Source: Euryarchaeota archaeon Ods02 | Lineage (GTDB): Archaea; Halobacteriota; Halobacteria; Halobacteriales; Halorutilaceae | DNA: 64,000 nt | NCBI GenBank assembly: GCA_028751075.1 | Contig: JAQZDA010000009.1 | Location: 1 to 64,000 of the forward strand | Direction of reading: 5' to 3' | Part shown: in pieces, positions 1 through 64,000 of the stretch | How positions within the stretch are numbered: the stretch's first letter is position 1 | How the letters are laid out: every line of letters begins with the position of its first letter | The notes under the pieces: generated by a model | The model's input: the letters and a program-made list of their open reading frames with translations, nothing else | What the model was told of the DNA's origin: nothing | Database searches by the model: none | Position numbers and translations under genes: made by a program

Positions 1-2
1 AC

Positions 3-233
3 AGGAACTCCGTGGAACACGGCGGAGGCGACGTAACGGTCACCGTATCCCCCACGGAGTCAGGGTTCAGAGTCGAAGACACCGGGTCAGGGTTCACCGA
101 CCCCGGTGAGGTCTTCACCGACGAAGGGATGAAAGGCCTCGGCCTTCAGATAGTTCAGGACATCGCCGACAGCCATGGATGGCGGGTGGAGGCGTCGAAC
201 TCCGAAGGAGCGCGTGTGGAGTTCACGCTCTGA
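3..233 (+). CDS. Histidine kinase, C-terminal end (partial)
   Basis: The 5' end lies outside the window. The visible 76 residues are the end of a HATPase_c domain. An N-box-like stretch (RNSVEHGGG) opens it, followed by the G1 box (VEDTGSGF) and a G2 box (KGLGLQIVQDIADSHGW), the order expected for the ATP lid of a two-component sensor kinase. The protein would phosphorylate a conserved histidine upstream. Its end closely resembles that of the full kinase at 61383-63887, so the two probably belong to the same haloarchaeal sensor family. The sensing domains cannot be judged. It is convergent with the methyltransferase gene at 253. Confidence 0.85.
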   Translation, partial: RNSVEHGGGDVTVTVSPTESGFRVEDTGSGFTDPGEVFTDEGMKGLGLQIVQDIADSHGWRVEASNSEGARVEFTL

Positions 234-252
234 AGTCGGTGTAACCGGCTCT

Positions 253-792
253 TCACTGCGCCAAGAGGAACGACCCGTACTCCTCGAAGACCAAGGCCTC
301 CATCTCCTCCCGCGCACGCTGGACGAGCTCGGGTTCGTCGTTCGCCTTGTTGAACGCCAGCACTCCGTCTTCGGCGAGAACCCCGCGGGCGTTGTCGTAG
401 TCCTCGAGGTACTGGCTGGGTGTGGTGTCGACGAAGATCAGGTCGAACTCCTCGTCGAGTCCGGAGACGACGTCGCGGCTGTCGCCGACGACGACGTCTG
501 CGTACTCCTCCAGACCTGCTTCCTCGAGGTGCTGGCGTGCGCCTCGGGCGTTCGACTCGTCTATCTCCACCGCGGTCACCCTGCCGCCGTCGTTGTCGGC
601 GACGCCTTGCGCGAGATACAGCGTCGTCGTGCCCTCGTACGCTCCGAGCTCGAGGCAGCGTTCGGCTCCGCTCGCTCGGACGACGGAGTACAGGAGAGCG
701 TCGACGGGTCGAGAGGTAACCTTGCCGGGGTTGGCTTCCGCTATACGCTGCACGATCTTACGCAGGCGTTCGTTCTCCTCGGCGAAGTACAT
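253..792 (-). CDS. SAM-dependent O-methyltransferase-like protein
   Basis: A 179-residue class I methyltransferase. The SAM-binding glycine motif LELGAYEGTTTLYLA lies near residue 47, the acidic end of strand 2 (VTAVEIDESN) near 72, and a motif-4-like stretch (FDLIFVDTTP) near 115. The length and the short N-terminal helix before the Rossmann core match small YrrM-type O-methyltransferases; the metal ligands of that family are not obvious, so the substrate is unknown. I placed the start at the ATG at 792 because the 22 residues encoded further upstream look unlike the family. It is on its own, convergent with the kinase fragment and downstream of the J-domain gene on the same strand. Confidence 0.72.
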   Translation of the reverse strand: MYFAEENERLRKIVQRIAEANPGKVTSRPVDALLYSVVRASGAERCLELGAYEGTTTLYLAQGVADNDGGRVTAVEIDESNARGARQHLEEAGLEEYADVVVGDSRDVVSGLDEEFDLIFVDTTPSQYLEDYDNARGVLAEDGVLAFNKANDEPELVQRAREEMEALVFEEYGSFLLAQ

Positions 793-866
793 GCATCGAG
801 GTTGGCCTGCGCCGTGGAAATAGGTTGCTACCTCGTCGTTCGACCGGCAGCGAGACACGGTGGCGG

Positions 867-1997
867 TCAGCTACGGCGGAGCGGGGGTACCGGTCCGAGC
901 GCCTCGACGTCGTACGGCGACGCCCAGTATACCGCGACGACGGCGACCTGAACCAGCAGATAACCGGCAATCCAGGGTGAGACCAGGAACGAGAGCAATG
1001 CGAGCGCCACCACCACGACGGCTTCGGCGACGTACCTGTCGTCGCGTCCTCCGCCGTTCACCCTGTAGACGGCTCCGACGCCGCCGAGCACCAGGTGGTA
1101 AGGCAGCAGGAAGACGAAGTAGACGAGCAGGAAAACCAGGTAAGCAGGGAGGGTGTCGGGTACCTCCCGTTCGCCGACGTATCTCTCGTGTGCGTCGACG
1201 GCCTTGCTCTCCGTCTCGAACCACTGCTCGCTCTCGCTCTCCAAGCCTTCCTCGTCGATGTAGCTGTCGCTTCCTTCGCTGTATACCGCCCAACGTGTGC
1301 GTTCCCCAAGCGGTTCACGCTCCTGATGCGTCAACGTCCACCGGCGTCCTAGCTTCCTGCCGAGGATAGAGCTACCCCAGCCTCGGTCCTCCGCCTCTAT
1401 CTCCTCGTCGTCCTCGCTCTCCCTCTCTATCTTCCGGTGTTTGAGATGTCGGGCGAACGCCTTCCGGGCTTCGTCGCTGTCGTCGAAGTAGTAGGGCTCC
1501 GGTACCGCGCTACCTTGTCCGTCGACGTACTCCACCTCGACGTCGTCCTCTTCCTCACCATCGTCCCCGGGGTCTTCGTCGGGTGTCGGCGGCTCCGCCG
1601 GCTTTTCCTCCATTTCACCGATCTCGTCCTTCATACGTGGATCCGTGCTGCCGGTTTCCTCCTCCGCGGCGTCCTCCGGCTCTCTGGCATAACGTACGAT
1701 GTAGAACTCCCAGTCCGGCGTCCTGTACATCTCCCACCCCAAGCGGAGCTCGTCGACGATGGTGTGTTTCTCCTGCTGCATCCCCGGCTCGTGCCGGCGT
1801 TCCGCGTCCTCTACAGGTGTCGACATCTCCATCAAGCGTTCGTATGCCTCCTGCACCCGGCTGAAAGCCTCCTCGTCACCTCCTTGGGCGTCGGGGTTCG
1901 TTTCCTCCGCCCTACGTCTGTAGGCCTCCTTTATCTCGTCGACGTCGGCGTCGTCGTCGACCTCCAGTATCTCGTAGGGGTCTTCCCAGGGGTCCAC
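867..1997 (-). CDS. J-domain membrane protein with degenerate HPD
   Basis: A 376-residue protein. Residues 5-60 form a J domain (DPYEILEVDDDADVDEIKEA, then a helix ending in AYERLMEM), so it should dock on an Hsp70 (DnaK). The invariant HPD is replaced by NPD (residues 34-36), which in known J proteins abolishes ATPase stimulation. A long acidic middle section (about 60-270) has no recognised fold, and the C-terminus carries two or three hydrophobic segments (about 283-310 and 320-362), anchoring it in the membrane with the J domain probably cytoplasmic. The arrangement is like other haloarchaeal J-domain membrane proteins. It is divergent from fumC with an 83-base gap. Confidence 0.75.
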   Translation of the reverse strand: MDPWEDPYEILEVDDDADVDEIKEAYRRRAEETNPDAQGGDEEAFSRVQEAYERLMEMSTPVEDAERRHEPGMQQEKHTIVDELRLGWEMYRTPDWEFYIVRYAREPEDAAEEETGSTDPRMKDEIGEMEEKPAEPPTPDEDPGDDGEEEDDVEVEYVDGQGSAVPEPYYFDDSDEARKAFARHLKHRKIERESEDDEEIEAEDRGWGSSILGRKLGRRWTLTHQEREPLGERTRWAVYSEGSDSYIDEEGLESESEQWFETESKAVDAHERYVGEREVPDTLPAYLVFLLVYFVFLLPYHLVLGGVGAVYRVNGGGRDDRYVAEAVVVVALALLSFLVSPWIAGYLLVQVAVVAVYWASPYDVEALGPVPPLRRS

Positions 1998-2080
1998 TTT
2001 TCCCGTAGGGATGCCGGCGGGGTATTTAACTCCGGCGGCGTACCGCGCTCCTTTTCACCCATCCATCCCAAGCGTGAGTC

Positions 2081-3484
2081 ATGACCGAAGACTACAGAGT
2101 CGAAGAGGACTCGATGGGTGAGGTAGAGGTACCGGCGGACGCATTGTACGGTGCGCAGACGCAGCGAGCCGTAGACAACTTCCCCGTCAGCAGCCTGAGG
2201 TTCGGACGAAGGTTCATCCGAGCTATCGGCGTCGTGAAACGCAGCGCCGCGGAGGCGAACCAGGAGCTGGGTTTGCTCGACGACGAAGTCTCGGAAGCCA
2301 TCCAGCAGGCGGCGACCGAGGTGATGGAGGGTGAACACGACGGCGAGTTCCCCGTCGACATCTTCCAGACCGGCAGCGGAACGTCGACGAACATGAACGC
2401 GAACGAGGTCATAGCGAACCGCGCCTCGCAGCTGCTGGGCGAAGAAGTCGGGTCGAAAGCCGTCCACCCGAACGACGACGTCAACATGGGACAGAGCAGC
2501 AACGACGTCATCCCCACCGCGATACACGTTGCAGTCGTCGAAGCTGTCGACGATGACCTATTGCCGGCGCTGGACGCACTCGCAGACGCCCTCGAGGCCA
2601 AAGCGGAGAAGTTCGATGAAGTCGTGAAGACCGGCCGCACGCATCTCCAGGACGCCACCCCCGTTCGACTGGGGCAGGAGTTCGGCGGATACGCGACGCA
2701 GGTCGAGAAAGGCCGCAGACGGGTGGGTGACACACGTGCACGGCTCGCGGAGCTCGCGCTCGGCGGCACCGCCGTCGGCACCGGCCTCAACACCCACCCC
2801 GAGTTCCCCGAGACGGCGATAGAACGCATCAACGAACACTCGACTGCCGAGACGGAGTTCCGCGAATGCGACGACCACTTCGAGGCGCAGGCGGCGCGCG
2901 ACGCCCTAGTCGAATGTAGCGGAAGCCTCCGCACCGTGGCGACGTCGCTGTTGAAGATAGCGAACGACCTCAGGTGGCTGTCGTCGGGGCCGCGGACTGG
3001 TTTCGGCGAGATAGACCTCCCCGCCGTCCAGCCTGGCTCCAGCATCATGCCGGGGAAGATCAACCCCGTCATCCCCGAGAGCGTCTGCCAGGTCTCCAGC
3101 CACGTAGTCGGCAACGACGCCGCCGTCGCACATGCAGGCGGACAGGGTAACTTCGAACTCAACGTCATGAAACCCGTGATGGCGCATAACACACTGGAGT
3201 CCATCGAACTCTTGGCGAACGTCAGCGACGTCTTCCGGACGAAGTGCGTAGAGGGCATCGAGCCGAACGAGGACGTCTGCAGGGAGCAGGCGGAGAACAG
3301 CCTCTCCATCGTCACCGCGCTCGCGCCGCACGTCGGCTACGACGAGGCGGCGGAGATAGCGAAGCAGGCGCTGAAGGAGGACAGGACCATCCGAGACGTC
3401 GCCGTCGAACGCGGAGTCAGCGAGGACGACGTCGACGACTATCTGGACGTCCGCCGGATGACGGAGCGCGGGATACTGGACTGA
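2081..3484 (+). CDS. fumC: Fumarate hydratase class II
   Basis: A 467-residue fumarase catalysing the reversible hydration of fumarate to L-malate in the citric acid cycle. The superfamily signature GSSIMPGKINPVIPE lies near residue 319, and the substrate-binding stretches TGSGTSTNMNANEV (near 104), SSNDVIPTA (near 141) and KTGRTHLQDATP (near 187) are present, including the histidine of the TxLQDA region. Length is normal for the class II, iron-independent enzyme. Argininosuccinate and aspartate lyases share the fold, but the SGTSTNMNANEV and SSNDVIPTA forms favour fumarase. It appears monocistronic; the next gene starts 80 bases downstream behind its own TATA-like element. Confidence 0.96.
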   Translation: MTEDYRVEEDSMGEVEVPADALYGAQTQRAVDNFPVSSLRFGRRFIRAIGVVKRSAAEANQELGLLDDEVSEAIQQAATEVMEGEHDGEFPVDIFQTGSGTSTNMNANEVIANRASQLLGEEVGSKAVHPNDDVNMGQSSNDVIPTAIHVAVVEAVDDDLLPALDALADALEAKAEKFDEVVKTGRTHLQDATPVRLGQEFGGYATQVEKGRRRVGDTRARLAELALGGTAVGTGLNTHPEFPETAIERINEHSTAETEFRECDDHFEAQAARDALVECSGSLRTVATSLLKIANDLRWLSSGPRTGFGEIDLPAVQPGSSIMPGKINPVIPESVCQVSSHVVGNDAAVAHAGGQGNFELNVMKPVMAHNTLESIELLANVSDVFRTKCVEGIEPNEDVCREQAENSLSIVTALAPHVGYDEAAEIAKQALKEDRTIRDVAVERGVSEDDVDDYLDVRRMTERGILD

Positions 3485-3564
3485 ACTCTGGCTGAGAACG
3501 GTCGTACAAATTCGTCGAAGCCGCGCGAACCGCTTTTACCCGCGCACACCCTACTGTACCCTCC

Positions 3565-4200
3565 ATGATGTTGACCACGCACGCCGTCGTGGGTCTCCTC
3601 CTGGCATTACCCGTAGCCCTGCTGCACCCCTCTACCGCGCCGTACGTCCTCGCCGCCGGCTTCCTCGGCGGAGTCCTCCCCGACGCTGACGTCTTCGGCC
3701 GCCACCGGAGGACGTTGCACTACCCCGTGCTGTACCTCGTTGCCGCGGCACCCGTCGCCGCAGCTGCCGCGCTCCTGTCCTCGGTCTACCTCGCGGCGTC
3801 GGCTGTGTTCCTCGCCGCCGCCGGCTTACACAGCGTGATGGACGCGTTCGGCGGCGGGCTCGGCCTCCAGCCCTGGAGGAGCGACGCGGACCGCGCCGTC
3901 TACCTCCACGTCCGCCGTAGGTGGATCCCGCCGTTAGGCGGCGTCCGTTACGACGGCTCGCCCGAGGACCTCGCGCTCGCGGCGTTCGCCGCCTTCCCCG
4001 TCATCTACCTAGCGAGCGGCTGGCCGGCGTACGCAGCAGCGGCGGCGGTCGCTGTCTCCGCCGCCTACACCCTCGTGAGGAAACCCCTGGCACGCGTCGT
4101 ATCCCGGGCTCTCGACTCCCTGTCGCCGGACGTCCGCCGACACGTCCCGGGATGGCTTCTCGAAAGCGAGCTAGAGGAAGGCTTCGACCGCCGAATATAG
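3565..4200 (+). CDS. Membrane-bound metal-dependent hydrolase (YdjM/LexA-binding family-like)
   Basis: A 211-residue membrane protein with four or five hydrophobic helices. Polar motifs typical of the membrane metal-dependent hydrolase family lie between the helices: THAVVG at the N-terminus, GGVLPDADVFGRHRRTLHYP near residue 33, and HSVMDAFGGG near 92. These His/Asp residues are the presumed metal ligands; the substrate of the family is unknown. The TATA-like cgcttttacc at 3531-3540 lies 25-34 bases before the ATG, giving a leaderless transcript; the second ATG at 3568 is equally possible. It is convergent and abutting with the permease gene (4201). Confidence 0.8.
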   Translation: MMLTTHAVVGLLLALPVALLHPSTAPYVLAAGFLGGVLPDADVFGRHRRTLHYPVLYLVAAAPVAAAAALLSSVYLAASAVFLAAAGLHSVMDAFGGGLGLQPWRSDADRAVYLHVRRRWIPPLGGVRYDGSPEDLALAAFAAFPVIYLASGWPAYAAAAAVAVSAAYTLVRKPLARVVSRALDSLSPDVRRHVPGWLLESELEEGFDRRI

Positions 4201-5673
4201 CTACTCGCCGTCGCTGTCTCCGCCGCCGATACGTTCGTGTTTGTGAAGCAACGCCATCCGTTCCTTGAGGTCGACGCCCTTACGTCGGTATCGTCGGATG
4301 CGGTAGAAGTACAGTGCGCCGGAGAACGCCACCGCGAGCGCTACGAAAACCAGCGCGGATGGAGCGCTGGATGCCACGAGCAAGGTGAAAAGAGCCGACG
4401 CGACGACGTTGCCGACGGCGACCACCTTCAGCACCGGTAAAGGTAGCTTGTAGAAGCTGTACTCGTACCGTTTCGGGAACTCCTTCGGCAGGTTCCAGAG
4501 CGCGACGCCGCCGACCATCAAGGCGATGAAGATTCCGGTGACGACGACCACGACGAGCCAGTCGAGGAAGTCGACTGCTACGAGGCTGTCGAGGTATGGT
4601 ACGAGGGGGACGGCGAGTATCGGTGGGACGCCGAGCAGTATCACGCAGCGGTGAGGGGTGTTGAACCGGTAATGTACTGCGGAGAAGTAGCTCGGAACCA
4701 CCTCGTCACGTGCAGCCCGCATGACGGTGCGGCTGTAGCTTGTGAAAAGGGTGTTGACGGTTGTGGCGGCTGCGATGAGGGCGCCGGCGGCGATGATGGC
4801 GACCGTCCACGTCGGAAGCAGATCTACCATCACCGTCGCCAGCCCGCCTTCTACGGCTTCACCGGTGGCCGGGTCGATGGTGTCCTGCCACGGCACTGCG
4901 CCGACGAGGGCGACGACGACTGCGACCGCGAGCACGGTGACGATGGACATCCCGATGGCGAGCACTCGGGGGATGTTCTTCACCGGCCGCCGTATCTCCT
5001 CACCTATCTCGATTATCATGCTGAATCCCTGAAACGGAATGTACAGGAGGACGACGGCGAGGACGAACGGGGTGATACTGTCTTCGAAGGGTTCTCCGGG
5101 GCCATCGGGGAACATCGGCGAGAGGTTGTCCGTGTCGAAATGCATGAGGCCGCCGATGATGAACGTCAGCATACCGACGAGGAGGAGGGCGACGAGCGCT
5201 ATCTGAGTCCGGGCGACCATCTGGATGCCGACGTAGTTCAGGAGGAGGAAGCTGACGAGGAGTATCCAGGCGCCGACGACCGTCGGTATCTCGACTCCGA
5301 GGCCGAGGACTTCGACGAGTATCGGGAGGTACTGGGCGAAGCCGAGCGCGGCGAAAAGCAGATACGCCCATATGGCGATGACGGGGACGATGACGCTTAT
5401 CATCCCCCAGACGGGGCCGACTAACCTGCTGCCGTAGACGTAGATGCCGCCGGCGACGGGGATGGCGCCGCCGAGCTGAAGCAGCAGCAGGACGCCGAAC
5501 ACCATCGGCACCACGGAGGCGAGTATCGCGAGGATGATGCTGGGTCCCGCCTCCGCCGCCGTCTGCGTCGGAACCACGAAGATGCTCATACCTAACGCAG
5601 TTCCGACGAGCAACGCTACCGCGCTACCTACACCTATCTGTTCGTTTATCAGCTTGAACTCCTCGTCAGCCAT
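4201..5673 (-). CDS. APC-family amino-acid permease
   Basis: A 490-residue cytoplasmic-membrane transporter with about 12 hydrophobic segments. The first helix contains the family's unwound substrate-binding stretch (GTALGMSIFVVPTQTAAEAGP near residue 27), and the DQ/E-rich loop GFSMIIEIGEEIRRPVKNIP near 215 matches the GFE-x-x-E-x-x-x-P-x-x-x-IP pattern of APC permeases. It probably moves an amino acid or amine in symport with H+ or Na+; specificity cannot be read. I start it at the ATG at 5673 (MADEEFKLINEQ), preceded by a purine-rich stretch, since the 48 upstream codons encode Arg-rich sequence unlike a permease. Divergent from the small gene at 5806. Confidence 0.87.
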   Translation of the reverse strand: MADEEFKLINEQIGVGSAVALLVGTALGMSIFVVPTQTAAEAGPSIILAILASVVPMVFGVLLLLQLGGAIPVAGGIYVYGSRLVGPVWGMISVIVPVIAIWAYLLFAALGFAQYLPILVEVLGLGVEIPTVVGAWILLVSFLLLNYVGIQMVARTQIALVALLLVGMLTFIIGGLMHFDTDNLSPMFPDGPGEPFEDSITPFVLAVVLLYIPFQGFSMIIEIGEEIRRPVKNIPRVLAIGMSIVTVLAVAVVVALVGAVPWQDTIDPATGEAVEGGLATVMVDLLPTWTVAIIAAGALIAAATTVNTLFTSYSRTVMRAARDEVVPSYFSAVHYRFNTPHRCVILLGVPPILAVPLVPYLDSLVAVDFLDWLVVVVVTGIFIALMVGGVALWNLPKEFPKRYEYSFYKLPLPVLKVVAVGNVVASALFTLLVASSAPSALVFVALAVAFSGALYFYRIRRYRRKGVDLKERMALLHKHERIGGGDSDGE

Positions 5674-5805
5674 CTTTCTCCGTCGTAGGGGTAAACGCGG
5701 AGGGTACTTACAGATTTCCCCGAGTTCATCGAATCCAGCGCGACGGTCGTCGAACCACCAGGTCATCGAAGCACTTGAGGAAACACGGTCCATAGCTCGT
5801 CCACC

Positions 5806-6198
5806 GTGACCGAGCATCCGACGACGTACGACGGCCGCGAGCTACCGGACGGCTGGGTGGTGTGGTCGGAGGAGGACGGAGTCGTCCTCTGCTACCGGCC
5901 GGAGGTCTTCGACGGCGACAGCTACCCCCGGGCCTGTCTCCCGACGTTGACGGTGTCGGAGGCGGACGTCGGCACCGTCGGCGGCCAGGAGGGATGGCGG
6001 GTTACGTTCTACGTAGAAGCCGACGTGCCGGCGCGGAACCTCGAATCCGTCTTCGTAGACTACGACGAGACACTGGACTACGTCGTCGAAGTCGCCAGCC
6101 GGTTCGTCGACGGCGAACTCGACCTCCGTGATATGTACGCGGAAGGAGACGTCAGGGAGGAGTACGTGGAACGGCTGGAGCGGGAGATAGAAGGCTGA
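5806..6198 (+). CDS. Conserved haloarchaeal hypothetical protein (DUF5820-like)
   Basis: A 130-residue soluble acidic protein starting at a GTG. It opens with a GRELPDGWVVW motif and continues with CYRPEVFDGDSYPRACLPTL, then an FYVEADV strand and a helical C-terminus ending in EYVERLEREIEG. From memory this resembles the haloarchaeal DUF5820 proteins of unknown function; that assignment is tentative. No catalytic residues or membrane segments are visible. It sits alone between the divergent permease and the regulator gene at 6315. Confidence 0.6.
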   Translation: MTEHPTTYDGRELPDGWVVWSEEDGVVLCYRPEVFDGDSYPRACLPTLTVSEADVGTVGGQEGWRVTFYVEADVPARNLESVFVDYDETLDYVVEVASRFVDGELDLRDMYAEGDVREEYVERLEREIEG

Positions 6199-6265
6199 AA
6201 ACACCGTCGGCAGCGCGAGGCGGGGTCAGCCACCGTTACAGGGTATTCAGGTTCGTTTGTATACA

Positions 6266-6314
6266 GCTGGCTTTATAGAAAAACTATTTGTCCGGCAGGT
6301 GCTTCGTTCAGGTG
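6266..6314 (+). promoter_or_regulatory. A/T-rich promoter before the regulator gene
   Basis: An A/T-rich stretch in a GC-rich background. Two TATA-like elements, ctttatag at 6271-6278 and aaaaactattt at 6279-6289, could drive the regulator gene; the second is 26-36 bases before the ATG at 6315. A palindromic GTATAC lies just upstream at 6259-6264. A weak ribosome-binding site (aggtg) also touches the ATG. Confidence 0.45.
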
Positions 6315-7118
6315 ATGCCGGACGCCGGAGACGACTCCGAAGGCGTGCTCGACAGCAAACGAGACGCCACACGGTACCGGATCCTCGTCGAGGTCGCCGA
6401 GAGGCAGCCCGCCGTCAACCAGAGCGAGATAGCGGAGGCCATCGGCGTCACCTCGCAGGCCGTCAGCCACTACCTGCAGGAGCTCGTGGAGGACGGCTTC
6501 GTCGACAAAAAAGGCCGCGGCCGGTACCAGGTGACGAAGGAGGGCGTCGACTGGCTCATCAGCCGGACGGAGGAGCTCCGAGACTACACGGAGTACGTCA
6601 GCGAGGAGGTCGTCGGCGGCGTCGACACCGACTCCGTTCTCGCGGACGCCTCCGTCGACGAGGGCGAACGCGTGTCCCTGCGTATGGAGGACGGAGTCAT
6701 CCACGCCGAACCCGGCGGCGAAGGCAGAGCTACAGCGGTCGCGGTGTCGTCAGCCGACGAAGGCGAAGCCGTCGCAGTGTCGGAGTTCGACGGCATACTG
6801 GAGTACGAACCCGGCGACGTCAAGGCGGTCACCTTGCCCGCGACCTCCAGACGCGATCACGACGTCGACGTCGACGAGGTCGCACAGGAGATCGAGGAGT
6901 ACGACCTGTTCGCCGTCACCGGCACGGAAGCCGTCGCAGTCGCTCGACAGGTCGACGTGGAGCCCGACGTCAGGTTCGGCGTCGCGGAAGCCGTCCGGGA
7001 GGCGGCGGCGAAAGGCGTCTCCGTCCTCGTGGTGGCGGCGGACGACCAGGTCTCCGAGATAACGGACGCGCTGTCTGAGGACGGCGTAGGGTACGAGATA
7101 GTGGACGCCAGCGAGTGA
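6315..7118 (+). CDS. Winged-helix (MarR-like) transcriptional regulator
   Basis: A 267-residue protein with an N-terminal winged helix-turn-helix (residues about 12-75; helix pair NQSEIAEAIGVTSQAVSHYL, then wing GFVDKKGRGRYQVTKEG) and a larger C-terminal region with alternating beta strands and helices (about 95-265) that may be a ligand-binding or oligomerisation domain. It resembles predicted archaeal regulators grouped as COG3388. It lies directly upstream of, and in the same direction as, trpDFEG, whose promoter carries three phased GTAC boxes, so a role in tryptophan control is a reasonable guess but unproven. The ATG at 6315 is chosen over an upstream alternative at 6288 because the extra residues are not family-like. 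Confidence 0.72.
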   Translation: MPDAGDDSEGVLDSKRDATRYRILVEVAERQPAVNQSEIAEAIGVTSQAVSHYLQELVEDGFVDKKGRGRYQVTKEGVDWLISRTEELRDYTEYVSEEVVGGVDTDSVLADASVDEGERVSLRMEDGVIHAEPGGEGRATAVAVSSADEGEAVAVSEFDGILEYEPGDVKAVTLPATSRRDHDVDVDEVAQEIEEYDLFAVTGTEAVAVARQVDVEPDVRFGVAEAVREAAAKGVSVLVVAADDQVSEITDALSEDGVGYEIVDASE

Positions 7119-7201
7119 CGGCTTACGTCGTGCGGCCCTCCTCCTGCAACGGGGGCCACGGCCTGCTGCGTGCAGTCTGTCTCCGACACCGCAAGCCATT
7201 A

Positions 7202-7243
7202 GTACCCTGCACTACTCTGTACATCATAGTACAGAACTGTACA
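7202..7243 (+). promoter_or_regulatory. Phased GTAC/TGTACA boxes before trpD
   Basis: TGTACA occurs at 7218-7223 and 7238-7243 with a related AGTACA at 7228-7233, so the GTAC cores are spaced exactly 10 bases (one helical turn). A further GTAC lies at 7202-7205. The cluster ends 11 bases before the trpD ATG and overlaps where a leaderless promoter would sit. TGTACA is the published TRP box bound by TrpY in Methanothermobacter, so these look like operators for tryptophan-responsive repression; that link is inference. Confidence 0.6.
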
Positions 7244-7254
7244 TCAGGACAGCT

Positions 7255-8253
7255 ATGAAGGACTACCTGCAGAAGACCCTCGACGGAGAAGACCTCACCC
7301 AGGAGGAAGCACGTGAAGCCGCCGACCGCGTCTTCGAGGACGCCACCGACAGCCAGATAGGCGCTTTCCTCGCCAGCCTACGCGTCAAAGGCGAGACCGA
7401 CGAGGAGATAGCCGGCCTCGCGGAAGGCATGAAGGCCGCCGCGCGCACGATAGAGCCCGACGCCGCGCCGCTCGTCGACACCTGCGGCACCGGAGGCGAC
7501 GGATACGACACCATCAACGTCTCGACGGCGAGCGCCGTCGTCGCGTCCGCCGCAGGCGCAGCCGTCGCGAAACACGGGAACACCAGCGTCTCGTCGAGCA
7601 GCGGCAGCGCCGACGTCTTAGAGGAGCTCGGCGTCGAGATCGACGCCGAACCCCCCGCGGTCGAGTCGGCGATAGAAGACGCCGGCGTCGGCTTCATGCT
7701 TGCACCCGTCTTCCACCCGGCGATGAAACGCGTCATCGGACCCCGTAAGGAGATAGAGGCGCGCACGGTGTTCAACGTCCTCGGACCGCTCACCAACCCG
7801 GCGGGCGCCGACGCGCAGGTCGTCGGCGTCTACGACCCGGAGCTGGTTCCACGGCTGGCGAACGCTCTCGCGAAGATGGACGTCGAACGCGCGCTCGTCG
7901 TCCACGGCGCCGGCATGGACGAGATAGCGCTCCACGGCGACACCACCGCCGCGGAGGTCACCGGAGGCGACGTCGAGGAGTACAGATTCGGCCCCGAAGA
8001 CATAGGGCTCGAGGAACAGCCGGCGTCCGCCGTCGAAGGCGGCTCTCCCGAGGACAACGCCCGCCACCTCCAGCGGATATTCTCCGGCGAGGAGGACGGC
8101 GCGCGCCGGGACATAGTTCTCGCGAACACCGGTGCGGCGCTCTACGTCGCAGGCGTCGCCGACTCGATAGAGGACGGCGTCGAAGCCGCGCGTCAGGCTA
8201 TAGAGGAAGGCCGCGCGGAGAGCAAGCTAGAGCAGCTGAAGCAGGCGCAATGA
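7255..8253 (+). CDS. trpD: Anthranilate phosphoribosyltransferase
   Basis: A 332-residue enzyme that transfers the phosphoribosyl group of PRPP to anthranilate, the second dedicated step of tryptophan synthesis. The PRPP-binding DTCGTGGDGYDTINVSTA lies near residue 78, KHGNTSVSSSSGSADVLE near 105, and the anthranilate site segment (RKEIEARTVFNVLGPLTNPA) near 163. Length is normal. It is the first gene of a tightly packed trpD-trpF-trpE-trpG cluster; its stop overlaps the trpF start (ATGA). No obvious ribosome-binding site precedes the ATG, consistent with a leaderless mRNA. Confidence 0.97.
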   Translation: MKDYLQKTLDGEDLTQEEAREAADRVFEDATDSQIGAFLASLRVKGETDEEIAGLAEGMKAAARTIEPDAAPLVDTCGTGGDGYDTINVSTASAVVASAAGAAVAKHGNTSVSSSSGSADVLEELGVEIDAEPPAVESAIEDAGVGFMLAPVFHPAMKRVIGPRKEIEARTVFNVLGPLTNPAGADAQVVGVYDPELVPRLANALAKMDVERALVVHGAGMDEIALHGDTTAAEVTGGDVEEYRFGPEDIGLEEQPASAVEGGSPEDNARHLQRIFSGEEDGARRDIVLANTGAALYVAGVADSIEDGVEAARQAIEEGRAESKLEQLKQAQ

Positions 8254-8876
8254 CCCACCGTAGAACCAGGGTGAAGGTATGCGGCCTCACCACCGAGGAA
8301 GAGGTAGAACTGGCGGTAGACGCCGGCGTCGACGCAGTCGGCTTCGTCGTCGACGTCCCCGTCGACACCCACCGCGAGCTCACGGTGGAACGCGCACACG
8401 AGCTAGCGAAGACGGTGCCGCCGTTCGTCACCAGCGTCGCCGTCACCATGGACAAGTCCGCCGCGGAAGCCGGCGCCGTCTACAGAGACGTCGCCGCCGA
8501 CGTCCTCCAGATCCACGACTCGGACTTCACTGGAGGCGGCGAGCTCCGGAGCCACGGCGTCAACCTCCTCCAGAAAACCCCTCTAACGGGGGAGCCGCCG
8601 GAGGAAGCGGACGCGTACATCGTCGACAGCGAAGGCGAACGAGGTCGAGGCGGCACCGGAGAGACGGCGGACTGGAACGCCGCTGCGGAGTTCGTCGACC
8701 GCAGCAGCCGACCCGTGGTGCTCGCCGGAGGACTCACGCCGGACAACGTCGCCGAAGCCATCGAAGAGGTGGAGCCATACGGCGTCGACGTAAGCAGCGG
8801 CGTAGAGCGAGGGAACCGGAAGGACCGCGAGCTGATGGAGGAGTTCGTGACCGAGGTCAGGAGGACGGACGGATGA
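8250..8876 (+). CDS. trpF: Phosphoribosylanthranilate isomerase
   Basis: A 208-residue TIM-barrel enzyme converting N-(5-phosphoribosyl)-anthranilate to the enol-amine CdRP. It starts with the family motif VKVCGLTTEEEV (Cys general base near residue 11), has the GFVVDVPVDTHRELT strand-loop near 32, the conserved QIHD (near 91), and ends with the phosphate-binding LAGGLTPDNVAEAI and DVSSGVERGNRKD segments. The start overlaps trpD by four bases. The next gene begins 29 bases downstream at a TTG. Confidence 0.95.
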   Translation: MTHRRTRVKVCGLTTEEEVELAVDAGVDAVGFVVDVPVDTHRELTVERAHELAKTVPPFVTSVAVTMDKSAAEAGAVYRDVAADVLQIHDSDFTGGGELRSHGVNLLQKTPLTGEPPEEADAYIVDSEGERGRGGTGETADWNAAAEFVDRSSRPVVLAGGLTPDNVAEAIEEVEPYGVDVSSGVERGNRKDRELMEEFVTEVRRTDG

Positions 8877-8904
8877 AAGCCGTCGAACACCGTGGTGGTC
8901 GAGC

Positions 8905-10491
8905 TTGACGGACGACTACTTCGACATCACCCGGGACGAGATGCAGGTGCACGCCGACGACGGCTCCGTGGTCGCGCTCCAGCGCGAGGTAGACGTAGAC
9001 GTCCGACCCCTCGACGCCTACAGCGCCCTCCGCGGCAGCTACTCGTTCCTGCTGGAGAGCGCGGACACCGACGTCAGCGCGTTCACCCAGGTGAACGGCG
9101 GAGACGGCGCCGGCGATCGCGCGCGATACAGCTTCGTGGGCTTCGAACCAGAAGCCGTCGTCAGCGTCGACCGCCGGACGGTAGAGGTCACCAGGCTCCG
9201 TGAGGACGCCGCCGTCAGCGGCGTCGACGAAGTAACCGACGAAGACGGCTCGATATCGGAGGGCTACGACACCCTCGACGCCCTCCGCGCAGCCTTCCCC
9301 GACGTCGACACCGTGAACCTCAGTGGAGGCGACCGACAGACCTTCACCGGCGGCCTCGTCGGCCTTCTGGGGTACGACGCCGTCCACGACATCTGGCTGG
9401 AGGGGACGGAGTCGCGGTCGGAGACGCCGGACACAGTGTTCGTGCTGTCCACCAGGAACCTCGTCTTCGACCACGAGGAAGACACGGTGTCGCTGGTCTT
9501 CACCCCAGTGGTCCAGGACGCTGACGAAGCCGACGGGCTCTACGACAGAGCGGTGGAGGCGGCGGAGGACGCTGAACACCGGCTGCAGAGCCACGAACCA
9601 CGTGAGCCCGAGGGCATCGAGGTAGTCGATGAAGACAGCGACCCACGGGAGGAGTACGAGGAAGCTGTTGAACGCGCCAGCGAACACGTCTACGATGGCG
9701 ACGTCTACCAGGCGGTGCTGTCGCGGGAACGCCGGCTGGAGGTGGAGGGCGACGTACGCGACATCTACAGCGAGCTACGGGAGGTGAACCCGTCGCCGTA
9801 CATGTACCTCGTGGAGTTCGACGACGTCGGAGTAGTGGGCAGCAGCCCCGAGACATTGTTCAGCGTACACGACCGCCGCGTAAGCACCAACCCCATAGCG
9901 GGCACCTGCGGCCGCGGCTCCACGGCGGTCGAGGACCGCCGGCTCGCCGGCGAGATGCTGTCGGACGAGAAGGAATTGAGCGAACACGTCATGCTCGTCG
10001 ACCTCGGCCGCAACGACGTACGACGCGTCGCACGCAGCGGCTCGGTCGAGGTCGAGGACTTCATGAGCGTCGTCCAGTACAGCCACGTCCAGCACATCGA
10101 GAGCACCGTCGCCGGCGAGCTCCGCGACCGCTCGGACGGCGAAAGCCGCGCGCTCGACGCGTTCGACGCCGCAAGAGCGATCTACCCCGCCGGCACACTG
10201 TCGGGCGCGCCGAAGATACGTGCGATGGAGATAGTCGACGACCTCGAATCCTCGCCGCGGGGTTTCTACGGCGGAGGCGTCGGCTACTTCAGCTGGAACG
10301 GAGACAGCGACTTCGCCATCAACATACGGACCGCGGAGTTCCAGCGCGACGGAGAAGACCTCACGCTCGGTGTCCGCGCCGGCGCAGGCATCGTCGCGGA
10401 CAGCGTGCCGAAACGCGAGTACAAGGAGACGGAGGAGAAGATGGACGCCCTGCTTACGGCGGTCGACAACCTCCGGAGGGAGGACGGATGA
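8905..10491 (+). CDS. trpE: Anthranilate synthase component I
   Basis: A 528-residue chorismate-utilising enzyme that forms anthranilate with ammonia delivered by TrpG. The tryptophan feedback-site motif LLES lies near residue 49, followed in the catalytic half by NPSPYMYLVEF, SSPETLFSV, IAGTCGRG, DEKELSEHVMLVDLGRND and the C-terminal GAPKIRAMEIVDD; all active-site blocks are intact. I use the TTG at 8905 (TTG-ACG-GAC) because no ATG or GTG is in frame closer to trpF and the N-terminus then matches the family. It overlaps trpG by four bases (ATGA), implying translational coupling of the two subunits. Confidence 0.96.
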   Translation: MTDDYFDITRDEMQVHADDGSVVALQREVDVDVRPLDAYSALRGSYSFLLESADTDVSAFTQVNGGDGAGDRARYSFVGFEPEAVVSVDRRTVEVTRLREDAAVSGVDEVTDEDGSISEGYDTLDALRAAFPDVDTVNLSGGDRQTFTGGLVGLLGYDAVHDIWLEGTESRSETPDTVFVLSTRNLVFDHEEDTVSLVFTPVVQDADEADGLYDRAVEAAEDAEHRLQSHEPREPEGIEVVDEDSDPREEYEEAVERASEHVYDGDVYQAVLSRERRLEVEGDVRDIYSELREVNPSPYMYLVEFDDVGVVGSSPETLFSVHDRRVSTNPIAGTCGRGSTAVEDRRLAGEMLSDEKELSEHVMLVDLGRNDVRRVARSGSVEVEDFMSVVQYSHVQHIESTVAGELRDRSDGESRALDAFDAARAIYPAGTLSGAPKIRAMEIVDDLESSPRGFYGGGVGYFSWNGDSDFAINIRTAEFQRDGEDLTLGVRAGAGIVADSVPKREYKETEEKMDALLTAVDNLRREDG

Positions 10492-11099
10492 AGGCGCCGA
10501 ACGAGGCGTCGACGGTCGGTGAAGGTCTCACGGTGCTGGTGGTCGACAACTTCGACAGCTTCACCTGGAACCTCGTGGACTACGTCTCGGTGACGGGCGC
10601 CGACACCGTCGTAAGGAACAACCGCGTCACCGTCGACGAGGCCCGGGAGATAGACCCCGACGCAGTCGTCGTCTCTCCGGGGCCAGGACATCACGGCGAC
10701 CGCGGCGACATCGGCAACACACCGGACGTGATACGGGCGCTCGAGGAGACACCTATCCTCGGCGTCTGTCTGGGTCATCAGGCGATGGCGGAGGAGTACG
10801 GCGGCGAGGTGGGGCATGCGCCGGAACCCGTGCACGGGAAAGCCACGGAGCTAGAGCACGACGGCGAAGGCGTGTACGAGGGTCTGCCGCAGGGCTTCCC
10901 CGTCGGCCGATACCACTCTTTATGCGTCACCGACGTACCCGACGGGTTCGAGGTCACGGCGGAGGGCGGCGACATAGTGATGGGGATGCGTCACCGTTCG
11001 AAGCCGCTGGAGGGCGTGCAGTTCCACCCCGAGAGCGTCCTGACGGCGCACGGGCACCGGATGATAGAGGGATTCCTGTCGACCGCTCGACGGGATTAA
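10488..11099 (+). CDS. trpG: Anthranilate synthase component II (glutamine amidotransferase)
   Basis: A 203-residue class I glutamine amidotransferase that supplies ammonia to TrpE. The N-terminal DNFDSFTWNLVDY, oxyanion PGPGHHGDRGD, nucleophile elbow GVCLGHQAMAEEYGG (Cys near residue 89) and catalytic His-Glu in QFHPESVLT near 176 are all present. It overlaps trpE by four bases. About 15 residues at the N-terminus before the first beta strand are longer than usual. PabA-type activity in folate synthesis is possible in principle, but the cluster context fixes it as trpG. The stop codon sits inside an inverted repeat at 11092-11110. Confidence 0.95.
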   Translation: MKAPNEASTVGEGLTVLVVDNFDSFTWNLVDYVSVTGADTVVRNNRVTVDEAREIDPDAVVVSPGPGHHGDRGDIGNTPDVIRALEETPILGVCLGHQAMAEEYGGEVGHAPEPVHGKATELEHDGEGVYEGLPQGFPVGRYHSLCVTDVPDGFEVTAEGGDIVMGMRHRSKPLEGVQFHPESVLTAHGHRMIEGFLSTARRD

Positions 11100-11110
11100 C
11101 GTTAAGTCCC
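11092..11110 (+). promoter_or_regulatory. Inverted repeat / TATA region before CBS gene
   Basis: GGGATTAACGTTAAGTCCC is an almost perfect inverted repeat around TTAACGTTAA. It overlaps the trpG stop codon and ends 20 bases before the ATG at 11131, where the TATA box of a leaderless gene belongs. It may therefore be both TATA element and operator. Confidence 0.45.
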
Positions 11111-11130
11111 GCGTAACCGTCCCCTGCATC

Positions 11131-11577
11131 ATGCCGAAGGTACGTGAGATATCCCGGAAGCAGGACGAGGTAGTGACCGCCCGCCCCGACGAGTCCATCG
11201 TAGGGGTCGCTCGTACGATGGAGCAGTCTAACGTCGGAAGCGTGGTAGTCGTCGAGGACGGCGAACCCGTCGGCATCGTCACCGACCGCGACCTCGCGAT
11301 GCGCGTGATCGCAGGAGAACGCAGCAGCGACGTCGACGTCAGCCAGGTGATGTCCGACGACCTCGTCACCGTTGACGCCGACGACGAGATAACCGACGTC
11401 ATCAAACAGCTCGGAGACGGCGGAGTCCGCCGCATCCCTATCGTAGACGACGGCAAGATAGCGGGTATTATAACCCTCGACGACATCGTCGTCCTGTTGA
11501 GCGTGGAGTTCGACAGCATCGCCGACGAGCTAGGCAGCGTCAGCGACGTCATCCGCTCGCATTCCCCGCCCTACTGA
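11131..11577 (+). CDS. CBS-domain protein
   Basis: A 148-residue protein composed of two CBS motifs (about residues 10-65 and 75-130), each ending in the usual strand-helix pattern (VVVVEDGEPVGIVTDRDLA; RIPIVDDGKIAGIITLDDI). Stand-alone CBS pairs bind adenine nucleotides or SAM and regulate partner proteins; the partner is not evident. The 3' end overlaps the start of the VOC dioxygenase gene by one base (TGATGA), so the two are probably cotranscribed. It also directly follows the trp cluster. Confidence 0.88.
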   Translation: MPKVREISRKQDEVVTARPDESIVGVARTMEQSNVGSVVVVEDGEPVGIVTDRDLAMRVIAGERSSDVDVSQVMSDDLVTVDADDEITDVIKQLGDGGVRRIPIVDDGKIAGIITLDDIVVLLSVEFDSIADELGSVSDVIRSHSPPY

Positions 11578-12320
11578 TGACGGTCGGCCCCGTGGTGATG
11601 CGGACGAAGCAGCCACGGCGGCAACGCGAGTTCTACAGCGAAGCGTTCGACTTCACCGTCGTCGAAACCGACGACGGCTTCCTCGTGGAATCGGAGGACG
11701 AGATCCTCCTCGTCTTCGTCGAAGCACCTGACGCGTCGCCGAGGCCGCTGGAAGCCGCCGGCCTGTTCCACACTGCCTTCATCCTCGACAGCCGACTGCA
11801 CCTCGGCGAAGCGGTAGCCAGGTTACGGGACCAGGGGTTCGAGCTAACGGGTGCCGCCGACCACGTCGTCAGCGAAGCCGTCTACCTCGACGACCCAGAA
11901 GGCAACGGCGTCGAGCTCTACCGCGACCGCCCGAGGGACGAATGGCGAAGGACTGGAGACGGCGGCGTGGCCATCGACACGAAACCCCTTGATCTAAGGA
12001 GTCTGCTGGAGGAAGCAGGCGACACCGAAGGCTACGCCGCCTCCGTCGGCCACGTCCACCTGGAGGTCACCGACCTCGACGCTAGTGAGGAGTTCTACCG
12101 AGGTCAGGGGTTCGAGCGTATGTCGACCATGCAGAAGGCCAGGTTCCTGGCGCGCAACAACTACCACCATCACGTTGGCATCAACACGTGGGGCGGTAGA
12201 GCGGAGCCGGTTTCCGAGGACTCGGTCGGACTCGTCGGGCTCGAGGTCGAAGACGTCGAGGGCGTGGTGTACGATCCGGACGGGGTGAAGCTTGCAGAAG
12301 ACTACAGGGAACTCATCTGA
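11577..12320 (+). CDS. VOC-family protein (catechol-2,3-dioxygenase-like)
   Basis: A 247-residue protein with two vicinal-oxygen-chelate modules (about 1-115 and 150-240), each with the beta-alpha-beta-beta-beta pattern. Candidate metal ligands are H in GLFHTAFI (near residue 62), E in NGVELYRDRP (near 112), and H in GHVHLEVTDL (near 159); the NNYHHHVGINTWGG stretch near 195 matches CatE-like dioxygenases. It may cleave an aromatic diol or act in a glyoxalase-type reaction; substrate unknown. It overlaps the CBS gene by one base and converges on the P450 gene 50 bases away. Confidence 0.8.
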   Translation: MTVGPVVMRTKQPRRQREFYSEAFDFTVVETDDGFLVESEDEILLVFVEAPDASPRPLEAAGLFHTAFILDSRLHLGEAVARLRDQGFELTGAADHVVSEAVYLDDPEGNGVELYRDRPRDEWRRTGDGGVAIDTKPLDLRSLLEEAGDTEGYAASVGHVHLEVTDLDASEEFYRGQGFERMSTMQKARFLARNNYHHHVGINTWGGRAEPVSEDSVGLVGLEVEDVEGVVYDPDGVKLAEDYRELI

Positions 12321-12370
12321 ACGCCGAGCCCCGTCGTCGTTCAGCTCGATGCCACGGTGTCAGTAGATCC

Positions 12371-13780
12371 TCACTCCCACTCTCTGACGGACATCTCTAT
12401 CGTGGGCGTCGGAGTCAGCGTTACAGCGGACCGAACGGGTATCTCGTGCGGTGGACACGTCGGGGACTCCAGCTCCAGCCGGAGCTCCCGCGTCGTGAGC
12501 CCGAGGACTATCTGGCTCTCGACCAGAGACAGAGTTCTGCCGATGCACATCCGGGGGCCGCCTCCGAAGGGGTAGTAGCTGTAGTCCGGACGGTCGTCGA
12601 CGGCTCCGCGGAACCTGTCGGGGTCGTATCGCCAGGGCTGTCTCCAGATATCGGGGTCGCGGTGCGTCAGCACCTGTGGCAGGACGACGAGGGAGTCTTC
12701 GGGGACGTGGTATCTGCCGACCTGCTGGTCCTCGAGGGTGCGGCGGGCGAACATCGGCACCGGGGGAAAGACCCTCATCCCTTCCTGGACGTAGGGGCGG
12801 ACGCTGCGTAGCTCCTCCGCCACCGCGGGTGCATCGTCGTCGACGTCAGCGTCTTCGACGGTGTGGTACAGTGACCGGTACTTCTCGGGGTTGTGGCTGA
12901 GGAGGTACCAGGTCCAGGCGAGCGACGCCGCCGTCGTCTCGTGGCCGGCGAGCAGGAAGGTGACGACCTCGTCGCGTACCTGTTGCTCCGTCATCCGTTC
13001 GCCGTCGTCGGTCTCCGCGGCGAGCAGCATGTCGAGGAGGTCCGCGTCCCCCTCTTCGACGGCGGCCTCCGCCTCCTCGACGCACCGGCCTTCGATGATG
13101 TCCCAGACTACCTCCTCTAGCGCTTCGAAAGCCCGCTGGTCGCGGCTGTTCAACGGCGTCGGCATCCAGTCGGGGACCTTGACGAGGTACTCGGTTCGGC
13201 GTTTGAACCGTCGACGCAGGCGGTCGAGCGACCACTGCATCCGGTCGGCACGGCCCTCCATGTCCTCGCCGAACATCGTCCGTCCGATGACCTGCAGGGT
13301 GACGCGTTCCGTCTCCTCCAGCAGGTCGATGGTCTCACCGTCTTCCTGTCTCCTGCGCCAGCGTTCTATCATCGACTCCGTCTCCTCAACCATCACCTCG
13401 ACGAACTCAGTGATCTGGTCGCGGGTGAACATCGGAGCTATCAGGCGGCGTTGCCGTCGCCAGAGGTCGCCTTCGCTGGTCACGAGACCCTTTCCGAAGA
13501 CGTCCGCGAGCTCGTCCTCGTAGATCTCCGCCTTCGCGAAGCTGTCGTGGCTGTCGTTGAGCACGTGCTGGACGTCCTCCGGCCGGCTGAGGACGTAGCC
13601 TTCGCCGCCGAACCCTGGGTGGTAGAAACGGACGGTTCTGCCGTATCTTTCTCGCAGGTACTCCAGCACGTCGACCGGATCACCCTCCATCCACTGTCGA
13701 CCGAGTCCGAGCAGCCGGACTGGATTGCGGCCAGGTCCAGGTGGAGTCTCTGCTTCCGCGTAGCTGCAGCCGTCAACCAT
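12371..13780 (-). CDS. Cytochrome P450
   Basis: A 469-residue haem-thiolate monooxygenase. The I-helix oxygen-activation motif AGHETTAASLAW is near residue 260, the K-helix ExxR is EGMR in YVQEGMRVFPPVP near 317, and the haem loop FGGGPRMCIG with the proximal Cys is near 411. The architecture is that of soluble bacterial-type class I P450s (no membrane anchor), so it would need a ferredoxin and reductase encoded elsewhere. The substrate is unknown; terpenoid or fatty-acid oxidation are common for the family. I start at the ATG at 13780; a further in-frame ATG at 13837 would add an atypical leader. Monocistronic. Confidence 0.92.
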   Translation of the reverse strand: MVDGCSYAEAETPPGPGRNPVRLLGLGRQWMEGDPVDVLEYLRERYGRTVRFYHPGFGGEGYVLSRPEDVQHVLNDSHDSFAKAEIYEDELADVFGKGLVTSEGDLWRRQRRLIAPMFTRDQITEFVEVMVEETESMIERWRRRQEDGETIDLLEETERVTLQVIGRTMFGEDMEGRADRMQWSLDRLRRRFKRRTEYLVKVPDWMPTPLNSRDQRAFEALEEVVWDIIEGRCVEEAEAAVEEGDADLLDMLLAAETDDGERMTEQQVRDEVVTFLLAGHETTAASLAWTWYLLSHNPEKYRSLYHTVEDADVDDDAPAVAEELRSVRPYVQEGMRVFPPVPMFARRTLEDQQVGRYHVPEDSLVVLPQVLTHRDPDIWRQPWRYDPDRFRGAVDDRPDYSYYPFGGGPRMCIGRTLSLVESQIVLGLTTRELRLELESPTCPPHEIPVRSAVTLTPTPTIEMSVREWE

Positions 13781-14132
13781 GCAACCATCTCCTGTCACAT
13801 GCCGCGCCCTGTTTACTTCGCGGCAGAGTCGATGCACGCAGTGTAGCTGTCTGGTCGTCGGTCACCTTTTCACTCCCCGGACGAAACAGCCAGTCGTAGG
13901 CTACAAAAACGATGCGGATATACACGGCTTAAAGAGAGACAATCGTCGATAGACGGCTTGGACTACTGTATACAACCAAAATCCCGAATAACAGGTTAGG
14001 ATATGTTGACTTCGGTTCAATGAGGCTTAATCTGCCGCTGGCTCCGGGGGTTGTTGACCGTGGTTCCTGCACCGGGTTAACCGTGGATGACGCACCGAAC
14101 CCCTTTTTGCGCCGTCGCACCAACTGAGGGGT
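13781..14132. other. Intergenic region between P450 and ilvD
   Basis: About 350 bases between two divergent genes with lower GC than the surroundings. It holds the ilvD promoter: a TATA-like ctttttgc at 14103-14110, 22-30 bases before the ATG, giving a leaderless start. A palindromic GTATAC lies near 13968-13973, and the related TTGACCGTGG and TTAACCGTGG occur about 30 bases apart near 14054 and 14083, possibly operators. I see no gene or RNA in it. Confidence 0.4.
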
Positions 14133-15890
14133 ATGAGCCAGAAGCCGAGAGAGCGCGGGGACGACGACTCCGCCGATGAACCGTCGCATGGGGGCGACGT
14201 CAAGATCCAGAGCCACGAGGTCACCGAAGGCAGGGAACGCGCCCCCCACCGGGCGATGTTCCGAGCCATGGGGTACACCGACGACGACCTCGAATCCCCG
14301 ATGATAGCTATCGCGAACCCGGCGGCGGACATCACCCCCTGCAACGTCCACCTAGACGACCTCGCGGAAGAAGCCTGGGACGCCGTCGACGAAGCCGGAG
14401 GGATGCCCATAGAGTTCGGCACCATCACGATATCCGACGCCATCAGCATGGGGACGGAGGGGATGAAGGCGTCGTTGACGTCGCGGGAGGTCATCGCCGA
14501 CAGCGTCGAGCTCGTGGCGTTCGGCGAACGCGTCGACGGCCTCGTCACCATCGGCGGCTGCGACAAGAACATGCCGGGGATGATGATGGCGTCCATCCGC
14601 ACCGACCTCCCCAGCGTCTTTCTCTACGGAGGCTCGATAAAACCCGGTACGTTCCAGGGTGACGAGGTCACCATCCAGAACGTCTTCGAATGCGTCGGCA
14701 GCGTGGCGACGGGGGAGGCGACGGAGGAGGAGCTCGACGAGCTCGAACGCAGCGCCTGCCCCGGGGCCGGAAGCTGCGGCGGAATGTTCACCGCGAACAC
14801 GATGAGCAGCATCAGCGAAGCCATCGGCTTCGCCCCCCTCGGCTCTGCGTCGCCCCCCGCCGAGGAACCAGAACGTTACGACGAAGCCAGACGCGCCGGC
14901 GAGCTCGCCGTCGAAGCCGTCGAAGAACGTCTGCGGCCGTCGGACTTCCTCACGAAGGAGTCCTTCGAGAACGCCATCGCGCTCCAGGTCGCCCTCGGCG
15001 GCAGCACCAACGCCGTCCTCCACCTATTGGCGATGGCGAGGGAAGCCGACGTCCCGCTGGAGATAGAGGAGTTCGACGAGATCAGCCAGCGCACCCCGAA
15101 GATAGCGGACCTCCAGCCCGGCGGCGAACGCACGATGAACGACCTCCACCGAGCCGGCGGCGTCCCCGTCGTCCTGAAGGAGCTCCACGACAACGACCTC
15201 CTGCACGGCGACGCCTTAACCGTCACCGGCCGCACCCTCGGCGAGGAGATAGAGCACCTCGACCCGCCCGCGATAGAGGACGTCGACGCGGATTTCCTGT
15301 ACACCGTCGACGAACCCAAGAACCCGCAGGGCGCGATACGGATCCTGAAGGGCAACCTCGCGCCCGGCGGCGCAGTGCTGAAGGTCACCGACAGCGACGA
15401 CCTGCATCACGAGGGGCCCGCGCAGGTGTTCGAACACGAGGAAGACGCCATGGAGTACGTCCAATCCGGCGAGGTCGACTCGTGTGACGTCCTCGTCATC
15501 CGGAACGAAGGCCCCCGCGGCGGCCCGGGGATGCGTGAGATGCTCGGCGTGACGTCGGCGGTGGCGGGTCAGGGCCACAGCGAGGACGTCGCGTTGATAA
15601 CCGACGGCAGGTTCTCGGGCGCCACCCGAGGCCTCAGCATCGGACACGTGGCGCCGGAGGCCGCCTCCGGCGGAGCCATCGCCGTGCTCAGAGACGGAGA
15701 CCAGGTCACCGTCGACATCGAGAGCCGCGAGCTATCTGTCGACCTCACGGACGACGAGCTGCAGGCGCGCCTGGACGACTGGACGCCGCCGGAGCCGCCG
15801 TACGAGGGCGGGGTGATGGCGAAGTACGGGGCGTTGTTCGCGAGCGCGGAGCACGGGGCGGTGACGAACCCCGGCGTGAAACCAGAGTGA
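14133..15890 (+). CDS. ilvD: Dihydroxyacid dehydratase
   Basis: A 585-residue iron-sulfur enzyme dehydrating 2,3-dihydroxy-isovalerate and -methylvalerate to the 2-oxoacids of valine and isoleucine. Cluster and Mg2+ ligands are in family motifs: [12 protein letters not shown] (near 72), [13 protein letters not shown] (near 141), [18 protein letters not shown] (near 209) and the C-terminal [20 protein letters not shown] (near 492). Length is as expected. It opens the branched-chain region but is separated from the main cluster by small membrane-protein genes, and has its own promoter. Confidence 0.97.
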
Positions 15891-15901
15891 GATCCGGTAT
15901 C

Positions 15902-16141
15902 TCAGACGGCTTCTGCTTCCGCGTCCCCGGTCTCCTCCTCGACGTCCCTGAGTACGCCGTAGACGAGGAACCAGACTGCGAGGTTGACGAGGTAGCCGAG
16001 GACGAAGCCCGCGGTCAACCTCGTGGTCAGGAGGTCTACTTCGGTCAACGCCTGCAGAGAGCCGAGCACCACGATGAATATCGACAGCAGGATCAGGCCG
16101 ACGAGGACGTACAGGCGGTCGTCGCTGATGTCCGAGTTCAT
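15902..16141 (-). CDS. Small two-helix membrane protein (paralogue of 16236-16478)
   Basis: A 79-residue protein with two hydrophobic helices (about 10-32 and 42-65) and an acidic tail. I see no catalytic motif. It shares the pattern TxR-x-x-x-GF-x-x-GYLVNL-x-V-x-FL with the neighbouring 80-residue gene on the same strand, so the two are tandem paralogues. The start at the ATG at 16141 is preferred to one nine codons upstream, which would place a polar extension in front. Convergent with ilvD. Function unknown. Confidence 0.6.
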   Translation of the reverse strand: MNSDISDDRLYVLVGLILLSIFIVVLGSLQALTEVDLLTTRLTAGFVLGYLVNLAVWFLVYGVLRDVEEETGDAEAEAV

Positions 16142-16235
16142 ATGAGACGGGTCGTGCTCCGGCGTCAAGTATCGGTGGGGAGGTTACCGGTAGCTGGGAT
16201 CACCTGTGTCCTGACTTCGGTCAACCGAGTTCGGC

Positions 16236-16478
16236 TCACGGAGTCTGCGCCTCCGCCTCCCGGCTTTCGACGGCGAGGTAGAGGGCGAGCGCGAGGAAGT
16301 ACACCAGGAGGTTGACGAGGTAGCCGAACGCGAACCCGATGAAGGCACGCGATGTGAGGTCGACGCCGAACGCGACGGCGACTGCGAGCGCGGTGGCGGC
16401 GAAGACGAGGAGGAGGACGGCGCCGACGACGCCGTAGACGACGGCGTCCGACAGTTCCTCCATGGGGTTCGCCTTCAT
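16236..16478 (-). CDS. Small two-helix membrane protein (paralogue of 15902-16141)
   Basis: An 80-residue protein with two hydrophobic helices (about 12-35 and 45-68). The second helix begins with GFAFGYLVNLLVYFLALALY, matching GFVLGYLVNLAVWFLVYGVL in the neighbouring paralogue. It is divergent from the leuB-type gene, with 121 bases between. The pair may form a homo- or hetero-oligomer, but nothing in the sequence shows a function. Confidence 0.6.
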   Translation of the reverse strand: MKANPMEELSDAVVYGVVGAVLLLVFAATALAVAVAFGVDLTSRAFIGFAFGYLVNLLVYFLALALYLAVESREAEAQTP

Positions 16479-16599
16479 CGCCCTGGTCTAAGGCAGCCTG
16501 CCTGAAGTAGTTCCCGTCTGCAGCGCTGGGTAGCTCCTGTATCGAGCCTCCGGTCAGGGAAAGGACAACTGCTTTCACCGCCGACATCCGGTCTGAACT

Positions 16600-17727
16600 A
16601 TGTACCAGGTACCCGTCATCCCCGGCGACGGAATAGGACCCGAGATAGTGGACGCGGGGAAGCAGGTCCTCGAAGCGGCGGCGGACGCCGAGAACTTCGG
16701 CGTCGAGTGGCTGCCGCAGCCGTACGGCGCCGACCACTACCTCGACACCGAAGAGGTCCTGCCGGAGCACGCCGTCGACGAGCTCTCCGACTACGACGCC
16801 ATCTACTTCGGCAGCATCGGCGACCCCCGCGTGGAACCCGGCGTGCTGGAGAAAGGCATCATCCTCAAGCTCAGGTTCGAGTTCGACCAGTACGTCAACC
16901 TCCGACCCATCAAGCTCTTAGAGGGCGTGGAGTCACCGTTGAAGGACCGCGGCCCCACTGACATCGACTTCACCGTCGTCCGGGAGAACACCGAGGACTT
17001 CTACGTCGGCCTCGGTGGACGCGACAGCACGGGGAAATCCGAGAAGGAGCTGGAGCTCGAACGCCGGCTTTACGAGGCGAAGTTCGACGTCGACCTCGAA
17101 CACGACGCCGACGAGCTCGCCTACCAGATGGGTGTAGTCAGCCGCGAAGGCTGCGAACGCGTCATAGAGTACGCTTTCGATCACGCCGCGGAGTCGGGTC
17201 ACGAACGCGTCACAGGCGTCGACAAAGCCAACGTACTCACCGACGTCTACGGCCTCTGGCGGGAGGTGCTCGAAGACGTCAGCGCGGGCTACCCCGCGAT
17301 AGAGCACGAGTTCAACTACGTCGACGCCGCCACCATGTGGTTCGTGAAGGACCCCGGTCACTACGACACCGTGGTGACGCCGAACACCTTCGGCGACATC
17401 GTCACCGACCTCGGCGCGATGCTGCAGGGCGGCCTCGGTCTCGCGCCCGGCGGCAACATCAACCCCGACGGAACCAGCATGTTCGAACCCCTCCACGGCA
17501 GTGCGCCGAAGTACGCCGGCGAAGACAGGGCGAACCCGACGGCGACCATCTGGGCGGGCAGCCTGCTGCTCGACCACCTGGGTGAGGAACGCGCCAGCGA
17601 CCTCGTGCTCGAAGCGCTTCAGGACGTAATCGCCGACGGCGACACTCTGACGAAGGACCTGGGTGGAGACGCCGGCACGGAGGAGTTCGGCGCGACGGTG
17701 GCGGAGCGCGTCCGCGAGCTAGGTTAG
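16600..17727 (+). CDS. leuB: 3-isopropylmalate dehydrogenase-family enzyme
   Basis: A 375-residue NAD(P)-dependent beta-decarboxylating dehydrogenase. Motifs include the N-terminal [34 protein letters not shown] near residue 127, the [17 protein letters not shown] catalytic Lys/Tyr region near 208, and the cofactor-side [20 protein letters not shown] and [18 protein letters not shown]. Context in a leucine/isoleucine region with leuA, leuC and leuD but no other leuB makes oxidation of 3-isopropylmalate (and possibly 3-methylmalate) the best call. Two features depart from classical LeuB: ENTEDFY, and an insertion around residues 145-165; tartrate or homoisocitrate dehydrogenases are alternatives. 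Confidence 0.85.
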
Positions 17728-18188
17728 ACCTGCTTCTCTTCCAGGGTTTTCTCTCTACGTATCGCGTAAGCTCCCGCCGCCGCGATGACCGCTCCTGCCA
17801 GGGTGAACGCGGCGAACACGTACAGCATCAATCCGCCTACCTCACGTGTCTCTCCGAGGTAGACGTCGTAGACCTCGCCTTCGTAGCTGACGGCGTCTGC
17901 TTCTATGGGTGGTTCGTCGGAGTTCGAGTGGTGTCCGTCGCCTGGTCCATCGCGCTCCACCATCTCATGGAACGCTGCCTGTTCGTCGTCAGAGAGCTCT
18001 TCGAACTCGACGACGGAGACGTCGTCGACGTCGTCCTCCAGAGGTGTCGCGACGTGGGTGTAGGGCTGGGCAGTGGCTTCAGCGTACACCAGCGTTCCAC
18101 CCCAGAGGAAAATGACGGCACCGACTATCGTGGCCGCTGCGGCGAGGATGGTCCTCAGGTTACCGTCGGCCGGGGTATCCTCTACCAT
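17724..18188 (-). CDS. Membrane protein with external acidic domain, unknown function
   Basis: A 154-residue protein with a hydrophobic helix near residues 14-35 and another near 117-142, separated by an acidic region ([20 protein letters not shown] near 60) likely outside the cell. The FEELSxxEQxAF motif recurs in haloarchaeal membrane proteins of unknown function. Its end overlaps the leuB end by four bases on the opposite strand. It is first of a group of small membrane-protein genes (17.7-19.7 kb) with no clear common role. Confidence 0.6.
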
Positions 18189-18236
18189 CTTGGGTTAGCT
18201 TCCGCCGCCAGGGTCTTATTCTCTGTCAATCTCGGG

Positions 18237-18629
18237 TCAGCTTCCTCCTGCGTCTACATCTCCGCTTCTCCAGAGGTACCACGCGACCGTCAGCAGGAGG
18301 ACGGCGCTGACGGCGAGCATGATGAACTGCGATACCACCGCTACCGCGCTGTCGACGGGTTCCCCGCGTAGGAAGCTGACTTTCTCCGGCATCCCACGGG
18401 TGCTGCCGAGGACGCCTAACGCGGCGAGGACGGCTACGGCGCCCAGGCTCTCCCTCTCCCGTGGGGTCCGCTGCGCCGTCGCCGCCAGCAACGCGTACAG
18501 GACGCCGAAGACTGCTGGAATCAACGCGGTAACGCTGGCGAACCCGGTGACGACGTACGCGCCTACGCCGACTACCATGAGGACAGCGGCAGCGAGGTAG
18601 GTCAGCTGTGTCGTAGTTTCGACGTCCAT
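18237..18629 (-). CDS. Four-helix membrane protein, unknown function
   Basis: A 130-residue polytopic protein with four hydrophobic segments (about 8-28, 30-48, 60-77 and 95-117). I recognise no family motif. It lies 22 bases downstream of the DoxX-type gene on the same strand and 48 bases upstream of the membrane gene that ends at 17724, so the three could be one transcript. Starts at ATG 18629. Confidence 0.6.
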   Translation of the reverse strand: MDVETTTQLTYLAAAVLMVVGVGAYVVTGFASVTALIPAVFGVLYALLAATAQRTPRERESLGAVAVLAALGVLGSTRGMPEKVSFLRGEPVDSAVAVVSQFIMLAVSAVLLLTVAWYLWRSGDVDAGGS

Positions 18630-18651
18630 GGTTTACGCTGTCGGTTCGGTT

Positions 18652-19080
18652 CTAGAGCGCCGGTAGGATGCCGAGCCCGAGTCCGTAGCCCCAGGCTTCG
18701 CCGGAGAGGTAGAGGAAGGTGACCGCGCCTCCGAGCAAGGCTGCGTTCTCCACGAACTCCGCCTTCTCCTGCTCTCTCTTCTCACCTTCGTACCTCCAGA
18801 ACCCGTGCATCGCAGGGGTGGCCAACGCGAAGAAAAGTATCAGCATCAGCGACCCTACGTCGGGGTAGGCGCCGGTGACGATGGTCAGCCCCCCCATGAT
18901 GAGGAGGGCGCCGGACAGCAGTATCGCGGTGCGGGGCTCCGGAACTCCTTTCTCACGCGCCTCCGCCTCGAGCAGGTCGGTGTTGAGGAAGTGGTTGACT
19001 CCGGCGAACGCGATGACGCCGCCGAACAGCAAGCGGCCGACCAGCAGTACCTCTGCGCCGAACAGTAGGTCGAAAGTCAT
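18652..19080 (-). CDS. DoxX-family membrane protein
   Basis: A 142-residue protein with four hydrophobic helices. The N-terminal GRLLFGGVIAFAGVNHFLNT and the following LLSGALLIMGGLTIVTG fit the DoxX family, whose members associate with thiol or quinone redox systems in some organisms. The exact role here is unknown. It is divergent from another DoxX-like gene at 19236. Confidence 0.72.
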   Translation of the reverse strand: MTFDLLFGAEVLLVGRLLFGGVIAFAGVNHFLNTDLLEAEAREKGVPEPRTAILLSGALLIMGGLTIVTGAYPDVGSLMLILFFALATPAMHGFWRYEGEKREQEKAEFVENAALLGGAVTFLYLSGEAWGYGLGLGILPAL

Positions 19081-19235
19081 GTTGGTCTCTTGGAACCTCG
19101 TTTAATTCTGAAGGGGCTTCAGCTTTCGCACTTGACGTCGGGGCTGACGCAGGCTACAGATGGCTTCGACGTTCGACTGGATGAGCTGTTGCGACCATCG
19201 AAGCTTCTATATACTGGGTTCCACGACACCACCAC

Positions 19236-19703
19236 GTGGACAGGATAAACAACACAACAGTGGTGGATAGCTGGGGTGAGGGATTCGAGCGTGCAGACTC
19301 GAAGATAGCCACGACGATGGAGGAGCTCGGGTTGCCCGTGCTCCGCCTCGCCATAGCCGTGGTTTTCGTCTGGTTCGGCGCGCTGAAGCTCCTCGGCGTC
19401 AGCCCCGCCGGCGAACTCGTCGCCGAGACCGTCTACTGGGTGCCGCCCGAGCTCTTCGTCCCGGTTCTCGGCGTCTGGGAGGTCGCTATAGGGCTCTGCC
19501 TGCTCTACCGACCCCTCCTACGTCTCGGCATCCTCCTGCTGTTCCTGCAGATGCCCGGCACCTTCCTGCCGCTCGTCATCCTTCCCGAGGTCACCTTCGA
19601 AACCTTCCCCCACGCGCTCACCGTGGAAGGCCAGTACATCGTCAAGAACCTCGTGATAATCGGCGCCGCGCTCGTCGTCGGCGGAACCGTGCGCGACGAC
19701 TGA
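19236..19703 (+). CDS. DoxX-like membrane protein
   Basis: A 155-residue protein with a polar N-terminus of about 30 residues and four hydrophobic helices. LRLAIAVVFVWFGALKLLGV and LGVWEVAIGLCLLYRPLLRL are typical of DoxX/YkgB-like proteins. It starts at a GTG at 19236; no ATG is close. It lies directly upstream of the leuA promoter but is probably transcribed separately, since leuA has its own TATA-like element. Function unknown. Confidence 0.65.
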   Translation: MDRINNTTVVDSWGEGFERADSKIATTMEELGLPVLRLAIAVVFVWFGALKLLGVSPAGELVAETVYWVPPELFVPVLGVWEVAIGLCLLYRPLLRLGILLLFLQMPGTFLPLVILPEVTFETFPHALTVEGQYIVKNLVIIGAALVVGGTVRDD

Positions 19704-19778
19704 AACCGGGTGGAGCCAACGTGAAAGCCTCCGGTAGCGTCCCTGTCAAGGTCTCACGAAGCCACGACCCACCGACAC

Positions 19779-19812
19779 CCTTAAGTCATCCAGATGAGTG
19801 ATTGAAACTACG
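19779..19812 (+). promoter_or_regulatory. leuA promoter
   Basis: A TATA-like cccttaag at 19778-19785 places transcription start near 19808-19813, exactly at the ATG at 19813. That fits a leaderless haloarchaeal mRNA whose first codon is in the frame of the 27-codon leader ORF rather than in the leuA frame. Confidence 0.55.
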
Positions 19813-19896
19813 ATGAGTCGAGACAACGACGACGCCGCCGACGGTGATGACTTTGTATTCGAATCCCGGGAAAGGGATCGTTTTTTGGGAGCATGA
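19813..19896 (+). CDS. 27-codon leader ORF, or leuA N-terminus in another frame
   Basis: ATG at 19813 opens a 27-residue frame (MSRDNDDAADGDDF to FLGA) ending in TGA at 19894-19896, overlapping the start of leuA in a different frame. It has no Shine-Dalgarno but sits at the predicted transcription start. Skipping one base in the T6 run at 19881-19886 joins it to the leuA frame, giving RDRFW-EHDVSSARIFDTTLRDGEQ, similar to the N-terminal lead-in I remember from haloarchaeal leuA proteins. It may be a regulatory leader peptide, a +1 frameshift site, or a sequence error. Confidence 0.5.
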   Translation: MSRDNDDAADGDDFVFESRERDRFLGA

Positions 19897-21430
19897 CGTA
19901 AGCTCCGCCCGGATATTCGACACGACGCTGCGTGACGGAGAGCAGTCGCCAGGCACGTCCTTCAGCCACGACGACAAGATACGTATCGCCGACAAGCTCG
20001 ACGAGATGGGCGTCCACGTCATCGAAGCAGGGTTCCCCATCAACAGCGACGAGGAGTTCCAAGCGGTCGAAGAGATCGCAGACCGATGCAGCACCGACGT
20101 ATGCGGACTCGCAAGGGTCAACGAAGCCGACCTCGACGCAGCGATGGACGCCGAGGTCGACCTCGTCCACACCTTCGTGTCGTCGAGCGAGATACAGATA
20201 GAGAAGAGCCTCGACAGCAGCCGCGAAGAGGTGCTCGAGCTCACGCGGGACGCCGTCGAACACGTGAAGGACCACGGATTCGACTGCATGTTCAGTCCGA
20301 TGGACGCCACACGCACGGAGTTCAGCTACCTCGCCGACATCGTACAGGAGGCCGCCGACGCCGGCGCCGACATCGTCAACATACCCGACACCGTCGGCGT
20401 CATCCGTCCGACCGCGATGCACCGGCTGATATCCGCGCTGAAGGACGAGGTAGACGTCCCCTACGACGTCCACACCCACGACGACTTCGGGCTCGCCGCC
20501 GCCAACGCCCTCGCGGGGCTGGAAGCCGGCGCCGTCCAGTGTCAGGTAAGCGTCAACGGCATCGGCGAACGCGCCGGCAACGCAGCGCTCGAAGAGGTCG
20601 TGATGAGTCTGGAGAGCATCTACGACGTCGACACAGGCATCGACACCACGGAGATATACGACCTCTCGAAGACCGTGGAAAGACTGAGCGGCATCCCGCT
20701 TCCGCAGAACAAACCCATCGTCGGCTCGAACGCCTTCAGCCACGAGAGCGGCATCCACGCCGCCGGAGTCATCGAAGACAGCTCGACGTTCGAACCCGGT
20801 ATCATGACGCCGGAGATGGTGGGACACGAACGCAGGCTCGTGATGGGCAAGCACACCGGTCGCCACAGCGTAAGGGAGACCCTCGAGGAAGCAGGGTACA
20901 GCCCCACTGACGACGACGTCGCCGAGATCACGAAGCGCGTGAAGTCGATGGGTGGGAAGGGCAAACGCGTCAGCGACAACGACGTCCACGCCATCGCCGA
21001 AAGCGTGATGTCCAGCGTCCCCGCGTCGGAGAAGACCGTCGACATGAAGGAGGTGAACGTCTCCACCGGCAACGACCGCACGCCGATGGCGTCGGTGAAG
21101 GTCGACGTCGACGGCGAGGAGAAAGTCGACGCCGGAGTCGGCGTCGGACCCGTCGACGCCGCGATGACCGCGGTCCGGAGCATCATGGGTGAGGACTACG
21201 ACGTCGAGATAACGGACTTCCACATCGACGCCATCAGCGGCGGAAGCGACGCCGTCGCCAACGTCTACGTAGGCGTCGAAAGCGACGGATACGAGGCGAA
21301 CGCCAACGCGTCCAGCGAGGACATCACCGTCGCCTCCGTCGAGGCGCTCGTCGACGCCGTCAACCACGTCGTCAGGAAGAAAGCACGCGGAGACGACGGA
21401 CCTAAGACCAAGGAGACCACAGGACCATGA
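19847..21430 (+). CDS. leuA: 2-isopropylmalate / citramalate synthase
   Basis: A 527-residue DRE-TIM metallolyase condensing acetyl-CoA with 2-oxoisovalerate (leucine) or pyruvate (citramalate route to isoleucine). ARIFDTTLRDGEQSPGTSFS opens the barrel; VHTHDDFGLAAANALAGLEA near residue 210 holds the metal-binding HTHDD; QVSVNGIGERAGNAALEEVV follows; and residues about 390-510 form the C-terminal LeuA dimer regulatory domain. IPMS and citramalate synthase cannot be told apart by eye. The in-frame start is uncertain: ATG 19847 or GTG 19844 lacks a ribosome-binding site and lies 34 bases inside the predicted transcript (see leader). It overlaps the micro-ORF at 21427 by four bases. Confidence 0.92.
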   Translation: MTLYSNPGKGIVFWEHDVSSARIFDTTLRDGEQSPGTSFSHDDKIRIADKLDEMGVHVIEAGFPINSDEEFQAVEEIADRCSTDVCGLARVNEADLDAAMDAEVDLVHTFVSSSEIQIEKSLDSSREEVLELTRDAVEHVKDHGFDCMFSPMDATRTEFSYLADIVQEAADAGADIVNIPDTVGVIRPTAMHRLISALKDEVDVPYDVHTHDDFGLAAANALAGLEAGAVQCQVSVNGIGERAGNAALEEVVMSLESIYDVDTGIDTTEIYDLSKTVERLSGIPLPQNKPIVGSNAFSHESGIHAAGVIEDSSTFEPGIMTPEMVGHERRLVMGKHTGRHSVRETLEEAGYSPTDDDVAEITKRVKSMGGKGKRVSDNDVHAIAESVMSSVPASEKTVDMKEVNVSTGNDRTPMASVKVDVDGEEKVDAGVGVGPVDAAMTAVRSIMGEDYDVEITDFHIDAISGGSDAVANVYVGVESDGYEANANASSEDITVASVEALVDAVNHVVRKKARGDDGPKTKETTGP

Positions 21431-21552
21431 AAGAACAGAAAGAGATGACCGAAGAAACAACAGATCGACCGACTGCGGAGACCGACGGCGGCGACGACGC
21501 CTGGCGGGGCAGCCGAGACCTCAGATACAGCTTCGAGATGGAGGAACCATGA
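21427..21552 (+). CDS. 41-residue micro-ORF between leuA and ilvB
   Basis: A small frame coupled by ATGA overlaps to both neighbours: its ATG overlaps the leuA stop and its TGA overlaps the ilvB ATG. The product (MKEQKEMTEETTDRPTAETD at the N-terminus, then GGDDAWRGSRDLRYSFEMEEP) is acidic and probably disordered at the start. The exact double overlap argues that it is translated. I recall small hypothetical genes in the same position in other haloarchaeal leuA-ilvB clusters, but cannot confirm homology. Confidence 0.55.
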   Translation: MKEQKEMTEETTDRPTAETDGGDDAWRGSRDLRYSFEMEEP

Positions 21553-23294
21553 GCAAGAGCACCAGCGACGCCGACGCCGAAGAAGGCAGACGCGAACGGA
21601 AGGGCGCGGAGGCGCTCGTCGAAGGCCTGAAGCAGGAGGGCGTCGACACGATGTTCGGCATCACCGGCGGCGCCATCATGCCCGTCTACGACGTCCTCTA
21701 CGACGACGAAGACGTCGACCACGTGATGATGGGGCACGAGCAGGGTGCGACGCACGCCGCCGAAGGTTACAACACCGTAACAGGTCGTCCGGGCGTCTGC
21801 ATGGCGACCAGCGGCCCCGGCGCCACCAACCTAGTCACCGGCCTCGCCGACGCTGACATGGACAGCCGCGCCCTCATAGCTATCGCCGGCCAGGTGCCCA
21901 CGGACATGATAGGTAACGACGCCTTCCAGGAGACCGACACACGCGGCGTCACCATGCCCATCACCAAACACAACTACCTCATCAAGGACGAGGACGACGT
22001 CCCCGACACCGTTCAGGAGGCGTTCTACATCACCTCGACGGGGCGGCCGTCACCCGTGGTCTTAGACGTCCCCAAGGACGTCTCGAAGAACACCACCGAC
22101 GCAGTCCGCGGTGAGCTCGACGTCGAAGGCTACAGCCCCAACTACGAAGGCCACCCCCGTCAGATAGAGAAAGCCGCGGAGAAGATAGAAGAGGCGGAGA
22201 AACCCCTTATCTTCGCCGGCGGAGGCGCCGTCATCAGCGAAGCCAGTCCCGAAGTAAGGGAGCTAGCGATGGAGAACGACATCCCCGTCACCACCAGCCT
22301 CATGGGTCTCGGAGTGTTCCCCGAGGACCACGAGCTATCTCTGGAGATGCTGGGGATGCACGGCACCGGATACGCCAACCGCGCAGTCACCGAGTGCGAC
22401 CTCCTGGTCGGCATAGGAGTCAGGTTCGACGACCGCGCCACCGGCAAGATAGAATCCTTCGCGCCGAAAGCCGAGGTCATCCACGTAGACATCGACCCCA
22501 GCGAGATAAGCAAGAACATCCACGCCAACGTCCCCATCGTCGGAGACGCGAAGAACGTCGTCGGCGACATCAACGAAGCGATGAGGGACCGCGACAGCCC
22601 CGATACCGAGAGCTGGCTCGACACCATCGACGACTGGAAGCAAAAGTACCCCAATGAGTACGAACAGGACGGCGACGACCTCAAACCCCAGTACGTCATC
22701 GAACAGCTCGACGAGCTGACACCCGACGACACCATCGTCTGCACCGGCGTCGGCCAGCATCAGATGTGGGCGGCCCAGTGGTACACGTACACGGAACCCC
22801 GCACCTGGGTCACCAGCGGCGGCCTCGGCACCATGGGATGCGGACTCCCCATGACCATCGGCGCGAAGCTAGGTGCACCCGATCAGGAGGTCGTCTGCAT
22901 CGACGGCGACGGCTCGTTCCTCATGACCGTGCAGGAGCTGACGACCGCAGTCCGCGAGGAGCTGGACTTCACCCTCGTCATCATCAACAACTACTACATG
23001 GGCATGGTCCGGCAGTGGCAGGAGCTGTTCCACGACGAAAGATACGCCGAAAGCGACCTCCCGCATCTCCCGCGTTTCGACGAGATAGCGGAGGCGTTCG
23101 GCGCTCGAGGATGGAGACTAGAGGACGAGGAAGACGTCGAAGACGTGCTCGAGGAAGCACTGGAGTACGACGGCCCCAGCGTCATCGACGCCATCATCGA
23201 CCCCTACGAGAACGTCTTCCCGATGGTGCCCGCCGGCAGCGGCAACGACGAGTTCATCATGGGTAAAGGCAGCCAGGGAAGCAGGATAAGCTAA
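21549..23294 (+). CDS. ilvB: Acetolactate synthase, large subunit
   Basis: A 581-residue thiamine-diphosphate enzyme joining two pyruvates (valine/leucine) or pyruvate and 2-oxobutyrate (isoleucine). The catalytic glutamate motif MGHEQGATHAAEGY is near residue 59; MATSGPGATNLVTGLADA follows; the FAD-binding region spans about 200-360; and the ThDP/Mg2+ motif GDGSFLMTVQELTTA with NNYYMGM is near 455. A 20-residue acidic N-terminal extension precedes the core. It overlaps the micro-ORF by four bases, and ilvN follows 11 bases after its stop, an operon. Confidence 0.96.
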   Translation: MSKSTSDADAEEGRRERKGAEALVEGLKQEGVDTMFGITGGAIMPVYDVLYDDEDVDHVMMGHEQGATHAAEGYNTVTGRPGVCMATSGPGATNLVTGLADADMDSRALIAIAGQVPTDMIGNDAFQETDTRGVTMPITKHNYLIKDEDDVPDTVQEAFYITSTGRPSPVVLDVPKDVSKNTTDAVRGELDVEGYSPNYEGHPRQIEKAAEKIEEAEKPLIFAGGGAVISEASPEVRELAMENDIPVTTSLMGLGVFPEDHELSLEMLGMHGTGYANRAVTECDLLVGIGVRFDDRATGKIESFAPKAEVIHVDIDPSEISKNIHANVPIVGDAKNVVGDINEAMRDRDSPDTESWLDTIDDWKQKYPNEYEQDGDDLKPQYVIEQLDELTPDDTIVCTGVGQHQMWAAQWYTYTEPRTWVTSGGLGTMGCGLPMTIGAKLGAPDQEVVCIDGDGSFLMTVQELTTAVREELDFTLVIINNYYMGMVRQWQELFHDERYAESDLPHLPRFDEIAEAFGARGWRLEDEEDVEDVLEEALEYDGPSVIDAIIDPYENVFPMVPAGSGNDEFIMGKGSQGSRIS

Positions 23295-23305
23295 GGTGAC
23301 CTAGA

Positions 23306-23872
23306 ATGAGCACAGACACCCCCGCAAGACGTCTGCCCACCGGAGTCCGCGAGGAAGAGGTCCCCCGCGCCGTTGACGAGAACGAACACACCCTCTCGGT
23401 ACTCGTCGAGAACAAACCCGGAGTCCTGTCACGGGTCGCCGGTCTGTTCACACGCCGCAGCTTCAACATCGACTCGCTGGCGGTCGGAGAGACCGAGAAC
23501 CCCGACTACAGCCGGATGACCATCGTCGTCACCGGCGACGACCCCACCGTCGAACAGGTGATGAAGCAGCTGAACACCCTGATACCCGTCATCAAGGTCA
23601 GCAACCTCACCGACGACGAATCTGTCGACCGAGAGCTCGCGATGGTGAAGGTCGCGGCGTCGCCCGAAGACCGCAACGAGATAATGCAGATAGCGGAGAC
23701 CTTCCGCGCCGACATCGTCGACATGGGCCGCGACACCGTCGTCATCGAAGCCAGCGGCGACACCGAGAAAGTGGAGGCCCTGTTCGACATGCTCCGACAG
23801 TACGGAATCAAGGAGACCGTACGCACCGGCCGCATCAGCCTCGTAAGAGGCGAGAAGAGTACGGAAGACTGA
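23306..23872 (+). CDS. ilvN: Acetolactate synthase, small (regulatory) subunit
   Basis: A 188-residue regulatory partner of IlvB. An N-terminal ACT domain begins at HTLSVLVENKPGVLSRVAGL (near residue 30), with RRSFNIDSLAVGETENPDYS binding the feedback amino acid, usually valine. The C-terminal ALS_ss domain (about 110-185) includes DMGRDTVVIEASGDTEKVEA. Residues 1-28 are an extra N-terminal extension. The gene follows ilvB by 11 bases and is the last of this transcription unit before the antisense DUF433 gene. Confidence 0.95.
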   Translation: MSTDTPARRLPTGVREEEVPRAVDENEHTLSVLVENKPGVLSRVAGLFTRRSFNIDSLAVGETENPDYSRMTIVVTGDDPTVEQVMKQLNTLIPVIKVSNLTDDESVDRELAMVKVAASPEDRNEIMQIAETFRADIVDMGRDTVVIEASGDTEKVEALFDMLRQYGIKETVRTGRISLVRGEKSTED

Positions 23873-23952
23873 CGGTCACTGTCAACTGAAAGCGTCTCTG
23901 GAGTCTGTTACGTCGAAAGGATTCGCCGGCACCGCTTGCAGGTGGATTCGTT

Positions 23953-24225
23953 CTAGACTAGGTCTTCAGGGGTTCGAACGACGGATGCGTCTTCAGGAAC
24001 AGACCGTCTTTCGGCCTGTATCTGCCGCATCTCCTCGGAGTTGTCGTAGTAGTACACGAGGGCGCGGTGGACGTCCGCTATCTCGAGGTCGTAGTCGGCG
24101 GCGACCTGTTCAGGGGATGCACCGGCGTCGACCACTCGCTTTACGATATGATGGACGCCGATACGCCTGCCTTCTATTCTGGGTGCACCACCTAAGGTAT
24201 CTTCCGTCGATACTATACTGGCCAT
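23953..24225 (-). CDS. DUF433-family protein (VapB45-like antitoxin)
   Basis: A 90-residue protein. GGAPRIEGRRIGVHHIVKRV near residue 12 and the helix-turn-helix-like AGASPEQVAADYDLEIADV, followed by ALVYYYDNSEEM, are typical of DUF433. Members often act as antitoxins for DUF5615 PIN-like toxins, but no partner is visible: downstream is the 3' end of ilvN on the other strand. It is inserted antisense between ilvN and ilvC, splitting the ilv operon, and shares a divergent intergenic region with ilvC. Confidence 0.82.
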   Translation of the reverse strand: MASIVSTEDTLGGAPRIEGRRIGVHHIVKRVVDAGASPEQVAADYDLEIADVHRALVYYYDNSEEMRQIQAERRSVPEDASVVRTPEDLV

Positions 24226-24350
24226 CGGTATGACAGTAGGTTCTTCACGAGTATAAAACCGAGGTGAGTATTCGCCGGTCAGGTGGTTCGGTCCCCGTAC
24301 TCTGACTGTAATCCAGTGGAACCTTTCTCCGTCTCTGAACCGGAACCGGA

Positions 24351-24384
24351 TAACCTTTTACCGCCGAATTACTCTTGAGACTTA
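24351..24384 (+). promoter_or_regulatory. ilvC promoter
   Basis: The TATA-like acctttta at 24353-24360 lies 25-32 bases before the ilvC ATG, fitting leaderless transcription. It shows that ilvC is expressed independently of ilvBN, from which it is separated by the antisense DUF433 gene. Confidence 0.5.
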
Positions 24385-25386
24385 ATGACCGAGATAGAGC
24401 CACTGTACGACGAAGACGCCGACAGCAGCTACATAGATAGCAAGAAGGTCGCGGTCATCGGGTACGGCAGCCAGGGACACGCGCAGGCGCGGAACCTCGC
24501 GGACAGCGGTGTCGACGTCGTCGTCGGCCTCCGCGAAGGAAGTTCCAGCCGGGAGGACGCCGAGAGCCACGGATTAGACGTAGCCACTCCGGCTGACGCC
24601 GCCGCGGAGGCTGACGTCGTCCAGATGCTGATCCCCGACACCCTGCAGCCCGACGTCTACGAAAGCGAGATAGAGCAGGGTCTCGACGATGGCGACGCCC
24701 TGATGTTCAGCCACGGCTTCAACATTCATTTCGACCAGATCCGGCCGCCGGAATACGTCGACGTCCTCATGGTCGCGCCCAAGAGTCCAGGCGACCTCGT
24801 CCGCCGGAACTACGAGCGCGGTGAAGGCACCCCCGGCCTGCTGGCGGTCGAGCAGGATTACACCGGTGAAGCCCACGACCTCGGGTTAGCGTACGCGCAG
24901 GCTATCGGCTGCACCCGCAGCGGAGTCATCGAGACCTCGTTCCGCGAGGAGACGGAGACCGATCTGTTCGGCGAGCAGGCGATACTCTGCGGCGGCACCA
25001 GCGCGTTGATCAAAGCTTCCTTCGAGACTCTAGTTGACGCCGGCTACAGTCCGGAGATGGCGTACTTCGAGTGCGCGAACGAGCTGAAGCTCATCGTCGA
25101 CCTCATCTACGAGGGCGGGCTCACTGGGATGCGTGACAACGTCAGCGACACCGCGGAGTACGGCGACCTAACCCGTGGCCCCCGCGTCATCGACGACCAC
25201 GTGCAGGAGAACCTCGAGGAGGTGCTGGAGGAGGTGCAGAGCGGGGAGTTCGCGCGCGAGTGGATAAACGAGAACCAGGCGAACCGACCGAGCTACAACC
25301 AGCTGAAGGAACGGGACGAGGAGCACCTCATCGAGGACGTCGGCGAGGAGCTGCGTGACCTGATGACGTGGGCGGACGAAGAGTAA
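24385..25386 (+). CDS. ilvC: Ketol-acid reductoisomerase
   Basis: A 333-residue class I enzyme that isomerises and reduces 2-acetolactate and 2-aceto-2-hydroxybutyrate with Mg2+ and NAD(P)H. The nucleotide-binding [20 protein letters not shown] is near residue 29, followed by VGLREGSSS whose residues set cofactor preference. The metal-binding segments [20 protein letters not shown] (near 193) and [18 protein letters not shown] (near 231) are intact. Length is standard for the short class I form. It has its own promoter; leuC follows after a 176-base gap with inverted repeats. Confidence 0.97.
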
Positions 25387-25562
25387 TACAGCAGGTCGGC
25401 CATCGAGCATCCGATGCCGGCCTTCGTCGACCGTCGAACATCCGACGTCGACCACTCTCCGTCGTCGACGCCGGAAACCCCATCGTTCGACGGAGAAAGC
25501 CAACCGCTTAACCCCGTCGAACCCCTACGTAACGGTAAGAACCACGAGACAGGTTAACCAGG
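25387..25562. repeat. Palindromic direct repeats between ilvC and leuC
   Basis: Two related 21-base elements, starting at 25400 (CCATCGAGCATCCGATGCCGG minus its last base is the visible core) and at 25431 (ccgtcgaacatccgacgtcg), lie 31 bases apart. Each is partly self-complementary (CATCG/CGATG and CGTCG/CGACG stems around a short loop), so they could form hairpins or be phased operators. A TATA-like gcttaacc near 25506 may serve leuC. Confidence 0.4.
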
Positions 25563-26972
25563 ATGTCTGAACGCACGCTGTACGACAAGGTATGGGATCG
25601 GCACGCCGTCAAGGAGCTGCCTAACGGACAGACGCAGCTGTTCGTCGGCCTCCACCTCATCCACGAGGTCACGAGCCCGCAGGCTTTCGGCATGATAGAG
25701 GAGAAGGACCTCGACGTCGCGTACCCCGACCGCACGTACGCGACCACGGACCACATAGTGCCGACTCACGACCTGTCGCGGCCGTTCGGCGACGGGCAGG
25801 CGGAGCAGATGATGCAGGAGCTAGAGCAGAACGTCAAGGAGTACGACATCGAGTTCTTCGACCCCGACAGCGGGAAGCAGGGCATCGTCCACGTTATCGG
25901 ACCCGAGCTCGGCCTCACGCAGCCGGGGATGACCATCGCCTGCGGCGACAGCCACACGTCTACGCACGGCGCCTTCGGCAACATCGGAATCGGAATCGGC
26001 ACCAGTCAGATCCGCGACGTCCTCGCCACCCAGTGCATCGCGATGACGAAGAAGGACGTCCGCAGGATAGAGTGGAACGGCAGCCTCGACACCGGAGTCT
26101 ACGCCAAGGACATAGTCCTCAAGATAATCCAGGAGTTAGGCGTCGAAGGCGGCATCGGCTACGTCTACGAGTACGCCGGCGACACCATCGAGGAGCTCGG
26201 CATGGAAGGCAGGATGTCGATCTGCAACATGTCGATAGAGGGCGGCGCCCGAGCGGGGTACGTCAACCCAGACGAGAAGACCTATGACTGGCTGGAGGGA
26301 CGGGAGTACGCGCCCACGGGTGACGCGTGGGAGCGCGCCGTCGAGGACTGGCGGTCTATCACGAGCGACCCCGACGCAGTGTACGACGACGTCGTCAGGT
26401 TCGACGCCGACAGCCTGGAGCCCATAGTGACCTGGGGCATCAACCCCGGACAATCCATCGGCATCAGCGAGACGGTGCCCGACCCCCGCGACATGGAGAG
26501 CGGTGACCGTGCGACGGCGGAGCAGGCGCTCGAACACATGGACCTCGAGCCCGGGCAGATGATGAAGGGCGTGGACGTCGACGTCGCGTTCCTCGGGAGC
26601 TGCACCAACAGCCGCGTCAGCGACCTACGGGAAGCCGTACGGGTCATCGAACGGATGGACGGCGAGGTCGCCGACGGCGTCCGCGCGTTCGTCGTACCCG
26701 GGTCGCAGGGTGTGAAGCGCCGCGCCGAGGAAGAAGGCCTCGACAGGGTGTTCGAGAGCGCGGGCTTCGGATGGCGGGGCGCGGGCTGTTCGATGTGCCT
26801 GGGCATGAACCCCGATCAGCTGGAGGGCCGGGAGCTGTGTGCGTCGTCGTCGAACAGGAACTTCATCGGCCGGCAGGGCAGCAAGGACGGCCGCACCGTG
26901 CTGATGAGTCCCGCGATGGTCGCCGCCGCCGCGATAGAAGGTGAGATAGTCGACGTCAGGGAGGTGCTCTGA
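25563..26972 (+). CDS. leuC: 3-isopropylmalate dehydratase, large subunit
   Basis: A 469-residue [4Fe-4S] aconitase-family subunit isomerising 2- to 3-isopropylmalate (and possibly citramalate). Motifs are [20 protein letters not shown] at the N-terminus, [20 protein letters not shown] near residue 127, and the cluster cysteines CTNSR (near 347) and [12 protein letters not shown] (near 407 and 410). The length is that of the bacterial-type large subunit rather than the shorter archaeal HacA-like type. leuD starts immediately after the stop, so the two subunits are coexpressed. Confidence 0.96.
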
Positions 26973-26973
26973 C

Positions 26974-27585
26974 GTGAGCGAACAGGTGACGCCGATAAGA
27001 CGGATCGCCGGCACAGCGGTACCCGTCAGGGGCGACGACATCGACACCGACCGCATAGTGCCCGCGCGGTTCCTGAAGGAGGTGACGTTCGACAACATGG
27101 GCGAGTACGCGTTCTACGACGCCCGCCGCAGCGAAGACGGCAGCCTCAACGACCACCCGTTCAACCACTACACCGGCGCCAACGTGTTGGTCGTCAACGA
27201 GAACTTCGGTTGCGGCTCGTCGCGGGAGCACGCGCCGCAGGCGTTGATGCGGTGGGGTATCGAGGCCGTCGTCGGCGAGTCGTTCGCCGAGATATTCGCC
27301 GACAACTGCACGTCCCTCGGCGTCCCCACCGTCACCCTCCCCGCCGACGACGTCGAGTGGATACAGGACAGGGTGGAGGAGGACCCCGACGTCGCGGTCG
27401 AGGTCGACGTCGAAGACGAGGAGGTCAGGGTCGGCGACCGCACCTTCAAAGCGGACGTCGACCCACAGGAGCGGGAGATGCTCCTGCAGGGCATCTGGGA
27501 CACCACCGCGTTGATGCGGAGCAACATGGACCTCGTAGAGGAGGTCTACGAACGACTGCCGTACACCAGCGGGTACGAGGAGTGA
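26974..27585 (+). CDS. leuD: 3-isopropylmalate dehydratase, small subunit
   Basis: A 203-residue swivel subunit that completes the active site with LeuC. The GDDIDTDRIVPARFLKEVTF stretch near residue 19 and the active-site NENFGCGSSREHAPQALM near 69 are diagnostic. Length matches the bacterial-type LeuD. It starts at a GTG one base after the leuC stop, so translational coupling is likely. A hairpin at 27585-27606 right after the stop may end the transcript. Confidence 0.96.
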   Translation: MSEQVTPIRRIAGTAVPVRGDDIDTDRIVPARFLKEVTFDNMGEYAFYDARRSEDGSLNDHPFNHYTGANVLVVNENFGCGSSREHAPQALMRWGIEAVVGESFAEIFADNCTSLGVPTVTLPADDVEWIQDRVEEDPDVAVEVDVEDEEVRVGDRTFKADVDPQEREMLLQGIWDTTALMRSNMDLVEEVYERLPYTSGYEE

Positions 27586-27606
27586 AGGTCAGAAGCTGAC
27601 AACCTT
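27585..27606 (+). terminator. Hairpin after leuD
   Basis: AAGG-GTCAG-like sequence folds as stem GTCAG/CTGAC with an AAG loop (27588-27600), extended by AAGG and CCTT across a two-base AA bulge, and followed by a pyrimidine-rich stretch. It overlaps the leuD stop codon. It could terminate the leuCD transcript or simply separate it from the toxin-antitoxin promoter. Confidence 0.4.
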
Positions 27607-27661
27607 GTGTCTTTCCACTGCTCTTCTGGTCGCCGGACTGCGGTTTTTGTAGCGACCCAAC

Positions 27662-27693
27662 TCTTATACCTTCGTGTGTACAACGTATGTACA
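27662..27693 (+). promoter_or_regulatory. Antitoxin promoter with two TGTACA boxes
   Basis: A TATA-like cttatacc at 27663-27670 is followed by TGTACA at 27677-27682 and again at 27688-27693, spaced 11 bases centre to centre. The second box overlaps the start codons. Placement at the transcription start of a ribbon-helix-helix gene suggests an autoregulatory operator. Confidence 0.5.
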
Positions 27694-27992
27694 TGACGAC
27701 GCGGGTGAACTTCCGGCTGCCCGACGACCTCGTGGAGAAAGCCGACGTCGCCGCCGAGGTCACCCACCGGGACCGGACGGCGATAGTCGTCGAAGCCTTA
27801 CGCGAGTACCTCGAGGACGTCGAGGAGGACGAGGGGTTCCGCGAAGCGGTCGTCGAGCTCTACCTCGAGGACGAGATAGGTTTCGACGTGCTGAAGCAGG
27901 TCGTCGGCGTCCAGGACGCGGAAGCCGTCCGGGCGTCGAAGTCCATGCTCGAACGCGGTGACGAGATAGCGGAAGACATCGCCGACCTCTGA
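27693..27992 (+). CDS. Ribbon-helix-helix antitoxin-like protein
   Basis: A 99-residue protein with an N-terminal ribbon-helix-helix DNA-binding domain (TTRVNFRLPDDLVEKADVAA, then a helix with DRTAIVVEALREYL) and an acidic helical tail (about 50-99) that could neutralise the toxin. It lies nine bases upstream of a PIN-domain gene, the usual antitoxin-toxin order. Two ATGs are possible (27687 and 27693); the second agrees better with leaderless transcription and with the start of the beta strand. Confidence 0.82.
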   Translation: MTTRVNFRLPDDLVEKADVAAEVTHRDRTAIVVEALREYLEDVEEDEGFREAVVELYLEDEIGFDVLKQVVGVQDAEAVRASKSMLERGDEIAEDIADL

Positions 27993-28001
27993 CGCCGCGG
28001 T

Positions 28002-28493
28002 ATGTTAGCCGCCGACACCAGCGCGCTCGTCACCCTCGCCACCACCGACGCGTTAGAGCTGTTCCTTCAGGAGTTCGACGTACACACCACGGCGTCCGTC
28101 GTCGACGAGCTACGGGAGACCGCGGAACACGACGACGTACACGGTGTGGCGGCCGCGGAGGTGCTGGAACACCTCGACGGCGTCCACGTGCACGAGATGG
28201 ATGCAGCCGGCCTCGTGTCCTCGCGGATAGACGAGGGAGAGGCGAGCTGCGCCGCCCTGACGCACGAGGAGGAGATCGAGTTCCTCGTCACCGACGACCT
28301 CCGCGCTCTCCCCGAGCTACAGAACGCGGCCGACAGCAGGGTCGCGATCTCACCGATACTGCTGAAGGCACTGGTGAAGAGAGAGGTTCTGGAGGAAGAG
28401 GAGGCGAGACGGAAGCTGGAGACGATGGCCGAGCGCCGCGGCTGGATCGAAGCACCGATATACACGCGAGCCAGGCAGCTGTTCGAAGACTGA
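28002..28493 (+). CDS. PIN-domain ribonuclease toxin (VapC-like)
   Basis: A 163-residue PIN-domain protein. Putative metal-binding acidic residues are D5 (ADTSALVTLAT), E36-like in VVDELRETAE, E84-like in DEGEASCAAL, and D in FLVTDDLRALPEL near 100. Family members cleave RNA, often tRNA or rRNA, when the antitoxin is lost. The C-terminal extension (about 125-163) and DUF3368-like motifs suggest the group of larger PIN toxins. It pairs with the upstream ribbon-helix-helix gene and lies between the leuCD genes and moxR. Confidence 0.8.
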   Translation: MLAADTSALVTLATTDALELFLQEFDVHTTASVVDELRETAEHDDVHGVAAAEVLEHLDGVHVHEMDAAGLVSSRIDEGEASCAALTHEEEIEFLVTDDLRALPELQNAADSRVAISPILLKALVKREVLEEEEARRKLETMAERRGWIEAPIYTRARQLFED

Positions 28494-28583
28494 AAGCCAA
28501 GCGCACACGGGCACCGGACCTTAGAACACACTACCTGGTCCACCGGTAGCTTGAAACACCGGCCGCTCTTTCTACACGCCAAG

Positions 28584-29534
28584 ATGGACGTCGAACAGGC
28601 GGGGTCTCTCGCGGAGGACGTCGTCGACGAGGTAGCGGACGCCGTCGTCGCCGACCGCGAGTTCTTCGAGAGCGTGATGACAGCGGTCGTAGCCGGCGGC
28701 CACGTCCTCATTGAGGACGTACCAGGCACGGGGAAGACTCTGACGGCGCGGTGCTTCGCCGACGCCCTCGGCCTGTCGTTCAGCCGCGTCCAGTTCACCC
28801 CAGATCTTCTTCCGAACGAGGTCGTCGGCAGCTACGTCTACGACGAGGACGAAGGCGAGTTCGAGTTCCGCGAAGGCCCCGTGTTCGCGAACGTCGTCCT
28901 AGCCGACGAGATAAACCGCGCGCCGCCGAAGACGCAGGCCGCTCTCTTGGAGACGATGGAGGAGAAGCAGGTCACCGTCGACGGCGTCACCCACGCGCTG
29001 CCGGAGCCGTTCTACGTCTTAGCGACGCAGAACCCCGTCGAACAGGAGGGCACGTTCCCTCTGCCGGAGGCGCAGAAGGACCGGTTCTGGCTGAAGGAAG
29101 CCATCGGATACCCCGACGACGGCGAAGACGAGTACGGCATCCTCCGGCGGCGCGGTGAACGCCGGTCGACGGCGCCCTCCGTCGAAGCAGTGGTCGACGA
29201 CGGCGATGTAGACGAGCTGATGGACGCCGCAGAGTCCGTCGAAGTCGAACGCGACGTCGGCGTCTACATGACCGAGGTGACCCGGCGGACCCGCGAACAC
29301 CCCGACGTCGAGCTCGGGTGCTCCCCGAGGGCGAGCCAGCGGCTTTACGAGGTATCCCGCGCCTACGCCGTCGTCCAGGGACGAAGCTACGTCGTGCCGC
29401 AGGACGTCAAGGACGTCGCGGAACCCGCGTTGGCGCACAGGTTGATCCTGACGAGCGACGCCCGACTCCAGGACGTGGCGCCGGAGGACGTCGTCGACGA
29501 TGTGCTGGAGGAGGTACCGGTGCCGACGGTGTGA
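28584..29534 (+). CDS. MoxR-family AAA+ ATPase
   Basis: A 316-residue AAA+ chaperone-like ATPase. Walker A is EDVPGTGKT (near residue 45), Walker B is NVVLADEINRAPPKTQAALL (near 107), sensor 1 is VLATQNPVEQEGTFPLPEAQ (near 148), and the C-terminal lid carries LGCSPRASQRLYEVSRAYAV. MoxR proteins act with DUF58 and von Willebrand proteins to mature complexes or modify cell-surface proteins; a DUF58 gene lies in the convergent operon at 30974-32221. I use the ATG at 28584; a TTG at 28551 would add residues unlike the family. It converges on the membrane gene with 24 bases between. Confidence 0.93.
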   Translation: MDVEQAGSLAEDVVDEVADAVVADREFFESVMTAVVAGGHVLIEDVPGTGKTLTARCFADALGLSFSRVQFTPDLLPNEVVGSYVYDEDEGEFEFREGPVFANVVLADEINRAPPKTQAALLETMEEKQVTVDGVTHALPEPFYVLATQNPVEQEGTFPLPEAQKDRFWLKEAIGYPDDGEDEYGILRRRGERRSTAPSVEAVVDDGDVDELMDAAESVEVERDVGVYMTEVTRRTREHPDVELGCSPRASQRLYEVSRAYAVVQGRSYVVPQDVKDVAEPALAHRLILTSDARLQDVAPEDVVDDVLEEVPVPTV

Positions 29535-29558
29535 CCTGAGGCAGCAGCTCTCCCAAGT

Positions 29559-30977
29559 CTACTTCACCGTCACCCAGACGAACGCAGCCACGGCGAACGC
29601 CGCCGCCACCGCGGCGACGGGTCGCGCAGGCGACTCCGGCGCGAACGACAGAAGAGCGTAGCCGGCCGCAGCAAGCAGAACCGCGGCAGCCGCTACCAAG
29701 GCGCCCGCCACCAGATGCAGGCTCTCGGAGCGAGCCGACCGCCAGCTCCAGCCACCCGCCTCCGCGTGCCCCACGGAGTTCTCTACGACGTCCCAGGAGA
29801 CTACGGCGGAGGCGACGGCGGCGAAGACCGCGACCGACGAGTACGCCGTGGCTCCGGTGCCGGAGAAAGCCGCGGCGGCGAACAGCGCTGCGACGCCGAC
29901 ACCCGCCCAGTTCCGTGGGCCCGCCGTCACCCCGGAGGCTGCGAGACCACGGAGCACGAGCATCGCGGCGGCGAGAACGAGGAGGTAGGCGAAGGCGTCG
30001 TAGAACACCCCGGCTAGAGACGCCGCTTCACGCGTCGGTAGCTCCGGATGCAGCAGCGCCGCCACCGTCGAGAACGAGATCACGGACACCAGCGTTACGG
30101 CCGCGACGGCGAGCCGCCTGGAACGCCGCTTCCCACCGGAGAACAGGGAGTCCAGCGTCCACGCGACGGCGAGCCAGGCGAGACCCAGAGAGGCAGGCAG
30201 GTAGGCGACCGCCGCCAGAGGCGCCATCACAGGGGGTGCGACTGCCGCGAACCCAAGCACAGCAGCGATCAGGAACCCCCCTCCGAAGACGTATCCGAAC
30301 GGCTTCTTCAGCCCGCGGAAAAGCTCTCGCGCCCACTGGAACTCACCGTCCGATATCAACCCGACCCCGACCGCGAAACGAGAGTTCCAGTAGAAGACGT
30401 ACAAAGCCGCGGCTGGCGCAGACGCTACGACCCCGACTGCTAGAGCCGGATGTAGCTCGCCGACACCCCACGCGAGCGCGGAAGGCAGAACCGCGAGAGC
30501 GAACACCACCGCTCCCACTCCCTCGAGCGAGAGGTAGACGACGACGGCGATCACCGCGGCGGCGACGGCGGCGGCGTTCACGGACTTCGACGCACCCCGG
30601 AAGTCGTCGACGTCGACGCCTTCGACGGCGTACGGTGCGAACGCAACCGCCGCAACTACGAGCGCTGCCATCGAAGCCGTCGACGGCGTCGAGAACCCAC
30701 CGCCTACACCCCAAGCGGCCGCGGAAGCCACGGCGGCACCACCGAGCAACGCTCCCGTCCCGAGCACCGCCCTGACGCCGTCGAACACGTCTGCGACGTA
30801 CAGTGCTGCCGCCACTAGAACCCCGGTCAAGACAGCGGGCGACGCCGACAGGCTGCTGCCCGCGGCAACACCCACAGATACGGAGGTTGCTGCGACGGCG
30901 AGCCAGAGGTACAATGCCCCCGCAGGAGTCGATGGATACCCGAACGTGGCTTCGCCCTCGGACTCCGCAGAGATCAA
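29559..30977 (-). CDS. Polytopic membrane protein of the MoxR/DUF58 module
   Basis: A 472-residue protein rich in alanine and valine with about 14 hydrophobic segments and no recognisable catalytic motif. Its ATG overlaps the stop of the DUF58 gene (ATGA), placing it last in a four-gene operon (transglutaminase-like, 177-residue membrane protein, DUF58, this gene). Such genes in haloarchaeal MoxR loci are of unknown function; a role in assembling a surface or membrane complex is inferred from context only. Confidence 0.65.
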   Translation of the reverse strand: MISAESEGEATFGYPSTPAGALYLWLAVAATSVSVGVAAGSSLSASPAVLTGVLVAAALYVADVFDGVRAVLGTGALLGGAAVASAAAWGVGGGFSTPSTASMAALVVAAVAFAPYAVEGVDVDDFRGASKSVNAAAVAAAVIAVVVYLSLEGVGAVVFALAVLPSALAWGVGELHPALAVGVVASAPAAALYVFYWNSRFAVGVGLISDGEFQWARELFRGLKKPFGYVFGGGFLIAAVLGFAAVAPPVMAPLAAVAYLPASLGLAWLAVAWTLDSLFSGGKRRSRRLAVAAVTLVSVISFSTVAALLHPELPTREAASLAGVFYDAFAYLLVLAAAMLVLRGLAASGVTAGPRNWAGVGVAALFAAAAFSGTGATAYSSVAVFAAVASAVVSWDVVENSVGHAEAGGWSWRSARSESLHLVAGALVAAAAVLLAAAGYALLSFAPESPARPVAAVAAAFAVAAFVWVTVK

Positions 30978-32221
30978 GGTCTACCGCCCTCCTGTACGGC
31001 TTCGTCGAGGCTGCGTCGGACGTCCCAGTTGACGACGTCTGCTACGGTTCGTAGTCCACGGATGCGGCGGCGTCTGTGGAAGCCCTCGAGGTACGAAGCC
31101 GGGTCGTCGCTCCATGTTACGTCGGGTGAGACGACGGTGACGTCTCGACCGCAGGCGCTGAAACCCCGTACTACCTCGCTGGATGCTTCGTCGAGCAACG
31201 GCGACACCAGGAACACCCTCATGCGGTCGTGGACCTCCTCGTCGACGGCGCGGACGTACTCGTCGGTGGCGTAGTCGACGTCGCCGCCGACCCAGGTGCG
31301 GGCGTCCTCCCGGAGGTCGGCGACCCGGCTCTCCAGAACGCTGGATACCTGGCTGGCGGGGAGTTCGGTGGTCGGCGGCAGGCTACCCGTTAGCGAGTAC
31401 ACCGACACCGCGGACTTCCCGCCGGTCGCCGTGACCGCGGCGTACAGGCGTTCGACAGCGTACACCCCGTACTCGACGGCGTCGGGGTGTCTCTCCGTGG
31501 CTGCCTGGAAGCAGGGCTGACGGCCGTCGAGGACGACGACGGCGTCCAGAGACATCTCCTCGTGGAACTCCACCGTCGACAGGTCGCCGGATTTTGCGAA
31601 CCTCCTCCAGTCGACGCGGCTCAACGGGTCGCCGCGGCGGTAGTCCCTGAGGCTGTGGAACTCCACGCCCTCCCCTGGTTCGTCGGAGGTCACGGAGCCC
31701 GCTAACAGGGCGTCCCGGGGCTCCGGTGCAGTGTCCAGTGGGTACCTGCAGACCACCGTCGACGTCTCGTCCACCGACGCCGTGGTGTCGCGGCTGCCGC
31801 TGACGTTGCGGCTGTGTACCCTGGGTTCGCCGAAGCCGTGTTCACCTCTCCGGAGCATCACCGTGTACGTCGTCTCCATGGTTTCTCCGGGGTCCAGCGA
31901 ACCCGAGACACCTGGTTCACCGTCGAATACGTGGAGCGCCGCCGGCACGTCGTCGACGACGCGTACGTCCGCCACCCTTGACTCAGAGGGGTTCATCACC
32001 TCTAACGACACCTCCACCGTGCTGCCTGGACTCGCCGCCTCCGCCTCCACACGGCGTTCCACATCCACCTCGACGGTGGTTCCACCCGTCGCCTCCGCGT
32101 ACAGGAGGTAGGTGAGAGGAATCACCGCGGATACGGCGACCGCGGCCTCCTCCTGCGCAACCCCCGCCGCCAGCAGGAACAATGAGGCGAGGACCAGCGG
32201 CCTGAACCTGTTGGTGTTCAA
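30974..32221 (-). CDS. DUF58-domain protein
   Basis: A 415-residue protein. Two hydrophobic segments near the N-terminus (about 8-40) precede a beta-rich domain (DVERRVEAEAASPGSTVEVS, COG1361-like), and the DUF58 signature GVEFHSLRDYRRGDPLSRVD with WRRFAKSGDLSTVEFHEEMS lies near residues 205-240, followed by a vWA-like region (DAVVVLDGRQPC). DUF58 proteins partner MoxR ATPases. The start is the TTG at 32221, whose TTGA overlaps the previous stop. The frame stays open upstream but encodes Arg-rich sequence antiparallel in phase to the 177-residue gene, so it is not coding. Confidence 0.85.
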   Translation of the reverse strand: MNTNRFRPLVLASLFLLAAGVAQEEAAVAVSAVIPLTYLLYAEATGGTTVEVDVERRVEAEAASPGSTVEVSLEVMNPSESRVADVRVVDDVPAALHVFDGEPGVSGSLDPGETMETTYTVMLRRGEHGFGEPRVHSRNVSGSRDTTASVDETSTVVCRYPLDTAPEPRDALLAGSVTSDEPGEGVEFHSLRDYRRGDPLSRVDWRRFAKSGDLSTVEFHEEMSLDAVVVLDGRQPCFQAATERHPDAVEYGVYAVERLYAAVTATGGKSAVSVYSLTGSLPPTTELPASQVSSVLESRVADLREDARTWVGGDVDYATDEYVRAVDEEVHDRMRVFLVSPLLDEASSEVVRGFSACGRDVTVVSPDVTWSDDPASYLEGFHRRRRIRGLRTVADVVNWDVRRSLDEAVQEGGRP

Positions 32222-32751
32222 CCTCCACCTCCTCGATGTAGCTCGTCGACCACGGCTTCCGCGCGGCGTTCGAGGGCGTCGTCCTCGAACAGCCAGTCGT
32301 ACAGCCGTATCCTCAGTGGGAGATGGCTGTATCCGCCTTCGGCTAAAGCGGCGGCAGCCCTTGGGTCGTCGGTCCAGCTTCCCTCCTCCACCATCTCCCG
32401 GGCTTCCTCGCGGCCGTGCCGGCGAGATAGCTCGTCGACCGCCGCCCTCCGTAACACCGCCACCAGTTCCTCGCGGTCGCCCCCCCTCGGATCCTTCAGC
32501 ATGGCCCGGATGTCGTCTCCGACGACGTACGCGGGTTCCTCGGGGTCTTCGGCCGCGGGTTCCACGGTCACGGTCTCCGTCCGTCTGTAGTTCGCGGCGA
32601 CGGCGAGCACGAGGAACGTGAACGCCAGCAATGCGACGACTCCGTCGACGTCGCCTTGGGGGTCGGCGTCCTCCGTCAACCAGATCACCACCGCGACGGC
32701 GGCGAGGACGACGCCAACGGCGACGACGCCCACCTCCCTCCCGAACCTCAA
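32218..32751 (-). CDS. Two-helix membrane protein of the DUF58/transglutaminase operon
   Basis: A 177-residue protein with an N-terminal pair of hydrophobic helices (about 8-25 and 37-55), then a soluble acidic part (about 70-177) with RAMLKDPRGGDREELVAVLR and HLPLRIRLYDWLFEDDALER. Haloarchaeal MoxR operons commonly carry such a small gene between the transglutaminase-like and DUF58 genes. Its start overlaps the 32748 stop by four bases and its stop overlaps the DUF58 TTG. Function unknown. Confidence 0.72.
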   Translation of the reverse strand: MRFGREVGVVAVGVVLAAVAVVIWLTEDADPQGDVDGVVALLAFTFLVLAVAANYRRTETVTVEPAAEDPEEPAYVVGDDIRAMLKDPRGGDREELVAVLRRAAVDELSRRHGREEAREMVEEGSWTDDPRAAAALAEGGYSHLPLRIRLYDWLFEDDALERRAEAVVDELHRGGGG

Positions 32752-35700
32752 TCTCCATCCCTCCGTCGGCCGTCGCCGTCTTGCTCTGACGCCCTAGCGT
32801 CTTCCTCTCTAGAAGCTTCTTCCTCTATACGTTCGACCTGCTGCCGTGCCTCCCGCTTCATCTCCCTGGTCTGTTCGACGCCTCCGTATCGGACGCGTCG
32901 GAACAACGCTGTCAACCTGTCGACGGCGTCGGCGGGGAGCCCCCGCTCCATCGCTGCGTCAGCCACCTCCGCCGGAGTCATCGTCGACTCCGCGTCGACG
33001 AACGCAGTCAACTGCTTCCACGCCCACGCCACGACGTCCTCCACTCCGGCTCTACCACCGGTGGCTTCACCGTCCCCGTCAGAAGGACTCCCCGTGGTCC
33101 AGCCATCCTTCAGGAGATCTAGAGAACGGCGTAGCAACGACGTGAGGAAGCTGACGGTGACTGTGACAGCCGCGACAGCGAGGCGGGGAGGCAGGAGAGC
33201 GAGCTCTCTCACGACTGTCGCCGCGGCGGATGCAGTCCACGCCGCGGCAGCGGGGACGCGGGACGCCACCTCGACGGCTGTCTTCGCCGTCCACGTGAGA
33301 GCACTGGCGGCCGTGTATACTCCTGCTGAGGCCGCCGCAGCAGCGGCGGCTGCCGCCGAACGTATGGACTCGACCAGGCGCTCGAGCATCCGGCGGACGA
33401 GGTCGGACACCCGATCCAGAAGCCCTCGGGGGCCGACTTCCGCAGTCTCCCTGGCGGTGGAGGCCGCGGAGCTCAGACGTCTGCGGACCCGGGTCTCTCC
33501 TGGGTGGAGCCTGTAGACGGCGCCGACGGCGAACGCCAGCGGCAGCAAGACGGCGACGACGCGGTTCAACAGGGGTATCTCCACCGTGGCTTCCGCGGTG
33601 TAGCCCTGTGCACGGGCTTCGATGTCGACCTCGCTCCTTCGGGGATCCAGCGGTCCGAAGTAAGTGACTCCTCCCTCGGAGTCCACGGGTCTCCAGCCGC
33701 CGTCGTCCCACCGTAGTTCGGCGTTTCTGACGGGGTGTCCGCTGCTCTCCACCCGCGGCGTCAGCGGAAGCCCGGGCGCGCGGACTCCGGAGTACGTCAC
33801 CGTCATCTCCTCGTAGAACCCCGTCATGTTCACGGTGACCTCGTCCTCGACGTCGCCTCGTTCGGCGGCTACCGTGAACTCGACGGCGTCCGGCACCTCC
33901 ACCGACGCGTTACCCCTCGCGCCCGTTTCAGCTTCCAGGTCGTCTTCGACGTACACCGACGCGTTGGGTACCGGATGACTCTCGATGGTGAACTCCACCG
34001 GCAGCTCCGTCAACGGTCTCGCCTCCTCCTCTAGCGTGAGGTCGCCGTCGAGAACCGGTGTCACGTTGGCTTCGCCGTGGACGTCTCCTCGTTCGACCTC
34101 GAGGTGGAACTCCTGATACGGGGTGGTGAACCATCCGACTCCGCTTGCGTCGGCTACGTCCACGGGTTCGCCGTCGACGCTGTAGAGTCCGCCGTCGACG
34201 GCTACGTCTTCGACGTACGCGGCCGCCTCTGTGGTGGTTCCAGGCACGGGGTCTGGTTCGACGTCCAGTGTGGCTTCCGTGGGCAGCGAACGGTGTTCCG
34301 CAACAGGGTGCTGGAAAGAGAGTTCTACGCCGTCGTCGACAGAGTAGTATAGGGTGTCCGTGAGCTCGACGGAGTGCTCGAGGTCGAGGGAACGCGCCGC
34401 CAGCGTGGTCGGCGGCTGCTCCATCTCAACCGTGGAGAGCTCTATCTCTTCGCTGTATGGAAGCGTGACCTCGGTGCGACCCTCTTCGTCCGTGAATGGT
34501 ACGGAGCTGTAGATCTTGGTGTCTTCTCCTTGGAACGCGGTTCTGCCGTCGACCTTCAGCAACGCGTCCTCGACGGGTTCTCCATCTTCCTCGACGACGA
34601 CCTCTACCGTCTCACCGGGACGGAGGTCGTTAGGTAGCTCTACGTCTGCATCGGTGGGCTGGTACTCGGCGGAGGCGTCCGCCCTCGCGTCTTCCTCTCC
34701 GCGGAACCTCTCTTCCCTGTGGACGTAGGAGGTGGGGTATACGGTCCACCAGTCTCCGTCGGTGTAGATCTCCAGCCAGTGGTTGGCGTTCCGTCTCGTG
34801 ATCTCTCCGTCGCGGACCTCGAAACCCGTTGCCACCCGGACCGGCACACCCTGACTGCGGAGCAGGACCGCGGAGGCGGAGGCGAAATGCAGCTCGTGAC
34901 CTCTGTCGAGGCAGAACAGGAACTCCCCGACGAACCCCTCCACCTCTGACGGTGGTTCGACGCCTCCAGGTATCTCCGGCGTGTCCTCGGCGGGACAGGG
35001 TTCGGGGTCGGCGTCGAGGCTGTAACCGCGGTTCCGGTTGAGGTAGACGACTACGTCTTCCACTATGTCGTGGGCCGACGCGTCGTCGGCGGTGACCTCG
35101 CCGGCGAACTCCTCGACGGCGGGGTCGAGGTCGGCGGGCAGGTTGGTGTACCGGGCTTCGACGAGCGAACCCGGGTCCGGCGGCCTGTCGAGGTCCACTT
35201 GATGGACGCTGGATGGCGTCGACGGTACTCCGTAGCCTTCACCCGCCAGCAGCGGTCGGTCGGGGACGACGTCGCCGTCCTCGTATTTCGATGCGGAAGG
35301 CGTCGTGTCGGCGGGAGGGGCTTGCGGACGCCATCTGTAGGGCGCACCGACGACGGGGGTCTCCGCGCGGAAAACGTGTCCGGAGGCTGCCGACTCAGTC
35401 GCGGTGGCTTCGGATGTGGTGTCGACGGGTTCCGTGGTCTTCGTCCATCGGTCGTCGTCGTACCTGTCGAAGGACGTGGTCCGGAGGTAGGTGCGGTTGG
35501 TGGGGGAGAGGCTGCTGAAACCTGGTTCACCTTCTCCCTCACCTCCGAGGTCGTCTACGTCGAACCCGCCGCCTTCGCCGTCTCCCTCACCTTCGTCTCC
35601 AGGTCCCTCCTCCTCGTCGCCGACGCCTTCCCCTGGCCCCAGCCCTGCTCCGTAGCCGCCGAGTCCGACGGCTCCGAACAGCAGGTAGACCAGGAGTACG

Positions 35701-35756
35701 ACGCCGAGTATCGCGAGCAGGGTGGCGCCGGCGGAGACCCACCTGTCGTTTTCCAT
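32748..35756 (-). CDS. Transglutaminase-like membrane protein with C-terminal DUF4129-like region
   Basis: A 1002-residue protein: one N-terminal membrane helix (about 8-32), an acidic linker, a transglutaminase-like fold (about 240-370), several beta-sandwich repeats (about 375-720), a second membrane helix near 735, an Ala-rich region, and a DUF4129-like end (AEVADAAMERGLPADAVDRL). In the usual core the nucleophile lies in RGYCxxxA and a His in HAWVEV; here these read RGHELHFASA and NHWLEIY, and the late Asp (FDPT) is VYPTS, so the Cys and Asp are missing and the protein is probably not a working transglutaminase. First gene of the operon. Confidence 0.82.
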   Translation of the reverse strand: MENDRWVSAGATLLAILGVVLLVYLLFGAVGLGGYGAGLGPGEGVGDEEEGPGDEGEGDGEGGGFDVDDLGGEGEGEPGFSSLSPTNRTYLRTTSFDRYDDDRWTKTTEPVDTTSEATATESAASGHVFRAETPVVGAPYRWRPQAPPADTTPSASKYEDGDVVPDRPLLAGEGYGVPSTPSSVHQVDLDRPPDPGSLVEARYTNLPADLDPAVEEFAGEVTADDASAHDIVEDVVVYLNRNRGYSLDADPEPCPAEDTPEIPGGVEPPSEVEGFVGEFLFCLDRGHELHFASASAVLLRSQGVPVRVATGFEVRDGEITRRNANHWLEIYTDGDWWTVYPTSYVHREERFRGEEDARADASAEYQPTDADVELPNDLRPGETVEVVVEEDGEPVEDALLKVDGRTAFQGEDTKIYSSVPFTDEEGRTEVTLPYSEEIELSTVEMEQPPTTLAARSLDLEHSVELTDTLYYSVDDGVELSFQHPVAEHRSLPTEATLDVEPDPVPGTTTEAAAYVEDVAVDGGLYSVDGEPVDVADASGVGWFTTPYQEFHLEVERGDVHGEANVTPVLDGDLTLEEEARPLTELPVEFTIESHPVPNASVYVEDDLEAETGARGNASVEVPDAVEFTVAAERGDVEDEVTVNMTGFYEEMTVTYSGVRAPGLPLTPRVESSGHPVRNAELRWDDGGWRPVDSEGGVTYFGPLDPRRSEVDIEARAQGYTAEATVEIPLLNRVVAVLLPLAFAVGAVYRLHPGETRVRRRLSSAASTARETAEVGPRGLLDRVSDLVRRMLERLVESIRSAAAAAAAAASAGVYTAASALTWTAKTAVEVASRVPAAAAWTASAAATVVRELALLPPRLAVAAVTVTVSFLTSLLRRSLDLLKDGWTTGSPSDGDGEATGGRAGVEDVVAWAWKQLTAFVDAESTMTPAEVADAAMERGLPADAVDRLTALFRRVRYGGVEQTREMKREARQQVERIEEEASREEDARASEQDGDGRRRDGD

Positions 35757-35842
35757 CGACGGTGAATCAGTCTCCAGACGTCAAATCGTTTGGGATGACG
35801 GGTTTCCGATGGGGATTTCCCCGTCCGGCGAGACCAAGCTGT

Positions 35843-36091
35843 ATGGACAGCAGCCGACGCCACGATCTCAAGGAGAGGGCGCACGATGTCGACGTCACGG
35901 TCTGGGTGGGGAAGAAAGGGATAGAGGCGGCAGCTGATGAGGCACGGAACCAGCTGGAGGACAGGGATCTCGTGAAGGTGAAGGTGCTTAGGGCGGGTGG
36001 CGACCCCGAGGAGGCGGCGGAGGACCTCGCCGAGCAGGCGGACGCTGAGGTCGTCGACGTCCGCGGTCGGACCGCCGTCGTCGCCCGATGA
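35843..36091 (+). CDS. YhbY-family RNA-binding protein
   Basis: An 82-residue basic-to-neutral protein with the CRM/YhbY fold: an N-terminal helix (SRRHDLKERAHDVDVTVWVG), the KKGI-like loop (GKKGIEAAADEARNQLEDRD), a strand LVKVKVLR and a second helix (DPEEAAEDLAEQADAEVVDV), ending in GRTAVVAR. YhbY-type proteins bind pre-50S rRNA or intron RNA and help ribosome assembly. I start it at ATG 35843, giving standard family length; upstream in-frame ATGs add unrelated sequence. Divergent from the transglutaminase-like gene. Confidence 0.82.
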   Translation: MDSSRRHDLKERAHDVDVTVWVGKKGIEAAADEARNQLEDRDLVKVKVLRAGGDPEEAAEDLAEQADAEVVDVRGRTAVVAR

Positions 36092-36150
36092 CCTCGGGAG
36101 GCTGGCGGCCTCCGCTGCATCGACTGCCGTTGCTCTCTCCAGGTGGTTCG

Positions 36151-36645
36151 TTACAGGTCGTCTTTCACCTTCGCTCTGTTGACCTTCCGGATGCACTCTC
36201 CGACGAACTCCGGGGCGGTAGTGCCGCCTCTTCCGGTGACCAGCTTTCCGTCGACGACGACGTCTCGGTCGACGTAACGCGCCACCTCCTCCACCTGGGG
36301 GACGAGGTTTTCGGGAGCCGTGGCCTGCGTACCCGTTAGGACGCCGGCTTCCGCGAGCGCGGCGACGCCTTCGCCGACGGCGAAGACGAACGCGCCGCTG
36401 GCTACGGCTTCCGCTACAGTGTCGTACCCCTCCGGTGCTCTGCAGCCGGCGAGGACGAAGTCGTACTCCTCAGGCACGACCTCGTGGTACGTGGTGCGGA
36501 CGTCGAAGGTCTTCTCCCTGCCTCGGACGGCTTCCGCGGAGCCGGCGACTACGTCGACGTCGACGCCTTCTTCGTTCAACCGAAGCAAGGGGTAGACTAC
36601 GTGGAGGTCGTCGAAACCCTGAGTCACGGGTGCGAGCGCTTTCAT
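36151..36645 (-). CDS. DJ-1/PfpI-like protein lacking the nucleophile
   Basis: A 164-residue flavodoxin-like protein. The Rossmann-like N-terminus (KALAPVTQGFDDLHVVYPLL), a middle VLAGCRAPEGYDTVAEAVAS and the region FVFAVGEGVAALAEAGVLTG match DJ-1/PfpI proteins, in which this last segment is AICHGPQLL with the catalytic Cys. Here Cys-His is replaced by Gly-Glu, so the usual glyoxalase/amidase chemistry is unlikely. It is divergent from the Nif3 gene with two 17-base direct repeats between them. Function unknown. Confidence 0.72.
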   Translation of the reverse strand: MKALAPVTQGFDDLHVVYPLLRLNEEGVDVDVVAGSAEAVRGREKTFDVRTTYHEVVPEEYDFVLAGCRAPEGYDTVAEAVASGAFVFAVGEGVAALAEAGVLTGTQATAPENLVPQVEEVARYVDRDVVVDGKLVTGRGGTTAPEFVGECIRKVNRAKVKDDL

Positions 36646-36671
36646 AACCTGTCATCAGGCCCCGTTGGATA

Positions 36672-36721
36672 ATCCTGTTTCGGGTCGAGGGGAATCGAGG
36701 TGTGATCCTGTTTCGGGTCGA
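36672..36721. repeat. Two 17-bp direct repeats between the DJ-1-like and Nif3 genes
   Basis: ATCCTGTTTCGGGTCGA occurs at 36672-36688 and again at 36705-36721, 33 bases apart (about three helical turns). Both lie in the 111-base gap between divergent genes, where operators or upstream activator sites would sit. The downstream parts are related too (ggggaat versus cgggatt). Confidence 0.6.
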
Positions 36722-36756
36722 CGGGATTCAAGGACACCGCGGACGCAGGAAAGGGT

Positions 36757-37515
36757 ATGGACACCGCTGAACTCGCAGGATACCTCGACAGCCTGCTGGA
36801 GCACGACGACTGGCAGCCTCTGGACGCCGCGTACGACGGCCTTCAGGTGGAGAACTCCGGCGAAGTCGAACGCGTGGCGTTCGCCGTCGACGCAGCGCTG
36901 GAGACCGTGGAGATGGCGGCGGCGGAGGACGCCGACGCTCTCGTAGTCCACCACGGCATAGTCTGGGGCGGACTCGACCACGTCGCAGGCGTCACCTACG
37001 ACCGCATACAGGCGTTGATGGAGGCCGACGTCGCGCTGTACGCCTCACACCTCCCGCTCGACGCCCACCCCGACGTCGGCAACAACGCCTTACTGCTCGA
37101 AGACCTGGGTGCGGAGCCGGTGGAGTCGTTCGGCGACGTCGGCGGCCGCGACGTCGGACGCGTCGGCCTGCTACCGGACGCCATAGGCTTCGAGGAGTTC
37201 GTCGACCGGCTGGAGAGCTGCGTCGACAGGGAGGCGGTCTCGCTGGATTTCGGCGGCGACTCCGTTCAACGTGTCGCCTCTGTGACGGGTTCCGGTTCGG
37301 ACTTCATGGAGGATGCGGCGGACGTTGACCCGGATGTCTTCGTAAGCGGGGAATCCAAGCACAAGGCCCACCATCTCGCACGCGACCTAGAGTTGAACGC
37401 GGCCTTCGGCGGCCACTACCACACCGAGGTCTACGGAGTGCAGGCGCTGCAGCAGAGGGTCGAAAACGAGTTCCCCTTGGAGACGATGTGGTTGGACGCA
37501 CCGACGGAGATCTGA
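36757..37515 (+). CDS. Nif3-like dinuclear-metal-centre protein
   Basis: A 252-residue NIF3/DUF34 protein. Metal-ligand motifs are VHHGIVWGG (near residue 68), ASHLPLDAHPDVGNN (near 95), and the C-terminal SGESKHKAHHLARDLELNAA and GGHYHTEVYGVQAL (near 220). These hexameric proteins carry a di-metal site and have been linked to GTP cyclohydrolase-like or GTP-binding roles, but the activity is unsettled. Starts at ATG 36757 and precedes a convergent ABC1 kinase gene. Confidence 0.92.
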   Translation: MDTAELAGYLDSLLEHDDWQPLDAAYDGLQVENSGEVERVAFAVDAALETVEMAAAEDADALVVHHGIVWGGLDHVAGVTYDRIQALMEADVALYASHLPLDAHPDVGNNALLLEDLGAEPVESFGDVGGRDVGRVGLLPDAIGFEEFVDRLESCVDREAVSLDFGGDSVQRVASVTGSGSDFMEDAADVDPDVFVSGESKHKAHHLARDLELNAAFGGHYHTEVYGVQALQQRVENEFPLETMWLDAPTEI

Positions 37516-37563
37516 AGACGGCGTCCTGACGGAACGGGGGTGGGGTAAGGTGCCTCGGTTTCG

Positions 37564-39288
37564 TCAGTCCTCGGCCACCGCGCGCGACTCCTCTTCCTGC
37601 TCCTCCTGAGTCTCTTCCACGTAGACCTCCGTGGCTTCGTCGTCGCCTACACCTACTTCGTCCCACTTCTCCATCTGATACCGCATCGTGAACATAGGCC
37701 CCGTCACTTCGGAGTCCTTCTCCCGGAACGACCGATACACCCGGGCGAAGAGGAGCAATCCAAGCAGCGATACGGCCGCCGACGCCACCGCCCCGACTGC
37801 TGGCACGGCTGTGTAGAGGAGGCCGCCGCCGAGCACCATGGCTGCGGCGGCGACCGAGGCTACTACGCGTCTCCCCGCCCGCCGTACTTCGTCGACCACG
37901 TCGTCTCGCATGCTATCGACGTGAACCCTTTTGGCGCGTTCGCGTGCGTCCCGTCGGATCTCCTCGAGGTCGAGCTCGAGGCTCCGTTGTTCGACGAAGA
38001 ACTGTGCGAGGTGGTTGCTGAAGTCGTATGTTGGGTCGAGGCTGGTGGCGAGGCCCTGGACGCCGGTGATGGAGCGGAGGCTGTAGAGGATGTCGGTGTT
38101 CATCTGGATGGGGAAGTCGGTGAAGGCTTCGTCGAAGGCTTCGGCGACCTCGCCGAGATCTATCTCGTCGGTGTCTCCGGCGACGTCCTTCGACACCGCC
38201 TCCGCCCACCGGCACATCGCCCTCCACTGTCGCTGCGACCGGATCTCCGTGGCTTCGAGGTCCTCTAGAGCGGCTACTGCGACGTCCTCGTCGTGGGTTC
38301 CGACGCCGACGAGGAACCGGGCGAATGCGTCCGTTATCTCGGGGGAAGGCCGGACGCTCATTCCGTAGTCGTAGATGACTACGCGGCCGTCGTCCGCGAC
38401 AGCGAGGTTGCCGTGGTGGGGGTCGGTCTGGTAGACTCCGTACTTGAACGCCATACGGAGGTAGGCTTCGACTATCCGGCGCGCTACGACGGAGAGATCG
38501 TGTCCTCTGTTCCGGAGTTCGTCGGGGTGCTTGACCTTCACGCCGTCCTCGAAGCTCATCACGACGACGCGCGGGGTCGAGAGGTCGGGATACAGTTCGG
38601 GGACGACGACTGTGTCGTCGAAGCCGTCGTCCTCGACGGCGTCGTGGATCTCCGCCATTACCTCCGCCTCCCGCTGGAAGTCTATCTCCTCCCTCAGCGA
38701 CTCCTCGACGTCGAGGGTTACGGAGACGAGGGTGCCGGCGTGGGTGTCCTCACCCATAACCTGCATCAGGCGGGTGAGGAAGCCGACCATGGTCTTCAGG
38801 GCGGCGAGATCCGCCTCCACCCTCTCCCGTAGCTCGGGGCGCTGGACTTTGACGGCTACGTCTTCGCCGTTGAGGACGGCGCGGTGTACCTGGCTGACGG
38901 AAGCAGCTGAGAGGGGTTCTTCGTCGAACTCCTCGAAGAGTTCGTCGGGGTCGCCTATCTCGTTCTCCAGCACCTCTCGCACTCCGTCTGGGTCGGCGGC
39001 TGCGACGTCGTCCTGCAGCCTCTGAAGCTCCTGTATGTAGATGGGGGGTACGAAGTCCGGGCGGGTCGTCAGGAACTGAGCTACCTTGATGTACGTGGTG
39101 CCGAGGCTTTCGAAGGCGTCGGCTAGACGGCGGGCGCGACGCCTGCGGTCCTCCTCCGAGAGCATGCGGCTGCCGCCGAAGAACAGATACCTGTTGGTGT
39201 CTCTCCAGTAGGTGAAGAGCAGCGGCAGGAACGTCCGTAGTGCGGCGAGGACGCGGCGGAGTCTCCTGCGTCTCGATACGGAGTTCAT
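37564..39288 (-). CDS. ABC1/UbiB-family atypical protein kinase (copy 1)
   Basis: A 574-residue ABC1-family kinase-like protein. GTTYIKVAQFLTTRPDFVPP (the KxGQ-equivalent; here KVAQ) lies near residue 64, SAASVSQVHRAVLNGEDVAV the A-rich loop and Lys region near 127, the catalytic loop DPHHGNLAVADDGRV near 297, and YDYGMS the metal-binding motif near 314. Two C-terminal hydrophobic segments (about 495-535) anchor it in the membrane. Family members support isoprenoid quinone synthesis or lipid homeostasis. It follows a close paralogue (39365-41110) on the same strand; both look intact. Confidence 0.9.
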   Translation of the reverse strand: MNSVSRRRRLRRVLAALRTFLPLLFTYWRDTNRYLFFGGSRMLSEEDRRRRARRLADAFESLGTTYIKVAQFLTTRPDFVPPIYIQELQRLQDDVAAADPDGVREVLENEIGDPDELFEEFDEEPLSAASVSQVHRAVLNGEDVAVKVQRPELRERVEADLAALKTMVGFLTRLMQVMGEDTHAGTLVSVTLDVEESLREEIDFQREAEVMAEIHDAVEDDGFDDTVVVPELYPDLSTPRVVVMSFEDGVKVKHPDELRNRGHDLSVVARRIVEAYLRMAFKYGVYQTDPHHGNLAVADDGRVVIYDYGMSVRPSPEITDAFARFLVGVGTHDEDVAVAALEDLEATEIRSQRQWRAMCRWAEAVSKDVAGDTDEIDLGEVAEAFDEAFTDFPIQMNTDILYSLRSITGVQGLATSLDPTYDFSNHLAQFFVEQRSLELDLEEIRRDARERAKRVHVDSMRDDVVDEVRRAGRRVVASVAAAAMVLGGGLLYTAVPAVGAVASAAVSLLGLLLFARVYRSFREKDSEVTGPMFTMRYQMEKWDEVGVGDDEATEVYVEETQEEQEEESRAVAED

Positions 39289-39364
39289 CTTGACGTGTGT
39301 ATGGAGAACGTCCTTATAAAACGCCGCTCTATCTACCGCGTTCGCGTCAGCTTCGCCGGCTGGT

Positions 39365-41110
39365 TCAGTCGGTGTTCCGATCGGTCTCCACCTGTATACC
39401 CTGGCCGTCTCCTTCCGGGTCTTCCCCTTCTCTTTCTTCGGCGTCCTCCGCCATTTTCCTCCTGTGTTCGACGTTCTCCTGGGACCGGTGTTCGTCGCTC
39501 CATTTGTCCATCTCCGTCCTCATGAGGAACATCGGACCGACGACCTCGTCCTTCCTCCGGAGAGACGCAGCTACCTTGAGGAACAGTATGGCGCCGACGC
39601 CTACGACTGCGACGGCTGGCGCCGCCCCGAATCCAGCGAGGTAGACCAGTCCACCGCCGACCGCGAAGGTGGAGGCCAGCGCCGAGAGCACGGTTCGTTT
39701 GCTGTCGGCTCTGATCTCCTCGACTACGTCCTCGCGGAGTCCGTCGATGTCGACGCGGTCACGGCGTTCCTGTGCGTCTCTCTGTATCTCCTCGAAGTCG
39801 AGGTCGAAGGCGTCCTGTTCTACGAAGAACCGGGTGAGGTGGCTGGTGAAGTCGTAGTCGGGGGATAGCTCCCCTGCGATGCCCTGGAGTCCCGTGGTGG
39901 TTCGGAGTCCGAGGAGGATGTCCTGTCGGATGCGGAGGGGGAAGTCCTCGAAGCTCTCGTCGAACTTGTCCGCGAGCTTCGAAACGTCTACCTCTCCGAC
40001 GTCTCCGCGGGCGTCCTTCGCGAGCGCCTCCACCCAGTCGGCGATTGCGTCGCGTTCCTTCTGAGTGGTGATGTCGACGGCTCCGACGTCCTCCAGCGCG
40101 GCGACGGCGACGTCGGGTTCCCCGAGTCCGATGCCGGCGAAGAACCGGGCGAAGGCTTCGGTGTTCTCGGGTTCGGGTTTCTCGCTGAGTCCGTAGTCGT
40201 AGACGATTATCCGGCCTTCGTCGTCGACAGAGAGGTTGCCGTGGTGGGGGTCTGTCTGGTAGACTCCGTAGACGAAAGCCATACGGAGGTAGACCTCGAC
40301 GAGGCGTTCCGCGAGCTTCGAAGGGTCGTGTCCCCTGTTCCGGAGCTCCTCCACGTCCTTTATCTTCACGCCGTCTTCGTAGCTCATCACTATCACCTTC
40401 GAGGTGCAGTACTCCTTGTAGGTCTCGGGGACGACGACCTCGTCGTCGAAGCCCTCGCGGACGACGTTCTCCCGTATCTCCATCATCACCGAGGCTTCGC
40501 GGCCGAAGTCTATCTCCTCGTGCAGCCGCTGGTCGAGGTCCTCCGTTATCTCCTGCAGCGACTCCGCGTGGGAGTACTGGCCGAGCGCAACCAGCACCCG
40601 CACGAGCGCCCCCGAGATGAGGTGGAGCGCCGTGAGGTCGGCTTCGATGACCTGTCTCAAGCCGGGGCGCTGTACCTTTACGGCGACGTCGTCTCCACCG
40701 ACGCTGGCCCTGTGCACCTGAGCTATCGACGCCGACGAGATAGGTTCCTCCTCGAAGTATTCGAAGACCTCGTCGACGTCGCCGAGCTCCTCCTCCAGCA
40801 TCGCCTCGACCCGGCTGAACTCCTCGGGCGGGACCTCGTCCTGCAGCCTCTGCATCTCCTCTATGTAGATGGGGGGTACGAAGTCCGGGCGGGTCGTCAG
40901 GAACTGCGCGAGCTTGATGTACGTGACGCCGAGGCGTTCGAACGCGTCCGCGAGCCTACGCGCTCTCTCCCGCCGCTGCTCCCTGTCGAGCTCCCGCGGC
41001 GCCCCGAACAACAGGTATCGGCGGGCGTCACGGGCGTGCGTGATAACCATAGGTGTCAGAATCCAGACTGCCTTTGCTACTCTACCTGCGCTTCTGAAAG
41101 CCCCACACAT
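39365..41110 (-). CDS. ABC1/UbiB-family atypical protein kinase (copy 2)
   Basis: A 581-residue paralogue of the gene at 37564. It keeps GVTYIKLAQFLTTRPDFVPP (near residue 63), ISSASIAQVHRASVGGDDVA (near 126), DPHHGNLSVDDEGRI (near 292), YDYGLS (near 310) and a C-terminal pair of hydrophobic segments (about 495-530). The two share about the same domain layout and long identical stretches such as TTRPDFVPPIYI, so they arose by tandem duplication. It starts at ATG 41110; the N-terminus has an extra hydrophobic helix. Only 76 bases separate the two genes. Confidence 0.9.
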   Translation of the reverse strand: MCGAFRSAGRVAKAVWILTPMVITHARDARRYLLFGAPRELDREQRRERARRLADAFERLGVTYIKLAQFLTTRPDFVPPIYIEEMQRLQDEVPPEEFSRVEAMLEEELGDVDEVFEYFEEEPISSASIAQVHRASVGGDDVAVKVQRPGLRQVIEADLTALHLISGALVRVLVALGQYSHAESLQEITEDLDQRLHEEIDFGREASVMMEIRENVVREGFDDEVVVPETYKEYCTSKVIVMSYEDGVKIKDVEELRNRGHDPSKLAERLVEVYLRMAFVYGVYQTDPHHGNLSVDDEGRIIVYDYGLSEKPEPENTEAFARFFAGIGLGEPDVAVAALEDVGAVDITTQKERDAIADWVEALAKDARGDVGEVDVSKLADKFDESFEDFPLRIRQDILLGLRTTTGLQGIAGELSPDYDFTSHLTRFFVEQDAFDLDFEEIQRDAQERRDRVDIDGLREDVVEEIRADSKRTVLSALASTFAVGGGLVYLAGFGAAPAVAVVGVGAILFLKVAASLRRKDEVVGPMFLMRTEMDKWSDEHRSQENVEHRRKMAEDAEEREGEDPEGDGQGIQVETDRNTD

Positions 41111-41434
41111 TGAAGTCCCCTAAAATGCCCGCTCGTAAAAGAGAACCGGTCGAGGAGACCGGCTAACGTGGTTAAATGGGGCAAACCATCTATGACAGGC
41201 ACCAGACCTTCATCCGCTGTATGTACCCCGGTCTCGGACCCGGTAAACGGCGTGATAGACCGACGAGCGGAAGAAACCAGCAGCGGTAAACGGTACAGTC
41301 TCGGCCCGGTAAACGGTACACGATGACTCCATACGTGAACGATGGGGTCGGTTAAAGGCGACGCCGACCGATGGAACCCAGACGCCACGAGATAGCACAG
41401 TTTATACTTCCGGCAGGCAGTTCTTCAGACAAGG
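41111..41434. promoter_or_regulatory. pckA upstream region with repeated GGTAAACGG
   Basis: A 324-base gap holding three copies of GGTAAACGG at 41242-41250, 41285-41293 and 41308-41316. The first and third extend upstream as GTCTCGGACCCGGTAAACGG (41231) and GTCTCGGCCCGGTAAACGG (41298), one base apart in length. A TATA-like tttatac at 41401-41407 lies 28-34 bases before the pckA ATG. No gene is seen. The layout suggests a multi-site regulator binding upstream of a gluconeogenic gene, plus the divergent kinase gene. Confidence 0.6.
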
Positions 41435-42949
41435 ATGAACGAACCCACGGCTTCCCCTTCAGCCGTAGCCACCGAGGAACTACCTGACCCCTACCACGCC
41501 TCTAACGTGGAACACCAGCCATCGGACGAACGCCTGCGCGAGCTCTCCAGTCACCTCGAGACCACCACTGAGTACGGCTCCCCCTCCTACGTCAGCGAAC
41601 ACCGGTCACGTTGCGCCGACAGAACCAGGAACAACGTCGACAGCAGCTTCACCGGCGAGGACCACGACGTCATCTCGACCGCCGTCGAAGCCGCGAACGA
41701 GAGGGAGATGGTCTCCGTCGACGTCAGGATGGGCGGCCACCCAGCACACAGCTACGTCTGCCGGTACTACGTCGAGAAACCCCAGGCGCGTATAGCGCTC
41801 GCCCTCACACGTCTGTTCCCCCGCATCGAGGGAGAGGTCGACGTCGACGACGTCGACTTCGCCACCGTCCAGATCCCCAGCCACCCCGACGTCGCCATCA
41901 GAGTCGACGTAGACGAAGGCTTCAACGCCGTCCTCGGCAGCGACTACACCGGAGAGGCCAAGAAGTCCTTCCTCCGGCTGTTCATGTACGACGTCAAACA
42001 GGACGGCGGACTCGGACTACACGCCGGCAGCAAACGCCTCAGGCTCGAAGACGAGGAAGGCGAAAGAGAGGTCGGTCAGATCTTCCTCGGGCTGTCCGCC
42101 ACCGGTAAGTCCACCCTGACCGCCCACGGCCTCGGCCTCGAACCCCCTGAAGACGCCGTCATGCTCCAGGACGACGTCTGCGGCCTCCGCAGCGACGGCA
42201 CCGTAGTCGGCAGCGAACCCAACGGACTATACCTCAAGACCCTCGGCCTCGACAGCGACCGACAGCCCGAGGTCTACGAAGCCGTCACCGACAGCTCCAG
42301 CGTCCTCGAGAACGTCGAAGTAGACGAAGACGGAGGCGTCGACTTCGACGGCGAAAGCTACACCCGCAACGGCCGCGCCGCCGTCCTCCGCGACAACCTC
42401 GCGTCCGCCGCCACCGAGATAGACCTGGATCGCGTCGACCAGGTGTTCTTCATCACCCGGAACCCACTGATGCCGCCGATAGCGAAGCTCTCACCAGAGG
42501 AAGCCGCAGCGGCGTTCGTCCTCGGCGAAAGCATCGAAACCAGCGCAGGAGACCCCGAACGAGCCGGCGAAGCCGTCCGCGTCGTGGGAACCAACCCCTT
42601 CATCGTCGGCAGCGAAGGCAAGGAAGGCAACAGGTTCCGCGACCTCGTCGCCGGCCTCGACGTCGAATGCTACGTCATCAACACAGGCAGCGTCGGCGGC
42701 CGCGACATCGGAGTCGCCGAGACCACCGGAGTGCTCGAAGCCGTAGCCCGCGGAAACGTCTCCTGGCGGGAGGGAGAAGGCGGACTCACCGTCGTCGACG
42801 AAGCCGAAGGCGTCGACCTCGACGGATACAGCGTGAGCGAGAACGTCTCCGGCCACGAGCAGAAGCTAGAAGACCTCCGGGAGGACAGGAGAGAGTACCT
42901 CGAGGAGTTCGACGACCTCCATCCCGAGATAGTCGACGCAGTCTACTGA
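41435..42949 (+). CDS. pckA: Phosphoenolpyruvate carboxykinase (ATP)
   Basis: A 504-residue ATP-dependent PEPCK that converts oxaloacetate and ATP to PEP, the entry step of gluconeogenesis. The P-loop GLSATGKSTLTA is near residue 223, the metal-binding LQDDVCGL near 247, and GEAVRVVGTNPFIVGSEG with INTGSVGGRDIG near 380-420 match the ATP-type family. Archaea more often use the GTP-type enzyme or phosphoenolpyruvate synthase, so its presence indicates active gluconeogenesis from organic acids. The region before the ATG carries three direct repeats, suggesting dedicated control. Confidence 0.92.
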   Translation: MNEPTASPSAVATEELPDPYHASNVEHQPSDERLRELSSHLETTTEYGSPSYVSEHRSRCADRTRNNVDSSFTGEDHDVISTAVEAANEREMVSVDVRMGGHPAHSYVCRYYVEKPQARIALALTRLFPRIEGEVDVDDVDFATVQIPSHPDVAIRVDVDEGFNAVLGSDYTGEAKKSFLRLFMYDVKQDGGLGLHAGSKRLRLEDEEGEREVGQIFLGLSATGKSTLTAHGLGLEPPEDAVMLQDDVCGLRSDGTVVGSEPNGLYLKTLGLDSDRQPEVYEAVTDSSSVLENVEVDEDGGVDFDGESYTRNGRAAVLRDNLASAATEIDLDRVDQVFFITRNPLMPPIAKLSPEEAAAAFVLGESIETSAGDPERAGEAVRVVGTNPFIVGSEGKEGNRFRDLVAGLDVECYVINTGSVGGRDIGVAETTGVLEAVARGNVSWREGEGGLTVVDEAEGVDLDGYSVSENVSGHEQKLEDLREDRREYLEEFDDLHPEIVDAVY

Positions 42950-43024
42950 GAACTCGGTTCGAACCCCTTCGTCCTGGTTCTGCAGAGCCCGAGATGTTAA
43001 CCACTCCCGACACGTAAACCACCT

Positions 43025-43981
43025 ATGTCCAGCGACAGCGACACCGGTCTCACCGAGTCACAGAGGGACTGGCTCGAAGCCGTCCGGCGCTGTACTTCGC
43101 TGGAGGAGCTACGGAGGGAGGTGGACGTCGGCGACGATGACGAAGCGTATTTCACCGCGAAGGAGATATGGTTCCGGTTACGCGACCACGAGCTACCGCC
43201 GGCGGAAGAAGGAGGTCTGCCGGCGTCCAAGGTGTTGGTCCGCGGAACCACGTATCACGTCCACGGAGTCACGCACTCCGGCAGAGACGAGGAACGCCGA
43301 CACGTCCGCGAACACGTCGACAGATACCTCGCGGAAGACGAGGAAGTCTACTGCGAACAAGGCCTCTGGCGACTGTACTTCCAGGACCGCTCGGACGTGT
43401 ACGAGGTCGACGACTACGACTGGGCGGTCGAGCACTGTAGAGCCAACGAGGTCTGCGAACGCATCGACGGCGAACACGTCGGCGACGTCCTCACCCGAGG
43501 GTTCGACGCCGTCGCCGAAGAAGCGGGAGACGTCCTCGACAGCGTTCGCGAAAGACTGTTCTCAGCCGTCGGAGCCGGCAAGAAGCTCTACGGCGAACGA
43601 GCGGCGGACGTCCTCGGTGACTCGCTCTCCTGTCTTCTGTCCGACCCCACCGCGCTCGCCCGCGGCGACGACTACCGTGCATACAGGTTCAGCCGCGCAG
43701 CCGCCGAAGACCCGTCGAAGCTCGGTGAACTACAGAGGTACTACCACCGTCGTTTCCTTCCACAGACCCTGGAACGACATTGGCTTCGGCTGCATGCACC
43801 GGAGGTCGAGCTCTTCACACACGCGCGCAACGAACGCATCGCCGACTACATCGTCTACCACAGCGAGCGACCCGTAGTCCACGTCGTCGTAGGCGCCGCC
43901 CACCAGCCTGGAGTGACGGAGTACCTCATGGCGCACGCGTCAGGGGAACGAGACGTCCGTGGCTTCGAACCCGTAGGCTGA
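43025..43981 (+). CDS. TraB/Tiki-like protein
   Basis: A 318-residue soluble protein. VLVRGTTYHVHGVTHSGRDE near residue 68 and VVHVVVGAAHQPGVTEYLMA near 280 supply the two GxxH motifs of the TraB/PrgY/Tiki family, with ARNERIADYI (near 262) as the conserved ExR-like block in between and CEQGLWR near 113. Members are metalloprotease-like; archaeal roles are unknown. The hydrophobic segment of typical TraB proteins is missing here. It follows pckA by 75 bases with its own A/T-rich promoter. Confidence 0.72.
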   Translation: MSSDSDTGLTESQRDWLEAVRRCTSLEELRREVDVGDDDEAYFTAKEIWFRLRDHELPPAEEGGLPASKVLVRGTTYHVHGVTHSGRDEERRHVREHVDRYLAEDEEVYCEQGLWRLYFQDRSDVYEVDDYDWAVEHCRANEVCERIDGEHVGDVLTRGFDAVAEEAGDVLDSVRERLFSAVGAGKKLYGERAADVLGDSLSCLLSDPTALARGDDYRAYRFSRAAAEDPSKLGELQRYYHRRFLPQTLERHWLRLHAPEVELFTHARNERIADYIVYHSERPVVHVVVGAAHQPGVTEYLMAHASGERDVRGFEPVG

Positions 43982-44018
43982 CCCCTCCGCTGAGGTACGG
44001 TTCCGGCATCCGCTGGAG

Positions 44019-44028
44019 TTAACCTTTA
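44019..44028 (+). promoter_or_regulatory. TATA-like box of the GIDE gene
   Basis: ttaaccttta at 44019-44028, 23-32 bases before the ATG at 44051, fits a leaderless haloarchaeal promoter. Confidence 0.45.
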
Positions 44029-44050
44029 GCCGGTTCTCAGACGGACGTAG

Positions 44051-45226
44051 ATGCTGTCGCGGACTAACTGGGCTCTAGCAGCGGTCGCAGCCTCCGTCGC
44101 AGTCGCCCTGATGTCGGGGCTGGAGATAGAGTACGCCGCAGCCATCGTGGTAGCGGTCGCGTTCGCCGTCTTCGTACCCCTCAGGAGCCTGCCTCACGAG
44201 CTACGGCGTCTGACGTGGACGACTAGCACGAGCCCGAAAGCCTGGATAGCCGCCGCCGCAGCATTCCTGACGGCTGTCGCCGCCATGCACGCTCTCGGTT
44301 CACCGGAGTACAGCTACGACTGCGCCTGGCGCGCATACCGCAGATGCCGCACCGGCCAGTTCTGGGCGACGACAGCGTTCGCCGCCGGCGTCGCAGCCGC
44401 AGCCATCAGCGTGAGCTACCTCCCCGCCTACCGGCTCGTCACCGACGGCGAGAAATCCTCCGCAGCAGACGCCCACGAAGGCAGGGTCGTCGTCACCGGA
44501 GAGGTGGAGGCAGCCGACGACCTGCTGGAGGCACCGTTCTCGGGCGAAGACTGCGTCTGCACCCGGTACGCCGTCCAGGAACGGTACAACGAACGCCTGT
44601 TCAGCGACGACGGCAGCTGGCACACCGTCGCCGCCGGAGAGACGGTGACGCCGTTCTACGTAGACGACGGCAGCGACCGATTGCTCGTCGACCCCAACGA
44701 CGGCTACCTCACCCTGAACGACGTCACCTCACACGGCCCCGTAGGCGACGTCGCCATCGAGGAAAACGCCGACGACGGAGAAGGAACCCTGGCGGATGGA
44801 GACGGCTACGACGACGCGGGTCCCGAGCGCGAAGATGCAGCCGCTCTGGACGCCGTCGTCTCCAGCGGCCGCGTCTACCGGTGCGACACCGAGATAGAGG
44901 TCGCGGCGGACGAGGAACCTCCGGAACGAGTGGAACGCTGGCGACGTGAGAACACCGGCGTGCTGCCGCTGCTGCCGCGCAGCCGCCGGTACCAGGAGAG
45001 CCTGCTACGTCCCGGCGACGCCGTCACCGTCGCCGGAGACCTTCGGCTGGTCAGCCACGGATACCCCGAAAGACGCGTCGTAGGCGCCGACGACGCAGCC
45101 GTGAAGGTCGCCGCCGGCGACGCCCACGACGTCTCGATGTGGCTTACCGGTGCCGTCTGGGTGGGAGGCGCCATCGCCATCCTGCTGACACCGGTGGGGC
45201 TGGCGGGGATGTACCTGACGCTGTGA
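44051..45226 (+). CDS. GIDE-domain membrane protein (MUL1-like)
   Basis: A 391-residue protein with four or five hydrophobic segments (about 6-45, 62-80, 98-120 and 365-390) around a soluble domain (about 130-350). GRVVVTGEVEAADDLLEAPF, then DCVCTRYAVQERYNE and RYQESLLRPGDAVTVAGDLR match the GIDE domain found between the helices of mitochondrial MUL1 and in prokaryotic homologues. No RING domain is present, so a ubiquitin-ligase role is excluded; the prokaryotic function is unknown. It ends just before an accessory island. Confidence 0.75.
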   Translation: MLSRTNWALAAVAASVAVALMSGLEIEYAAAIVVAVAFAVFVPLRSLPHELRRLTWTTSTSPKAWIAAAAAFLTAVAAMHALGSPEYSYDCAWRAYRRCRTGQFWATTAFAAGVAAAAISVSYLPAYRLVTDGEKSSAADAHEGRVVVTGEVEAADDLLEAPFSGEDCVCTRYAVQERYNERLFSDDGSWHTVAAGETVTPFYVDDGSDRLLVDPNDGYLTLNDVTSHGPVGDVAIEENADDGEGTLADGDGYDDAGPEREDAAALDAVVSSGRVYRCDTEIEVAADEEPPERVERWRRENTGVLPLLPRSRRYQESLLRPGDAVTVAGDLRLVSHGYPERRVVGADDAAVKVAAGDAHDVSMWLTGAVWVGGAIAILLTPVGLAGMYLTL

Positions 45227-45351
45227 ACGTACGAGAAAGGTCAGTTCGACTCACTCTATCCCGTTCGCAGCGCATCCCTGGCGAACACCGCTTGGACTTC
45301 CGTCCTTCGTCCCCCTCTACTTTATCTCTGGAGCGCCTGATTGTTCTGTAG

Positions 45352-45942
45352 ATGGAGTTCACCGATGAAGGCGTCGTGATAGACAAGCCAGCGAACACAA
45401 TGGACGAGATGGTGCTGGACGTCGTCGGGGTTCTGCAGAATCACGGGGTCAAGTACGCGGTCGTCAGCGGCTACGTAGCGGTTCTGTTCGGGAGAGCGAG
45501 GTCCACGGAGGACATAGACGTGATAACCGAGAGGTTCACCAGGGAGACGGCCTCTGCCATAGCCTGCAACCTCGAGAAGAGGGGTTACTGGGGTCCCGCG
45601 ATGCCGCTGGACGATATATACGAGACCCTGTCGGACGACCTCCCGATACGTGTAGCCAGAGAAGGAGACGTAGTCCCGAACGTCGAGATGAAGTTCGCCT
45701 CCGATCGAATCGACCGATGGTCCCTGAAGGAGACGGTGGAGGTCAAGCTCAGGGAGGGGGAGATACAGGTGGGTTCGCTGGAGCTGCAGATAGCCTACAA
45801 GCTGGCGATGGGTGCGCGGAAGGACCACGAGGACGCGTTACACCTCTACAGCGTGACCGAGGGAAATCTTAATATCCACGAACTCGAAAGGTACGTCAGG
45901 GAACTCGGAGTCGAGGAGGAGTATGACGAACTCAGATCTTGA
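45352..45942 (+). CDS. Nucleotidyltransferase-fold protein (AbiEii/DUF6036-like)
   Basis: A 196-residue protein. YAVVSGYVAVLFGRARSTED near residue 36 and the following DIDVI match the helix-turn and DxD of minimal nucleotidyltransferases, with a second acidic strand VEMKFASDRID near 115. Later, LELQIAYKLAMGARKDHEDA supplies the Lys and Asp common in AbiEii/DUF6036 toxins and antitoxins. It is followed, with a 20-base overlap, by a 62-residue gene, the classical order of a two-gene toxin-antitoxin operon. A TATA-like ctttatc at 45320-45326 lies about 30 bases before the ATG. Confidence 0.7.
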   Translation: MEFTDEGVVIDKPANTMDEMVLDVVGVLQNHGVKYAVVSGYVAVLFGRARSTEDIDVITERFTRETASAIACNLEKRGYWGPAMPLDDIYETLSDDLPIRVAREGDVVPNVEMKFASDRIDRWSLKETVEVKLREGEIQVGSLELQIAYKLAMGARKDHEDALHLYSVTEGNLNIHELERYVRELGVEEEYDELRS

Positions 45943-46111
45943 CAGCAAGCTGGAGACCAACCGCCGAGAGCGGATTAAGCAGGTGAAGCGATGGGCTGAG
46001 TACGTCCGCGACAACCCCGACGAGGACTGGGGGAGACAGGTCAACGAGGTAGTCGACAGCCAGATACAGAGCGCACGCCACTTCCACGCGGAAGACTCCT
46101 CCGACGAGTAG
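45923..46111 (+). CDS. Small partner of the nucleotidyltransferase
   Basis: A 62-residue charged helical protein (KLETNRRERIKQVKRWAEYV, then ending in an acidic tail). Its start overlaps the end of the nucleotidyltransferase gene by 20 bases in another frame, implying coupled translation. I recognise no family. The overlap and size point to the second component of a toxin-antitoxin or defence pair. Confidence 0.6.
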   Translation: MTNSDLDSKLETNRRERIKQVKRWAEYVRDNPDEDWGRQVNEVVDSQIQSARHFHAEDSSDE

Positions 46112-46114
46112 CCT

Positions 46115-46129
46115 CCGACGGTACGTCGG
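46115..46129 (+). terminator. Hairpin after the nucleotidyltransferase pair
   Basis: CCGACG-GTA-CGTCGG is a perfect six-base stem with a three-base loop four bases after the stop codon, followed by an A/T-rich stretch. It may end the two-gene transcript. Confidence 0.4.
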
Positions 46130-46167
46130 CCGAAGCGAATTTACCGTTCTCCCGCGAAACACCGGAT

Positions 46168-46229
46168 GCCGATGACGAAGCACTCCATCCGACGCGAGAG
46201 CGGATGACGAACCCTATGAGTGCCGAGGC
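46168..46229 (+). repeat. 62-bp direct repeat, copy 1
   Basis: Matches 48518-48579 at 61 of 62 positions (T at 46188 against G at 48538). It contains ATGACGAAGCACTCC and, 21 bases later, ATGACGAACCC. It lies left of the beta-helix gene; copy 2 lies right of it. Confidence 0.9.
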
Positions 46230-46443
46230 CAGCCTCCATACCTCTCTTAGAAAGCAGCACAGTCTTCCGCCAGCTACTGTGTGACAGCTACGGTCGGCTT
46301 GGATGCAGTCAGATGCATCCGCCGAAGTCCATCTCTACGTTAACCCCGTTCAGAACGCCGAAGACCTGTCCTGGTGAACCTTGCACCATCCGTTCCACGT
46401 CCACTCCATGGTTCCACCGATGCAAGTGGTTACCGGGTTTCGC

Positions 46444-48354
46444 TCAGTCTTCTATCTCGCAGTCTCCTTCTGCGTTGTCGTGGAAGTCGTTGATATCGCA
46501 TACGTCCTCGTTAGTCTCGGAGCTCCCGTGCACCCAGACACCCCACTCTCCGCTGTGACGGAACGTTGAGTTAGCCACCGAGACGAACGCCTCTCGGCGC
46601 GACCTGCCCACGTGCAGGTTTCCGTTGCGTTCGCCTCCACCGTACTCTACGACGACGTTCCCGATCGAGTTGTTCCGGCTATAACTGTCGCTGACGTAGA
46701 TGCCATCCCACCAGCCGGGCTGATGCTGGGTTCCCGTGAAGAGTATCGGGTCGTCCGCCGTCCCTTCGAGCTGGAAGATGCTTCCGGAGTCGAACTCCAT
46801 CCCGGCTCCTTCACGGAACAGTATCTCCGCACCGGGTTCGATAACGACCTCGTTGTCCGAGAACTCGACTGTTCCATCGATACGATAGGGGACGTTGATA
46901 CCGTCCCAGCTAGCGTCTTTCTCGACAGACCGACCCGCCACGTCGACAACGTCCTCCTCGTTGCCGGTGTAGTCCGACGTGTCGTCGAGGAAGTGCGCAG
47001 TTCTAGCCGAGACGGACGCCGCACCGCTCTCGTTTCCGGTGTAAACGTTTCCGGCTGAATCGGGTAGTTCCGAACCCCGATGCACGAACAGGCCGTAGCT
47101 GTCGCTGTGGCGGACCGTGCAGTTGGTGAGTCGTAACGACGCATCCCGCCTGCTTCGTCCTACGGTGACAGCCGCCTCGTTGTCACCGCCGCCGAACTCG
47201 ACCAGTGCCTTGGAGAGATGGTTGTTGGCGCTCGCGGAGTCCTCGACGTATATTCCGTTCCACCAACCCGGTGTGTTGTCCGTTGCGGAAAATACGATAG
47301 GTCGTTCGTCCGTTCCCTCAGCGACTATACTGCTTCCGCTGTCGAACTCGAAGTCGGCGTCGTCGTGGAACAGAAACAGAGTTCCGGCTCCGATTTCGAG
47401 TTCCCCGTCGGAGTACTCGGTGCTGCCTTCCATCCGATAGGCGACGTTGAGTGCGTCCCAGGTAGCGTCACCGCTGACACTCCTGCCGCTGATACGGACG
47501 TGGTCTTCGCCGTTGCCGAGATAGTCCGAACCTCCGTCAAGGTAGTGGGTGTTTCGTACGCTCGTCCAGACTGGTCCGGAGTCGTTGCCGACGTAGTTGT
47601 TGGTCTCCGAATCCGGGAACGAGGAGCCTCTATGGACGAACAGCCCGTATCCGTCGCTGTGTCGAAGCGTGCAGTTCGTGACCGTCACGCGAGCTTCACG
47701 TCGACTTCTCCCGACGTGAACGTTCGCTTCGTGGCCGCCTCCGCCGTACTCGACGACGGCGTAGTTGAGGACGTTGTTCAGGCTGTCGGAGTCTTCGATG
47801 TAAAGGCCGTCCCACCAGCCAGGGGATTCCTGTGTTCCCGTCAGCAGTATGGGGTCGTCGGCGGTTCCGTCAGCGATGATCTCTCCGCCCGAGTCGATCT
47901 CCATCTCCGTACCGTCCTGGAACTCAACTATAGTACCTGGGTCTATCGTGAGCGAGTCGGTGACGGTAACGTCTGTCGTGACGACGTGCACGACGTCGTT
48001 CGAGAGAGTTGTGGCTTCGTCTATATCGTCGTTTAGTTCGACCTCTTCGTCGGGTCTCTCGAACTCGTAGCCTTCGTCGACGGCGCCCGCGTTCTCGACC
48101 TCAATGACGTCGGCGGGGTCGTAGTCGAAGGCGGCTGGAGGAGCTCCGGCATCTTCGGAGGTCTCACCTCTACCCGGTCCTTCACCGTCTCCGTCGTGTA
48201 GGCAGCCGGTCAGAGAGCTGGCGCCAGCTGCTCCGATAACAGCGAGCGTCTGCCTTCGGTTCAGCTTCCAGTCGTAGCCGGAAGAGGAGACGCCAGAGCC
48301 CTCGTTCTCACTTACATCCACTCTTTCTCCGTCTTCGTCGACGTGTGATGACAT
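46444..48354 (-). CDS. Tat lipoprotein with three-fold right-handed beta-helix
   Basis: A 636-residue predicted surface lipoprotein. NRRQTLAVIGAAGASSLTGC near residues 31-50 is a twin-arginine signal with a lipobox Cys. The mature part contains three repeats of about 170 residues, each with ILxTGTQxxPGWWDGIYVxD, then a NNxxxxAVVEYGGG block, a VGRSRREAxVxVxN block and RHSxxYGLFVHRGS (third: GVWVHGSS). The short PbH1-like turns suggest a beta-helix that binds or cleaves polysaccharide. It sits alone between two 62-bp direct repeats. Start ATG 48354; a further ATG lies seven codons upstream. Confidence 0.8.
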   Translation of the reverse strand: MSSHVDEDGERVDVSENEGSGVSSSGYDWKLNRRQTLAVIGAAGASSLTGCLHDGDGEGPGRGETSEDAGAPPAAFDYDPADVIEVENAGAVDEGYEFERPDEEVELNDDIDEATTLSNDVVHVVTTDVTVTDSLTIDPGTIVEFQDGTEMEIDSGGEIIADGTADDPILLTGTQESPGWWDGLYIEDSDSLNNVLNYAVVEYGGGGHEANVHVGRSRREARVTVTNCTLRHSDGYGLFVHRGSSFPDSETNNYVGNDSGPVWTSVRNTHYLDGGSDYLGNGEDHVRISGRSVSGDATWDALNVAYRMEGSTEYSDGELEIGAGTLFLFHDDADFEFDSGSSIVAEGTDERPIVFSATDNTPGWWNGIYVEDSASANNHLSKALVEFGGGDNEAAVTVGRSRRDASLRLTNCTVRHSDSYGLFVHRGSELPDSAGNVYTGNESGAASVSARTAHFLDDTSDYTGNEEDVVDVAGRSVEKDASWDGINVPYRIDGTVEFSDNEVVIEPGAEILFREGAGMEFDSGSIFQLEGTADDPILFTGTQHQPGWWDGIYVSDSYSRNNSIGNVVVEYGGGERNGNLHVGRSRREAFVSVANSTFRHSGEWGVWVHGSSETNEDVCDINDFHDNAEGDCEIED

Positions 48355-48667
48355 GGAGTACCAGATACCGCCCAATCACTTAATTACTTGCATGGGCCTG
48401 GGTCGGTCGGACCGTGGGCTCTCATTGCAGCCGTCCTGGCTCCTGGTAGCCGGCTGCGATGTACCTGACGCTCTGGAAACTCGAAGCGGATCTACAGCCG
48501 GCATTCGAAGAAAGTAAGCCGATGACGAAGCACTCCAGCCGACGCGAGAGCGGATGACGAACCCTATGAGTGCCGAGGCATCACCAGGGTTCCTTCCGCT
48601 GGAGCTAAACCTTTCCACCCCTTCAGGAACCTCGAACACAGTGCTACCAACAGCCCCTGGATCCGTG
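48355..48667. other. Intergenic region before DUF2804 with repeat copy 2
   Basis: This 313-base gap holds the promoter of the beta-helix gene (reverse tttaattact-like A/T block near 48380), repeat copy 2 (48518-48579), and a TATA-like gctaaacctttcc near 48603-48615 for DUF2804. A 15-base match (GATGTACCTGACGCT at 48458-48472) also occurs at the end of the GIDE gene (45208-45222). Confidence 0.4.
48518..48579 (+). repeat. 62-bp direct repeat, copy 2
   Basis: Second copy of the repeat at 46168-46229, separated from it by exactly 2350 bases start to start. It directly precedes the DUF2804 gene and contains the upstream ATGs (48522, 48554) that could extend that gene. Confidence 0.9.
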
Positions 48668-49621
48668 ATGCAGGAAGGTGAACCCCGGTACGGAACTTAC
48701 CGCGGCCGCATACCTGACACCGATCTCGCACTCAGGGAACGTGGCGTCAGCCGCGTCTGCGGTTGCGTCAGCGAGAAAAGCTGGCAGTGGTTCGCCGCCT
48801 TCGACGAAGACGTCGCCGTCGGTGGCGCGGTCGTCGACGCAGGCTTTTTCGCCACCGCGTTCCTCTGGGTGTTCGACCGCCGCCGCGGGGAATTGGTCTT
48901 CGACGACTCCGCCGTCGTACCTCCGCAGCTGGTGTCGGTCTCCTCGAAGCCGACGGACGGAGAGGTCGCGGCATCCAGGCTGCCGCGTCGCCGCCTGACG
49001 ATGAATCGAACGGACGACGTCCTCTTCGTCGAAGCGGCGTTCGCCGGCTGCACCGTGTCGCTGGAGTTCACCGTGACCGACGAAGCCGCCGTCACCGCGG
49101 TGGCGTCGGTCGCCGGCCGCGAGGGCGGGGTCAACGTCACCGAGAAGGAAGCAGGATGCCGTGTTTCCGGCTCGGTCGACGTCACCGGCGGTCTCTTCGG
49201 CGGTGGAGACAGCTACAGCGTCGACGGCGAGGGCTTCCTCGACTACAGCCACGGGTTACACGGTCGCGAGACGAGCTGGCGGTGGGCGTTCGCGGGCCTC
49301 GAGACCGAGGACGGAGACTCTGCGGCTTTCAACCTCGTCGAGGGCTGGAACGACGGCTTGGAGAACCTCGTCTGGCTGGACGGCGAAATCCGAACGGTCG
49401 AGGCCGCGGAGCTGGACTGCAGCGACAGGCTCTGGCGGGTTACCACCGACTGCGGCACCGTCGACGCCGCGCTCGACGTCGAAGGCGTCCGCAGGCACTC
49501 GGTGGACATCGGCGTCGTATCGTCGAAGTACACGCAGCCGCTGGGGCAGTGGCACGGCGAGGTAGCTGGCCACGAGGTAGAGGGTGTCGGGGTGGCGGAG
49601 ATCCATCGGACGTGTTGGTAG
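48668..49621 (+). CDS. DUF2804-family protein
   Basis: A 317-residue protein. RYGTYRGRIPDTDLALRERG at the N-terminus and the following KSWQWFAAFDEDVAVGGAVV, with the later GFLDYSHGLHGRETSWRWAF (near residue 200) and AAFNLVEGWNDGLENLVWLD, match DUF2804, a beta-rich family of unknown function seen in many bacteria and archaea. I start it at ATG 48668, where family similarity begins; an upstream ATG at 48554 lies inside the duplicated 62-bp repeat. Confidence 0.85.
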   Translation: MQEGEPRYGTYRGRIPDTDLALRERGVSRVCGCVSEKSWQWFAAFDEDVAVGGAVVDAGFFATAFLWVFDRRRGELVFDDSAVVPPQLVSVSSKPTDGEVAASRLPRRRLTMNRTDDVLFVEAAFAGCTVSLEFTVTDEAAVTAVASVAGREGGVNVTEKEAGCRVSGSVDVTGGLFGGGDSYSVDGEGFLDYSHGLHGRETSWRWAFAGLETEDGDSAAFNLVEGWNDGLENLVWLDGEIRTVEAAELDCSDRLWRVTTDCGTVDAALDVEGVRRHSVDIGVVSSKYTQPLGQWHGEVAGHEVEGVGVAEIHRTCW

Positions 49622-49653
49622 GTACACCTCGATGGCAACTGTCGAAACGGGGT

Positions 49654-49665
49654 GGGGGGGGGGGG
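49654..49665 (+). repeat. G12 homopolymer
   Basis: A run of 12 G bases between DUF2804 and uspA, far longer than other homopolymers here. It could vary in length by slippage or be mis-sized in assembly; it lies outside any coding region. Confidence 0.8.
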
Positions 49666-49729
49666 TATGGGACACTGGAGCCCCCGTGGAGCCCCCTGTT
49701 AATTTACGGTGTCGGAAGCTAACTGGGAT

Positions 49730-50158
49730 ATGAAGCCATCTCACGTCCTAGTGGGCTTCGACGGCTCCCCTCTCGCCGAGAGGGCTCTGAAGCACGCCGT
49801 CGACGTCTACAGCTGCAGGGTTACGGTGTTGAACGTCGTGTTGCCGGTGGACGCGTCTATGAGCGAGAGCGGCGTCATCGACGAAGAAGAACGACGTGTC
49901 AGGGACGCGAGGGAGCGGGTGGAGTCTGTCGTCGGGGGAGCTGTACCGGCGGAGGAGGAAGACGTAGAGATAGAGGTAGCGGTCGAGCACGGAGATCCCG
50001 CGGGAGCGATACTCGGTTACCTGGAGGAGCACGATGTCGACCACGTGGTGATGGGTGGTCACGGCGGCGAAAGAGGGCAGCTGACGAAAAGGTTGCTCGG
50101 CGCCACCTCGATGGTGGTCGTGGGTGAGGCTCCCGTATCAGTCACCGTGGTGAGATGA
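49730..50158 (+). CDS. Universal stress protein (UspA family)
   Basis: A 142-residue UspA-fold protein. It begins with HVLVGFDGSPLAERALKHAV, then VTVLNVVLPVD, and ends with the ATP-binding signature VVMGGHGGERGQLTKRLLGA TSMVVV (G2xG9xGS/T type; the final position is T-S). Such proteins bind ATP and are induced by stress or starvation. It converges with the phosphate permease gene, a common haloarchaeal partnership. ATG 49730 is chosen over an upstream GTG at 49709. Confidence 0.9.
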   Translation: MKPSHVLVGFDGSPLAERALKHAVDVYSCRVTVLNVVLPVDASMSESGVIDEEERRVRDARERVESVVGGAVPAEEEDVEIEVAVEHGDPAGAILGYLEEHDVDHVVMGGHGGERGQLTKRLLGATSMVVVGEAPVSVTVVR

Positions 50159-50197
50159 CGTCGCCGCCACCATCAACTGCTATCGGATGACGGGCAT

Positions 50198-51400
50198 CTA
50201 GCTGATCCCGAGTAAGCTGGACAGCGCTCTGTAGAGGCCGAAGCCGATGGCTATCGACGTCGCGAGGGTCGTAAGCCAGAAAGCGATGGTGACCGCTATC
50301 TTCCTGCGGCTGACGCCGGCGGCGCCTGCCGCTAACCCTCCGCCGATGACGCCGCTGAGTATGATGTTGTTGAACGAGATGGGGATGCCGAGCGCGATAG
50401 CGACCTGCGCGATTATGAAGCCCGGCACGAGGGCGGCGATGGAGCGGCGGACGCCGAGACGGGCGTACTCCCTCGACGTTGCCTGAAGCAGTCTCGGCGC
50501 CCCCATCCAGGCGCCCGCGAGTATGCCGCCGGCGCCGACCCCGAGCAATGCTATCGCAGGTAGTCCGAGTTCGACGCCGTAGAGGTTCTCGAGCGGCCCC
50601 GTCGCCAGTCCGACCTGACTTCCGCCGCTGGAGAACGCGACCACGCTGCCGAGCACCACGAGGAAGGTTCTGATGCCGGAGTCGACGCTGTCCCGCATCC
50701 TGTAACGGACGAAGCTGAAGCCCAGGGCGGCGAAGGCCGCCGTGGCGAGTACGCTGCCTGCGTCGACGACCCATAGTTCGGGGCCGCTGACCAACTGGCC
50801 GAGGGCTTCTGCGACGGAGCCCTGCGGACGGTCGGGGTGCGGGAGGACGCCGAGGCGGATGTGTGCGAGGATGGCTCCCGTGACGCCGGCGAGAGCGGGG
50901 ATGGCGACGCGGTCGCTGACGTCGTCGCGCCTGAGTATCCTCGCCGTCGTGTACGCGAGGCCGCCGGAGACCGGGGGTACGAGGATCCAGAAGGAGCCGA
51001 TGCGTTGGTAGGTGTCGAACGCGGGGTCGCCGCCCAGCGACAGCCCGACGCCGACCATCGCACCCGTGGTGGCGAACGCCGCGGGGACGGGGTATCCGGT
51101 GTTGACTCCGACGTACATGAAGCTGGCGGCGACGAGCAGGCCGCAGGACGCCGCAAGGGGTGTGATGGAGACGCCGTCGATGAGGTCGGCGCCCACTGTC
51201 TCGCTGATGGCGCCGCCCTGTGTGAGCGCGCCGGCGGCGGCGAAGACACCGATCAAGAGAGCAGCGCGCATCGTCGGGATGGCGTTCGCTCCGATGGCGG
51301 GCGCGAACGGAGGGGAGTTCGAGTTCGCGCCGAGCGACCAAGCCATGAAGACACAGGTAACGGTGGCGAACGAGACGAGGATCCAGAAGGAAGCAGACAG
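50198..51400 (-). CDS. Inorganic phosphate transporter (PiT family), CTG start
   Basis: A 400-residue low-affinity phosphate permease with about ten membrane helices. WSLGANSNSPPFAPAIGANA near residue 20 carries the PiT GANDxxNxxxPAVG-like motif, and a second copy SFNNIILSGVIGGGLAAGAA lies near 362. Homologues have a first helix before the motif; here the ATG at 51346 would remove it. The frame stays open 18 more codons to CTG 51400, preceded at six bases by a perfect Shine-Dalgarno GGAGGTGA (51414-51407), and encodes a hydrophobic helix. A stop sits just upstream, so CTG is the only plausible start that restores it. Convergent with uspA. Confidence 0.87.
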   Translation of the reverse strand: MSASFWILVSFATVTCVFMAWSLGANSNSPPFAPAIGANAIPTMRAALLIGVFAAAGALTQGGAISETVGADLIDGVSITPLAASCGLLVAASFMYVGVNTGYPVPAAFATTGAMVGVGLSLGGDPAFDTYQRIGSFWILVPPVSGGLAYTTARILRRDDVSDRVAIPALAGVTGAILAHIRLGVLPHPDRPQGSVAEALGQLVSGPELWVVDAGSVLATAAFAALGFSFVRYRMRDSVDSGIRTFLVVLGSVVAFSSGGSQVGLATGPLENLYGVELGLPAIALLGVGAGGILAGAWMGAPRLLQATSREYARLGVRRSIAALVPGFIIAQVAIALGIPISFNNIILSGVIGGGLAAGAAGVSRRKIAVTIAFWLTTLATSIAIGFGLYRALSSLLGIS

Positions 51401-51542
51401 GTTACTTCACCTCCTCGACATCGGGAACCTGCGAGAGGAGTCGGCGGATTTCAACCACTGCTTAACCCGTCTTCGACGTGCGGTACCAAAAACATAGGGT
51501 GGATCGAGCTTCAGAGCCCCAGGGTCTGAGAGACCTCCGATG

Positions 51543-52139
51543 CTACCGTCCGAAAAGGTCGAGGAATCCGTCTTCCTCTTCATCTCCGTCTTCTCCATCC
51601 CCTCCATCTTCGTCGGCCTCTTCCACCTCCTCATCTTGTTCCACTTCTTCGGCTTCCTCTGCATCGTCGTCTTCCTCCTCATCGTCCTCCTCCGGGACGT
51701 TCTCGGAAAGCCGGTCGTCGTTGACTACGACGAGCCAGTAGTCCCCGGCCCCTAGCTCCAAGGTCTCGTGCATCTCGGAGACGTCACTCCATATCCCGCC
51801 TTCGACCCCCTGGAACTCCTCGCCTTCACGGAACGCCTCCATCTCGCCGTCCTCCACGAGGTAAACCTGCAGGTCAGGTCCTTCGGTTACATCTAATTCG
51901 ATGTCTACCTCGTGCTCCCACTCGAGCTCCAGCTCCCAGCTATGGTACTCGCCGCCCTCGACGACCACCGACTCCTCTACGAGCGTTCCTTCGTCGACGT
52001 CGTCTCTTGCGACAACGGTTACGTCTACTGAGGCGGGTCCACGGCCGATGCAGCCGGTGACACCGACCGCCGACGCCGCCATCGCCGCAGAGAGGAAGCT
52101 ACGTCGAGAAGTGGGGGGGAAGTTGGGGTCTGATTTCAT
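51543..52139 (-). CDS. Tat lipoprotein with acidic C-terminus
   Basis: A 198-residue exported protein. SRRSFLSAAMAASAVGVTGC near residues 11-30 is a Tat signal with lipobox Cys. The mature part (about 40-140) is beta-rich (VVARDDVDEGTLVEESVVVE, ending in LGAGDYWLVVVNDD), like a pre-peptidase C-terminal or carbohydrate-binding fold. The last 60 residues are almost all Asp and Glu. The target is unknown. It is upstream of nothing on its strand and downstream of the large acidic gene at 52237. Confidence 0.7.
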   Translation of the reverse strand: MKSDPNFPPTSRRSFLSAAMAASAVGVTGCIGRGPASVDVTVVARDDVDEGTLVEESVVVEGGEYHSWELELEWEHEVDIELDVTEGPDLQVYLVEDGEMEAFREGEEFQGVEGGIWSDVSEMHETLELGAGDYWLVVVNDDRLSENVPEEDDEEEDDDAEEAEEVEQDEEVEEADEDGGDGEDGDEEEDGFLDLFGR

Positions 52140-52236
52140 ACAGGAGGTAGCGTCAGCGTGGACTAACGTCTTTTGGTGTGGAGTAGCAGGAGGCAGCGTA
52201 TGGTATAGCAGAGACCCTCAAAAATACTGGTTCGGT

Positions 52237-54201
52237 TCAGCTGTCTTTTTCACTCTCTATGAGGCCGCCGCGCACACCCTCAAGCAAAGCCCCGATGTCC
52301 TCGGGGTCGGCGTCGACGCCGACGTCGAGCGATAGCGCGTGACCACCGTCGGGGTTACCGTTCGAACCATCTACACCTGTCTCGAGGCTGTCGACCGCCT
52401 CCGACAGCCGGTCCACCTCGTCACCGAGCTCCTCCGCCAACGACTCCATCTCCTCCACCGCTTCGGAGACCGATGCATCCGCGGCTTCGGCTACGTCGTC
52501 GCCCACGGCTTCCACGTCTTCCGCCACGTCTTCCCCGTCCTCGTGCTCTACGGGTTCGGCTTCGTCCTCGTCGTCTGCAGGAGCTCCGCCGTCCGCCACA
52601 TCTATCCCTTCTTCACCCTCGTCCGCGTCGGACCCGTTCCCCACTGGTTCGGCTTCTTCAGCCACCTCCTCGAGGGTCTCCTCCACGGTTCCCTCCGCCT
52701 CAGCTTCCTCACCGGCTTCCACCTCTTCCCCCGCTCCCTCTGGGTCTTCCATGGCTTCGGCGTCTTCCCCCGCGTCTTCCTCCGCGTCTTCCCCGGCTTC
52801 CCCTACAGCTTCATCCACGCCAGTTCCTATCGAGACCCGGACCTCGGGGTCTCCTCCAACCTCTAGTTCGACCCCGCCGTCGACCGCTGACACTTCGACG
52901 TCGTCGCCGTCTCCGAGCTCGGCTCCTCCGTCGGGCCTGGGTTCGCCGGAGGAAGTGTCTTCGTCGACCGCTTCCTCTAGGTTCAGCGTGTCGGCGTCGA
53001 ACTCGCCGTCCACCGCTACCTCGACGCCGTCTTCACCGCCTACCTTCAGCCGTATCTCCGCGGCTTCACCGAGCTCTACCTCTACCTCGGGCTCCGTATC
53101 GCCTCCACGTCCATCCGAACCATCCTCGGAGCCTGAGCTGGCCGCCTCCTCAGCTGTTTCGCCGCTTGTAGCTCTGGACTCCATCTGTTCGACGCCGTCG
53201 CCGGCGTCCCGCAGCCGCTGGCTGTCGACACCTGCGTCGTCCTCCTCGTTCTCCGACGCGGTCTCAGCCGCTTCCGGTGTATCCACCAGGTGGTCGCCGA
53301 CGTATTCGTCTTCGTCGACTCCGGCACCAGAGTCCGCGTCCACCGCGGCTCCTGTCCATGGATCCACGGCTTCCTCGGCGCTGGCGGAGCCTGGTGAAGC
53401 CGCGTCTCCGGCTGCGTCGGACTCCTCCAGAGTCTCCTCAGTCTTATTTTCCGGGTGCGGCAGGCCTTCTTCGGCGAACCGTTGCAGACCCTGGGCGGCC
53501 TTCTCCAAGGCCTCCTCGACGTCCTCCGCAGCAAGCGCCACCGCTTCGGTGGTCTCCAGCGCCTCCCGAGCGCGCTCGCTAACTAGCTCCACGTCTTCCT
53601 CGACTCCAGCGACCCCTTGAGGTGGTTCGTCCTTCCCGGCGTCGGTCCCATCCTGTCCAGGGGACGCTGCAGCGGCCTCCTCCACGGGTCCCACGGTCTC
53701 CTCCTCCGCGGGTATCCGCAGCCGTCCTTCGCTGTCTCGCTCCAGGATGTTCGCCCACTCGTATAGCTCCAGAAGCGACGTAACCCCGCTCCTGGCTCTC
53801 GCGGAACCAGGGTCTTCACCTGCGAAAGCCGCGACCGCGTCGGCGGCTTCGTCTTCGTCCAGTGGGTTGGCTCGAAGGAGGCCTCGGACGTCCTCCGTCA
53901 GCCTCCATCCTCCCAGGAGCTCTCCCATGGTCTCACGGGCGACCTCCTCGTCCTCCTCCATGAAAGCCTCCGCGAGCTCCGCTCCGCGCTTCGTGAGCCG
54001 GTGTCTCTGGCCGTCGCGCTCCAGGACACCCAGCTCCTCCAGCCACCGCGTCTGCCTTCCGACGGCGTCGGCTATACCCGTAGCCTCCTCTACGTCGCTG
54101 GTGTACTTCGCCTCCTCGTCTGCGCCGGCTTCCCGCCATCCCGCGATGATCTCCGTCAGGGTGTCGAAGCTCGCTCCTTTTGGAACGTGGTGCTCTGACA
54201 T
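52237..54201 (-). CDS. Large acidic protein with tandem winged-helix-like N-terminus
   Basis: A 654-residue protein, negatively charged throughout. Residues 1-170 carry two winged-helix-like segments (FDTLTEIIAGWREAGADEEA, GVLERDGQRHRLTKRGAELA; then LLELYEWANILERDSEGRLR), resembling DUF5343. Residues 175-600 are low-complexity Glu/Ala/Asp runs and are probably disordered. The C-terminus ends with an ordered block (HALSLDVGVDADPEDIGALL). ATG 54201 is chosen over 54228. A DNA-binding or scaffold role is possible but nothing proves it. No transmembrane helix is seen. Confidence 0.62.
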   Translation of the reverse strand: MSEHHVPKGASFDTLTEIIAGWREAGADEEAKYTSDVEEATGIADAVGRQTRWLEELGVLERDGQRHRLTKRGAELAEAFMEEDEEVARETMGELLGGWRLTEDVRGLLRANPLDEDEAADAVAAFAGEDPGSARARSGVTSLLELYEWANILERDSEGRLRIPAEEETVGPVEEAAAASPGQDGTDAGKDEPPQGVAGVEEDVELVSERAREALETTEAVALAAEDVEEALEKAAQGLQRFAEEGLPHPENKTEETLEESDAAGDAASPGSASAEEAVDPWTGAAVDADSGAGVDEDEYVGDHLVDTPEAAETASENEEDDAGVDSQRLRDAGDGVEQMESRATSGETAEEAASSGSEDGSDGRGGDTEPEVEVELGEAAEIRLKVGGEDGVEVAVDGEFDADTLNLEEAVDEDTSSGEPRPDGGAELGDGDDVEVSAVDGGVELEVGGDPEVRVSIGTGVDEAVGEAGEDAEEDAGEDAEAMEDPEGAGEEVEAGEEAEAEGTVEETLEEVAEEAEPVGNGSDADEGEEGIDVADGGAPADDEDEAEPVEHEDGEDVAEDVEAVGDDVAEAADASVSEAVEEMESLAEELGDEVDRLSEAVDSLETGVDGSNGNPDGGHALSLDVGVDADPEDIGALLEGVRGGLIESEKDS

Positions 54202-54286
54202 CGGACGAAGTAAGCGCGGGAGAGCCATAGAACGAGCGCCTAGATGTTTAGATGTGGGTCCGGTGCTCGTACATCCGTGGAGCTAG

Positions 54287-54799
54287 TCATTGATGGATGG
54301 CTTCCGCTTTCCCTCCTTCGGCTTCAAGGGTTCGTCGCAGGTCTGCGAGCGCGCTGTCGTCCGTCGTCCTCTTCCGTGCGTACACGAGATACCAGGCGAC
54401 ACCGCCGAAGAGGAAGACGAGCGCGAGAGCTACATCGGCGGGGTTCATCCAGTAGATGAGAGCGAACGACGAAGCCGCGCCAGCGAGCGGGACGTACGGG
54501 TACAGCGGCAGCAGGTAGGCGGGTTCGTAGGTCACCGTGCTCTCGCGGAACGCTATCACCGAGAGGTTGAGGAGGCCGTAGACGACGAGATGCAGGACGC
54601 TCGCGGACTTCGCGAGAACGGCTATGTCGCCTGTGACGACGAACGCGAGGGTGAGGGCGCCGGTGACGAGTATCGCTCGATAGGGGGTCTTGTGCTTCCA
54701 GTTTATCTCGTTGAACCAGGTGGTGACGACGCCGATCATCGTCGCCTTTAGGAGGCCGAGGGTGCGCTCTAGCTCGGACTCCGTTGGTTCGCCGGGCAT
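54287..54799 (-). pseudogene. APC permease with large internal deletion
   Basis: A 170-residue frame whose N-terminal SELERTLGLLKATMIGVV matches the very start of haloarchaeal APC permeases, but then jumps to TTWFNEINWKHKTPYRAILV, a stretch normally found about 300 residues later, and continues with the last five helices (LPLYPYVPLAGAASSFALIY, then the C-terminal arm). Two-thirds of the transporter, including the substrate site, is missing. The frame is still open, so either it is a recent remnant or a small membrane protein with a new role. It is downstream of yhhQ on the same strand. Confidence 0.75.
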
Positions 54800-54871
54800 C
54801 CCTGAGGGGTAGTTGGCGGCTGTAAAACAGAGGGTGTGTGTTACGTCTCAGCGGGAAATCCGCGTCCGCGT

Positions 54872-55606
54872 TCAGCCGCCGTAGACCGGCTCCGGTGGCG
54901 CGAAGTCGTTCCCGCGGAGCCAGCCGACGACGGCGTACACCACGGGTGTGTCCGCCACCGCTATCGCGAGCTTCACGAGGTACTGACCGAGTATCAGCTG
55001 TAAGACGACTGCGGCCGGCAGCGCTTCGCCGACGCCGACCAAGGGGACGAGAGCGAAGGCGAGGGAGACGAATATCACGGTGTCTAGGAGCTGACTCGTC
55101 ACGGTGCTACCGAGGTTCCGAAGCCAGAGGAACCGGCCTTCAGTGCGTGCTCCGATTCCATGGAAGACGAAGACGTCCCAGTTCTGGCTGACGACGTAGG
55201 CGGCGAGGCTGCCTACGACTATGTTGGTGCTGAGGCCGAGCACGGAGGCGAACTCCTCCTGTGGGGCGCCGGCGGGGCTGGCGGGCGCGGCTATGGCGAG
55301 CCAGACGAGAGCGAGCATGACGAAGTTCATCAGGAAACCTATGTTCACCATGACTACGGCGCTCCGTCGGCCGTACAGCTCGGTGTAGCAGTCGCTGGCG
55401 ACGAAGGTGAAGGCGTACGCGAGGACGCCTGCGGGTACGAGTATCTCCGGCGACAGTAGCGGGCTGGCTTCGGGGACGGGTAGAGCCATCACCTTGACGG
55501 CGATCATCTGCGCGGTCACGAGCGAGGTCACGAAGACGGCGGCGAGAGCTATCTTCGGCCAGTCCGCTGACGTCGACGCGTTACCGCTGCCCTTGCTCTC
55601 GTCCAT
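54872..55606 (-). CDS. YhhQ-family queuosine-precursor transporter
   Basis: A 244-residue VUT-family membrane protein with six helices. VTSLVTAQMIAVKVMALPVP (near residue 28), FVASDCYTELYGRRSAVVMV (near 65), and VVSQNWDVFVFHGIGART (near 138) match YhhQ, which imports deazapurine precursors of queuosine or archaeosine. The C-terminal part continues with TVIFVSLAFALVPLVGVGEA. The gene overlaps the upstream ribbon-helix-helix gene by 26 bases, so they are coexpressed. A second ATG at 55612 is two codons upstream. Confidence 0.85.
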   Translation of the reverse strand: MDESKGSGNASTSADWPKIALAAVFVTSLVTAQMIAVKVMALPVPEASPLLSPEILVPAGVLAYAFTFVASDCYTELYGRRSAVVMVNIGFLMNFVMLALVWLAIAAPASPAGAPQEEFASVLGLSTNIVVGSLAAYVVSQNWDVFVFHGIGARTEGRFLWLRNLGSTVTSQLLDTVIFVSLAFALVPLVGVGEALPAAVVLQLILGQYLVKLAIAVADTPVVYAVVGWLRGNDFAPPEPVYGG

Positions 55607-55772
55607 CTTCAAGCCTCCCGTGTCGTTCGTCGACCTCGTCGAGGACGTCGAGGGTCTTCCTTATCGACGCGCGCACGGCTTCGCTTCTGTTCACGAACTT
55701 CGCGTCGTCTCCCACGTGTCTGTCGAGGTCGGTGAGCAGCTCCTCCGGAACCTCGACGCTTATCTTGGGCAT
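55581..55772 (-). CDS. Ribbon-helix-helix regulator upstream of yhhQ
   Basis: A 63-residue RHH protein. PKISVEVPEELLTDLDRHVG forms the ribbon and first helix and FVNRSEAVRASIRKTLDVLD the second helix, with a charged tail. In haloarchaea this gene commonly lies just before the queuosine-type transporter gene. A TATA-like ataatac block near 55800-55806 lies about 28-34 bases before ATG 55772, fitting a leaderless start; a longer form from 55799 is possible. It may regulate its own operon. Confidence 0.82.
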   Translation of the reverse strand: MPKISVEVPEELLTDLDRHVGDDAKFVNRSEAVRASIRKTLDVLDEVDERHGRLEDGREQGQR

Positions 55773-55921
55773 ACTGGGATAGTCTTCAGGTAGTCCCATA
55801 GTATTATCGAGTTTGTGTCGCGGCTGCCTCCACCGCATCCACCGGAGACGGAGCAACACCGAACATGTTCCGGTGGCTTGCGAAGGCTTTTGGAGCGAGG
55901 CCATCTATATAGGGGGCGACC

Positions 55922-56242
55922 ATGACCCTCGACCTCGGCTCCTTGAACCCTCAGGAGGTCGTCGTTCTAACCGTCGCGGTTGCGGGACTGATACCGGTCT
56001 TGCTCTACCGCAGCCGCCTGCACGCCCTCCACGAAGCCGCATACGGCTTCCTCCTCCTCGGCGCGGTAGCCACCAACGTCGAGAACCTCCTGTGGCACGA
56101 CGCCGTCAACCTCGTCGAACACGGCGTCGGCAACATGGGCGCGGGTCTCGCAGTCGCCGCGCTCGCCGTCCTCCACCGTCGACGTCGGCATCAGATGGAC
56201 GATAGAGAACAGAAAGAGGTGAACCGAGACGACGATGACTGA
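55922..56242 (+). CDS. Two- or three-helix membrane protein before a histidine kinase
   Basis: A 106-residue protein with hydrophobic segments at about 12-28, 38-52 and 66-85 and a charged basic tail (HRRRRHQMDDREQKEVNRDD). ENLLWHDAVNLVEHGVGNMG near residue 54 contains several His residues that could bind a ligand or metal. Its end overlaps the histidine kinase start by eight bases, so the two are coupled; a sensor or stabilising role for the kinase is inferred. Confidence 0.65.
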   Translation: MTLDLGSLNPQEVVVLTVAVAGLIPVLLYRSRLHALHEAAYGFLLLGAVATNVENLLWHDAVNLVEHGVGNMGAGLAVAALAVLHRRRRHQMDDREQKEVNRDDDD

Positions 56243-57572
56243 ACCCGTCCCGGGTGAGTCCATCATCCCCGTGTTCGACGCCGTCGGAGCCCTTGGTTTC
56301 GCCGTCGCCGCGTGGCTCGGCGTCCGCAGCTACGGGGAAGCCGATGTCGAACGACCGTACTGGCTGGCGTTCTCCGTCACCTCCGGCCTCGGAGCCCTCT
56401 GGCTCGCCCTCGTCACCTTGGAATGGCTTGGGTTCAGCGGGGCGTTGATGGACGAGTTCAGCACCTCGCTACAGGCGGTAGTCGTCGGACTGTACGCCGT
56501 CGCCGTAGTCGGCAGCCACGGAGCCGTCCAAAACCTCGCCGAGACCAGACGCGAGACCCAGAAACACGCCTCCGCAGTCTCGATACTCGGACGCGTCCTC
56601 CGGCACGACATACGCAACAGCCTGACCGTCGTCCGCGGCCACGTAGAAGAGCTGTCGACCGACGAAGACACCGTGGAGGAGATCCAGAGGAAGATCGACG
56701 ACCTCGTCGAGACCGGAGACAAGGCGAGGAAGCTCGAGAACCTGGTGACATCCCCTCAGATGTACATAGAGGTGGAGGTAGACCTCCTGCTTGAGAGGGT
56801 GAAGGACGAGGTGTCGAGTCGGTATCCCGACGCCAACGTCACGTTGAACTGTCCATCCGACGTCACCATGGAGATGCAGCCAAGCCTACAGACCGCGTTG
56901 ACGGAGCTCGTGGAGAACGCCGCCGAACACTCAGGCGAAGCCGCCGAGATAACCGTGGAAGCCGAGGTCACGGAATCCCAGGTGAAGCTACATCTAGAGG
57001 ACGATGGACCAGGGCTACCGCGGGGAGAGGTCGAGGTCCTGGAACAAGGTCTCGAGACACCTCTGTATCACACGAGCGGAGTAGGGCTCTGGCTCGCGCA
57101 CTGGATACTTGAGGACCACGGCGGCAGCGTCAGCCACGAGGCCGGCGACGAAGGTACACGAGTGACCGTCACGGTTCCCCGCCGGAAAGACGGAGCCGAA
57201 CACCGGAGTCCCAGGAGAGCACACCAGTCACCGAAGCGTTACGACAGATACCGCGGCATCCACGAGGAGGCGGACCACGGAGTCGTTGTCGTCGACTCCA
57301 GCGGCACTGTGCTCTACGTCAACAGATCCCTGGGCGACCTCCTCGGAGCTCCACCCCGAGATCTCCTCAGAAGGAACGCGTCCGACGTGCTACCGGAGGC
57401 GTTCGACGACCTGGTGACGGCGATAGAAACAGGTGAACCCGTCCAGGGAGCCGTCTCCATGGGGGCGGACGACAGCGGCCACGGTATCTGGTACAGCGTT
57501 AAACCCGACTTCGTCGCCGGCGAATCCTTCGCATGTATCTACCCCGTCAGGCGCGACGTCGACGGAACCTGA
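56235..57572 (+). CDS. Membrane histidine kinase with C-terminal PAS domain
   Basis: A 445-residue sensor kinase. Residues about 1-95 form two to three membrane helices; the H-box LRHDIRNSLTVVRGHVEEL follows near 126; the N-box LVENAAEHSGEA (near 229), G1 DDGPGLP (near 255) and G2 GVGLWLAHWILEDHGG (near 277) complete the HATPase. A PAS domain (GIHEEADHGVVVVDSSGTVL near 340) lies at the C-terminus after the catalytic part, the reverse of the usual order. Coupled to the small membrane protein before it. It converges with the ATPase gene at a 29-bp triple repeat. Confidence 0.88.
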   Translation: MTEPVPGESIIPVFDAVGALGFAVAAWLGVRSYGEADVERPYWLAFSVTSGLGALWLALVTLEWLGFSGALMDEFSTSLQAVVVGLYAVAVVGSHGAVQNLAETRRETQKHASAVSILGRVLRHDIRNSLTVVRGHVEELSTDEDTVEEIQRKIDDLVETGDKARKLENLVTSPQMYIEVEVDLLLERVKDEVSSRYPDANVTLNCPSDVTMEMQPSLQTALTELVENAAEHSGEAAEITVEAEVTESQVKLHLEDDGPGLPRGEVEVLEQGLETPLYHTSGVGLWLAHWILEDHGGSVSHEAGDEGTRVTVTVPRRKDGAEHRSPRRAHQSPKRYDRYRGIHEEADHGVVVVDSSGTVLYVNRSLGDLLGAPPRDLLRRNASDVLPEAFDDLVTAIETGEPVQGAVSMGADDSGHGIWYSVKPDFVAGESFACIYPVRRDVDGT

Positions 57573-57573
57573 C

Positions 57574-57660
57574 GGTTCAACGGTTGACCTCCAGCCATTC
57601 GAGGTTCAACAGTTGAACTCCAGCGTATCGAAATTCAGCCGGTGAAATCCAGCCTGTCGA
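57574..57660. repeat. Three palindromic 29-bp tandem repeats
   Basis: Units at 57574-57602, 57603-57631 and 57632-57660 share TTCAxCxGxTGAxxTCCAGC and end in TCGA. Each opens with an inverted repeat such as GTTCAACAGTTGAAC (57604-57618). Read on the minus strand each unit ends with LE/DF-x-x-stop, and the last is the real C-terminus and stop of the ATPase gene. They lie between convergent genes and could act as a bidirectional terminator or a protein-binding site. Confidence 0.7.
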
Positions 57661-59614
57661 GATCGACTACCTCAGCGTCCGCGTGCTGTTCGACGGCGTC
57701 ACGTACCACGTCTCTGAAGCTGAAGTACAGCACCTGCCAGCCGTCTTCCACGAGCCGCTGAAGCAGCTGTATCTCCCGACCTACCCTCTCGACGTCGCTG
57801 TGTACGAACGGGCTGTCGAGCAAGAGGAAGCCGGGTTCACCGCCGGATAGCTCCCGAGATAGCTTCAGCCGAACCAGGAGGTACAGGAGGTCGTAGGTCC
57901 CCTGGCTCAGCTCGTCCACCGACAGAAGACGTCCGTCAACCCGTTCCACGAGGACTTCACCGGCTTCCTCGTCGTACGAGACGTCGACGTAGCTGTCGTC
58001 GGTGACCTCCTGGAACGTGCTCCGGAGGTAGCCGTCACCGCTGAACAGCTCGTCTATCTCCTCTTCCTCCTCCTGCTCTATCTCCTCCAGCACCTCTACC
58101 GCTTGCCGGGCGGCGTCCCGTCGACCCTCGACCTCGTCCACGAAGCTTTCGACGACGTCCCTTGCCACCGAGAGATCGGCTGCGCTGTCGACGCCGACGT
58201 CGTCGACGTCGTCGAGGTAGTTCTCGGGTGCGACGTCTCTAACCCGTCGGTCGAACTCCCGTAGACGCTCCCCGTGTTCCTCTAGCTCACGTTCCATCTC
58301 CTCCACCTCGCTACCCAGCACCTGAAGCCGGTTCCGAGCCTCCTCCAGCATCCCCTCCTCGTAGTCGCGGTCGACGTCCTCGACCGCCTCCATACGTGAT
58401 TCGACCTCCTCCATCCAGCCGTCGGAACTGGAGTGGTCGGCGTCGAAGGACTCCTGCAGACGGCCTACAAGGCGTTCCCTCTCCCCCCGCAGCCATTCAA
58501 GTTCTTCCTCGAAACCACGTATCTCTTCCTCGACCTCGATGTATACCTCCGGAAGGCTGGAGCCGGAGACACCGGAGTAGTTGGCCTCCTGCACCAGACG
58601 GTCCTCTTCCCCTACGAGCTCCCGTGACTCCATGTAGCGCTGGCCGACGTACAGCAAGGCGGCTAGGACGACTCCGGATATGACGAGTATACCCGTGACC
58701 GGGCTGAGGACGGCAGCGAGCAACGACAGCGCGAACAGGAGTCCGAGCGCCGCAAGCGCGTTCAACAGCAGGTCGGGGTCGAAGTCCCGCTGGCTCCTGC
58801 GCTCCCTATACATCTCTATCTCCCTGCGGAGGTCTCGTAGCTCCTCTACGCGGTCGGACTCGTCCTCGTGTTCCTCTATGTCGTCCTCGACCTTCTGGAG
58901 CTCCTGCACGCGTTCGCGGGCGGTCTCCAGCTTCCGGTTCTCACGCGCTACCTCGAGAACCCGGATCTCTTCCTCGGTCTCCTCGATTCGCTCTCGCTTC
59001 CTCCGGAGGCCGTCGACCTTTTCCATCACGCCCCGTCTACGGCTTCGTTCCACGTATCCCTCGAGGTCGTCGACGAGTTCCCTGGCTTCCTCGACGCGGC
59101 TCTTGAGCTTCTCGGGTTTCCGGTCGCGCAGCCTCTCGTACGACGGAGTGAGGTCGCCTATCTCCGCTATCTCGTCCTGCAGCCGCTGTATCTCACCTGT
59201 TCTCGCGCCGAGCACCCGGTCGGTTACGTCGCGGAGATAGTCGGTTCGTCCGAAGTCCGGCTTTCTCTCCGGCCTGCGTAGGTCGACGTCGCGGATGACG
59301 AAGGTGTTCCTGACGTCCCGAGCGGTGACGGGTTCGGGGAAGATTTCCTCTAGCTCTGCGTCGGGTAGCTGTAGTCTTCCGTCGGAGGCCTCTATCTCAA
59401 GGAAGCCCGCAGGCATACCCTGCACCCTTCCGATACCCCTGAATCCCTCGGCTTCGGCGTCCAGCAGCATCTTCACCAGGGATTCCACGTACAGGGTCTT
59501 ACCGCTCTCGTTGTACCCGTGGAAAAGGGTGAAGCCTTCGTCCAGTTCGTGGTCGACGTCGCGAAGGGGGCCGTAGCTGTCTACCTTCACTCTCTCTAGA
59601 TGCAAGCTACGCAC
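57635..59614 (-). CDS. Membrane-anchored Rad50/SbcC-like ATPase (YhaN-like)
   Basis: A 659-residue SMC-type ATPase split by coiled coils. The N-terminal lobe has Walker A LFHGYNESGKTLYVESLVKM near residue 30; residues about 150-275 and 330-490 are charged coiled coils; two hydrophobic helices sit between (about 285-325); the C-terminal lobe has the ABC signature region LSVDELSQGTYDLLYLLVRL (near 562) and Walker B FLLLDSPFVHSDVE (near 596). This matches YhaN-type ATPases rather than Rad50 with a zinc hook, and would tether DNA ends or surveillance to the membrane. It overlaps the nuclease gene by eight bases. Confidence 0.85.
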   Translation of the reverse strand: MRSLHLERVKVDSYGPLRDVDHELDEGFTLFHGYNESGKTLYVESLVKMLLDAEAEGFRGIGRVQGMPAGFLEIEASDGRLQLPDAELEEIFPEPVTARDVRNTFVIRDVDLRRPERKPDFGRTDYLRDVTDRVLGARTGEIQRLQDEIAEIGDLTPSYERLRDRKPEKLKSRVEEARELVDDLEGYVERSRRRGVMEKVDGLRRKRERIEETEEEIRVLEVARENRKLETARERVQELQKVEDDIEEHEDESDRVEELRDLRREIEMYRERRSQRDFDPDLLLNALAALGLLFALSLLAAVLSPVTGILVISGVVLAALLYVGQRYMESRELVGEEDRLVQEANYSGVSGSSLPEVYIEVEEEIRGFEEELEWLRGERERLVGRLQESFDADHSSSDGWMEEVESRMEAVEDVDRDYEEGMLEEARNRLQVLGSEVEEMERELEEHGERLREFDRRVRDVAPENYLDDVDDVGVDSAADLSVARDVVESFVDEVEGRRDAARQAVEVLEEIEQEEEEEIDELFSGDGYLRSTFQEVTDDSYVDVSYDEEAGEVLVERVDGRLLSVDELSQGTYDLLYLLVRLKLSRELSGGEPGFLLLDSPFVHSDVERVGREIQLLQRLVEDGWQVLYFSFRDVVRDAVEQHADAEVVDLDRLDFTG

Positions 59615-60656
59615 GCTCCATCCGGGACATCGCCCTCAACACGATACGTCTCACCTGCTCGGCGTCGACGCCGTCGGCGTCTCTCTCGTCGAGCTTCCGT
59701 TCGAACTCCCTGTAGAGGTCGGACTCGACGGCGGCGGACGCGTTCTCCACTCCTCCCCGGTCGACGTGGAACTGCTCGGCTCCGACCTCCTCGAGCCGGC
59801 GTTCGACGCGTCGGTAGAACTCCTCCGGACCTCCTTCGACGTAGCCGGTGGCGTCGACGACGACCTCCGCGTCCTCTATCTCCCTCGCCTCCAGACGCCG
59901 GTCGAGAGCGTCTAGCTCGCTATCCTCCCTGCCGGGAACGACGGAGACGTCCTCGACCAGGTAGTGGTGGGTGGATAGGGAGAGGCTGCTGAAGCTCTCG
60001 GTCTCCGTGTCGTACAGCCAGGCTCGACGTCGCCCTGTCTCACCCCTGGTTATCGACACCGGCGACCCAGGGTAGACGAACTCCAGCTCTCTGTCTCCGA
60101 ACTCCTGTTTCCTGGGTTCGCTGTGGACGTGTCCCGCGAAAACCACGTCGACTCCGGTCTCTAGGAGCTCCTCCGGGGTGAACGGCAGGTACCTGTTTTC
60201 GCCGCCGTATCCACCGATCTCCGTCGACAGGGTTCCGTGAACCAGGAGGGCGTTGACGTGTTCGGGATGGAGGGAGTCACGTATCTCGGGTACGAGCTCG
60301 TCGAAGCCGGAGTCGGTGTAGGGTACTGCGACGAGACGTAGTCCTTCGGCGTCTACAACCTCGACAGGGGGTTCGTGGAGGACGTCTACGTCGTCTCCGA
60401 AGTAGTCCTCGTCCCGGTAGCTGTCGGCGTCGTGGTTCCCGGGTATCACGAACGTGTGGAAGCTGTTGTCGCTGAACAGCTCGCGTACCTCGGACTTCAG
60501 CTCCTCGACGTCGGCTGCGCGGTCGAAGAGGTCTCCTGCGACCAACAGGTGGTCGACGTCGTGTTCCCGCGACTTCCCGACTACCTCGCGGAGAGCTTCG
60601 AGGCGTTCGGGGTGATCGGGGTTGAGGTGGACGTCAGCGGTGACGAGGAGACGCAT
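59607..60656 (-). CDS. Mre11/SbcD-like metallophosphoesterase (YhaO-like)
   Basis: A 349-residue calcineurin-type phosphoesterase. All metal-binding motifs are present: LVTADVHLNPDHPERLEAL (D-x-H near residue 9), LLVAGDLFDRA (GD near 41), IPGNHDADSYRD (GNHD near 71), LLVHGTL (H near 135) and FAGHVHSEPRK (GHxH near 165). Residues 225-349 form an acidic cap-like domain. Next to a YhaN-like ATPase, it is the nuclease half of a two-component DNA repair machine. ATG 60656 is the family-consistent start. It is upstream of and overlaps the ATPase gene by eight bases. Confidence 0.88.
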   Translation of the reverse strand: MRLLVTADVHLNPDHPERLEALREVVGKSREHDVDHLLVAGDLFDRAADVEELKSEVRELFSDNSFHTFVIPGNHDADSYRDEDYFGDDVDVLHEPPVEVVDAEGLRLVAVPYTDSGFDELVPEIRDSLHPEHVNALLVHGTLSTEIGGYGGENRYLPFTPEELLETGVDVVFAGHVHSEPRKQEFGDRELEFVYPGSPVSITRGETGRRRAWLYDTETESFSSLSLSTHHYLVEDVSVVPGREDSELDALDRRLEAREIEDAEVVVDATGYVEGGPEEFYRRVERRLEEVGAEQFHVDRGGVENASAAVESDLYREFERKLDERDADGVDAEQVRRIVLRAMSRMERA

Positions 60657-60944
60657 TCTCTTGGCTGTCACCGAGGGACTCGGATGTATTAAGGCTACCC
60701 GTGAACCCCGGGGAAGCCGTGTGGTTAGTTAGACCCAGGTGAGCAGGCTATAATCGTTCACAGCCATACCGTGTAGTCGCTGAAGATGTAGAGAAGTCGT
60801 CGTTTCCGATGCTATAGCCATTCAGTCGTTCTCCATGAGCCAGCTAGTCTGGCGGAAGCCGATGTAGGTATTCGAACGTGGGGAGTTTGAGGGCGAGGGA
60901 GTGGGTTACCGCGGTTTGAAGTTCAGTTGGCTGTCGTGGTGGTC
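60657..60944. other. A/T-richer intergenic region
   Basis: A 288-base gap between the nuclease gene and aIF-1A. A TATA-like tgtattaagg (reverse complement) near 60686-60695 could serve the nuclease gene. A minus-strand frame near 60844-60925 reads TAVTHSLALKLPTFEYLHRL but lacks a start; it may be a remnant of an unknown gene. Nothing else is recognisable; no tRNA was found. Confidence 0.35.
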
Positions 60945-61241
60945 TCAGTAGTCGGCGAAGCCAAGATGTCCTTCCTCGCGCAATTGGTCGGCGTCGTCGT
61001 CCTCGTAAACCCACTCGATGTTGCCTTTCTCGTCCTGCCAGTCCCATGGTTCGATGACCACGACGTCTCCTTCCTCGATCCAGTTCCTGTACCTCATCCT
61101 GCCGGGGATACGTCCCATCCTGTTCTCGCCGTCCTCGCACTCGACGCGGACGTGGTTGCCTCCGTCGTGACGCGTCACCACGCCGAACAGCTCGTCTTCC
61201 CCCGGCATACGAAGGTTCTTCCTTCCGGAGTCCTCGGTCAT
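60945..61241 (-). CDS. Translation initiation factor aIF-1A
   Basis: A 98-residue S1/OB-fold initiation factor. [20 protein letters not shown] near residue 7, then [20 protein letters not shown] and [20 protein letters not shown] match archaeal aIF-1A closely, with the [13 protein letters not shown] tail typical of haloarchaea. It binds the 30S A-site region and supports start-codon selection. A TATA-like tttacatttacg (reverse complement of 61264-61275) lies about 29 bases before the ATG, a leaderless gene. It is divergent from the large kinase. Confidence 0.96.
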
Positions 61242-61262
61242 GTTGTGACCTAGACTGTCTGT

Positions 61263-61276
61263 ACGTAAATGTAAAC
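61263..61276 (-). promoter_or_regulatory. aIF-1A promoter
   Basis: The minus-strand gtttacatttacgt lies 22-35 bases upstream of the ATG, a strong TATA box in a GC-rich background, consistent with high leaderless expression. Confidence 0.55.
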
Positions 61277-61382
61277 CGGTACACGGTGGCTCCTGAAGTA
61301 TGCCGACCAGAAGGGCGTAGCCGTTCTCGGGAGGCGCAACAGCTAAAACTCCGGCCTGCCAACCACACGGGAAACGGGGAGT

Positions 61383-63887
61383 ATGGCTACCACTATCCAG
61401 GTTCTATGCGTCGACGACGACCCGGACTACCTAGATCTGATGCAGTCGTATCTGGAGAGCGACGGCCGCAGCATAGAGGTCACACCAGTGGAGGATCCAG
61501 ATACATGTCTGAGGCTTCTGGAGCGAAAGGATTTCGACTGCGTCGTCAGCGACTTCCAGATGCCGGATAAAGACGGTCTCGAGCTTCTGGAGGAGGTGCG
61601 GGACCGACGTCCCGAGCTACCGTATCTCCTGAACACAGCGGAGGGCACCGAAGACGTCGCGAGCGAAGCGATCGCGTCGGGCGTCGACGACTACGTCCAG
61701 AAAAGATGGGGTCCCGAGGGATACGAGATACTGGCGAAGAGGATAAAGAACGCCGTAGCTCAGAACCGTGCGGAGACAGCGTACCAGGAGGTCTTCGAGA
61801 ACTCCGCCGTCGGCCTCACCGTCCACGACCCCGAGACGGGGGAGGTGGTGGCGTCCAACGAACGGTTCAACCGGATGCTCGGCCACCCCGAGGGTGTAAA
61901 GCTATCGCTGGAGCACCTACGGGAGGAGAACGACGTCTCCGCGAAAGAGGTGGTTGACGCCGTGACGGCGACGGCCGAGGACGGCGCGAGGACAGTGGAG
62001 TGGCATCTCGAGGGCTCCGATGGCGAGGAGCTCTGGCTTGAGGTCGACCTGAGGTCCGCGGAGATAAACGGTGTAAGACGTGTCCTGGCGAGCGCCCGTG
62101 ACGTAACCGAGAAGAAGAGACAGAAACAGCAGCTGAGACGACGCACCGATCTACTGGACCGTACGCAGGAGATAGCGAACGTGGGGGGCTGGGAGCTGGA
62201 TCTCGAGACAGACGAGCTCAGGTGGACGAAGGAGGTCAGACGGATCAAGGGCTACCCTCCCGACGAGGAACCCACGGTGGAGGAGGCATTGGAGACGTAC
62301 CACTCTGAAGACCGCGAGGTCCTCGAGTCAGCTATCGACTCCGCGGTGGAGGAGGACGAACCCTACGACCTCGAGCTCAGGATCAAGAGACCGGACGGCG
62401 AGATGCGGTGGGTGAGGACCCGCGGCGAACTACAGATCGAGGACGGCCAGAGGTACCTTCGAGGGACGATCCAGGACGTAAGCCAGAGGAAACGTAGGGA
62501 GCGCCGTTACGAAGCCGTCTTCAACAACACCCTGGAGTACAAGACCTTGCTGAAGCCAGACGGCACTCTGGTCGAGGTCAACGACACCGCACTGGCGTTC
62601 GGCGGCCTCGACAGGGACACGGTGAAGGGGATGAAGATCTGGAACACTCCGTGGGCGGCAGGGTTACCCGAGACCGAAGAGGCGATGAAGGAGTTACTGG
62701 AGACGGCGTCGGAGGGTGAAAGCCTGGTCACGGAGTTCGAGGTTAACGGCAGGGAAGGCCGCAGACTCGTGGACTGCTACGTCAGCCCTGTATCCACTCG
62801 GTCGGGGGACGTCGTGCTGGTGGTCGCCGAGGGAAGGGACGTTACTCAGCGGAGGCAACGTCAGAAGGAGCTGGAGCAGACGAAGAAAAGCCTACGGTCG
62901 ATATTCGACGGCAGCCCGGACTCCATCTACCTGCACGACGAGGAAGGCAGGTTCATCGACGTCAACGACACCGCGTGCAGGCGGCTGGGGTACAGCCGCG
63001 ACGAGCTGCTCGACCTCGGCATCTCGGATATATCCCCTCACGACCGCGAAGAGGTCGTAGAGACGTTCGGTGATGCGGAGTTCACCGAACAGACGATCGA
63101 GACCGAACACATCCGTAAGGATGGCTCCACCTACCCGGTGCAGGTGAACGTCACCCGGGTCGAGCTAGAGGGACAGGACCAGTTCGTCGCCGTGGTACGC
63201 GACATCACCGAGGTCAAGGAGACGCAGCGCAGGCTCCGGAAACAACGTGACCGCCTCGAAGAGTTCGCCGAGATAGTCAGCCACGACCTGAGGAACCCGC
63301 TGACGGTCGCCAGCGGCCGCCTCGAGATGGCCAAGGAGGAATCCAGCAGCAGCCACCTCGAGGAGGTCGAAGATGCACACGACCGGATGGAGGAGATGAT
63401 AGAGGACATGCTGGATCTGGCGAAGCAGGGTGAAAGGGTGCAGGAGTTCGAGGAGGTAGACCTAGAGCGTCTCGCGAGGAGGTCTTGGGCGAACGTCGCC
63501 ACCGGGGAAGCGGAGCTAGAGGTGGACGACAGCATCAGGTTCGACGCGGACTCCGACAGGTTCAGCAGGCTACTGGAGAACCTCTACGCCAACGCATACG
63601 AACACGGTAGCGGAAGCGTAGAAGATCTGGAGGTTCGGGTAGGTTCCCTAATGGGTTCCGAGAAAGGGTTCTACGTCGAAGACAACGGAGCAGGCATACC
63701 CAAGGACCGCCGCAGCCAGGTGTTCGAAACCGGATATACCACATCCGAAGAAGGAACCGGCCTCGGCCTCAAGGTGGTGGAGGAGATAGCGGAAGCGCAC
63801 GGCTGGAAAGTCAGCGTAGACGAATCATCGGAGGGGGGAGCCCGGTTCGAGATCACCGGCGTGGACCAAGCTGACGAAGGCATGTAA
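61383..63887 (+). CDS. Receiver-PAS-histidine kinase hybrid
   Basis: An 834-residue soluble sensor. Residues 5-120 form a receiver (phosphoacceptor D57 in [14 protein letters not shown] near 87; K near 112). Four PAS domains follow: about 135-250, 260-370 ([15 protein letters not shown]), 385-490 ([19 protein letters not shown]) and 505-620 ([20 protein letters not shown]). The H-box [20 protein letters not shown] (near 637), N-box [10 protein letters not shown]1 VEDNGAGIP and [18 protein letters not shown] make up a HisKA/HATPase end. A TATA-like gctaaaact near 61342 is 33-41 bases upstream. Its end resembles the partial kinase at 3-233. Target and signal unknown. Confidence 0.92.
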
Positions 63888-64000
63888 CTTCTCCAGAGGC
63901 CATCTGCGGCGGTTGAAACATCCTCCTTAACCTATAGGTGAGCGCGGAGACCTGATCTATAGAGGATACCCCATGTAGTAGTGACTCCAGCAACCTATTT
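63888..64000. other. Region after the kinase, no gene seen
   Basis: A/T-richer sequence to the window edge. It contains cctataggtg and atctatagag, which may be TATA-like elements for a gene beyond the window, but no open frame is supported here. Confidence 0.3.

Follow-up and report, generated by a model that had tools for sequence, protein, structure and literature searches.

In the genome of Ods02 (G000), a haloarchaeon of the family Halorutilaceae, a gene for a secreted beta-helix protein lies between two near-identical copies of the gene for the box C/D guide RNA sR-tMet. We put at about 0.65 the probability that this pair was made by insertion at an integration hotspot at the 3′ end of the RNA gene. 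The cassette origin is suggested chiefly by the hotspot as seen in other haloarchaea and by a closely parallel locus in another genome, G225.

Two copies of the sR-tMet guide RNA gene

The window, which is the whole stretch of 64 kb analysed here, contains two 62-bp repeats in direct orientation (46168-46229 and 48518-48579). They are identical at 61 of 62 bases with a spacing of 2350, and the single difference is T46188 in the left copy against G48538, which adjoins box D′, in the right one. The original prediction had described this pair, with a beta-helix gene as the only gene between the copies, and is confirmed in each of these points. What it had missed is that each copy looks like a functional gene for a box C/D RNA. 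A cmscan search assigned both copies to sR-tMet (RF02163) on the forward strand over the full model (1-72 of 72), with 47.5 bits (E 6e-7) for the left and 47.1 bits (E 7.7e-7) for the right copy. These scores lie 2.5-3 bits under the Rfam gathering score of 50, which is a curation threshold and not a biological feature, and the other members of the family except G003 also fall below it, because the Halorutilaceae copies are without the longer middle stem. Guide and target were tested separately from this score. The left copy has box C (GATGA, 46171-46175), box D′ (CCGA, 46189-46192), box C′ (GATGA, 46203-46207) and box D (CCGA, 46223-46226) within a terminal stem GCC/GGC, and in the right copy the same boxes are shifted by 2350. 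Its D guide ACCCTATGAGTG (46211-46222) is a 12-nt perfect complement to the organism's own intron-bearing elongator pre-tRNA-Met on contig C45. The paired target CACTCATAGGGT includes four intron bases, as the pairing region consists of the exon CACTCATA followed by the intron GGGT, with the boundary between the two set by eye on the tRNA fold. Counting from box D, the fifth guide position faces C34 of the elongator tRNA-Met. A role of sR-tMet on the elongator pre-tRNA-Met has been reported for Haloferax volcanii (PMC4033218, citing Joardar et al. 2011), and guide, target and boxes in Ods02 agree with this role as it is outlined there. Since the flanks of the two copies share nothing, with similarity stopping at once outside both copies on either side, the repeat boundaries coincide exactly with the RNA ends. 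We regard it as practically certain that both repeats are complete sR-tMet genes. The RNA would direct 2′-O-methylation of the wobble C34 of the elongator pre-tRNA-Met together with the standard archaeal C/D proteins, and both copies are presumably expressed. Boxes, length, guide sequence, target and full-model match are those of sR-tMet elsewhere, whereas two near-identical copies around a protein gene set the window apart. The tRNA-Trp gene of Ods02 (contig C53:138901-139084) also has a long intron, which resembles a box C/D RNA and has the same CCGA box D.

Several features distinguish the two copies. T46188 of the left copy is common to all family relatives, which are Halorutilus salinus F3-133 (G001) and the metagenome-assembled genomes Ods01 (G002) and Ods04 (G003), while the right copy has a derived G at 48538. 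Moreover, a promoter-like motif, CGAATTTACCGTT, is located 20-32 bases 5′ of the left copy (46136-46148, forward strand; noted by eye in the flank alignment) and resembles, again by eye, CGGATTAACCGTT before copy A of G002. Because of T46188 and the promoter-like motif on the left and the derived base on the right, the left copy is probably native and the right copy added. The D′ guide varies among species, yet it is the same in both copies, so that the duplication is either recent or the copies were kept alike by gene conversion. A third copy of the 62-bp repeat is absent from the Ods02 genome, and a search for a further 14-nt core elsewhere in this genome found none.

The interval between the copies (46230-48517, 2288 bp), the proposed cassette, has a GC content of 0.592 compared to 0.638 for the window. 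Its single gene (46444-48354, reverse strand), the putative cargo, encodes a secreted right-handed beta-helix lipoprotein of 636 aa (Pfam PF13229, 26.1 bits with a cut-off of 25.9) with a Tat motif (RRQTLAVIG), a lipobox (LTGC) and three repeat units of ~184 aa each. Its GC3 is 0.71 versus ~0.81 for many neighbouring genes. The gene was not found in the three other genomes of the family, and distant relatives only of the protein are present in 2 of 39 other genomes.

Integration at the 3′ end of sR-tMet

Of the 255 genomes examined in the order, 248 contain an identifiable sR-tMet gene, nearly all of them in a single copy. To see which parts of the locus recur, 60 sR-tMet loci, each with flanks of up to ~8 kb, were divided into tiles. 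In 10 of the 60, a second occurrence of the 3′-terminal 13-mer was found downstream of the RNA gene on its strand; every other tile, whether from the gene or from its flanks, recurs in 0-1 loci. A pattern built to leave out the normal RNA gene, BTGAGTGCCGAGGCC, gave 46 matches in the 255 genomes versus 21 for the reversed control. The majority of these core matches (34 of 46, in 33 genomes) are located 0.4-51 kb downstream of sR-tMet on the same strand, and the repeated unit in these 33 of 255 genomes is an exact 14-nt copy of the last bases of the gene. Among the remaining matches, one (G108) is the RNA itself, one (G216) is close to sR-tMet but on the other strand, and the others are distant or on different contigs. 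The nearest isolate, Halorutilus salinus, has its own variant, ATGAGTACCGAGGCTG, repeated over 16 nt. Between its sR-tMet gene and this 16-nt copy of the 3′ end lies a VapB/VapC-like pair (L039, 6704-7542), which consists of a PIN gene and a VapB-like partner.

Integrases with a PF00589 domain were detected in 8 of 17 checked intervals (G022, G251, G140, G159, G228, G240, G235 and, decayed, G011), compared to ~0.45 by chance as estimated from integrase counts, interval lengths and genome sizes. These integrases of ~310 aa carry Phage_integrase and SAM-like N-terminal domains and are encoded on the strand opposite to the RNA. Furthermore, the element ends are conserved between genera (distal ...actatggatagattgtgagtcgtGAGTGCCGAGGC, proximal GAGTGCCGAGGCcagctttctatccatacatttgcgag) and have inverted arms (TATGGATAG / CTATCCATA); at least two other types of ends exist. 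Tandem arrays are present in G022, G159, G228 and G036, and in G075 the two RNA copies are accompanied by a low-GC block of virus-like genes (by eye) and by three intact or remnant integrase genes. An empty site was also identified: what follows the distal repeat in G028 matches what immediately follows sR-tMet in G120 and G006, and in each genome the matching stretch is offset by 184-198 bases. With core repeat, integrase, conserved ends and empty site all found together in other haloarchaea, we are highly confident that the sR-tMet 3′ end is an integration hotspot in Halobacteria. In our reading, the terminal ~14 bases of sR-tMet (TGAGTGCCGAGGCC) serve as chromosomal attachment site for tyrosine-recombinase elements in the manner of tRNA-gene 3′ ends. 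Upon integration, an element is bounded on one side by the intact RNA gene and on the other by a copy of the core, and the integrated elements subsequently degenerate or are reduced to small cassettes of cargo.

Many intervals are short and without integrase. A minimal cassette of ~0.9 kb, bounded by sR-tMet and the 14-nt core, recurs at L155, L158, L176 and L200 (~0.9 kb after sR-tMet) and at the distal ends of L159 and L193. It encodes a PIN-like protein of 156 aa (by eye) and a partner of ~92 aa, and looks like a mobile toxin-antitoxin pair. In G071, the interval contains a single gene for a secreted subtilisin-like protease (by eye).

Searches for free relatives of these elements covered viral contigs, phage records and plasmid matches and revealed no virus or plasmid with a complete attP. 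An attP-like query of 86 nt, made by joining the element ends, had no match among phage records and matched one Halobacterium plasmid over half its length. On the Halobacterium hubeiense plasmid NZ_LN831303.1, a distal element end runs into the core (174158-174197) and a tyrosine recombinase gene lies ~5.5 kb away; this plasmid possibly carries a relative of the sR-tMet-site elements. In viral contigs, the pattern GATGANGANCCCTATGAG gave 20 matches, none with the RNA box layout, which we took as chance coding matches, and the core pattern gave 47 matches, none with a relative of the integrases, which were likewise taken as chance. An SNJ2-type label for the integrases was dropped, as the listed matches in the phage collection were low-identity integrases, mostly of bacterial phages.

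These elements resemble archaeal proviruses and plasmids that are integrated by tyrosine recombinases at tRNA genes: a core of 13-16 bp corresponds to the 3′ end of an RNA gene, the integrase is located near the distal core, the RNA gene stays intact and tandem arrays occur. For example, in pleolipovirus proviruses such as Humcor2 a 13-bp att corresponds to the 3′ end of tRNA-Pro (PMC7911831). In contrast, the target here is a gene for a box C/D guide RNA. A review of archaeal tyrosine recombinases lists as their targets tRNA genes, intergenic sites and genes for proteins, and contains none of the small-RNA and C/D terms that we searched for (PMC8371274), and according to a review of C/D RNAs, mobile features of their genes remain to be discovered (PMC7994747). 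We found no earlier report of an integration site at the sR-tMet 3′ end in the open literature, and priority is uncertain. The 14-bp site, the conserved element ends and the ~310-aa integrases could be tested in Haloferax volcanii, which has sR-tMet. Moreover, a search for proviruses, toxin-antitoxin pairs and secreted enzymes could start from sR-tMet, which marks one defined locus in most haloarchaeal genomes. The hotspot also offers a way in which genes for guide RNAs could become duplicated and mobile.

Origin of the pair in the window

Two sR-tMet copies (E 1e-5 or better) were detected in five genomes, with spacings of 2.35 kb in G000, 2.0 kb in G002, 18.7 kb in G075, 3.7 kb in G225 and 1.66 kb in G252. 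All five pairs are on one strand in direct orientation with different genes between the copies, and inspection by eye showed divergence or decay of the distal copy in G075, G225 and G252. G249 and G143 have weaker, partial second copies at a distance of 0.5-0.9 kb downstream. The original prediction had named a generic interspersed repeat as the case that would speak against a cassette; this was not seen, as the repeat has two copies in G000 and one in nearly all relatives.

The closest parallel to the window is G225. Its congener G091 has one sR-tMet copy and outer flanks collinear with those of G225, whereas G225 has ~3.8 kb extra downstream, including a second, decayed full-length sR-tMet. 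The genes between the G225 copies encode a pectinesterase, which itself has a right-handed beta-helix fold, and two further esterases, an abhydrolase and a GDSL lipase. None of the called genes in the extra stretch is an integrase. On this genome comparison, G225 is shown to carry inserted cargo with an extra RNA copy.

We propose that the beta-helix gene entered the window at the RNA gene, as part of a cassette that brought a full-length sR-tMet of its own. A circular element with a whole sR-tMet which recombined at the 3′ end of this gene would generate the order host copy, cargo, element copy, and the window would accordingly consist of the native copy on the left, the cargo, and the added copy on the right. 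The RNA gene ends with TGAGTGCCGAGGC (46217-46229 and 48567-48579, forward strand), which is the attachment core of other haloarchaea and was presumably used as core here as well. The interval has direct repeats of the target at both ends. The original prediction of a cassette acquired by site-specific or homologous recombination gains broad support from the hotspot in at least 33 other haloarchaeal genomes, eight of them with integrase, and from the absence of the beta-helix gene from the rest of the family. On the other side, the 62-bp repeats are longer than the usual core of 13-16 nt and span the whole gene, unlike at tRNA sites, and the linked recombinase that the prediction had suggested looking for is absent, with no PF00589 match on contig C24, which carries the window. 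Recognisable element ends are also absent at 46230 and 48517: the similarity of the left interval end to known ends (TCCATAC) was tested and was not significant (P ~0.05), and the right end has no similarity to them. Family relatives have flanks different from those of the window locus, and empty sites were found for G028 and G225 instead. The arrival of the cargo by this route, and the kind of enzyme that acted, are thus inferred from these parallels. Integrase genes do occur elsewhere in Ods02, at C17:70633-73260 and C30:98864-100064, where they adjoin tRNA genes as in ordinary tRNA-site elements; the one on C17 lies beside an Ile2/Met-type CAT tRNA.

The full-length copies and the lack of both integrase and element ends would also fit a plain local duplication by ordinary recombination, with copies kept alike by gene conversion and the beta-helix gene as an incidental neighbour. 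Duplicated C/D RNA genes are known from Methanopyrus kandleri and Ignicoccus hospitalis, where, as in the window, two guides per genome have the same target (PMC4644070); these differ in that the target is rRNA and that they are not described as cargo-bounding or as integration sites. In G002, the gene between the copies encodes an ABC1 kinase, relatives of which lie near NIF3 in the window too, and may belong to an old neighbourhood rather than represent cargo. However, a segmental copy should bring some of its flank, and none is left although even the fast-changing D′ guide is common to both copies. Moreover, the same layout is present in five genomes at a proven hotspot, and the extra copy of G225 arrived together with new genes. 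We consider a local duplication rather unlikely, if the most serious competitor to insertion. A duplication of the DUF2804 upstream region that captured the beta-helix gene had been the alternative in the original prediction and finds no support, as similarity ends exactly at the RNA gene.

The exact agreement of repeat and RNA boundaries might also be produced if a mature, possibly circular, guide RNA had been copied back into DNA near its source, which we regard as very improbable because it explains neither the closeness and constant direct orientation of the added copies nor the 3′-end-only repeats of other genomes. An assembly artefact, in which a 62-bp repeat joined two places or two strains, is equally improbable: Ods02 is a draft of 56 contigs with 89.85% completeness and G002 is also a metagenome-assembled genome, but the copies differ by one base and have four distinct flanks within one contig, and the same layout is found in the few-contig genomes G225 (5 contigs), G252 (2) and G075 (2).

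Insertion at the hotspot as the origin of the window pair could be part of a broader pattern, in which sR-tMet is a standard docking site for mobile elements across this archaeal class, some cassettes carry a working sR-tMet so that the guide RNA itself is mobile, and cassettes for secreted proteins or toxin-antitoxin pairs accumulate beside it. We offer this generalisation tentatively and give it somewhat less than even odds.

Genes and repeats around the pair

Just 5′ of the left copy (45352-46111, forward strand), open reading frames for a nucleotidyltransferase-like protein and a 62-aa partner were found, which agrees with the nucleotidyltransferase pair predicted next to this copy; the assignment is based on a weak PF09970 match (17.0 bits, below the cut-off). 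The two genes have a toxin-antitoxin-like layout. The right copy is located upstream of a DUF2804 gene (48668-49621, forward strand; Pfam PF10974, 105 bits) and not within it: the long open reading frame that opens at 48554 begins inside the RNA gene, and judging from the Pfam-matched part, ATG 48668 is the likelier start. The other long repeats in the window are all diverged (at most 82%) and mainly come from two neighbouring ABC1-kinase paralogues. These tandem, diverged ABC1 (UbiB-like) kinase genes lie at 37564-41110, and a relative of one of them is the gene between the sR-tMet copies of G002. A stretch just upstream of the right copy (48449-48475) matches the 3′ end of a GIDE-like gene (44051-45226) at 45199-45225, with 15 nt exact and 23 of 27 bases overall. 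The match may have arisen by chance or from an older duplication, and we judged it too short to serve as evidence of a larger one. Upstream of sR-tMet, a NIF3-family gene is present on the same strand at varying distance in several loci (L098/L039, L040, L042, L122 and, in the window, 36757-37515), and this linkage in several distant haloarchaeal families is probably old. Finally, a long G-rich run (gggtgggggggggggg) is located at 49651-49666 between the DUF2804 and Usp genes.
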